DNA from: Myxococcales bacterium
GTDB lineage: Bacteria > Myxococcota_A > Bradymonadia > UBA7976 > UBA1532
Reading direction: 5' to 3'
Assembly: GCA_947488215.1 (NCBI GenBank)
Contig: CANLBD010000006.1
Location: forward strand, 1-32,089
DNA length: 32,089 nucleotides
This document shows, piece by piece, positions 1 to 32,089 of the stretch; within the stretch, counting starts at the first letter, position 1; each line of letters opens with the position of its first letter. The notes under the pieces were generated by a model. It made no database searches. It saw nothing but the letters and a program-made list of their open reading frames with translations, and was not told the origin of the DNA. The translations under genes and the position numbers were made by a program.

Positions 1-2
1 CG

Positions 3-905
3 GTCTCCGACCCGGAGAGCCTCGAGGCGCTCACGGCCGACCGAGGTCCGCTCGTCGAGGCCGTCGTGGTCCGAGGCCCATGCTCGGCGTGGATCATCCG
101 CGCGCACCATGCCCTGCTCGACGGACGCGCTGCGGTCTAACTGGCGCAGGATTGGGCGCGTCTGGCGCGCGGCGAGGCCCCCATCGGCCCGGGCGCCGCG
201 CGTGTCTGGGCTTCACCCGAGGCGCGCGTGCGACGGCCCATGACACGGCGGGCGCCTGTGCATGCCGTGCTGGTCCCCGATGCACCACGACCCACGACCT
301 GGGTGCGTCACGCGCTCCCACGGCCGCCGAGCGATGTGACGTGCACGGCCCTTGTTGCGCTCGCACGCGCCCTGCGCGCGCACACGCCGACCTTGCAGGA
401 CGCGCGCCTGCGCGCCAGCTTGCCTGTCGACTTGCGTGCAGGACAGCCGCCGGGCCAGTGCAATGCGACCGGCTTCGTTCGGCTCGACTTGGCGCCCACA
501 GTCCGCGTCGCGGACCTGCGCGCCGACCTGAGCGCCCAGCGGGCCGATGCGGCTCAGTGGCTCACCGAAGTCCGCCCAGCGGGCTGGCTCCCCCGCTGGT
601 TGCTCCGCCGACTCGTGCGCGCCGCGGGTGCCCGTGTTCGCGCGACGCATCGCGCAGACGAGAGCCTCACCTTCTCCAACCTGGGCGTCCTCGAGCCGGT
701 GTCGCTCAGCGTGCCCGGCCTGACACCCACGGTCGCTTTTGTCGCTCCACCCGCGCAGGCGGGCGCGCCCCTCTTCGCGACGCTGACCGGGGCAGGTGAT
801 ACGCTCCACCTCTGCCTCGGTGCGGCAGAACATCCAGGCCTTCACGAAAAGCTCGTGACGATCTTGCGAGACACAACAGCGCACTGGGCGCCGACCGAGT
901 CATGA
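3..905 (+). pseudogene. HHxxxDG acyltransferase/condensation-like protein, 5' truncated and interrupted by an in-frame TAA
   Basis: The reading frame is open from the window edge and carries HHALLDG, the HHxxxDG catalytic signature of the condensation-domain/CoA-dependent acyltransferase fold, at about 108-128. A TAA at 138-140 follows directly, yet the same frame stays open for another 254 codons with fitting protein-like sequence (V-stop-LAQDWARLARGEAP). The C-terminal part (LTFSNLGVLEPVSLSVPG, about 662-718) resembles the late part of this fold. I therefore read one gene with a single nonsense change rather than two genes. A GTG at 228 could restart translation but would lack the catalytic histidines. 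The gene ends at TGA 903-905, overlapping the next start as ATGA. The substrate cannot be told. A sequencing error at one base is the main alternative. The N-terminus lies outside the window. Confidence 0.6.
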
Positions 906-2062
906 AGCGCTCCACCCATCCCGACCCCGCTCGGCTCCGTGACTTGCTCGGTGCGTCGGCGCTCGACGCTCGACCGCACCTCTTCGCGGACGCCGGCATC
1001 ACGCTGCCCCGCGCGGTCGAAGCCGAGGTCGTGAGCTTCGCGCGCGCCCTCGACGAGGCCCTTCACGCGCCGGGTATCGAGCGTGCGCTCGCTCTGCCCG
1101 AGCCGCCTCAATCGCCCCGCGCGGACGGCGTTTGCATCGCGCTCGACTTTCACGTCGACGCCGCCGGGCCGCATCTCATTGAGATCAACTCGAACGCCGG
1201 CGGCTGGCTGCTGGTCCTCGCCGCAGCGCGCGCGGCCAGCTGGCCGGAGTCCGAGGTCGCTGCGGCCGAGGCCGCGTTCTTGGGTCAGTTCGACGTCGCC
1301 TGGGCCGAGGCCGGCCGGGCTACTGCGCTGGAGAGTATCGTCGTGGTCGACCGGGAGCCGGGGGCGCAATTTCTTGCCCCCGAGTTCGAACGATTCGTCT
1401 CGCTGGCTCGAGCGCGCGGGCTGCGGGCTCGAATCGCAGACACCACAGCGCTCAAGGTCGACGCGTCCGGCGCATGGGTCGACAACGAGAGATTCGACCT
1501 GGTCTACTGGCGAGACACAGACTTCGAGCTCGCGTCGCCCGACTGCGCGTCGCTCCGCGCCGCGTGGCTCGAGGGACGCATCGTGCTGAGCCCAGACCCC
1601 GTGACCTTTGCCCGCTACGCCCGCAAGACGAACCTGACCCTCTTGTGCGACGCCGCCCGCTTGCAGGCCGCGGGGCTCTCGCCCGCCCTCGCCTCTGCGA
1701 TCTCGGCCCGAGTGCCCGAGACGCGGGTGGTGCGTCCGGAAGACGCCGACACCTTCTGGGCGACCCGCGCTGAGTGGTTCTTCAAGCCGTCTGCAGGCTT
1801 CGGCAGTCGCGGCGCGTATCGCGGCGACAAGATCACGCGGCGCGCGTTCGCAGACGTTGTCGCGGGTCACTCCGTCGCGCAGCGCCTCGTCTCGCCGCCT
1901 CGTCGTGAGGCCACGGACGCTCACGGGTCGCTCAAGTGGGACCTCCGCGCGTTCGTGCAACGCGGACGCGTGCTGGCTTGGATGTGCCGCCTATACGAAG
2001 GTCAGACGACCAACCTGCGAACCCCAGGCGGGGGGATCGGCCTCGTGACCTTCGAGGACTAG
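902..2062 (+). CDS. ATP-grasp-like protein with circularly permuted motif order
   Basis: A 386-residue protein starting at an ATG that overlaps the previous stop (ATGA), so translation is probably coupled. It has ATP-grasp motifs in an unusual order. The metal-binding EINSN (residues 94-98, after LDFHVD) normally comes last but here comes first. The Gly-rich, Lys-containing FKPSAGFGSRG (294-304) and the later DLRAFV (347-352) and TTNLRTPGGG (369-378) come at the C-terminus. This is the order expected of a circular permutation, as known in some peptide-forming ATP-grasp proteins. Such enzymes make amide bonds through acyl-phosphate intermediates, but the substrate is not apparent. The neighbouring acyltransferase-like gene hints at a shared small-molecule or peptide-modifying role. 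The stop overlaps the convergent PEGA gene by four bases. Family call fairly sure, function unknown. Confidence 0.6.
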   Translation: MKRSTHPDPARLRDLLGASALDARPHLFADAGITLPRAVEAEVVSFARALDEALHAPGIERALALPEPPQSPRADGVCIALDFHVDAAGPHLIEINSNAGGWLLVLAAARAASWPESEVAAAEAAFLGQFDVAWAEAGRATALESIVVVDREPGAQFLAPEFERFVSLARARGLRARIADTTALKVDASGAWVDNERFDLVYWRDTDFELASPDCASLRAAWLEGRIVLSPDPVTFARYARKTNLTLLCDAARLQAAGLSPALASAISARVPETRVVRPEDADTFWATRAEWFFKPSAGFGSRGAYRGDKITRRAFADVVAGHSVAQRLVSPPRREATDAHGSLKWDLRAFVQRGRVLAWMCRLYEGQTTNLRTPGGGIGLVTFED

Positions 2063-3315
2063 AAGCGCAGGATGACGGCGCCGGTACCGTCTTTGCCGCG
2101 AATCGCAGGGTCGCGGTCTGTGGCGACGATCGCGACCGGGACGATGACCGCCGTCGCGGCTGCGACGCCCACGGCTGGCCAGAACCACCACCTGCGGGTC
2201 AGCGCCCTCAGCGGCCCCGCCTCCCCCTCGTCATCGAACGACGCCGGCTCTTCGGGCAAGAGCTCGCTTTGGCCTGGGGCCTGAGCGTCGACGTCGTCGT
2301 AGAGCGCCTCGATCAGCGCCTCGGCGGCCCCCGGAGCGAGGCGTCGGTCCGCGCCGAGCGAGGCCCGCACGGGGGGGCGTACTCGACGATTCGCGTTCAA
2401 GTCGTACAGCGCTGCTTCGACCGTGCTCCCCTGCAGGCGAACGAGCACGGCTTGGTCGATCGAGAGCAGCGCCTTCATCTCTTTGAGGCTCACGCTCATC
2501 TGCTCGCGCTCCATCTGCGCGGGGAGCTTGTCGATGAGGTCCTCGTAGAGCGCTGCGCGGCTCAAGGGCTCGAGCGCAGCCTCGATCGCGAGGCCCTGGC
2601 CGGGCCGAACCACGACCTCGCGCACCCACGGCGCGTATCCGTCGTACTCGACACGCACGGGCGCGGTCGGGCCCGACAAGTCGTCGAGCAAGACGGGGGT
2701 GGTGCCTCGGAAGCGCCCGTCGAGAAAGACCGCCGCAGGGCCGGGGACCGCGTCGATCCGGACCCGGCCCGCGCCGCGCCGAGACCCGGCCTTGCCGCCC
2801 CGCTGCGCGTTTGCGAGCGCGGTCCGCATGGTCGGTGAGAAGCCTTCGTCGTCGATGACGAGGTCAGGATCGGCCTTGAGCAGGCGCGCGAAGGCTGCGG
2901 TTGCGCCGGGGCCGTCCTTCATCGCGCCGCGCGCAGTCGCCAGCCCCATCAGCGCGGCCGAGGCGTCTCGTCGGCCCGCGGGGATCGAGGTCAGCAGCCG
3001 CGCAGCGGTCTCGTAGGCTCGAATGGCGCGCTCAAGGTCACCGTCGTTCATCGCTTGGGCGCCTTCATCGAGCGCGACCCGGCCGCCCTCGAGTGCGTCC
3101 TCGGGCGCCTCGTTCGCCAGCTGGTCCGCGACCCTCACCAGCTGGACCCCGTCGACGCGCGCGATCGCTGCGCGCATCCGCCACAAGACCGGTGACAGCG
3201 TGTCTGGGTCGGGGTTCCCCGCCGGCACCACGGCGACGCGCGCGCGCGCCGGGGCGGCCTGCGCGCTCGCTGTGAGACCCACCCAAAGGAACAGCGCGAG
3301 TCCCACCCGCCACAT
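2059..3315 (-). CDS. Secreted PEGA-domain protein with C-terminal membrane helix
   Basis: A 418-residue protein with a Sec signal peptide (MWRVGLALFLWVGLTASAQA, likely cut after residue 20). A helical, TPR-like stretch covers about 80-170 (DLERAIRAYETAARLL). A PEGA-type surface beta domain follows at about 184-250, with AVFLDGRFRGTTP and VRVEYDGYAPWVREV. A single hydrophobic helix lies near the C-terminus (about 373-398, after RRWWFWP), followed by a short tail. Such proteins are frequent in myxobacterial-type genomes and are usually assigned to envelope or adhesion roles; no enzymatic motif is visible. The start ATG shares one base with the stop of the upstream small gene (TGATG), so the two form an operon. 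The last codons overlap the convergent ATP-grasp gene. Confidence 0.75.
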   Translation of the reverse strand: MWRVGLALFLWVGLTASAQAAPARARVAVVPAGNPDPDTLSPVLWRMRAAIARVDGVQLVRVADQLANEAPEDALEGGRVALDEGAQAMNDGDLERAIRAYETAARLLTSIPAGRRDASAALMGLATARGAMKDGPGATAAFARLLKADPDLVIDDEGFSPTMRTALANAQRGGKAGSRRGAGRVRIDAVPGPAAVFLDGRFRGTTPVLLDDLSGPTAPVRVEYDGYAPWVREVVVRPGQGLAIEAALEPLSRAALYEDLIDKLPAQMEREQMSVSLKEMKALLSIDQAVLVRLQGSTVEAALYDLNANRRVRPPVRASLGADRRLAPGAAEALIEALYDDVDAQAPGQSELLPEEPASFDDEGEAGPLRALTRRWWFWPAVGVAAATAVIVPVAIVATDRDPAIRGKDGTGAVILRF

Positions 3316-3605
3316 CAGGGGGCTCCGAGGCCCAACAGACGGTCGAGGCGCGGCCGCAGCAGAGGGTCGTCCGCGATCACGCGCGCGACCCGCTCGGTGA
3401 GACCCTCTCGGACCGCGGGCGCGACCGCCGACAGCGACACGCTCAAGACGTCAGCCACCGCGAGGCGCAGCGCGGCCTCGGGAGACACGACCTGACCCGA
3501 AGCCACGAGGTCACGGACCCTCTCGAAGACCGCACCGGCCGCTTCAGACGCGACGCCGACGCCCGCGAGGGAGGGCGAACCGTTCAGTGGCTTGACCGAC
3601 GACAT
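3315..3605 (-). CDS. Small hypothetical helical protein
   Basis: A 96-residue protein that I do not recognise. It is Ala/Val/Leu/Arg-rich, without cysteines, and predicted mostly helical (for example ALRLAVADVLSVSLSAV and PLLRPRLDRLLGL), with no signal peptide or membrane helix. The frame is open upstream to 3665. I chose the ATG at 3605 because codons before it look non-coding and a -10-like hexamer lies seven bases upstream of it. Its stop overlaps the PEGA-protein start by one base, so the two are probably expressed together, and it diverges from glutamate dehydrogenase. No function is assigned. Confidence 0.6.
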   Translation of the reverse strand: MSSVKPLNGSPSLAGVGVASEAAGAVFERVRDLVASGQVVSPEAALRLAVADVLSVSLSAVAPAVREGLTERVARVIADDPLLRPRLDRLLGLGAP

Positions 3606-3612
3606 GTTGCTC

Positions 3613-3618
3613 AGTGTA
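3613..3618 (-). promoter_or_regulatory. Candidate -10 element for a leaderless transcript
   Basis: On the minus strand the hexamer TACACT lies exactly seven bases before the ATG at 3605, the spacing expected if transcription starts at or next to the start codon. No convincing -35 box and no Shine-Dalgarno sequence are visible. This is a prediction from spacing only. Confidence 0.35.
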
Positions 3619-3718
3619 GCACCGGCTGCCTGAGAATGCTTGCCCAACCCGTGTGCGGGTGGCATTCATTCGCATCACAGATTTCCACTCCCCCCCGCAG
3701 TTCCAGAAAGGAACGAGC

Positions 3719-5008
3719 ATGAGCGACACGACGGCAGTCATCGGCAAGAACAAGCCGATGAACGCGCACGAGATGGCGACCGCGCAGCTCAACCGAGCGG
3801 CCGAGGTCATGGGGCTCGACCCCGAAATCCACACGATCCTGTCTCAGCCCAAGAACGAGCTCATCGTCAACTTCCCCGTGCGGATGGACGATGGTCGCCA
3901 CGTGATGTTCAAGGGCTACCGCATCCAACACAACAACATCATGGGCCCCTACAAGGGCGGTATCCGCTACCACCACGAGGTGCACCTCGACGAGGTCAAG
4001 GCCCTCGCGGCGTGGATGACGTGGAAGTGCGCCGTGATGGAGATCCCCTTCGGTGGCGCCAAGGGCGGCATCAAGTTCGATCCTCGTCAGTACAGCCCCG
4101 CGGAGCTTGAGCGCATCACGCGTCGCTTCACGCACGCCCTCGGGAACAACATCGGCCCCGACCACGACATCCCCGCGCCGGATGTCGGCACAAACGCGCA
4201 GACCATGGTCTGGCTGATGGACACGTACATGAACTTCACGCCTTCGGACCGCAAGAACGCGGTACGTGGGGTGGTGACCGGCAAGTCGCTCACGTCGGGC
4301 GGGTCGCAGGGTCGCGAGAAGGCGACTGGCCAAGGCCTCGTCTTCGTCGTCGAAGAGTGGGCGAAGGAGAACAACTTCTCGCTCAACGGCGCGACGTTCG
4401 CAGTGCAGGGCTTCGGCAACGTCGGCTCGTTCGCCGCTCGGATTCTCGCCAAGCATGGCTCGAAGCTCGTCGCGGTGCAGGACCATACGGGCGCGATACG
4501 GTCGGTGGACGGCCTCGACGCCGTGAAGCTTGCGGACTGGGTGAAGAAGAACGGCGGCGTCGCGGGCTTCCCCGGTGGCGATGTCATCAACCAGACCGAG
4601 TTTTTCAGCACACAGTGCGACTTGTTCATTCCGGCCGCGCTGGAGAACCAGATCACGGCGGAGACCGCCCCGCTGCTCAAGTGCCGCGCCGTCTTCGAGG
4701 GCGCCAACGGCCCGACGGACATCGACGGCGACCGCATCCTTCGGGAGCGCGGCATCGAGCTCCTGCCGGACGTCCTCGCGAACGCGGGCGGCGTGACGGT
4801 GAGCTACTTCGAGTGGCTTCAGAATCGACGCGCCGAGTCGTGGACGCTCGAGGAGGTCGACGCGCGTCTCCACACGATGATGGTCCACGCGTACGCGACG
4901 GTCCGACGCATCGCCCGGGACCGCAAGATCGACAACCGCACGGCGGCGTACGTGCACGCGCTGACGCGCATCGAGACGGTCTACAAGGAGCGCGGGATTT
5001 TCCCCTGA
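3719..5008 (+). CDS. gdhA: Glutamate dehydrogenase
   Basis: A 429-residue cytoplasmic enzyme of the Glu/Leu/Phe/Val dehydrogenase family, interconverting glutamate and 2-oxoglutarate plus ammonium with NAD(P). The substrate region GPYKGGIRYH (77-85) and the catalytic lysine in PFGGAKGG (K115) are intact, as is the conserved aspartate in PAPDVGT (D155). The Rossmann dinucleotide motif GFGNVGS follows in the second half. The GPYKGG context and the length fit glutamate rather than leucine dehydrogenase. The ATG at 3719 is preceded by a good ribosome site (AGAAAGGAA, about 3704-3712). The frame is open to 3653, but the upstream codons are not conserved-looking. The next gene, a sigma factor, starts two bases after the stop codon (TGA-C-ATG), so both may share a transcript. 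Confidence 0.93.
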   Translation: MSDTTAVIGKNKPMNAHEMATAQLNRAAEVMGLDPEIHTILSQPKNELIVNFPVRMDDGRHVMFKGYRIQHNNIMGPYKGGIRYHHEVHLDEVKALAAWMTWKCAVMEIPFGGAKGGIKFDPRQYSPAELERITRRFTHALGNNIGPDHDIPAPDVGTNAQTMVWLMDTYMNFTPSDRKNAVRGVVTGKSLTSGGSQGREKATGQGLVFVVEEWAKENNFSLNGATFAVQGFGNVGSFAARILAKHGSKLVAVQDHTGAIRSVDGLDAVKLADWVKKNGGVAGFPGGDVINQTEFFSTQCDLFIPAALENQITAETAPLLKCRAVFEGANGPTDIDGDRILRERGIELLPDVLANAGGVTVSYFEWLQNRRAESWTLEEVDARLHTMMVHAYATVRRIARDRKIDNRTAAYVHALTRIETVYKERGIFP

Positions 5009-5009
5009 C

Positions 5010-5660
5010 ATGTCGGGGCCGTCCCACGGTCCAAGTGGACCCCTGCCCGGCCACCTCGTCGCGCTCGTGCACAGCGAGGCGCGTCGAGCGGTCGCGCACC
5101 TCACGACCATCGCGTTCTCCTACGAGGACTTCGTGGGCTACGGGATGGTCGGGCTCCTCGAAGCGACCCCCCGCTGGGAGCCGGCGTCAGGCGTGCCGTT
5201 CGAGCACTTCGTCCGATTCCGCATCCGCGGGGCCATGGTGGACGCAGTGCGCTCCGCGGCGCCCGTTCGACGACGTGACCACGCAGAGCTGCGCGAGCTC
5301 GCGGTCGCGCACGCCGCTACGCCAGAGCCCGGCGCGCCGGGCGCGAACGAGGCGAACGACCTCGCCCAAATCATCACGCACATTGCTGTCGGGCTCTTGG
5401 TAGACGCCGCTGAGGTGGACGACAGCGGCGAGGCGACCGACCCCGAAAACCTCTACGTCGACGCGGAGACGAGAGCCCGGGTCGACGCGGCGGTCGCGAC
5501 GCTCTCCGTCGAAGACCGAGAGGTCTTGGACTCGGTCTACGGCTTTGCGAACGACAACTCGGGCTCGGATTTGGCCCGTCGTCGTGGCGTCAGCCGGTCG
5601 ACCATCTCGCGCGCACACCTGCGGATCCTCGACCTCGTCCGCGCTCGGCTCCGGCTCTAG
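5010..5660 (+). CDS. FliA/WhiG-like RNA polymerase sigma factor
   Basis: A 216-residue sigma-70 family protein. Region 2 spans about 15-90, with FSYEDFVGYGMVGLLEA and FEHFVRFRIRGAMVDAVR, the pattern of FliA/WhiG-type (sigma-28) factors. Region 4 spans about 155-212, with LSVEDREVLDSVYG and a helix-turn-helix around ARRRGVSRSTISRAH. The linker where region 3 would lie (about 95-150) is short and acidic, so region 3 looks reduced. It sits directly upstream of export-apparatus genes (SctJ-, SctL- and SctQ-like), as flagellar-type sigma factors often do, and so may drive that machinery. No anti-sigma gene is recognisable beside it. The family is clear; the target regulon is inference. Confidence 0.8.
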   Translation: MSGPSHGPSGPLPGHLVALVHSEARRAVAHLTTIAFSYEDFVGYGMVGLLEATPRWEPASGVPFEHFVRFRIRGAMVDAVRSAAPVRRRDHAELRELAVAHAATPEPGAPGANEANDLAQIITHIAVGLLVDAAEVDDSGEATDPENLYVDAETRARVDAAVATLSVEDREVLDSVYGFANDNSGSDLARRRGVSRSTISRAHLRILDLVRARLRL

Positions 5661-5661
5661 G

Positions 5662-6303
5662 GTGCGCGCGGCCCTGCGCGCATGGGCGTGGGTCTGCGCC
5701 GCAGCGGTCACGGCCTGCGGACCCGAGGGCATCGGCCCGACCTCAAGCGAAGGGGCCTGCCAACGCGCAGCGCGCGCCTTGGTCCGCTTGGGCGTCGACG
5801 CCCGCGTCGCCCCCTCGAGCGCTGGCGGTTTTCGCGTTCAAGTCGCCGCAAAGGACACGGCTCGAGCCGAGGCCGCGCTGACCCTGCTGGGCTTGCCCGC
5901 CCCGCCGAGTGAGGCGCCTCACTGGCTACACGGCCCTGGCGAGCGAGCAGCCGCGCGCAGAGAGGCGCGCGCGACGGAGGCGGCTCAGGCCCTCGAGGAG
6001 CGCGACGGTGTCGTCGCGGCCCGCGTCGTCGTCTCGCCCACCGGGGCGAGTGTGCAGATCACTACGCAGCCTGAGACCCCACCCGGTTGGACACCCGCCG
6101 AGGTCGCCGCGTGGCTTGCACCCTCGCTTGAGCTCCCTGCGGACGCCGTGCGCGTCGAGGTCTTCCCCTTCGCAGAGACCCAGCGACCCCCTTCACTCGC
6201 CCCGCGTGGGGAGCTTGTCACTCTGCTCGCCGCGCTAGTCATGCTGCTCTCGCTCGCGCTCCTGCGCGCCCAGCGCAAGGTCATAGCCCGAGGTGCAGAG
6301 TGA
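5662..6303 (+). CDS. SctJ/FliF-like type III secretion inner-ring lipoprotein
   Basis: A 213-residue protein. I place the start at GTG 5662, one base after the sigma-factor stop, because this gives a lipoprotein signal peptide ending in the lipobox VTAC (near residue 19). Two small alpha/beta ring-building-like segments follow: RAARALVRLGVDARVAP with ARAEAALTLLGLP, then EERDGVVAARVVVSPTGASVQIT with TPAEVAAWLAP. A C-terminal membrane helix (LVTLLAALVMLLSLALL) and a short basic tail close the protein. Lipobox, paired domains and a C-terminal helix are the plan of SctJ (YscJ/PrgK), the inner-membrane ring of injectisomes. Sequence divergence is high and it is slightly short for the family. It overlaps the next gene as GTGA. 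The call rests on architecture plus the SctL/SctQ-like neighbours. Confidence 0.65.
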   Translation: MRAALRAWAWVCAAAVTACGPEGIGPTSSEGACQRAARALVRLGVDARVAPSSAGGFRVQVAAKDTARAEAALTLLGLPAPPSEAPHWLHGPGERAAARREARATEAAQALEERDGVVAARVVVSPTGASVQITTQPETPPGWTPAEVAAWLAPSLELPADAVRVEVFPFAETQRPPSLAPRGELVTLLAALVMLLSLALLRAQRKVIARGAE

Positions 6304-7121
6304 GCGACGCACGCCCCCCGCTCTCCCCGCAGGGTGCTGCGGTCTTGAGCGCGCTGCTCGGTCACCGCGCGCCGCTCGATGCGGTCACCCCACCCCTCGC
6401 AGCGCTGCTCGACGCTGCCGCGGCTCGGGCCGAGCCCCTCGAAAGCGCAGCGCTCTCGCGGCCCCCCCGCGCGACGCCGAGGACGCGTCTGAGCGACGGT
6501 GACCCCCCCCGTGCGCTGCGCCGCCTCGCGCGGCGCTGGAGGCCCGACGAGGGCAGGGACACCGCCCCCCGCGAGGCAAGCGACCTGCCGCGCCTTGCAC
6601 CCGATGGGGTGCTCTCGCCAGACGCGCTCGAGGCGATGCGCGCGCTCGATACAGAGCGAGCGCGCATGGCAGCGGAGCTCGTCCAGGCCGTCGACACGGC
6701 GCGACGTGCAGAGCAGCGCCGCGTACGTCGGACGTTGATGGCGACACGCGCGCTGGTCGAGCGGGTCCGGCTTGAAGCGCAGCGCGACGCCGTGGACCTC
6801 GCGCTCGCGCTCGCGGAGCGACTCTTCGTCGAGGACCCGACTGCGCGCGCGGCGTGGGCCGCTTGGCTCGAAGCGGCCGTGCAAACGGCCGCGGCGCGAA
6901 TCGGACCGCGGACCCTCCTGACCGCGCACATGCACGCTGACGATGTACCGCTCTGGTCTGAGCGCCTGAGGCACTTCGGCGTCCAAGTCCTCAGTGACCA
7001 CCGCGTGAATGCCGGGGACCTCTGGCTCTCGTCGAGCGAAGGCGCGCTCGACCTGAGACGCGCCACGGTTCTGCAATCGGTCTTGGCGGGAGCGGCCGCA
7101 GCCCGCGGGGGGGCTCCGTGA
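6300..7121 (+). CDS. SctL/FliH-like export ATPase stator protein
   Basis: A 273-residue cytoplasmic protein starting at a GTG that overlaps the previous stop. The first 110 residues are low-complexity, rich in Ala, Pro and Arg. A long charged helix follows (about 118-165, ERARMAAELVQAVDTARRAE). The C-terminal domain has the FliH/SctL pattern: ALALAERLFVEDP, then LLTAHMHADDVPLW, then VNAGDLWLSSSEGALDLR, matching the usual D-x-x-L-x-x-G-D-x-x-hydrophobic-x-S/T-x-x-G-x-hydrophobic-D. In known systems this protein links the export ATPase SctN to the C-ring protein SctQ. An SctQ-like gene follows with a GTGA overlap, but no SctN gene is in the window. Confidence 0.65.
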   Translation: MSDARPPLSPQGAAVLSALLGHRAPLDAVTPPLAALLDAAAARAEPLESAALSRPPRATPRTRLSDGDPPRALRRLARRWRPDEGRDTAPREASDLPRLAPDGVLSPDALEAMRALDTERARMAAELVQAVDTARRAEQRRVRRTLMATRALVERVRLEAQRDAVDLALALAERLFVEDPTARAAWAAWLEAAVQTAAARIGPRTLLTAHMHADDVPLWSERLRHFGVQVLSDHRVNAGDLWLSSSEGALDLRRATVLQSVLAGAAAARGGAP

Positions 7122-8056
7122 CGGCGACCGGCCGCCCATGGTCGATGCCGTGCTCGCCCGAAGATCCGCTCGGGGTATGGCTCAGCGCCGCAGCGACTCA
7201 GACGGCGGCCGCTGCGATTTGGGCCGAGAGACTTCAGGCGCCGGTCCTTATCGAGGCGACGCCCTGCCCGCCAACGGGGCTGCCGCCGAGCCCGCTCGAC
7301 ACCGCCGTGGGTTGGCTCCGAGGTCAGGCCATGGGCTTCGTTGAGGTGCCCTGCGCGTTGGTCGCCGACCGCCTGAGCGACCTCGTCGGGCCGCCGGGAC
7401 GCTCACCCCGGTCGCTCCAACGCGGCCTGCCCGCCCCTCTCAGCCCCGCCGAGGAGGGCCTGCTCGCGTGGCTCATCCTCGGGTGGTTCGGGGCTTGGCC
7501 AGAGCCGAAGCCCGCGCTCGCGTGGCTGGCCGGTCCACTCAGCCCCTCGCCCTCACTCCCTGAGCTGGACGCTTCAGTGCTTTGGCGTGTCCAGATCGAC
7601 GACGCCCCGCCGGGTGTGGTGCGGTGGCACATCGGCAGCGCAGGTGCCTCGGCGTCGGCCAGCCCACTGACCTGTGTCGAAGTTCACGCGCACCTCGACC
7701 CGCGCATCACCCCGGAGCGCCTCGACGCTGCTCGCCCCGGGGAGGGCCTGCTGCTCGACCCACGGGTCGGCCCGCTGACGCTCACACTGCCCGACGGCTC
7801 CCGCTGGCGGGCCTGCGTCGAGGACGACGCCCTCAAGGTGCTGGAGCGGGTCTCGCAGGCGCCTGACCGAGCACAGGGGCTGAGCCTCGCGCTGTCCCCC
7901 CTTCGCCTGTCGACCGCGTCCATCTCGGCCCTGAAAGCGGCACGAGCTCTTCGACTTGAGCGGCCCGTGTCGGGTGCAGTACGCTCGCTCGGTCACGGCG
8001 CACTCGTCTCGAGCGTCGGCGGGTCGAACGTTCTCGTCGTCCTCGGCGCCGCCTAA
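7118..8056 (+). CDS. SctQ/FliM-FliN-like C-ring protein (SPOA domains)
   Basis: A 312-residue protein starting at a GTG overlapping the preceding stop. The clearest part is C-terminal (about 254-310): LSLALSPLRLSTASISALK, then LRLERPVSGAVRSLGHGALV and VLVVLG, the beta-rich SPOA (FliN/SctQ C-terminal) fold. A second, weaker SPOA-like unit comes before it (about 205-245, GEGLLLDPRVGPLTLTLPDG). In injectisomes and flagella SctQ/FliN forms the cytoplasmic sorting platform that binds SctL/FliH, which fits the gene order. The N-terminal half is Pro- and Trp-rich and not recognisable. The stop overlaps the convergent CpaF-like gene by four bases. There is no recognisable partner for the gate or needle nearby. 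Confidence 0.6.
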   Translation: MTATGRPWSMPCSPEDPLGVWLSAAATQTAAAAIWAERLQAPVLIEATPCPPTGLPPSPLDTAVGWLRGQAMGFVEVPCALVADRLSDLVGPPGRSPRSLQRGLPAPLSPAEEGLLAWLILGWFGAWPEPKPALAWLAGPLSPSPSLPELDASVLWRVQIDDAPPGVVRWHIGSAGASASASPLTCVEVHAHLDPRITPERLDAARPGEGLLLDPRVGPLTLTLPDGSRWRACVEDDALKVLERVSQAPDRAQGLSLALSPLRLSTASISALKAARALRLERPVSGAVRSLGHGALVSSVGGSNVLVVLGAA

Positions 8057-9303
8057 GCGCGCCGGTGAGGCGTCGGCACCTCGGTCTCCCGCGTCCCTTG
8101 CGCGGGATCACGGGGGAGCTCGCCGACGCTCGTCGGCGCGCTCCACGCGCCGGATGGCTCTGGGTCGTCCCCGTCGACCGAGTGCGTGCCGATCGACGCG
8201 AGAATCTGCGAGAAGGATCGCGAAGGCGAACGCGCCGCGTCCGGGGCGACCTGCGCGACGGCCGCCTCGCTGATGAGGGTCCGTTCATCGTCGTCTGAGG
8301 AGGGCAAGACCTCCACGAAGCGACTTGGAGGCGCGCTGCGTCGATACTGGCCAATGAGCGCCGGTGAGCCGTCCGCGCCACGCTCCACGCGGTCGATGGC
8401 CCGGACGTAGGGCCCGTTCGGACTCCGCGCCGTCGTCACGACGAGGTCAAGCCCGGCACACAGGAGCCCAGGAATCGCTCGCTCTCGGGGCCCAGCCGTG
8501 GTCGCGCGTCCGAGGGCTTCAAGGCGCAGCATCGCGTCGCGCGCCTCCGCGCCCGGCCAAACCACCAGGGTTGGAACCCCCCGAGACGCCAGATGATGAA
8601 CCACCTCGCTCGCGTCGGACCACTTGGGGTCATTCAGCGCAACGCGGTCGAAGGCCATCCGCGACGCGAAGTAGAGCGCGTCCGCGAGACCTCCGCCCCC
8701 GGCGGCAGCCTCACGCTCACTGCGTCGCGGGTTGAGCCGCGTCACACAGACCCCCGGCAGGTGAAGCTCTCCGGGCTCATCGACCACACCGAGCGAGGCC
8801 GCCGGAGGGGTCGCACGGCACAGCGCCTCGAGCAGGCTGGTTCGTCCCGAGTCGGGAGGACCCACGACCGCGATGTTCGCGCCGGCCTCGACCGCTTGAG
8901 TCAGCAGCGCCGCCGCGTGCGCTTCGATAAAGGTGTCCGCCTCCAGCGCGGCGAGGTCGGCATCTCTCCCGCCCGGCCGCGTGATGGAGAGCGCTACCCC
9001 AGCGTCAATCGCCGGCGGTCTGAGGGCAACGAAGCGCGTACCGTCCTTGAGCTGAGCCTCAAGCGACGGCGCACTCTCGTCGAACGGCTTATTGGCCCGT
9101 CGAGCAAGCCCCTCTGCGCCAGTCAGGATAACGGCGGGGTCCACAGCGACCGGGAGCGCATACGTCCGACCGAGCCGCGTGACGCGCACGCGCCCGGAGG
9201 GCTCGACGACGACGCGGCGCAAGGCGGGGTCCGTGAGGAGCTCCGCGAGCGCTTCAAAGAGGCGAATGACTGAGCCGGGAATCGCTGCCACGTCAGCCTC
9301 CAC
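8053..9303 (-). CDS. VirB11/CpaF-type secretion ATPase homologue with degenerate active site
   Basis: A 416-residue protein with the layout of type II/IV secretion ATPases. An N-terminal domain (about 15-110) contains FDESAPSLEAQLKDGTRFVAL, where CpaF proteins carry the D-G-R/T-R segment. The nucleotide fold follows: Walker A position GPPDSGRTS (148-156), Asp-box VVDEPGELHLP (173-183), Walker B position DRVALND (219-225). Three key sites differ from active members. The Walker A lysine is arginine (R154), the glutamate of the usual GEVRG is replaced in NDPKW, and the His-box (usually H-A-N) reads VVWPG. The tail after 335 is acidic, Pro-rich and probably disordered. The start is GTG at 9303, next to the stop of the lipoprotein gene. 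It may be regulatory or structural rather than a motor. Confidence 0.7.
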   Translation of the reverse strand: MEADVAAIPGSVIRLFEALAELLTDPALRRVVVEPSGRVRVTRLGRTYALPVAVDPAVILTGAEGLARRANKPFDESAPSLEAQLKDGTRFVALRPPAIDAGVALSITRPGGRDADLAALEADTFIEAHAAALLTQAVEAGANIAVVGPPDSGRTSLLEALCRATPPAASLGVVDEPGELHLPGVCVTRLNPRRSEREAAAGGGGLADALYFASRMAFDRVALNDPKWSDASEVVHHLASRGVPTLVVWPGAEARDAMLRLEALGRATTAGPRERAIPGLLCAGLDLVVTTARSPNGPYVRAIDRVERGADGSPALIGQYRRSAPPSRFVEVLPSSDDDERTLISEAAVAQVAPDAARSPSRSFSQILASIGTHSVDGDDPEPSGAWSAPTSVGELPRDPAQGTRETEVPTPHRRA

Positions 9304-10509
9304 TCAAGGGCAAGGGACACGCAGCGCGAACCACATCTCCTGGGCCGGCTGCTGCGCGACGTTACGCCACAGGACCGCAAGGTCACGGTCCGGGGCGAAG
9401 AGGACCCCCAACGCGCTCGAGCGCGTCGGGTCGCCGAGGGCGAGGCCAGCGCTCTGAACGTCGGCGCCTCCGAGGCCAGACTGCGGTACGAAGAGCGACC
9501 CCGTCTCCGCGCCGCCCGTCGACGGCGCCCAGACGAACATCCGGTCGGCGAGTCGCAGCTCCACGGTCGCCGGTTCTGGGCCTTGAGGCCCGTCAACGCG
9601 GAGCCCGACGCCTCGCCAGCACCCCTCGACCGCCTCGACCTTGGGCCGGTCGACAACACGGACCGCGAACCACGCCGACGCGACGGGCACCTCGTGGTCG
9701 GAAGCGGGTCCGACTGATTGCGCGACCATTGCGTCTGCGCCCGCCCCGATCACGCCGCTCCAGAAGCCCGCGTCCGAGGTGCGCGCGTCGTCTCCGAGGA
9801 TGAGCGCCCCATCGGGCTCAAGCCGAAGGCGTCCCTCGCTCGCTGTTCGAAGAGCGCCCGCGCCGGCGACACGGTCCGACAAGCGCCAGCGCCCATCACG
9901 CGCATCGCTCGGCAGCTCAAACGTCAGCGTGCCCGTCTCGAAGGCGCCGACGCCTTCCGACGACGCCATTGGCCAACGCACGCCGAAGTAGCGGCCGCCC
10001 CCCAGCTCGCTCGATGGAGCGGCCGAAACGAGCGTGAAGACACCGACGAGCTCGCCGCGGTCGTTGAGCATTCGCCCTAATCCAGCGTCCGCACCGTCTC
10101 GCCAGTCCACCAAGACGGAGCGGACCCCCAGCGCCTCGAGCGCCTCGGGGGGCTTCAAGCGCAAGATCCCATCCCGAGACTCGGCGACGGGCAGATCGAG
10201 CGACTGCGTCAACCCACCGACCGCATCCCCCCCCCAGGAAACATCGCTCCAGACCCCACGACCGTCTCCGATATAGAGCCGAGCACGGAATCCAAGCGCG
10301 GGCCCTCCACTTCGGATGAGCCCGCGCAGGTCGGCGGCGAAGCGCGTGTTCGCATTGGGCACCAGCGCGGCGTCAGCGCCCGCGTCACATCCATCGTCGC
10401 AGCCCGCGGAGACGAACGCGGGGAACGGGTCCACACAGCCGCCCAGCGAAACGAACGCGACGAGGAGAGCGACCCGGGGAATAGCGAGGCGATCAGCGCA
10501 CGTTCCCAT
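9304..10509 (-). CDS. Lipoprotein of unknown function, Asp/Gly/Cys-rich after the lipid anchor
   Basis: A 401-residue protein. From the ATG at 10509 it has a short basic start, a hydrophobic core and a lipobox (SLGGC, cysteine near residue 24), followed by a linker with CDDGCDAGADA, a style frequent in myxobacterial-type surface lipoproteins. The rest is rich in short beta-like segments (for example FRARLYIGDGRGVWSDVSW) without a motif that I recognise. The frame is open to 10623, but the extra 38 residues lack a signal peptide. A -10-like hexamer lies seven bases before 10509. The CpaF-like gene begins immediately after its stop, so the two are likely co-transcribed. Confidence 0.65.
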   Translation of the reverse strand: MGTCADRLAIPRVALLVAFVSLGGCVDPFPAFVSAGCDDGCDAGADAALVPNANTRFAADLRGLIRSGGPALGFRARLYIGDGRGVWSDVSWGGDAVGGLTQSLDLPVAESRDGILRLKPPEALEALGVRSVLVDWRDGADAGLGRMLNDRGELVGVFTLVSAAPSSELGGGRYFGVRWPMASSEGVGAFETGTLTFELPSDARDGRWRLSDRVAGAGALRTASEGRLRLEPDGALILGDDARTSDAGFWSGVIGAGADAMVAQSVGPASDHEVPVASAWFAVRVVDRPKVEAVEGCWRGVGLRVDGPQGPEPATVELRLADRMFVWAPSTGGAETGSLFVPQSGLGGADVQSAGLALGDPTRSSALGVLFAPDRDLAVLWRNVAQQPAQEMWFALRVPCP

Positions 10510-10516
10510 CGGTCGG

Positions 10517-10545
10517 CGTATAGCGGGCTGCGCGGTCGTGCGCAA
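10517..10545 (-). promoter_or_regulatory. Candidate sigma-70-like promoter of the lipoprotein gene
   Basis: On the minus strand, TTGCGC (10540-10545) and TATACG (10517-10522) are separated by 17 bases. The -10 hexamer ends seven bases before the ATG at 10509, which would place the transcript start at or beside the start codon (a leaderless message). No Shine-Dalgarno sequence fits in the gap. Confidence 0.45.
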
Positions 10546-10560
10546 CGAAACCCGCGAGGA

Positions 10561-10589
10561 TTGACGGGCTCCGCTCGTTTCGGTACATG
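10561..10589 (+). promoter_or_regulatory. Candidate sigma-70-like promoter of the small secreted protein gene
   Basis: TTGACG (10561-10566) and TACATG (10584-10589) are 17 bases apart, about 32 bases before the ATG at 10622. The -35 box is good and the -10 box is weak. A GGAG ribosome site lies near 10612. Confidence 0.4.
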
Positions 10590-10621
10590 CGCCCAGCCTG
10601 CTCGCCTCAACCGGAGTCTCC

Positions 10622-11029
10622 ATGCGTTACGCTCTGCTGCTCCTGCTCGCGTTCGTCGCCGTTTGGGCGGCGCCGGCGAGCGCGAGCGCGAGCGCGCTGT
10701 GTATGACCCAGCCGTGGGGCACCAGCGAGGCCGCAGACGCCGACTGCGAAGCGGCGGAGCCCAACTGCTCGCTGCCGGAGCTCACAGAGGCCGAACGAGG
10801 CCCCCCCGGACCGCGTTGCTTGCAACCGGGCGCCGAATGCGGGCCCGACACGCGACTTTCGGCATCTCCGCGCACGACACTCGCCTTTGAATGGCCGGCC
10901 CCCGTGAGTTTGCCCTGTCGCGGTGTCGGACTCCTGCCCGGTGCGGAGCCTGCCCGCGTTGAGCCCCAGCCCCTTGAGCGGAGCAGCCCACCGGCGAGCC
11001 CACCCCCGCGGTGGACAGCGGTTCCCTGA
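10622..11029 (+). CDS. Small secreted protein with several cysteines, unknown function
   Basis: A 135-residue protein with a clear Sec signal peptide (MRYALLLLLAFVAVWAAPASA). The mature part is Pro-, Ala- and Glu-rich and holds six cysteines (for example in DCEAAEPNCSL and GPRCLQPGAEC), with no known domain. The ATG at 10622 has a GGAG sequence upstream. It precedes a fourfold DsbA-domain protein by about 70 bases. The cysteines and the neighbours make a link to extracytoplasmic disulfide chemistry possible, for example as a substrate, but nothing in the sequence proves this. A chance open frame is less likely given the textbook signal peptide. Confidence 0.55.
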   Translation: MRYALLLLLAFVAVWAAPASASASALCMTQPWGTSEAADADCEAAEPNCSLPELTEAERGPPGPRCLQPGAECGPDTRLSASPRTTLAFEWPAPVSLPCRGVGLLPGAEPARVEPQPLERSSPPASPPPRWTAVP

Positions 11030-11049
11030 GCCTCCTTCGATTACAGAGC

Positions 11050-11074
11050 GCGCCTCCGCACGGTGCGGCGGCGC
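11050..11074 (+). other. Hairpin in the leader of the four-domain DsbA gene
   Basis: GCGCC (11050-11054) and CCGC (11056-11059) pair with GCGG (11065-11068) and GGCGC (11070-11074), with one mismatch and a loop of five bases. No T-run follows. It could limit read-through from the small secreted protein gene or protect the message, but stems of this size also arise by chance in GC-rich DNA. Confidence 0.3.
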
Positions 11075-11099
11075 GAATCGCCTCATAAGAGAGAGAAAA

Positions 11100-13661
11100 A
11101 TGCGTAAAGAGACACTCATCTTCGCGATCGTCGCCATCGGCGCGGCCGCGTTTATCTTCGGACAGGGTTCCAAGGGCGGCGGCGAGGGCCCCACGAAGGG
11201 CGCCGTGGTCGCAGGCGACAGCGACATCCTGCCGGTGGGCACGAGCTACACCAAGGGCGGCGGCGCTGACGCCCCCGTCACCATCATCGAGTTCTCCGAG
11301 TTCCAATGCCCCTTCTGCTCACGCGTCAACCCGACGATGAAGCAGATCACCGAGACGTACGGGCCCAAGGTTCGAATCGTCTTCAAGCACAACCCCCTCC
11401 CGTTCCACAAGGAGGCGCCCCTCGCCGCTCAGGCCGCGCTCGCAGCGGGTGAGCAGGGCAAGTTCTGGGAGATGCACGACAAGCTCTTCGAGAACATGAA
11501 GGCGCTGGGCCGCCCCGACCTCGAGACTTACGCGCAGAGCCTCGGGCTCGACATGGACAAGTTCAAGTCGGCCCTGGATACCAACAAGTTCCAGGCCCAG
11601 GTCGAGGCCGACATGGCGCTGGCCAAGAAGGTCGGCGCGCGCGGCACGCCCAACTTCCGCATCAATGGCGTCGAGGTGAGCGGCGCTCGCCCGTTTGACG
11701 CCTTCAAGACGGTGATCGACGAGCAGCTCAAGGCCGCCGAGGAGCTCGCCAAGAGCGGCACGAAGGCCGATCAGATTTACGCGACGCTCGTGAAGAAGAA
11801 CCACAAGGAGCCGTCCGCGCAGCCCGAGAAGGGTCGTCCGGCCGAGGACGACAAGACCGTCTACAAGGTCCCCGTCGGCGACAGCGCCTTCAAGGGGGAG
11901 AAGGACGCCCAGGTCACGATCATCGAGTTCTCCGAGTTCCAGTGCCCCTTCTGCTCGCGCGTCAACCCGACGATCAAGCAGCTGCTCGACACCTACCCGG
12001 GCAAGGTCAAGGTCGTCTTCAAGCACAACCCGCTCCCCTTCCACGCGGAAGCGCCCCTCGCCTCGCAGGCGGCCCTTGCCGCGGGCGCTCAGGGCAAGTT
12101 CTGGGAGATGCACGACAAGCTCTTCGAGAACATGAAGGCACTCAAGCGCGAGAACCTGGACACCTACGCCCAGGAGCTCGGGCTCGACGTCAGTCGCTTC
12201 AAGGCGGACCTCGACGCGGGCAAGTTCAAGGCCGTCGTCGACGCGGACCTCGCGCTGGGCGCTCAGTTTGGCGTGCAGGGCACCCCGAACTTCTTCATCA
12301 ACGGCCGCAAGCTCGTCGGCGCGCAGCCCTTCGAGTCGTTCAAGAAGATCGTCGACGAAGAGATCGCCAAGACCGACGCGCTCCTGAAGGCGGGCACCGC
12401 GAAGGCCGACCTCTACGCCAAGGTGACCGAGAGCGGCCTCGCCAAGGCCGCGGCGCCTGCCCCCCGTGAGGCGCCCGCCGCCGACAACACCGTGTACAAG
12501 GTGCCCGTCAACTCAGTCGACGCGGTCAAGGGCCCGGCCGACGCCCTCGTGACGATCGTGGAGTTCTCTGAGTTCCAGTGCCCGTTCTGCACGCGCGTCC
12601 TGCCCACGACGAAGCAGATCCTCGACACCTATGGCAAGGACGTCCGCATCGTCTTCAAGCACGCGCCGCTCCCCTTCCACGCCGACGCGCCGCTCGCCTC
12701 CGAGGCGGCCCTCGCCGCGGGCGAGCAGGGCAAGTTCTGGGAGATGCACGACAAGCTCTTCGCGAACCAGAAGACGCTGAAGCGCGAGAACATCGACGCG
12801 TTCGCGGGTGAGCTTGGCCTGAACATGGGCAAGTTCAAGGCCGCGCTCGACGGCGGCAAGTACAAGGCCCAGATCGACGCCGACCAGAAGCTCGCCGCGC
12901 AGATTGGCGCGTCGGGTACGCCGAACTTCTACATCAACGGTCGCAACCTCGTTGGCGCGCAGCCCTTTGAGGCCTTCAAGAAGGTCATCGACGAGGAGCT
13001 CGCGAAGGCTCAGGCGCTCGTGAAGGCGGGTACGCCGCGCGCTCAGATCTACGCGAAGGTCACCGAGAACGGCGCGACGCAGAAGGCCGCGCGCGCCCCG
13101 GGTGGCCAGGCGCCCCCGGAGGACAACAAGGTGTACGAGGTCAAGATCAACGCCGCTGACGCCGCCAAGGGAGACGCCAAGGCGCCGGTCACGGTCACGG
13201 TCTTCAGTGACTTCGAGTGCCCCTTCTGCAGCCGGGTCGTCCCGACGCTGAAGCAGATCGAGGACACCTACGGCAAGAAGGTCCGTGTTGTCTTCAAGCA
13301 CAACCCGCTGCCCTTCCACAAGAACGCCCCCCTCGCCTCTGAGGCGACGCTCGCGGCCCACGAGCAGGGCAAGTTCTGGCAGATGCACGACGCGCTCTTC
13401 GCGAACCAGAAGGCGCTGACCCGCGCGGACCTCGAGAAGTACGCGGGTGAGGTCGGCCTCAACATGAAGAAGTTCACGGCTGCGCTCGACGCGGGCAAGT
13501 ACAAGGCCCAGATCGAGGCCGACATGGCTCAGGCCAAAGAGCTCGGCGCGTCGGGCACCCCGAGCTTCTTCATCAACGGCCGCAAGCTCCGCGGCGCGCA
13601 GCCCTTCGAGTCGTTCAAGAAGCTGATCGACGAAGAGCTCGCCAAGAAGGGCGTCAAGTAA
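11100..13661 (+). CDS. Membrane-anchored protein with four tandem DsbA-like thioredoxin domains
   Basis: An 853-residue protein. The ATG at 11100 is chosen because it opens an N-terminal membrane anchor (LIFAIVAIGAAAFIFGQG) after an AGAGAGA-rich ribosome site; upstream codons in the frame overlap the previous gene. Four DsbA-fold units follow, each with a CPFC active site (C70/C73, C282/C285, C494/C497, C707/C710) and a cis-proline loop GTPN/SF (P184, P396, P608, P821), so the period is 212-213 residues. Every unit also repeats VVFKHxPLPFH and QGKFWxMHDxLF, typical of the DsbA/DsbG-like family. The units are joined by charged, Pro-rich linkers. All four redox sites look intact. It probably oxidises or isomerises protein thiols outside the cytoplasm. 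The next gene, a TlpA-like reductase, starts three bases downstream and may be its electron partner. Confidence 0.88.
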   Translation: MRKETLIFAIVAIGAAAFIFGQGSKGGGEGPTKGAVVAGDSDILPVGTSYTKGGGADAPVTIIEFSEFQCPFCSRVNPTMKQITETYGPKVRIVFKHNPLPFHKEAPLAAQAALAAGEQGKFWEMHDKLFENMKALGRPDLETYAQSLGLDMDKFKSALDTNKFQAQVEADMALAKKVGARGTPNFRINGVEVSGARPFDAFKTVIDEQLKAAEELAKSGTKADQIYATLVKKNHKEPSAQPEKGRPAEDDKTVYKVPVGDSAFKGEKDAQVTIIEFSEFQCPFCSRVNPTIKQLLDTYPGKVKVVFKHNPLPFHAEAPLASQAALAAGAQGKFWEMHDKLFENMKALKRENLDTYAQELGLDVSRFKADLDAGKFKAVVDADLALGAQFGVQGTPNFFINGRKLVGAQPFESFKKIVDEEIAKTDALLKAGTAKADLYAKVTESGLAKAAAPAPREAPAADNTVYKVPVNSVDAVKGPADALVTIVEFSEFQCPFCTRVLPTTKQILDTYGKDVRIVFKHAPLPFHADAPLASEAALAAGEQGKFWEMHDKLFANQKTLKRENIDAFAGELGLNMGKFKAALDGGKYKAQIDADQKLAAQIGASGTPNFYINGRNLVGAQPFEAFKKVIDEELAKAQALVKAGTPRAQIYAKVTENGATQKAARAPGGQAPPEDNKVYEVKINAADAAKGDAKAPVTVTVFSDFECPFCSRVVPTLKQIEDTYGKKVRVVFKHNPLPFHKNAPLASEATLAAHEQGKFWQMHDALFANQKALTRADLEKYAGEVGLNMKKFTAALDAGKYKAQIEADMAQAKELGASGTPSFFINGRKLRGAQPFESFKKLIDEELAKKGVK
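11223..11858 (+). repeat. DsbA-like domain repeat 1
   Basis: First of four tandem copies (about residues 42-253 of the protein), CPFC at C70/C73. Its end is set by the start of VYKVPV in copy 2. Its lead-in sequence is the most divergent of the set. Confidence 0.75.
11859..12491 (+). repeat. DsbA-like domain repeat 2
   Basis: Second copy, opening with VYKVPV, with CPFC at C282/C285. Active site and cis-Pro intact. Very close to copy 1 around the active site. Confidence 0.8.
12492..13130 (+). repeat. DsbA-like domain repeat 3
   Basis: Third copy, again opening with VYKVPV. The residue after CPFC is Thr instead of Ser, and the conserved KHNPLPFH reads KHAPLPFH. Active site at C494/C497. Confidence 0.8.
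13131..13661 (+). repeat. DsbA-like domain repeat 4
   Basis: Last copy, opening with VYEVKI. It has FECPFC instead of FQCPFC and GTPSFF at the cis-proline loop. It is shorter because the protein ends right after the domain. Active site at C707/C710. Confidence 0.8.
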
Positions 13662-13664
13662 GGC

Positions 13665-14255
13665 ATGGCGACCCCGGCGCCGGCCCGAGCAGCCGCTCGG
13701 TCATCGAAGCTCCCGCTTGCGGTCGTCGCCGGCGCCATCCTGACCCTGACGCTCGTCCTCTACTTCGACCTGCTCCAGGCGCGCCCGAGCCCTGAGGTTC
13801 TGGTCACTCGAAACTTCGGCGCGCAGGTCGTGAATCGTCCTGCCCCCGACTTCGAGGTCATTCGCCAAGATGGCTCCCGAGTTCGGCTCTCGTCGTTGCG
13901 CGGCAAGGTCGTGTTCGTGAACTTTTGGGCGACGTGGTGCCCGCCGTGCCGTGACGAGATGCCGGACCTCGAGAAGCTCACTGCGTCGATGTCGAAGGTG
14001 CCCTTCGAGCTCGTCGCCGTGAGCGCAGACGAGAGCTGGCAGGAGATCAACGCCTTCCTCGCGGGCAACCCGACCAAGATGCTGATCGGTCTCGACCCCG
14101 AGAAGTCGATCTCGCACGCCTGGGGCACCGAGAAGTTCCCAGAGAGCTTCGTCGTCGACCGTCGCGGTCAAGTCCGCCTGCGGTTCGTGAACGTGCAGCC
14201 GTGGACGGACGAGCGCATTCAGCGCTATCTGGAGTGGCTCGCCCTCAACGACTGA
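13665..14255 (+). CDS. TlpA/ResA-like membrane-anchored thiol-disulfide oxidoreductase
   Basis: A 196-residue protein with an N-terminal membrane anchor (LAVVAGAILTLTLVLYF) and an extracytoplasmic thioredoxin fold of the AhpC/TSA-Redoxin type. The segment APDFEVIRQDGSRVRLSSLRG leads to VFVNFWATWCPPC with the redox pair C92/C95. FPESFVVD supplies the cis-proline. WCPPC is the usual signature of TlpA, ResA and CcmG, which reduce disulfides, for instance in cytochrome c maturation. No cytochrome c biogenesis genes are in view. Its position three bases after the four-domain DsbA gene suggests that it works with it, possibly as its reductant. It is followed by a strong hairpin. Confidence 0.85.
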   Translation: MATPAPARAAARSSKLPLAVVAGAILTLTLVLYFDLLQARPSPEVLVTRNFGAQVVNRPAPDFEVIRQDGSRVRLSSLRGKVVFVNFWATWCPPCRDEMPDLEKLTASMSKVPFELVAVSADESWQEINAFLAGNPTKMLIGLDPEKSISHAWGTEKFPESFVVDRRGQVRLRFVNVQPWTDERIQRYLEWLALND

Positions 14256-14266
14256 GGTGAGCCGAG

Positions 14267-14293
14267 GCTGGGCCGGCGCTGGACCGGCCCAGC
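14267..14293. terminator. Bidirectional terminator-like hairpin between convergent genes
   Basis: A perfect 10-bp inverted repeat, GCTGGGCCGG (14267-14276) and CCGGCCCAGC (14284-14293), with a loop of seven bases. It fills the 42-base gap between the convergent TlpA-like and DksA-like genes. There is no T-run, so termination may rely on stem stability or on other factors. Confidence 0.65.
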
Positions 14294-14297
14294 GGGG

Positions 14298-14708
14298 TCA
14301 ACCGGCGAAGCTGCGCTCTTGGCGCTCCTGCTTCTCTTTGCAGCGAATGCACAGCGTCGTGACCGGCCGCGCGAGCAGCCGATTGAGACCGATGAAGTTG
14401 CTGCACGACGAGCACCAGAAGTACTCGTCATTCTCGATGCGCTCGAGCGAGGCGTCGATCTTCGAGAGCAGGTGGCGCTCTCGTCCACGCAGGCGAAAGG
14501 CGAGCGACTGATTGTAGTCGGCCGTCGCCAAGTCCATCTCGTCCGGCAGGTCGTCCTGGTCGAGGGTCATGTCCTCGGTCAGCGTGCGCTGCGCGTTCTT
14601 GAGGAGCTTCGCCTTCTCGCCCATGAGCAAGTTCCGAAAGGTCTCCGCCTGAACCGCGAGCTCTGCGTCGCTGGGGGGCTCAAGTTCTTCGGGTTCGCGG
14701 TCTGCCAT
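14298..14708 (-). CDS. DksA/TraR-type zinc-finger transcription factor
   Basis: A 136-residue cytoplasmic protein. DksA-family proteins bind in the RNA polymerase secondary channel and tune initiation, often with ppGpp. A coiled-coil-like helical arm covers about 15-95, with the tip acidic motif DEMDLA (D56, D59, A61) matching the D-x-x-D-x-A required in DksA. A four-cysteine zinc finger follows (C99, C102, C120, C123; C-x2-C-x17-C-x2-C). Length is slightly below that of E. coli DksA (151). A ribosome site (GAGGA) precedes the ATG at 14708, and a good sigma-70 promoter lies about 40 bases upstream. It is transcribed alone, divergently from the CPBP gene. Whether it is the main DksA or a paralogue cannot be told here. 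Confidence 0.88.
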   Translation of the reverse strand: MADREPEELEPPSDAELAVQAETFRNLLMGEKAKLLKNAQRTLTEDMTLDQDDLPDEMDLATADYNQSLAFRLRGRERHLLSKIDASLERIENDEYFWCSSCSNFIGLNRLLARPVTTLCIRCKEKQERQERSFAG

Positions 14709-14748
14709 GATGTCCTCGCGCGTCTCTGGTCAAAGAAAATGACGCAAC

Positions 14749-14777
14749 AATATAGACAACCTCATTCGGACTGTCAA
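14749..14777 (-). promoter_or_regulatory. Sigma-70 promoter of the dksA-like gene
   Basis: On the minus strand, a perfect TTGACA (14772-14777) is followed after 17 bases by TATATT (14749-14754), in an AT-rich patch that stands out from its GC-rich surroundings. The transcript would start near 14742, giving a leader of about 34 bases before the ATG at 14708. This is the strongest housekeeping promoter that I see in the window. Confidence 0.8.
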
Positions 14778-14787
14778 TCAGCGCTGG

Positions 14788-14793
14788 TATTGT
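14788..14793 (+). promoter_or_regulatory. Candidate -10 element for a leaderless CPBP transcript
   Basis: TATTGT ends seven bases before the ATG at 14801. A weak -35 candidate (TTCGGA, 14765-14770) is 17 bases upstream. No Shine-Dalgarno sequence lies between. A leaderless start is possible but unproven. Confidence 0.35.
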
Positions 14794-14800
14794 CGCCCAG

Positions 14801-15376
14801 ATGATGCGCTCCACTGGGCAAACGATCGTCCTCGCCTACGCAGCCCTCGGCGGCGTTACGCTCGTCATGACGGCCCTCCTCGGCGACTCGCTCACAGGGC
14901 TCTTCGGGCCGCGCCCGTGGAACGACGCAGCCACCGACGTCGCGCTCGGCGTCACGTTCGGTCTGACTGTTGTCGCGGTGAGTCAGCGCGCCGCTCGCTG
15001 GTCCACCGCGATGAGTCGGATGTCCGATGGGCTCGGCGAGGTCGTCCGCGGCTTCCTCAGGCCACGCGACGTCTTCGCCCAAGCCTGTGCCAGCGCCCTC
15101 GCGGAGGAGCTCTTCTTTCGAGGGTTCCTCCAGCCGCGATTCGGGCTGCTCGCCACGGCGGTGGTGTTTGGGCTCGCCCACGCTACGCAGGACCGACGCC
15201 TCTGGTTCTGGCCCGCGCTCAGCGTGCTCTTCGGGCTGGCGTTCGGGTGGCTCTTCGAAGCACGCGGCTCGCTCATCGCGCCCGCCGTAGCGCACTTCGT
15301 CATCAACTACTTCAACCTGCATCACCTGTTGGCGCTTGAGCCACAGGGCTCACCCGGCGGGCCTCGCCCCGCGTGA
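14801..15376 (+). CDS. CPBP-family intramembrane metalloprotease
   Basis: A 191-residue polytopic membrane protein with about five to six hydrophobic helices. It carries the CPBP (CAAX-prenyl-protease/bacteriocin-processing) signature: AEELFFRG (E102, E103, R107), then FGLAHA (H127), then HFVINYFN (H165, N169). These residues form the glutamate/histidine active site of this family. The enzymes cut substrates inside the membrane or process small peptides; the substrate here is unknown. Two ATG codons stand in a row at 14801 and no ribosome site precedes them. The C-terminal 65 bases overlap the convergent trmB gene. Confidence 0.85.
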   Translation: MMRSTGQTIVLAYAALGGVTLVMTALLGDSLTGLFGPRPWNDAATDVALGVTFGLTVVAVSQRAARWSTAMSRMSDGLGEVVRGFLRPRDVFAQACASALAEELFFRGFLQPRFGLLATAVVFGLAHATQDRRLWFWPALSVLFGLAFGWLFEARGSLIAPAVAHFVINYFNLHHLLALEPQGSPGGPRPA

Positions 15377-16073
15377 ACCGAAAGCGGTAGATGGGCAGCC
15401 CCATCTCGAGGCAGCGCGCCTCACGGAAGCTCGGGGGCAGGTCCTCAGCCGAGAACGGCGTCGGTCCGTAGAGCCGCGGCTCCGCAGCAAACGCTGCCTC
15501 GATCTCTTCGGCGATCGCCGCGACGTCCGACTTGATCCAGAGGCTCCCACCCGGTGCGAGCAAGTCGGTCAACGCGCTCGCGAACTCGTCGTTCACAAGG
15601 CGCCGCTTTGTGTGCTTCTTCTTCCACCAGGGGTCGGGAAAGTTGATGTAGACGTCCGCGAAGCCGCCGGGCGGCGCGATCGCAGGCGACACCAACTTCG
15701 CGTCGCCCCAGACGAGCCGCACGTTCTCCGGACCGTCGTCTCGCCCCATCTCATGGGCGACTAACCACGCGTACCGGCGCCGAATCTCGACCCCGACGTG
15801 GTCTCGCTCCGGCTGCAGCCGCGCGAGCGCGCGCAAGAAGCGGCCCCGGTTGAAGCCGATCTCCAGCGTAACGGGGCCGGAACGACCAAAGACGCTTGCC
15901 CAATCGACAGGCACCGACGTGGGCAGCGGCACTTGGTGGTGCCCGCCCAGGTCGGGGTCGCCGAAGAGCAGGCGATTCAGGATGGGCCATTCATCGGCCC
16001 CTTCGAGTGGGCGCCTCAGCGGCCCCTTGACGCGCGGCATGGCGGCGGCAGGTACCAGCGCCGCCCTCCACAT
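15312..16073 (-). CDS. trmB: tRNA (guanine-N7-)-methyltransferase
   Basis: A 253-residue SAM-dependent enzyme that makes m7G at position 46 of tRNA. The SAM-binding loop VTLEIGFNRGRFL and the family hallmark NFPDPWWKKKHTKRRL are both present, with VWGDAK and LAPGGSLWIKSD between and after them. The frame is open to 16142. I chose the ATG at 16073 because the small upstream frame ends one base before it (TGA-C-ATG); ATG 16040 is an alternative. A tail of about 20 residues extends beyond the conserved IYRFRF end and overlaps the convergent CPBP gene. It is the last gene of the queA-to-trmB run. Confidence 0.9.
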   Translation of the reverse strand: MWRAALVPAAAMPRVKGPLRRPLEGADEWPILNRLLFGDPDLGGHHQVPLPTSVPVDWASVFGRSGPVTLEIGFNRGRFLRALARLQPERDHVGVEIRRRYAWLVAHEMGRDDGPENVRLVWGDAKLVSPAIAPPGGFADVYINFPDPWWKKKHTKRRLVNDEFASALTDLLAPGGSLWIKSDVAAIAEEIEAAFAAEPRLYGPTPFSAEDLPPSFREARCLEMGLPIYRFRFTRGEARRVSPVAQAPTGDAG

Positions 16074-16074
16074 G

Positions 16075-16254
16075 TCAAGGGCTCGAGGCGCCCGACGGCG
16101 CACTGAGGGCGTCGAGCGCGCTCGGCGAGCGCGTCGCGACACACTCCTTGAGCGTGAGCAGGAGCAGGAGCAAGAGAACCGCGCCCGCGACCTTCACAGC
16201 CTGAGCTCGAGGGCTGCCCGGCTCCCCGAATCGGCCCCCCCGACGACGCCTCAC
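16075..16254 (-). CDS. Possible small single-pass membrane protein between recJ and trmB
   Basis: A 59-residue frame from a GTG that overlaps the recJ stop (GTGA), ending one base before the trmB ATG. It has a basic N-terminus (RRRRGGRFGEP), one hydrophobic helix (VAGAVLLLLLLLTL), then a short polar tail with one cysteine. The exact fit into the 180-base gap, with the same overlap style as neighbouring genes, is the main support. No family is recognised. It could be chance, since Leu-rich frames are common in GC-rich DNA. Confidence 0.4.
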   Translation of the reverse strand: MRRRRGGRFGEPGSPRAQAVKVAGAVLLLLLLLTLKECVATRSPSALDALSAPSGASSP

Positions 16255-17975
16255 GCGCGCTCTCCCTCGGCCGGCCGCACGTCGTGCACCCGGAGTATGA
16301 TACACCGGCGTCCACGAAAGACCTCGACCTCGGGCGTCGCGAGCACATCGACGGCCCCGTCGAACAGCCCCGCACGGTCCCCCATGCGCCACGCGAGCAG
16401 CTCCCGCGGAAGGTCAGCGGGCGGCAGGATGACCTTGACGTGTCCCCCCTCAAGGCGACGTGCCTGACCCTTGAGTCCTCGGACCAGCAGCGTCGGCGCG
16501 CGGTTGGCTTCGCCGAACGGACCCAAGCGTGCAAGCTGCTGAATCGACGTGCCCGTGATCGCGTCGAGGGTCGCCTCGGCATCGGGTCCCTTCGCCTGCG
16601 CGGGCGCCCCCTGCGTCGCCGCAGCGATCGCGACTGCGAACGCATGACGAAAGTCATCGAGCGCGTCTTCCCGAAGGGACACACCCGCCGCGGCAGCGTG
16701 GCCGCCATAGCGCAGCAGGTGGGGCGCGCACTGGTCCAGCGCGCGCTTGACGTCCACGCCGGGGATGCTGCGGACGCTCCCTTTCCAGCCGCATGCATCG
16801 GGCGCGAGCATGACCGTCGGGCGCGCGTAGCGCTCGACGAGGCGAGCCGCGACGATCCCAACCACCCCCGGGTGCCACGAGGCGTCCTCGACGACCAACC
16901 CTGCGGCCTCGCGCAGACGCGCGTCGGCCTCCACGCGCTCAAGGGCCTGCTCTGTCATGCGCTGCTCGACCGCGCGCCGCTCCAAGTTCTGCGCCTCGAC
17001 CGCCGTAGCGATCCGACGTGCCGCGTCGAGCGTCTCGGCCCGCAGGAGCTCCAACCCCCGCGTCGCGTCGTCCATGCGACCCGCCGCGTTCACGCGCGGC
17101 CCGAACTTGTAGCCCAGGTCCCGCGCCGAGATGGCCTCAAGCGTGACGCGCGCCGTCTCGCACAGGGCCAAGACACCCGCGCGGGGTGACCGACGTGCGA
17201 CCTCAAGGCCATGTCGAACGAGGACACGGTTTAGGCCTGTGAGCGGCGCGACATCAGCGACCGTGCCGAGCGCGACGATGTCCAGCCAGCGGTCAATGCG
17301 CGGTGGCGCGTTGGTCCCGAAGAACCCCGACTCTCTGAGTTGACGCCGCAGCTCCACGAGCAGGATGAACGCGACGCCGACCGCAGCGAGCCCCTTCTCG
17401 GGGTAGCCGCAGGCAAGGCGCCGAGGGTTGAGGTGCGCGAAGGCTTGCGGCTCGGGGTCGCTCACGTGGTGATGGTCCACCACGATGACATCTAGTCCGA
17501 GCGCCTGCGCCAACGCGACCTCCTCGACCGCGGACGAGCCGTTGTCGACGGTCACGAGGACGCGGGTCCCCTCCTCTGCGAGGCGACGCACGGCGGCGAG
17601 GTTCAGGCCGTAGCCATCTCGGGTCCGATGCGGGATGAAGACGTGGACCTCTCGCCCGTAGACCTCGCGCATGAAGCCGCTGATCAGAGCGGTGCTCGTC
17701 ACGCCATCGACGTCGTAGTCGCCGTAGATCGTGACGCGCTCACCCGCCGCCATCGCGCTCCGCAGGCGCTCTGCCGCTCGAACGCAGTCGGCCATCAACG
17801 CAGGTGACGGGAGCAGCTCGAGTCCCGCATCGAAGTGGCGGCGCACCTCATGCGGCTCGACCCAGCCACGACCGACGAGGACATCAGCCACCCACGGCGT
17901 CAGGTCCAGCGCATGGGTCAACGCCGCCGAGGCGACCGAGTCAACGCGCGCCGGCGTCCAGCGGGCGTCGCTCAG
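16251..17975 (-). CDS. recJ: Single-stranded-DNA-specific exonuclease RecJ
   Basis: A 574-residue DHH-family 5'-3' exonuclease used in recombination and mismatch repair. Motif I is YGDYDVDGVTS (aspartates near 86-90), motif III is VVDHHHVSD (near 166-173), and GPRVNAAGRMDDA and YGGHAAAAG (DHHA1) follow, then an OB-like C-terminus. Conserved N-terminal sequence (ARWTPARVDSVASAALTHAL) lies upstream of the first TTG at 17921, and no ATG or GTG is available there. I therefore place the start at CTG 17975, which overlaps the secF stop as CTGA. TTG 17921 is the alternative and would give 556 residues. It is downstream of secF in the operon. Confidence 0.9.
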   Translation of the reverse strand: MSDARWTPARVDSVASAALTHALDLTPWVADVLVGRGWVEPHEVRRHFDAGLELLPSPALMADCVRAAERLRSAMAAGERVTIYGDYDVDGVTSTALISGFMREVYGREVHVFIPHRTRDGYGLNLAAVRRLAEEGTRVLVTVDNGSSAVEEVALAQALGLDVIVVDHHHVSDPEPQAFAHLNPRRLACGYPEKGLAAVGVAFILLVELRRQLRESGFFGTNAPPRIDRWLDIVALGTVADVAPLTGLNRVLVRHGLEVARRSPRAGVLALCETARVTLEAISARDLGYKFGPRVNAAGRMDDATRGLELLRAETLDAARRIATAVEAQNLERRAVEQRMTEQALERVEADARLREAAGLVVEDASWHPGVVGIVAARLVERYARPTVMLAPDACGWKGSVRSIPGVDVKRALDQCAPHLLRYGGHAAAAGVSLREDALDDFRHAFAVAIAAATQGAPAQAKGPDAEATLDAITGTSIQQLARLGPFGEANRAPTLLVRGLKGQARRLEGGHVKVILPPADLPRELLAWRMGDRAGLFDGAVDVLATPEVEVFRGRRCIILRVHDVRPAEGERA

Positions 17976-19153
17976 GGTCGTGGCGCGGGGGCAGCCGCGC
18001 CCTCGGCCGCGCGCCGCTCAGCGGCAGCGGCTTCGCGCTTGGACAAGTAACCGTCCATGAGCAAGGTCACGGGGCTGGCGATATAGACCGTCGAGTACAC
18101 CCCGGAGATCATGCCGATGGTCATCGCGACCGCGAAGCCTTCGGTGACCGAGCCACCGAAGAAGAGGATCGAGAGCACGGACAGCAGCGTCACGCCCGAC
18201 GTAATGAAGGTGCGCGAGAGCGTGTCGTTGAGCGCGCGGTTCATGACGTCCCGGAGCGGCATGTTGAGCGAGTTCGCGGCCGTCTCTCGGATGCGGTCAT
18301 AGATGACCACCGTATCGTTCACCGAGTAACCCAAGATCGCGAGCAACGCGGCGATGATCTGCAGGTTGAACTCCCAGCCGAACAAGGCGAACGCGCCCAC
18401 CGTCACAGTCACGTCGTGAGCGAGCGATACGATCGCGCCCGGGCCGAAGCGCAGGTCGAAGCGGAAGACGATGTAGAGGAGGATGCCGATGATGGCGTAC
18501 AGGAGCGCGAGCACCCCCTGCTCCTTCATCTGCTGACCGACCGCCGAGCCGACCGACTCCAGACGTTCGATTTGCGTGAAGCGCGCGCCGAACTTGGCCT
18601 TCGCGGCGGCCGAGAGCCGGTCTCGAATGCCCGGCATGCGCACGAGCCACGTCGGCGTCGTGCCAGCGCTCTGGACGGCGACCTGAACGCCGTCAATGCC
18701 CGCCGATTGAACGGCCGCGCGGAGGTCATCCTCAGACTTCGGCGCATCAAACCGGACGCGAATCTCTTCGCCTGTCTCATCTGTGGTATCCCACAGCGCG
18801 GGCTCGCCGAGCTTCTCGACGACGGCTGCGCGAACCTTGTCCGCCTCGGCGGGCGTCAGCAGGCTGCGCGTGCGCGACCGTACCAAGTAGCGGGCCTCGG
18901 CAGGGCTGCCGTAGCCCACAACGTCGGGCTGGTCGAGGCCGATCCCGGCCGCGACCTCACGCAGCTCGTCTGAGCTGACCGGCTCCGAGAACCGGGCGAG
19001 GGCCTCGGTACCTCCGGCGAACTCGATGCCGAAGTTGAGCCCCTTCGTCGCCAGGAGCAGGAACGTGCCGAGCACAAGTACGGCGCTGAAGATCCCGAAT
19101 ACCCGGATCTTGCCGACGAAGTCATAGTTGGTCTTCTTGGCGAAGAGTTCCAT
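17972..19153 (-). CDS. secF: Protein translocase subunit SecF
   Basis: A 393-residue inner-membrane subunit of the SecDF complex, which helps pull proteins through the Sec channel using the proton gradient. It has the N-terminal helix after TNYDFVGK, the NFGIEFAGGTE signature (about 40-50), and a cluster of five helices in the C-terminal half with YSVNDTVVIYDRIRE and SGVTLLSVLSILFFGG. The periplasmic first domain is longer than in E. coli SecF (323 residues), holding additional sequence between about 85 and 200. The stop overlaps the probable recJ start. The gap after secD is ten bases. Confidence 0.95.
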   Translation of the reverse strand: MELFAKKTNYDFVGKIRVFGIFSAVLVLGTFLLLATKGLNFGIEFAGGTEALARFSEPVSSDELREVAAGIGLDQPDVVGYGSPAEARYLVRSRTRSLLTPAEADKVRAAVVEKLGEPALWDTTDETGEEIRVRFDAPKSEDDLRAAVQSAGIDGVQVAVQSAGTTPTWLVRMPGIRDRLSAAAKAKFGARFTQIERLESVGSAVGQQMKEQGVLALLYAIIGILLYIVFRFDLRFGPGAIVSLAHDVTVTVGAFALFGWEFNLQIIAALLAILGYSVNDTVVIYDRIRETAANSLNMPLRDVMNRALNDTLSRTFITSGVTLLSVLSILFFGGSVTEGFAVAMTIGMISGVYSTVYIASPVTLLMDGYLSKREAAAAERRAAEGAAAPAPRP

Positions 19154-19163
19154 GCGGGGCCCC

Positions 19164-21041
19164 TCAGACGCTCATCGAGGTCGGCTCGTCGCCGCCTCGG
19201 TTGTACTGCCACTCGAAGATCAGGCGCGTGATGACGAGCGCCGTGAACATCGACGTCAGGATGCCCATGATCAGGGTCACGGCGAAGCCGCGTACCGGGC
19301 CCGAGCCGAACTGGTACAGGACGACACCCGCAATGATCGTCGTGACGTTCGCGTCCACGATCGAGCTGAGCGCCATCTCATAGCCCTGAGAGATCGCCCG
19401 GCGCACAGCCGCGCCGCCGCGGAGCTCCTCGCGCATGCGCTCGAAGATCAGGACGTTCGCGTCCACCGCCATGCCGACCGTGAGCACGATGCCCGCGATA
19501 CCCGGCAGCGTGAGCGTCGCGCCGAAAGCGGCCATGAGCGCCAGCGTGAAGAGCACGTTGAAGACGAGCGCGATGTTCGCCACCAAACCCGCCAAGCGGT
19601 AGTAGGCGAGCATGAACAAGCAGACGGCCGCGAAGCCGATCATCGTGGACGTCCGCCCGTCCTCGATCGAGTCCGCGCCGAGCGTCGGGCCGATCTGGCT
19701 GTCGTACAGCTTCCGGAGCGGCGCGTTCAGGGCGCCGGAACGGAGCACAGCGACGAGCGCGTTCGCCTCCTTCATGGCCTGACCGCCGAAGCTGCCGAGC
19801 GTGATCCGCACGCGCCCGCCCGGGATGGGCTCGTTGATGCGCGGCGCGCTGTAGACGTGGTCGTCGATCATGATCGCCATCTGCTGCTTGGCGAACTTCT
19901 TGGTCATCTCGTAGAAGGCCTCGGCGTCCCGCTGGTCGAACTGCATGTAGACCTCGGGCTGATTGAACTGGCTGTAGCCGACCGAGGCGCTCGTCACGTT
20001 CTCGCCCGAGATACCGTCCTTCCGGAGCAGGTAGTAGACTTGGTAGGCCTTCGTGATCGTCGAGTCGAGGCCCGGCTTCTGCTTGGCGAGGACCTGCTCC
20101 TGCTCAGGCGTCAGGTTCTCGAGCGGCTCGAGCTCCTTGTCGCGGGGGTTCACCCACACCTCTTCAAAGCCGACCATGTGTGAGTCGGGGACTTGGTCCT
20201 TAGACAGGTAGTTCAGGATCTCCCGGCTCGTCGTTCGCACCGTCCAGCCCAAGTTCAGCGTCTTGTGCGCCTTCAGGCTCGCATCGAGGTCCGCGGGCCA
20301 GTTGGCCTCGGAGGGGATGCGCGCGGCGAGCTTCTGCATGAACTCACCCGAGCCCGCCTGGTCGACAATCTGGAAGCGGAGCTGCCCGGTCTGGGAGAGC
20401 TTCTCCTTGGCCGCAGCGAACTCCGACTCCTTGACGCCCGGGAGCTGCACGACGAGCTGGTCCTCGCCGCGGCGCGTCACGCTGCTCTCAGACACGCCGA
20501 ACTCGTTGATGCGGCGGTCGATGGTCTCGATCGCCTTCGCGAGCGCGTCGCTCCGGAACTGCTCGATCGCTTGCGACTGCATCTTGAGGGTGACGCTCGC
20601 GCCGCTCCTCGTCGCGATGTCGAAGTCCGGCGCGGCCGTCTGCATGAGGGCGTCGTCGAGCTTGGCCGCGTCCTCAGGGGTCGCGAAGTTGACCACGACC
20701 GTCGTGGCAGCCTCGATGTCCGTCGCCTTGCCAGGCACGGCGTCGACGCCCGAGAGCTTGTGGGGGTCAGCCGCGAGCGCAGCCTCGACCGCCGTCGCAG
20801 TGCTCGCCGCTTTGCGAGCGAACGCTTCTGGCACGTCGACCTTGTACTGCAGGTGGATACCGCCTTGCAGATCGAGGCCGAGGACGAGCTTCTTGCTGAA
20901 GACGTCCGTGAACCACTTCGGCAGTGCGGTCGGGTTGTCCTGGTCAGCGCTGAGGCCCACATAGCTGGGCACCAGCATCAGAACGGACAGCACGGTCAGC
21001 GCGAGCGTCCCGAGGACCTTGAGCTTCCAGTCTCTCTTCAT
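19164..21041 (-). CDS. secD: Protein translocase subunit SecD
   Basis: A 625-residue partner of SecF. The signature LGLDLQGGIHLQYKVD sits after the first helix. The large periplasmic region contains IETIDRRINEFGVSES and QLVVQLPGV. The C-terminal membrane half has GMAVDANVLIFERMREE, the usual SecD motif in transmembrane segment 4 with the functionally important aspartate. It is collinear with yajC (gap of four bases) and secF, the standard order. Confidence 0.96.
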   Translation of the reverse strand: MKRDWKLKVLGTLALTVLSVLMLVPSYVGLSADQDNPTALPKWFTDVFSKKLVLGLDLQGGIHLQYKVDVPEAFARKAASTATAVEAALAADPHKLSGVDAVPGKATDIEAATTVVVNFATPEDAAKLDDALMQTAAPDFDIATRSGASVTLKMQSQAIEQFRSDALAKAIETIDRRINEFGVSESSVTRRGEDQLVVQLPGVKESEFAAAKEKLSQTGQLRFQIVDQAGSGEFMQKLAARIPSEANWPADLDASLKAHKTLNLGWTVRTTSREILNYLSKDQVPDSHMVGFEEVWVNPRDKELEPLENLTPEQEQVLAKQKPGLDSTITKAYQVYYLLRKDGISGENVTSASVGYSQFNQPEVYMQFDQRDAEAFYEMTKKFAKQQMAIMIDDHVYSAPRINEPIPGGRVRITLGSFGGQAMKEANALVAVLRSGALNAPLRKLYDSQIGPTLGADSIEDGRTSTMIGFAAVCLFMLAYYRLAGLVANIALVFNVLFTLALMAAFGATLTLPGIAGIVLTVGMAVDANVLIFERMREELRGGAAVRRAISQGYEMALSSIVDANVTTIIAGVVLYQFGSGPVRGFAVTLIMGILTSMFTALVITRLIFEWQYNRGGDEPTSMSV

Positions 21042-21045
21042 GGTC

Positions 21046-21396
21046 TTACTTCGCCTTCTCGTCCGCGTCGGGCGCGTTCACGTGTACGTCCGCGATCCGG
21101 CTTCGGAGCACGCGCACGCGCACCTTGTCGGCGATCTCGACCGTGAGTTCCCTCTCTTCGGCTGCGGAGATCGTGCCGATGAGTCCACCGACCGTCACAA
21201 CCACGTCGCCCTTCTTGAGTCGGGCCAGCTTCTGCTGGTGCTCCTTCATCTGCTTCTGCTGCGGGCGAATCATGATGAAGTAGAAGATGGCCATCACGGC
21301 CACCATCATGAACAGGGGGTTCCCCCCGCCCGCGCAGCCCGCCGGCGCAGCGGCCGCAGGCTCCTGTGAGATCAGCGCGAAAAGCAGCTCGTTCAC
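21046..21396 (-). CDS. yajC: Preprotein translocase subunit YajC
   Basis: A 116-residue single-pass membrane protein that associates with SecDF. The helix NPLFMMVAVMAIFYFIMIRPQ is followed by QQKQMKEHQ and by LKKGDVVVTVGGLIGTI, the family pattern. The start is GTG at 21396 with a GGAGAG ribosome site upstream. It lies between tgt and secD, the common bacterial arrangement. Confidence 0.95.
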   Translation of the reverse strand: MNELLFALISQEPAAAAPAGCAGGGNPLFMMVAVMAIFYFIMIRPQQKQMKEHQQKLARLKKGDVVVTVGGLIGTISAAEERELTVEIADKVRVRVLRSRIADVHVNAPDADEKAK

Positions 21397-21457
21397 GTTC
21401 TCTCCGGGCCTCGTGGGCCGAAAAATCGGCGCGTGGTAGCACGAAGGCCGGGGGGGG

Positions 21458-22573
21458 TCAACCCTCGATGCCCGCTCGCCACTCGGCGCGCCATGCGGCG
21501 AACTGGCCTGTCCGGAGCGCTTGTCGCATCTCGGCCATCAGCGACAGGTACACATGCAGGTTATGGACGCTCAGCGCCGAATAGGCGAGGAGCTCCTTGG
21601 AGACGAGCAGGTGCCGCAGGTAGCCCGCCGAGAAGCGGGTGCACGTGGGGCACGCGCAGCTCGGATCGAGCGGCCCGGCGTCCATTCGAAAGCGCGCGTT
21701 GTTCAGGTTGATCTTGCGGCGCCCCCGGTCGACGAAGAGTCCGCCCTTGCGGGCGTTGCGCGTGGGCATCACGCAGTCGAACATGTCGACCCCCCGCGCC
21801 ACGCTCTCAACCAGGTCGCGCGGTGTGCCGACGCCCATCAGGTAACGCGGCTTGTCGGCGGGGAGACGCGGCGCCGTGTGCTCCACGGTACGGTCCATGT
21901 CGGGGATCGGCTCACCGACGGCGAGGCCGCCGATCGCGTAGCCGTCGAAGGGCATCGCCCCGAGCGCGTCAACGTGCGCCGAGCGCAGGTCGAGGTCGAT
22001 ACCGCCCTGCACGATCGCGAAGAGGGCCTGGTCTGGCCGCGTGCGTGCCTCGAGGCAGCGCGCAGCCCACCGCGTCGTCCGGGCCATCGCCGCCTCGATT
22101 TCTGCGCGCGGCGCATCGCTCGCCGCCAGGTGGTCGAGGCACATCGCGATATCGCTCCCGATCGCGGCCTGAATCGCGATGGAGCGCTCTGGGGTCAGGT
22201 CGAGCAGCGCGCCGTCGACGTGGTTTCGGAACTTCACGCCGTCCTCGTCGATCTTGCGGAGCTTGGCGAGCGACAGGATCTGGAAGCCGCCGCTGTCTGT
22301 CAGGATGGACCGCCCCCAGTGGGCCATCGTGTGCATCCCGCCGAGGGCCTCAAGCACCGGCACGCCGGGTCGGATACCCAAGTGGTAGGTGTTGCCGAGA
22401 ATGACTGTCGCGCCCAGCCCGACGAGGGTATCGGGGTCGACGCCTTTCACCGACGCCATCGTGCCGACAGGCATGAACTGAGGCGTCTCGACCTCGTTGT
22501 GCGTCGTGCGAAAGCGTCCGAGCCGCGCCTGCGTTTCACCGCAGCGCGCCTCGACCTTGAAGTTCAGGTCCAT
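21458..22573 (-). CDS. tgt: Queuine tRNA-ribosyltransferase
   Basis: A 371-residue enzyme that swaps guanine 34 in tRNA (Asp, Asn, His, Tyr) for preQ1. SILTDSGGFQ holds the base-binding aspartate, IVQGGID the purine site, and MFDCVMPTRNAR the nucleophilic aspartate with the tRNA-binding loop. A zinc site C-x-C-x2-C (CACPTC) is followed by the downstream histidine in SVHNLH. Length is typical. The ATG overlaps the queA end by ten bases. Confidence 0.96.
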   Translation of the reverse strand: MDLNFKVEARCGETQARLGRFRTTHNEVETPQFMPVGTMASVKGVDPDTLVGLGATVILGNTYHLGIRPGVPVLEALGGMHTMAHWGRSILTDSGGFQILSLAKLRKIDEDGVKFRNHVDGALLDLTPERSIAIQAAIGSDIAMCLDHLAASDAPRAEIEAAMARTTRWAARCLEARTRPDQALFAIVQGGIDLDLRSAHVDALGAMPFDGYAIGGLAVGEPIPDMDRTVEHTAPRLPADKPRYLMGVGTPRDLVESVARGVDMFDCVMPTRNARKGGLFVDRGRRKINLNNARFRMDAGPLDPSCACPTCTRFSAGYLRHLLVSKELLAYSALSVHNLHVYLSLMAEMRQALRTGQFAAWRAEWRAGIEG

Positions 22574-23589
22574 CGGCCCCCCGTGCGATGCAGCAGCATC
22601 GCATCGCCATAGCTAAAGAAGCGGTACTCGAGCGCAACCGCGTGGGCGTAAGCCGCGAGGATGCGCTCTCGCCCGACGAACGCGCTCACGAGCATGAGCA
22701 GCGTGCTCTCGGGCAGATGAAAGTTCGTGACCAGGCCGTCGACCACGCGGAAGTCGAAGCCAGGCCGAATGAAGATGCGGGTTCGCGCCGCAGCCGGCTC
22801 GCGCGCGAAGCTCTCGAGCGCCCTGACCACGGTCGTTCCGACAGCGACCACGGGGCGCCCGGACGCCATCGCGGCCCGTGTCTCCTCGGGGACCTCGAAC
22901 GCCTCCTCGTGCATGACATGGGTCTCGAGGTCGTCCGTGCGCACCGGCATGAACGTCCCGAGCCCGACGTGCAGCGTCACGGCGCACACCTGAACCCCCT
23001 TCGCGCGGAGCGCATCGAGGAGCGCGGGGGTCAGGTGCAGGCCCGCCGTGGGCGCGGCGACCGCGCCTGGGGCGCGCGCGAAGACCGTTTGGTAGCGCTC
23101 CGCGTCGGACGCTTCCGCAGCGCGGCTCACATAAGGCGGGAGCGGGAGCTGCCCTGCGCCTTCGAGCCAGCGCCAGAGGTGGTCGACCCCCCAGAGTTTA
23201 ACCCGCCAGGTCGTCTCACCCACCCGCTCAAGCAGCTCGGCCTCGGCGCCGGGCAGCGTCAGCCTCGCCCCTTCGCGCGGCCGCTTGACGCCGACGAGGG
23301 CCAGCACCTCGGGGTCGGGCCCGACGCCGTTGCAAGGCTCGACGACGAAGACCTCGGCCGCGCCCCCCGTGGCCTTTTGCCCGAGCACCCGCGCCGGCAC
23401 GACGCGCGTGTCGTTGACGACCAAGACCTCGTCACCCCGAAAGCGCGTCACGAGGTCGCTGAACATCAGGTCATCGAGCCCCGCGGCGCCGCTCAGGTGG
23501 AGCAGGCGGCTCTGACCGCGGCGTTCGGGGGGCGCCTGCGCGATCAGGCGCTCGGGCAGGTCAAAGGTGTAGTCGGCTCGCCAGCTCAT
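22564..23589 (-). CDS. queA: S-adenosylmethionine:tRNA ribosyltransferase-isomerase
   Basis: A 341-residue enzyme that transfers and rearranges the ribosyl part of SAM onto preQ1-tRNA to form epoxyqueuosine, the step after Tgt. The N-terminal YTFDLPERLIAQAP, then VNDTRVVPARV, PTAGLHLTP, VTLHVGLGTF and TNFHLPESTLLMLVSAF are the family blocks. ATG 23601, four codons upstream, is also possible; I prefer 23589 because a GCGAG sequence precedes it. It heads the queA-tgt-yajC-secD-secF-recJ-trmB run and diverges from scoB. No convincing promoter is visible in the 107-base gap. Confidence 0.95.
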   Translation of the reverse strand: MSWRADYTFDLPERLIAQAPPERRGQSRLLHLSGAAGLDDLMFSDLVTRFRGDEVLVVNDTRVVPARVLGQKATGGAAEVFVVEPCNGVGPDPEVLALVGVKRPREGARLTLPGAEAELLERVGETTWRVKLWGVDHLWRWLEGAGQLPLPPYVSRAAEASDAERYQTVFARAPGAVAAPTAGLHLTPALLDALRAKGVQVCAVTLHVGLGTFMPVRTDDLETHVMHEEAFEVPEETRAAMASGRPVVAVGTTVVRALESFAREPAAARTRIFIRPGFDFRVVDGLVTNFHLPESTLLMLVSAFVGRERILAAYAHAVALEYRFFSYGDAMLLHRTGGRWT

Positions 23590-23696
23590 CTCGCGGCGCA
23601 TCTTGCGTGATGCGACGACGAACCGGAAGCCTTCGCCTTGCCTCGCGCGTCGCGCTCTGGAATCGTACGCACCTCTCGAGAGACGGAGAACCCGAC

Positions 23697-24323
23697 ATGC
23701 CCCGCACCCGCGAAGAGATGGCTCAGCGCGCCGCCCAAGAGCTGCGTGACGGCTACGTCGTCAACCTCGGCATCGGCATCCCTACGCTGGTCGCCAACTA
23801 TGTGCCCGCCGGGATGGACATCGTCCTGCACAGCGAGAACGGCCTGATGGGCATGGGCCCCTACCCCTACGAGGGCGAGGAGGACCCGCAGATCATCAAC
23901 GCGGGCAAGGAGACCGTGACCATCCTGCCCGGCGGTTCGGTCTTCGACAGCGCGATGTCATTCGCCATGGTCCGCGGCGGGCATGTGGACCTGACCATTC
24001 TGGGCGGCATGGAGGTCAGCGCGACAGGCGACCTCGCCAACTGGATGGTCCCCGGCGCGCGCGTGAACGGCATGGGCGGCGCGATGGACCTCGTCAACGG
24101 CGCGAAGCGCGTCATCGTGCTCATGAGCCACACCAACAAGACCGGCGAGCCCAAGCTGCTCGACAAGTGCGCGCTCCCGCTGACGGGCGTCGGGTGCGTG
24201 AACCGCGTGATCACGGACTACGCGACCGTCGACGTTGGGCCAGACGGCTTCGTGCTCGTCGACGTCGCCGAGGGGCACACGGTCGAAGAGGTCCGCGCCC
24301 TGACGGGTGCGCCGCTGCGCTAG
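23697..24323 (+). CDS. scoB: 3-oxoacid CoA-transferase, subunit B
   Basis: A 208-residue subunit of a class I CoA-transferase (SCOT-like), moving CoA between succinyl-CoA or acetyl-CoA and another carboxylic acid. The catalytic glutamate lies in LHSENGLMG, and GIGIPTLVANYVP and GGSVFDSAMSFAMVRGG are family blocks. The ATG at 23697 has a GGAG site upstream; the frame is open to 23607 without likely coding content. It is usually co-directional with subunit A. Here it faces scoA, and the two stops share the palindrome CTAG. It may be transcribed from the gap shared with queA. Confidence 0.93.
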   Translation: MPRTREEMAQRAAQELRDGYVVNLGIGIPTLVANYVPAGMDIVLHSENGLMGMGPYPYEGEEDPQIINAGKETVTILPGGSVFDSAMSFAMVRGGHVDLTILGGMEVSATGDLANWMVPGARVNGMGGAMDLVNGAKRVIVLMSHTNKTGEPKLLDKCALPLTGVGCVNRVITDYATVDVGPDGFVLVDVAEGHTVEEVRALTGAPLR

Positions 24324-25018
24324 TCGCGCGGCCTCGTCGTGCGAATTTCGATGGGGTTCTCGTAGTCGCGGCCTTGGAAAATCCGCTGGACGAAGATGCC
24401 CGGCAGGTGAATGTCGTCTGGGTCGAGCGCGCCGACCGGGACGAGCTCCTCGACCTCGACGACCGTGATACGCGCGGCCATCGCCATCAGCGGGCTGAAG
24501 TTCCGCGCCGTGCGATAGAAGCGCAGGTTGCCGAAGGTGTCTCCCACGCGCGCGCGCAGGATCGCGTAGTCCGCCTTGAGCGCCTTCTCAAAGAGGTAGC
24601 GCTTGCCATCGATGACGCGCTCCTCCTTGCCCTCGGCCACCACTGTGCCGACGCCCGTGGGCGTGTAAAAGCCGCCAATGCCCGCCCCGCCCGCGCGGAT
24701 GCGCTCGGCGAGCGTCCCCTGCGGGTTGAGCTGCACGTCGACCTCACCGTTCAGCATCTGCTGCTGCAGGTCGGGGTTGCCGCCGATGAAGCTCGCGATC
24801 ACGGTCTTGACCTGCCGATTCTTGAGCAACATGGCGAGGCCGCGCCCCGCGTTCCCGCAGTTATTGCTCACGACCGTGAGGTCCTTGACCCCGCGGCGCG
24901 CGATCTCGCGAATGGAGTTCTCGGCGTTGCCGCACAGACCAAAGCCGCCCGACATCAGCGAGGCGCCATCGTGCATGTCGTGCAGCGCAGCGGCCGCGTC
25001 CGAATAGACCTTGTTCAT
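24320..25018 (-). CDS. scoA: 3-oxoacid CoA-transferase, subunit A
   Basis: A 232-residue partner of ScoB. It has the family signature near the start (DGASLMSGGFGLCGNAE), VSNNCGNAG, the CoA-binding SFIGGNP and the segment GGFYTPTGVGT. It is the last gene of the minus-strand operon, with its ATG overlapping the aminotransferase stop (ATGA). Encoding it with catabolic enzymes suggests that the acid formed by that pathway is activated or released by CoA transfer. Its own subunit B is on the opposite strand. Confidence 0.93.
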   Translation of the reverse strand: MNKVYSDAAAALHDMHDGASLMSGGFGLCGNAENSIREIARRGVKDLTVVSNNCGNAGRGLAMLLKNRQVKTVIASFIGGNPDLQQQMLNGEVDVQLNPQGTLAERIRAGGAGIGGFYTPTGVGTVVAEGKEERVIDGKRYLFEKALKADYAILRARVGDTFGNLRFYRTARNFSPLMAMAARITVVEVEELVPVGALDPDDIHLPGIFVQRIFQGRDYENPIEIRTTRPRD

Positions 25019-26343
25019 CCAAAAACCTCAGTGAGGGCGTCGTCCACCTGTTGTAGCCCGAAGAGCAGGTCCTGCTCGCTGATGCAGAGCGGCGGCGCGA
25101 TAAAGACGAAGTTCCACTTGAACAGGATGTGAAGCCCCTTCTCGGCGAGCTTCGCCTTGAAGCGCGCGGCGGGCGTCCCCGGCTTCGGCGCCTGATTGTA
25201 GCCGACGAGCGGCACGCGCGTCTCCGGGTCCTCGACGAGCTCGATCGCCCCCCACAGCCCCAAGTTGCGCACGTCCCCGACCACGTTCGGGTGCCGCGCC
25301 TTGAGCGCGTCGAGGCGCGCGGCCAAGACCGGCCCCAGGCGCGCCGAGTTGTCGATGAGCCCCTGCTCCACATACGTGTCGAGCGTCGCGACAGCCGCCG
25401 CGCACGAGATCGGGTGGGCGTAGTGCGTCAGCCCGCATTGGAGCACACGGTCCCCGAAGGTGTCCGCGAGGTCGCTCCGCAGCGCGACCGCACCCAGGGG
25501 CGCGTAGCCGCTCGTGAGGCCCTTGCCCATCGTGACCATGTCCGGCACGACGCCCCAGTGGTCGATGGCGAACCACTTGCCTGTGCGCCCGAAGCCCGTG
25601 AAGACCTCGTCTGCGACGAGCAGGATGCCGTAGCGCGTGCAGAGCTCACGGATCCGTGGCCAGTACTCCGGTGGCGGAATAAAGCCGCCGTTCGCGCCCG
25701 TGACGCCCTCGATGAAGACCGCCGCGATGCGGTCGGGGCCCTCCATCTGGATGACGTGCTCAAGGTGCTCGGCGCAGCGCACCCCGCAGCCGGGGTACTG
25801 CTGACCGAAGGGGCAGCGATAACAGTAGGGGTCTTCGGTGCGGACCACGCCCCACAGGTCGGGCTCGCCCGCCCATCGACGCGGGTCACCGGTGAGCGAG
25901 AGCGCGCCCATGGACGCGCCATGGTAGCTGCGTCTGCGCGCGATGACCTTCGACCGCCCCGTGATGATGCGCGCCATCTTGAGCGCGTTCTCGTTCGCCT
26001 CTGCGCCAGACAGGCACAAGAAGAATCGGTCTAGGCCCGGCGGTGTGATCGCGGCCAGGCGCTCGCCGAGCGCGGCCTTCGACTCGAAGACGGCGGCGGG
26101 ATGCGCGCACGCCAGCTCCGCCGCCTGCCGCGCGATGGCGTCTGTCACGCCCTTCTGCCCGTGGCCGATGTTGCAGTTGAAGACCTGGCTCTCGAAGTCG
26201 AGCGTGCGTCGACCGTCTTGGTCGTGAAACCACGCGCCCTCGCCCCCCGCGATGCGCACGGGCATCGCGGTGTTCTGGGCGCTCCAGGTGAACATGATGT
26301 GCTTGCGCTGCCGGGCTTCCAGCGCCTCTGTGCGGCTGCTCAT
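25015..26343 (-). CDS. Class III pyridoxal-phosphate aminotransferase
   Basis: A 442-residue fold-type I PLP enzyme of the omega-amino acid type. The phosphate loop LSGAEANE (111-118), SYHG (139-142), the PLP-contacting aspartate in VADEVFTGFGRTG (D245) and the Schiff-base lysine in TMGKGLTSG (K274) are intact. A cysteine cluster (PYCYRCPFG and PGCGVRC; C174, C177, C186, C190) is shared by one branch of the family. The frame is open to 26532; ATG 26343 is chosen because it overlaps the preceding stop (ATGA) and fits the usual N-terminus. The amino donor is unknown. It sits between a C45-like hydrolase and scoA in a catabolic-looking operon. Confidence 0.9.
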   Translation of the reverse strand: MSSRTEALEARQRKHIMFTWSAQNTAMPVRIAGGEGAWFHDQDGRRTLDFESQVFNCNIGHGQKGVTDAIARQAAELACAHPAAVFESKAALGERLAAITPPGLDRFFLCLSGAEANENALKMARIITGRSKVIARRRSYHGASMGALSLTGDPRRWAGEPDLWGVVRTEDPYCYRCPFGQQYPGCGVRCAEHLEHVIQMEGPDRIAAVFIEGVTGANGGFIPPPEYWPRIRELCTRYGILLVADEVFTGFGRTGKWFAIDHWGVVPDMVTMGKGLTSGYAPLGAVALRSDLADTFGDRVLQCGLTHYAHPISCAAAVATLDTYVEQGLIDNSARLGPVLAARLDALKARHPNVVGDVRNLGLWGAIELVEDPETRVPLVGYNQAPKPGTPAARFKAKLAEKGLHILFKWNFVFIAPPLCISEQDLLFGLQQVDDALTEVFG

Positions 26344-27413
26344 GCGTCGTACTCCGTCACCTCGATGGTCCGCGCAGCGGCGTCGTTCAGGCAGCCCCGG
26401 CGCGCGAGCATGCGGCGACCGCGCAGGTCGCACACCACGCCACCACAGGTCTTGCTCGCGGAAGGGTCGTCCCCGGTCAGGTGCGTACAGAGGCTCCTCG
26501 GGAAGCCCTCGTGGCTGCCGAGCAGCTGCCACAGGGCGCGTGCGTCTCGCGGGTGGAGCGCGTTCGGCCCCAGGTGCTGCTCAAGGCGGTCGTACCGATC
26601 ACACGTCGTGCTCGTCGGCAGGCGCGGCATCTCGAGCGGCTGAAGCTCCGGATGCAGGTAGTGGTTGGTGTGCCAGTACCAGCCGTGGGCATCCGCGTGC
26701 GTGACGCGCTGCAGGCGGCCGGTCGTCTCCACGTTGAACACCGCGCGCTCGTCCGCGACCATGTAGTTGTGCCCGCTCCCGAGGCGCGCCTCGCGCAGGA
26801 CCTCGACCGCGGCCTCGGCCGAGCGCTCCTCGAGCATGCGGCGCACCAGTGACGGCCACACGACCCCGACCCGCGCATCCGATGGCGTCAGGTTGTTGAT
26901 GCACACAGACACACCGGCGGTGTTCAGCCCGGTCATCCCGACACACCCAGCGAGCGTGAACAGCGCCATCGCCGGCGTGTTGTCCCGCTTGAGCCGGAGA
27001 GCGCCGACGAAGGCCTCGGCGGTGCCGTGCATGTCCCATGTCTGCGCCGCAAACGGCCCCTCGGGCAGCGGCCCGTAGACAACGCTGCAGCCCCCCGACT
27101 CGGGTGGGATGTCACGAAAGTCTGTGTAATGATTGAGGACGACGAGCTGCCACGGCTCGAGGCCACTCACGCGCGCGAAGCCCTCGAGCTCCTCGACCGC
27201 GGGCGGGTGAAAGTCGTGCAGCACGGGCAGGTGGGCCTCCGCGAGCGCCCGCAGCTGGGCGTCGTCGCGGACGCGGCTGCGCGCACGCAGCAGGCGCCAC
27301 CGCACGCCGAAGAGCGCCGCGGCGCGCTCGCCCCAGGCCTCGGCGTGCCGCTCCCCCAGCGCGCGCGCGCTGCCTCGACCCAGGTCGACCAGCTCGATCG
27401 CGTCGTCGCTCAT
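26340..27413 (-). CDS. C45-family Ntn hydrolase/acyltransferase-like protein
   Basis: A 357-residue protein resembling the acyl-CoA:6-aminopenicillanic acid acyltransferase (IAT, peptidase C45) family. LNHYTDFRD and GGCSVVYG supply the Gly-Cys site (G108/C109), where such proteins self-cleave to expose the nucleophilic cysteine. FAAQTWDMHGTA and GCVGMTGLNTAGVSVCINNL follow, both typical blocks. Members hydrolyse or transfer acyl groups on amines. In this operon it could remove the acyl group that the GNAT domain upstream adds, which is inference. Both ends overlap the neighbouring genes by four bases. Confidence 0.78.
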   Translation of the reverse strand: MSDDAIELVDLGRGSARALGERHAEAWGERAAALFGVRWRLLRARSRVRDDAQLRALAEAHLPVLHDFHPPAVEELEGFARVSGLEPWQLVVLNHYTDFRDIPPESGGCSVVYGPLPEGPFAAQTWDMHGTAEAFVGALRLKRDNTPAMALFTLAGCVGMTGLNTAGVSVCINNLTPSDARVGVVWPSLVRRMLEERSAEAAVEVLREARLGSGHNYMVADERAVFNVETTGRLQRVTHADAHGWYWHTNHYLHPELQPLEMPRLPTSTTCDRYDRLEQHLGPNALHPRDARALWQLLGSHEGFPRSLCTHLTGDDPSASKTCGGVVCDLRGRRMLARRGCLNDAAARTIEVTEYDA

Positions 27414-30400
27414 GCGTCCGCCAGCGCGCCGCGCAGCGCCTCTCCAAACCGCGCGACCTCGTCGACGGTCACTGTAACCGGCGGCGCGATGAGGATGAGC
27501 CCAGGCTCTCCGAGCGGCGGTCGACCGACGAGCACGCCCCGCTCACGCAGCCGAGTCGTCAAGCGCGCCGCGCGCTCGGGCGCCATGCAGACCACGCGGT
27601 ACAAGCCCGCGCCCGACGCGTTCAGGCCCACCGCGTTCAGGACCTCACCGAGCGCGTGGGCGGCGGGGCCGACGTCGAGCCCTTCGGTCGCGTAGAGCTG
27701 CCACAGGAGGCGCGTCGCCGAGAGTTCATCACCGTCCCAGGTGCTGATGAGCTGGAGCGGCTCACTCACGAAGACGCGGTCGCTGGCAAAGACGTGCCCG
27801 ATCTGACCACCCGCCCACCAGAGAACGAGGTCGGCGTGACCCTCGAGCTGCTCGCTGAACCACCGGCGCCCGCCCGCGCGCCCAAAGCCCGTCGTCGTCT
27901 CGATGAGCACGAGGGGCACTCCCGTGCGGTCGCGCCACGCGCAGAGCGCAGCCCACCCGTCGCGGGACAACACTCGCCCCGTGCGCGCCTGCACGGTCTC
28001 TACGTAGACGCCCAGCAGCGCCTCGACGCCATGCTGCGCGACCACCGCGTCCAGCGCAGCGACGCAGCCTGCGTCGTTCGGGTGCGGCAGTCGCGGCCAG
28101 TCGAAGTAGCCGAACGGGCCAGCGCCGGCCGGACCGCCGACCTCGGAGAGAGACCGTGCCGCGGCCGTCGTGTGCCCAACGTAGCTGCCGTCGAACGACA
28201 CGGCGATGCGCGCTTGGCCGCGCTGGTGACGCAGCGAGCGGAGGCTCTTGTCGACCATCTCGTCGTTGCCGCTGGTGAAGTACATATGCGCCATGCCCGG
28301 CGGGGTCACCGCACGCAGCGCCTCGGCGTACCGGGCGTAGGCCGGCGTGATGAAGTTGCTGACCGTGAGCTTCGTCAGCGAGGCCTCATCGAACACGCCC
28401 GTCTCGAGGGCGCGCACCAAGAGCGGATGCGCTGCGCCCGTGGGCGCGTTCACGCCCTGCGCGAAGTCGAGCACGTTGGGCCCCTGGCGAGCGGGCGAGG
28501 TCGCGCGCCGGTCCGCGCGCCGCAGCGGGATGCGGTAGTAGCGCGTCTGGCCCGTGGCCTCGCCGTACTGGCCCGCGTAGACCGCGACGGTGTACGCGCC
28601 GAGGCGCTGGTTGACGGCCCACATCGTATCCGCCGCCTCGACGCGGTTGCGGCCCGTGATGAAGGCGTAGCGCGGCGCGCCATCGGGGCGCCGCGCGACC
28701 ATGGCCTCGCGCATCTGGCGCTCCCGAAGCCGCAGGCCGATGCCCCGCCCTCGGGCGCGGCGCGCGACCGTCACGTCCGCCGAGTACAGCGTGTTCTCGT
28801 GGCCGATGTGCGGGTCCTGACGGGGTCCGTCGACCCCCCACCACATCTCGAGCGGCCCCGCGAAGCTCATGCCGACCAGACCGCGCGGATCTTCAGCGAC
28901 GAGCACGATGCCGCCATCGCTGCCCGCCACGCTCCGCAGGTACGTCACCTCATCACGCCGAGCCGCCTCGTAGGCGTCTGTCTCGAGCGCGACGATCGCC
29001 TCGATGAGCTGGTCGAAGCCCGCCGGGGTCAGGCGCCGGATGCGCGTGCCGAGTACGTCTGCCGCGAAGTGAAGGAGCGGGACACCGACGGCGGCCTCGA
29101 ACTCCTTGGCGTCAGCGGCGCGCAGAGCGGCGAGCGCGCTCAGGCCGCGCGCGTCCTCGGGTAGGCGCAAGTGGGCCGCGCTTGCGGCGCGGTCCGCATC
29201 GCTCAGCTCCCCATGCGCCCGCAGCACGAGGTCCGCGGTCTCCGGCCGCGGGTTCGCGAGCAGCGCAGAGAGCGAGGGCGTGCGAGAGCGACGCGGCGGG
29301 TGTGGCGGATGCGGCGCCCACGCGGGCGCAGTGCAGGCGTCCATGCGCGCGATCAGGTCGTCGCCCATGTGCCCGCCCGCTTGGGCGACGAGCGCTGAGA
29401 TCGAGCGGTCGATGATCTCGAAGATGACGTCGACGTCGGCGGGGACCATCGCGCGGTTGAGCCGGTAGCGCAGGGTCTTCGCCCCCGCGGGGTAGACCAT
29501 GTAGCCTTGGTAAAAGCGCTGCGCGATCATGTGCTTGAGGATCGCGGCGGACGGCATGTCGATCGCGAGAGCGTCGCCATACACGCGGGGTCGACTCACG
29601 ATGTCGGGCCAGCTCTCCACGAGCTCATCGAGCTTCTGGCGCACATAGTCCTCGAGCAAGATCGGCGGGTGCACCAAGCCCAGGTGCACGCGACCGCGGG
29701 CCAAGCTCGCGCCGTGCGCCTGAGATGGCCGAACGTCCGGCCAGCGCGACAGCACGATGCCCACCTGCGCCCGCTTCGCGCCCGTCACCAAGTCGGGGCC
29801 GTCGGGCTTGCCGTCGGCGTCCAAGAACCAGAAGTTGCGCTGCCACAGGAACGAGCCCGACAGGCCGAAGCCCGCCTGGACTTCGTCGACAATGAGCGGC
29901 ACGCCGTAGGCCCGCGTCAGCGCGCGCAGGCCGTGGTAGAATCGGCGCGTCGCCGCGTTGTCGCCGCCCTCGCACTGGTAGGGCTCGAGCAGGACCGCGA
30001 GCATGTCGCCCTTGCGGATCTGCGCCTCGACAGCGATCAGTGACTCGACCTCGGCGCGGAGCAGCGGGTCGCCGTCGCCGCGGAAACGGTCGCGGTCGGC
30101 CGTCGCGTCCGCCCAGTGGCTCCGCCAACCCACGGGGAGCAACGGATTGGCGTAGGGGTCCTCGGCCGCCGGGTACGGCACGAACTCCACGCCGTATCCC
30201 TCGAGCTGGTAGCGCGCGCGCTTCTCGGGGCTCCAGGTCGCGAAGAGCGGCAGCAGCGTGCGGCCGTGAAAGCTGCCCTCGAACGCGACAATGCGGCGCC
30301 CGCCCGTCCCGTTGCGGCGCGCGATGTCGAGCGCCTTCTCGTTCGCCTCGGAGCCGCCGTTGGTGTAGGTCACATGCCGCAGCCACGGCGCGGAGAAGCC

Positions 30401-31060
30401 GGTCAGCTCGCAGGCGTACTCGCGGGCCTCGGCGTAAGCGGGCGTCCCCGGAAGCTCGGCGTCATGCGCCGCGAGCAGGTGCGCGTCGAAGTGCCCGGCG
30501 TCGAGCGCAGCCTGAACTGGGCCCGGACGAAAGCCAGCGGGCAGAGACGCGATCTGACTCGCCGCGTCGATGATCTGAATCGGCTCAGCGTCGACCGAAC
30601 GCAGCCAGGGGCCCCGGCTGCGCTGCAGGTCGACGACGATCGACTTCTTCTCTCGCGGCACAAACTGGCCGCCATAGAAGCGCTCCAAGTACGCGGCTGA
30701 GCGCGGGAGCTTGCCGTCCTCGGGCACATGAATCCCGCCCGCCGGCGCTGAGAAGAACGCGGCGGGGTCTTCCTCGGCCAGGCCGCCCAAGAAGCGGCGC
30801 AGCGCGTCTTCATCGTGGTCGACACCGTCCCCCGTGATCGCGAGCACGACGGCCTCGGCGTTGACTTTGAGGCCCGCGTCTGCGGCGCGTCGCGCCGCAA
30901 CCTCCCCGGCCAGCGGACGGCCACCGACCCGAACGCTCTCGAACCGCGCGAACGGCAAGTGAACGTGCGACGCCTCCACCGACTCGTCGAAGAAGAGACC
31001 GAAGCGCTCAGCGACCTCCTCGAGGCGCTGGCGATGCATCAGGCGAAGGAGAGCGGACAT
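27410..31060 (-). CDS. Trifunctional fusion: class III aminotransferase, GNAT acetyltransferase-like domain, degenerate aminotransferase
   Basis: A 1216-residue protein, two to three times the length of a usual aminotransferase. Residues about 150-565 form a lysine 6-aminotransferase-like unit: TNGGSEANE (233-241), FHGRT (264-268), VDEVQAGFG with PLP aspartate D392, and the PLP lysine in TGAKRAQVG (K429). Residues 1-150 are of unknown fold. A Pro/Arg-rich linker (about 578-600) leads to a GNAT-like domain (about 670-846) with the acetyl-CoA loop ARGRGIG (R770, G773, G775). Residues about 860-1216 again resemble an aminotransferase (FITPAYARYAEALRAV, ETTTGFGRAG), but the lysine position is A1083 and the aspartate position I1053, so PLP catalysis there is unlikely. 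No stop or frameshift breaks the gene. It begins two bases after the aldehyde dehydrogenase stop and overlaps the C45-like gene. Confidence 0.8.
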   Translation of the reverse strand: MSALLRLMHRQRLEEVAERFGLFFDESVEASHVHLPFARFESVRVGGRPLAGEVAARRAADAGLKVNAEAVVLAITGDGVDHDEDALRRFLGGLAEEDPAAFFSAPAGGIHVPEDGKLPRSAAYLERFYGGQFVPREKKSIVVDLQRSRGPWLRSVDAEPIQIIDAASQIASLPAGFRPGPVQAALDAGHFDAHLLAAHDAELPGTPAYAEAREYACELTGFSAPWLRHVTYTNGGSEANEKALDIARRNGTGGRRIVAFEGSFHGRTLLPLFATWSPEKRARYQLEGYGVEFVPYPAAEDPYANPLLPVGWRSHWADATADRDRFRGDGDPLLRAEVESLIAVEAQIRKGDMLAVLLEPYQCEGGDNAATRRFYHGLRALTRAYGVPLIVDEVQAGFGLSGSFLWQRNFWFLDADGKPDGPDLVTGAKRAQVGIVLSRWPDVRPSQAHGASLARGRVHLGLVHPPILLEDYVRQKLDELVESWPDIVSRPRVYGDALAIDMPSAAILKHMIAQRFYQGYMVYPAGAKTLRYRLNRAMVPADVDVIFEIIDRSISALVAQAGGHMGDDLIARMDACTAPAWAPHPPHPPRRSRTPSLSALLANPRPETADLVLRAHGELSDADRAASAAHLRLPEDARGLSALAALRAADAKEFEAAVGVPLLHFAADVLGTRIRRLTPAGFDQLIEAIVALETDAYEAARRDEVTYLRSVAGSDGGIVLVAEDPRGLVGMSFAGPLEMWWGVDGPRQDPHIGHENTLYSADVTVARRARGRGIGLRLRERQMREAMVARRPDGAPRYAFITGRNRVEAADTMWAVNQRLGAYTVAVYAGQYGEATGQTRYYRIPLRRADRRATSPARQGPNVLDFAQGVNAPTGAAHPLLVRALETGVFDEASLTKLTVSNFITPAYARYAEALRAVTPPGMAHMYFTSGNDEMVDKSLRSLRHQRGQARIAVSFDGSYVGHTTAAARSLSEVGGPAGAGPFGYFDWPRLPHPNDAGCVAALDAVVAQHGVEALLGVYVETVQARTGRVLSRDGWAALCAWRDRTGVPLVLIETTTGFGRAGGRRWFSEQLEGHADLVLWWAGGQIGHVFASDRVFVSEPLQLISTWDGDELSATRLLWQLYATEGLDVGPAAHALGEVLNAVGLNASGAGLYRVVCMAPERAARLTTRLRERGVLVGRPPLGEPGLILIAPPVTVTVDEVARFGEALRGALADA

Positions 31061-31062
31061 TT

Positions 31063-32089
31063 TCAGACTCCGGGCGAGAGCGCGTCGAGTTGGGGGTTCG
31101 CGGTCCGAGCGCCGAGGGGCACCGACATGACCGCGACCGGATAGGTGGAGAGTCGTGGCGCGCAGGAGCCCGCCGCGTGCCAGTTACCGCTCATGCCGAT
31201 ACCGCCAAAGGGCAAGAGGCCGCTGGCGCCGTTCGTGCTGCGGTTGAAATTCAAGACCCCCGCAGGGACCTCGTCATAGAAGCGCTCAAACGCCTCGGCG
31301 CGGGCTGAGAACAAGCTCGCGCTCAGGCCATAGGGCGTCGCCGCCGCGCGCGCAAAGGCATCTGCCTCGTCGCGCGCCACCTCGAACGCCACGTGGGGCC
31401 CAAAGACCTCCTCGCGCACGGTCGGCTCGTCGCCGCGCGCCTCGTAGAGGGCAGGCGTGACGAAGGCGCCGCCGGGGAGCGTGCGGGCCTCGACGAGCGG
31501 CCGCAGTCCCTCGTGTCGGGCCTGCGCGCACGCCGCGACGAAGCGCTCGTGTGAGGCTCGGTTCGCGAGCGGGCCCATGAACGTCTCCGCCCGCATCGGG
31601 TCGCCCGGGACAACACGCTCAAATGCCGCGACTAAGCGGTCCCGCAGCTTTGCAGCGATCTGTGACGTCGCCACGACGCGCGATGTGGCCGTGCACCGCT
31701 GCCCGGTGGTCAGGAGTGCCCCGAGGACAATCTCCCGCGCAGCATGGTCAAGGTCTGCGTCGTCGAGCACGACCGCGGCGTTCTTGCCGCCGAGCTCCAA
31801 GCAGACCTTCTTCCACGGGCTGTCGAAGGTCGCCTCGCGAATGCGTCGGCCCGTCGCATAACTCCCCGTGAAGACAAGCCCCCGCACCGCCGGGTGCGCG
31901 ACGAGCGCTGCGCCCGCATCGCCGAGGCCGTGTACGAGGTTGAAGACCCCCACCGGCACACCTGCATCGGGGTCAGCGAACCACGCGGCGTAGCGCTGCG
32001 CCGCGAGCGGCGTGACCTCGCTCGGCTTCACGACCACCGTGTTGCCCGTCAGCAACGTCGGCACCAAGTGGGTGTTGATCAAGTGCAGC
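31063..32089 (-). CDS. Aldehyde dehydrogenase, AstD-like (N-terminus outside window)
   Basis: The C-terminal 341 residues or so of an NAD(P)-dependent aldehyde dehydrogenase; the frame runs off the window end at 32089. GNTVVVKPSE (cofactor site), VFTGSYATGRRI, the general-base glutamate in LELGGKNAAVV and the catalytic cysteine in TTGQRCTATSR are present. LNFNRSTNGASGLLPFGG and GIGMSGN near the C-terminus match succinylglutamate-semialdehyde dehydrogenase (AstD), which oxidises the semialdehyde left after transamination of N-succinylornithine. The true substrate here is open. It is the first visible gene of the minus-strand operon. Confidence 0.82.
   Translation of the reverse strand, partial: LHLINTHLVPTLLTGNTVVVKPSEVTPLAAQRYAAWFADPDAGVPVGVFNLVHGLGDAGAALVAHPAVRGLVFTGSYATGRRIREATFDSPWKKVCLELGGKNAAVVLDDADLDHAAREIVLGALLTTGQRCTATSRVVATSQIAAKLRDRLVAAFERVVPGDPMRAETFMGPLANRASHERFVAACAQARHEGLRPLVEARTLPGGAFVTPALYEARGDEPTVREEVFGPHVAFEVARDEADAFARAAATPYGLSASLFSARAEAFERFYDEVPAGVLNFNRSTNGASGLLPFGGIGMSGNWHAAGSCAPRLSTYPVAVMSVPLGARTANPQLDALSPGV

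Follow-up and report, generated by a model that had tools for sequence, protein, structure and literature searches.

A single gene on a Myxococcota contig very probably encodes a covalent aminotransferase pseudo-heterodimer, in which two class III aminotransferase domains (AT1 and AT2) share one composite active site and a GNAT acyltransferase lies between the two halves. According to this reading, AT1 would hold PLP through K429 and D392 and would also carry R267, E364, and R531, its residues for the substrate and the switch. AT2 would be unable to hold PLP as a Schiff base, and would lend the Ser-Thr-Trp of residues 1106-1108 to the PLP phosphate in AT1. Each AT1/AT2 pair would have one working site, formed either within a chain or by a swap between two chains. 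We see about an even chance for the broader reading, namely that an obligate homodimer was converted into two reciprocally degenerate halves in one polypeptide, built around a GNAT and often an aldehyde dehydrogenase (ALDH). The product would then be an enzyme of three to four parts that catalyses consecutive steps in an undescribed pathway, widespread in Myxococcota, for the catabolism of acyl-protected amino acids.

The fusion gene and its distribution

The window, that is, the whole stretch of DNA analysed (32,089 nucleotides), is a complete 32-kb contig of a 2.7 Mb MAG that is 67% complete. The initial annotation described one unbroken gene of 1216 residues in this window, which was borne out (27410-31060, minus strand, no internal stop), and the residues named there, D392, K429, R770-G775, I1053, A1083, and TSGNDEM, were all found in place. 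The features of the gene and its neighbors are listed in Table 1. The N-terminal extension is reduced in members of about 1020-1060 residues.

Table 1. Coordinates of the fusion gene, its domains and key residues, and the neighboring genes in the window.
Feature	Coordinates	Strand	Remarks
Whole fusion gene, 1216 aa	27410..31060	-	single ATG-initiated frame without internal stop
N-terminal extension, residues 1-107	30740..31060	-	no Pfam match
AT1, residues 108-565	29366..30739	-	class III aminotransferase, LAT/GABA-AT type
D392, equivalent to LAT D271 (PLP N1)	29885..29887	-	33/33 members
K429, equivalent to LAT K300 (PLP lysine)	29774..29776	-	33/33 members
Junction S446/Q447, partner-reaching loop deleted	29720..29725	-	33/33 members
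Linker, residues 566-661	29078..29365	-	nearly missing from shorter members
GNAT-like domain, residues 662-858	28487..29077	-	
RGRGIG 770-775, putative acyl-CoA pyrophosphate loop	28736..28753	-	fits RxxGxG/A
AT2, residues 870-1216	27413..28453	-	class III aminotransferase domain, catalytically degenerate
I1053, PLP-aspartate position	27902..27904	-	Asp in 0/34
A1083, PLP-lysine position	27812..27814	-	A/G/P/C/T/S in 34/34
STWDGD 1106-1111, counterpart of LAT partner loop S329-T330-W331	27728..27745	-	S-T-W in 34/34
AstD-like ALDH, upstream	31063..32088	-	cut by contig end
C45 autoproteolytic acyltransferase/hydrolase, candidate deacylase	26340..27413	-	NF040521
AT3, class III aminotransferase, PRK06062-like	25015..26343	-	PLP Lys, Asp, and partner Thr present
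3-oxoacid CoA-transferase subunit A, ScoA-like	24320..25018	-	
3-oxoacid CoA-transferase subunit B, ScoB-like	23697..24323	+	convergent with subunit A here

AT1 and AT2 were assigned to PF00202, the sole Pfam-A family above cut-off in the fusion protein, which was matched in two stretches (167.8 bits for the whole protein versus a cut-off of 30.5, with AT1 as the best stretch). When AT2 was scanned alone (residues 866-1216), it still scored 44.6 bits versus 30.5. The middle third matched GNAT models below their cut-offs (Acetyltransf_7, 16.2 versus 27; Acetyltransf_1, 15 versus 20.7), and the best score of any family member for Acetyltransf_1 was 19.9 versus 20.7. The acetyl-CoA loop proposed at R770-G775 is present as RGRGIG, with G773 and G775 invariant in a 14-member alignment, and the predicted order of elements in the model, b1-a1-a2-b2-b3-b4-a3-b5-a4-b6-b7, fits that of GNAT. 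The loop and the element order agree while the Pfam scores are sub-threshold, so that the GNAT assignment is weaker than that of the aminotransferase units. Neither NCBIfam nor PDB contained a close family from which the GNAT substrate could be read by homology.

Structure prediction of the whole chain by AlphaFold, from a 7-row alignment, gave a pLDDT of 53.5 and a pTM of 0.34, which is too poor for packing. A model of the GNAT-AT2 part reached a pLDDT of 71 and a pTM of 0.42 and is informative for fold class only; its GNAT part had a pLDDT mostly of 65-92, but the matches listed by the PDB fold search were all aminotransferases. The best Foldseek hits of this model in the PDB were class III transaminases (E 1.8e-18), with poor global superposition (TM about 0.3-0.4). 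AT2 also matched the solved class III transaminase 6fyq by sequence (E 1.8e-10).

The same architecture was sought in related genomes. The order AT1-GNAT-AT2 was found on independent contigs of more than 30 genomes, which represent 13 families of Myxococcota, and because identical domain order recurs on so many unrelated contigs of other genomes, an assembly or frameshift artefact is excluded. When contigs of bacterial and archaeal genomes were scanned, seven close relatives turned up, of which two carried the label Myxococcales; the sole match outside Myxococcota (L009) aligned with AT1 only, at 25% identity, and was not accepted as a family member. Whole-genome searches of relatives gave matches in 16 of 96. 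With a GNAT-AT2 profile, strong matches (E below 1e-120) were obtained in 30/237 genomes of a phylum sample, the weaker matches being mostly partial or other aminotransferases. A GNAT profile matched 38/283 genomes in 14 family-level groups. A plasmid search gave no match. Among the members read, the domain order was constant except in three decaying proteins of family f18 and in G076, and in several families an AstD-like ALDH is fused to the N-terminus, giving proteins of about 1530-1740 residues.

Complementary residues in AT1 and AT2

Class III aminotransferases are obligate dimers, and each active site borrows one loop from the neighboring subunit. The nearest solved relative of AT1 is M. 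tuberculosis LAT (Rv3290c, 2cin; E 1.4e-19). The LAT sequence was used as the reference for a residue table of 33 AT1 and 34 AT2 domains, and residues were assigned to the own or the partner subunit as described (PMC9780415). In LAT, Gly128, Ala129, Phe167, His168, Arg170, Glu238, Glu243, Asp271, Val273, Gln274, Lys300, and Arg422 belong to the own-subunit site, and Asn328, Ser329, and Thr330 are contributed by the other subunit (PMC9780415). The fusion differs from LAT, a homodimer with both residue sets in each subunit: the own-subunit positions are common to LAT and AT1, the S-T-W partner loop to LAT and AT2.

AT1 retained G128, H168, R170, E238, E243, D271, V273, Q274, K300, and R422 (LAT numbering) in 33/33 members. 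F167 was kept in 32/33, and the A129 position was A, S, or G, with Ser in the window protein. The PLP lysine and aspartate, K429 and D392, had been proposed to be intact and are so in all 33. The top conserved windows of AT1 include the own-subunit motifs FHGR, DEVQ, QCEGGD, AKRAQ, and TLRYRL. The residue set of L-lysine 6-transaminase, R170, E243, R422, and Q274, was kept in all 33, and AT1 scored 124.9 against the L-lysine 6-transaminase model TIGR03251, under its cut-off of 520.8. Since the glutamate-switch set is intact, AT1 is predicted to be an omega-transaminase that depends on 2-oxoglutarate. All 33 AT1 domains are without the approximately 13 residues that in LAT bear N328-S329-T330-W331; positions 328-331 were gapped in 33/33, with one stray residue.

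AT2 displayed the opposite pattern. The equivalents of K300, D271, and R422 were each found in 0/34 domains and Arg170 in 1/34; out of the twelve own-subunit LAT residues, Glu238 alone was constant. The changes of the PLP lysine to A1083 and of the PLP aspartate to I1053, noted in the initial annotation, were thus confirmed across the family. The idea that AT2 is another active enzyme whose lysine has shifted was rejected, since Lys and Asp occurred in 0/34 and no invariant lysine lay at or near the expected positions. The S329, T330, and W331 equivalents were kept in 34/34, with N328 replaced by I or V, and STWDGD was the top 6-residue window of AT2 (4.25 of 4.32 bits; the next, 3.60). With AT1 lacking the partner loop and AT2 lacking the own-site residues, each half has lost what the other supplies. 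In AT3, an ordinary homolog encoded in the same operon, all 7 aligned sequences combine the Lys, the Asp, and the Thr.

The two halves are homologous by hhalign (E 1.9e-18). The STW motif of AT2 is of the LAT type, which suggests that they may have arisen by internal duplication of a LAT-like ancestor. The dN/dS values were 0.16-0.46 for AT2 and 0.12-0.35 for AT1, indicating that purifying selection acts on AT2 about as it does on AT1. An f18 subclade (G228, G193, and G208) has lost the lysine of AT1 as well as the loop of AT2, with a well-conserved GNAT domain. Because these three genomes cluster in the GNAT tree (support 85/46; inner pair 99/92), the coupled loss represents one, at most two, evolutionary events.

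The initial annotation had raised, as one possibility, that an active unit and a non-catalytic one form an internal heterodimer. Reciprocal loss and retention of residues strongly supports this part at the sequence level, and none of the outcomes that the annotation had named as refuting it was observed. Against the pseudo-heterodimer count the I or V at N328 in AT2, the one or two events behind the coupled loss, and the ALDH-GNAT fusion of G076. The packing of AT1 against AT2 is inferred, the structure predictions having been poor; the activity, acyl donor, substrate, and order of steps are likewise inferred. Substrate channelling from transamination to acylation, a further suggestion of the annotation, may occur: the ALDH fusion and the conserved operon agree with it but are no demonstration of it. 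A new binding role for AT2, also raised earlier, is less likely than provision of the partner-side loop. Alternatively, AT2 could be merely structural or regulatory and dimerise with AT1 for stability or allostery, making no catalytic contribution. Its homology to AT1, its dead catalytic site, and the purifying selection on it would all be compatible with such a role, but the sole active-site motif kept in 34/34 is exactly the loop that AT1 has deleted, which is unexpected of a scaffold; we regard this explanation as unlikely. That AT2 is a decaying remnant heading for loss is highly improbable: nearly all of its own-subunit catalytic residues are gone and three f18 genomes are decaying, but AT2 is not truncated in the members aligned, has dN/dS near that of AT1, and has an invariant S-T-W, while AT1 decays alongside AT2 in the decaying f18 genomes, and conservation across 13 families largely refutes it.

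Relation to known paired enzymes

The pseudo-heterodimer reading has a precedent within fold-type I. In serine palmitoyltransferase, only one subunit of the LCB1/LCB2 (SPT1/SPT2) heterodimer carries the PLP lysine (PMC6148460). As in LCB1/LCB2, the fusion combines a catalytic unit that has the PLP lysine with a homolog that does not, and would have a single active site at their interface. LCB1/LCB2 belongs to the alpha-oxoamine synthase family and is made of separate polypeptides in eukaryotes, whereas the fusion is a bacterial class III aminotransferase on one chain, with a GNAT between the halves. Aminotransferases of this fold have been described as homodimers or homotetramers, and a 2022 review stated that it is little known whether different aminotransferase monomers form heteromultimers (PMC9309667). 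A literature search with most subscription journals outside its scope found no class III aminotransferase pseudo-subunit and no protein with this domain order. The fusion would offer a clear natural case of subfunctionalisation within a composite active site, in which each half, after duplication, lost only the parts supplied by its partner. A fixed partner would also permit mutation of a single site in one half-site, which is impossible in homodimers.

The gene cluster and candidate routes

The cluster of ALDH, fusion, C45, AT3, and CoA-transferase genes recurs across families, frequently with 4-base overlaps; in the window, the start of the C45 gene overlaps the stop of the fusion gene by 4 bases. 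The C45 gene scored 187.3 against NF040521 (cut-off 85), with one Cys column invariant in 6 members, and CoA-transferase subunit B scored 325.3 against TIGR02428 (cut-off 243.6). The CoA-transferase families matched include 3-oxoadipate transferases. For the linked or fused ALDH, the best family was AstD, the succinylglutamate-semialdehyde dehydrogenase of the AST pathway, although full-length relatives scored below the AstD cut-offs (PRK09457, 375-378 versus 514; TIGR03240, 359 versus 579). The ALDH is closer to AstD than to succinate-semialdehyde dehydrogenases (375 versus 228 bits). The AST pathway likewise works on an amino acid protected by an acyl group and employs a transaminase and a deacylase; in the cluster, however, nothing resembling AstA or AstB was recognised.

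The cluster probably serves the breakdown of an amino compound under acyl protection, and the substrate class is most likely an acyl-protected diamino or beta-amino acid. A GNAT alongside a hydrolase hints at an amino group that is first acylated and afterwards released; AT1/AT2 together with ALDH suggests that a terminal amine is turned into a carboxylate, and AT3 together with the CoA-transferase suggests formation of a 3-oxo acid. In the proposed scheme, the GNAT domain would acylate an amino group on a substrate of this pathway, the semialdehyde produced by AT1/AT2 would be oxidised by the AstD-like dehydrogenase, the acyl group would be removed by C45, and a 3-oxo acid would be made by AT3 and activated by the 3-oxoacid CoA-transferase. 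The operon thus hints at catabolism by a route not yet characterised, in a phylum with few cultured members.

Beta-lysine is the best single guess for the substrate, a tentative one. KamA (lysine 2,3-aminomutase) is required for its formation. KamA-family genes are near-universal in the phylum (92/96 genomes), which makes their co-occurrence uninformative as a test, and no operon genes were found in the KamA neighborhoods of the loci examined. Because KamA is almost universal and unlinked to the cluster, the guess is without independent support. As a test of a 4-aminobutyrate route, stand-alone GABA transaminase was also uninformative: 0 genomes passed the cut-off, and the matches failed to separate genomes with the fusion from those without it.

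Two step orders fit the cluster, and both could use beta-lysine; each, taken as a full route, is doubtful. In the first, an acyl-protected route, the steps would follow the order GNAT, AT1/AT2, ALDH, C45, AT3, and CoA-transferase; for beta-lysine, N3-acyl-beta-lysine would be converted to N-acyl-3-aminoadipate semialdehyde, and later 3-aminoadipate to 3-oxoadipate and 3-oxoadipyl-CoA. Gene and domain order match this sequence of steps, and the fused order favors a GNAT, AT1/AT2, ALDH succession, with the ALDH joined to the chain in several families. The nearest relative of this ALDH, AstD, oxidises an N-acylated semialdehyde, and the 3-oxoadipate transferases among the CoA-transferase matches agree with the last step. 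Against it, KamA is unlinked, and the f18 subclade has lost AT1/AT2; its loci keep GNAT, AT3, and CoA-transferase but showed neither ALDH nor C45, which would take out the middle of the route.

The second, an older acetyl-beta-lysine route, is given a similarly small chance. The GNAT would acetylate the omega-amine, AT3 would form the 3-oxo acid, and the CoA-transferase and thiolysis would lead to an acetamido acid, which C45 would deacetylate; AT1/AT2 and ALDH would then convert 4-aminobutyrate to succinate. AT1 keeps the glutamate-switch residues of GABA-AT and LAT, as this route would have it, but the cluster showed no thiolase, the ALDH is nearer AstD than succinate-semialdehyde dehydrogenases, and the GABA-transaminase matches do not follow the fusion. 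The f18 set of GNAT, AT3, and ScoAB speaks for this older order and recalls the kamA-yodPQRST cluster of B. subtilis, which encodes a GNAT, an M20-type deacylase, both CoA-transferase subunits (A and B), and an aminotransferase of class III. Unlike that cluster, the Myxococcota cluster has no adjacent KamA and includes an additional ALDH, the AT1/AT2 pair, and a C45 enzyme as the candidate deacylase. In B. subtilis, kamA (BSU19690) and yodT (BSU19740) are both SigE-dependent (PMC6522883).

The exceptional genome G076 carries an ALDH-GNAT fusion without either aminotransferase domain, indicating that GNAT and ALDH can dispense with the AT1/AT2 pair.

Additional segments and a conserved motif of the fusion protein

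The extra linker and the N-terminal extension of the fusion protein were found in the window's family and its neighbours, and were nearly absent from shorter members. A new conserved HxxSxxRG motif occupies the site of the partner-loop deletion in the first aminotransferase domain (AT1), and its S452 and R455 were invariant in the aligned set scored for conservation. This motif may face the empty pocket of the degenerate second aminotransferase domain (AT2).

Positions of the fusion segments, the AT1 motif and the ALDH-GNAT protein
Feature	Location	Remark
Extra linker	residues 566-661 of the window 27410-31060 fusion	
N-terminal extension	residues 1-107 of the window 27410-31060 fusion	
HxxSxxRG motif	window 29693-29716	AT1 residues 449-456
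ALDH-GNAT fusion, 688 aa	L120:7736-9799 (G076)	GNAT of the same family as in the AT1-GNAT-AT2 fusion

Domain composition and gene context in relatives

The ALDH-GNAT protein of genome G076 carries no aminotransferase domain; ALDH and GNAT can stay joined without such domains.

In the subclade of loci L117, L118 and L119 (genomes G228, G193 and G208), AT1 and AT2 decay together and GNAT stays. The ordinary aminotransferase AT3 and the CoA-transferase were mostly retained at these loci, within which no ALDH or C45 hydrolase was seen.

The fusion of genome G003 (L038:3194-7477) was set apart from the usual operon; judged by eye only, the adjacent genes resemble those for an aminomethyltransferase-like protein and two FAD-dependent oxidoreductases.

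Orientation of the CoA-transferase genes

Both CoA-transferase subunit genes of the window (23697-25018) are convergent with a 4-base overlap, whereas they are co-directional in several relatives.
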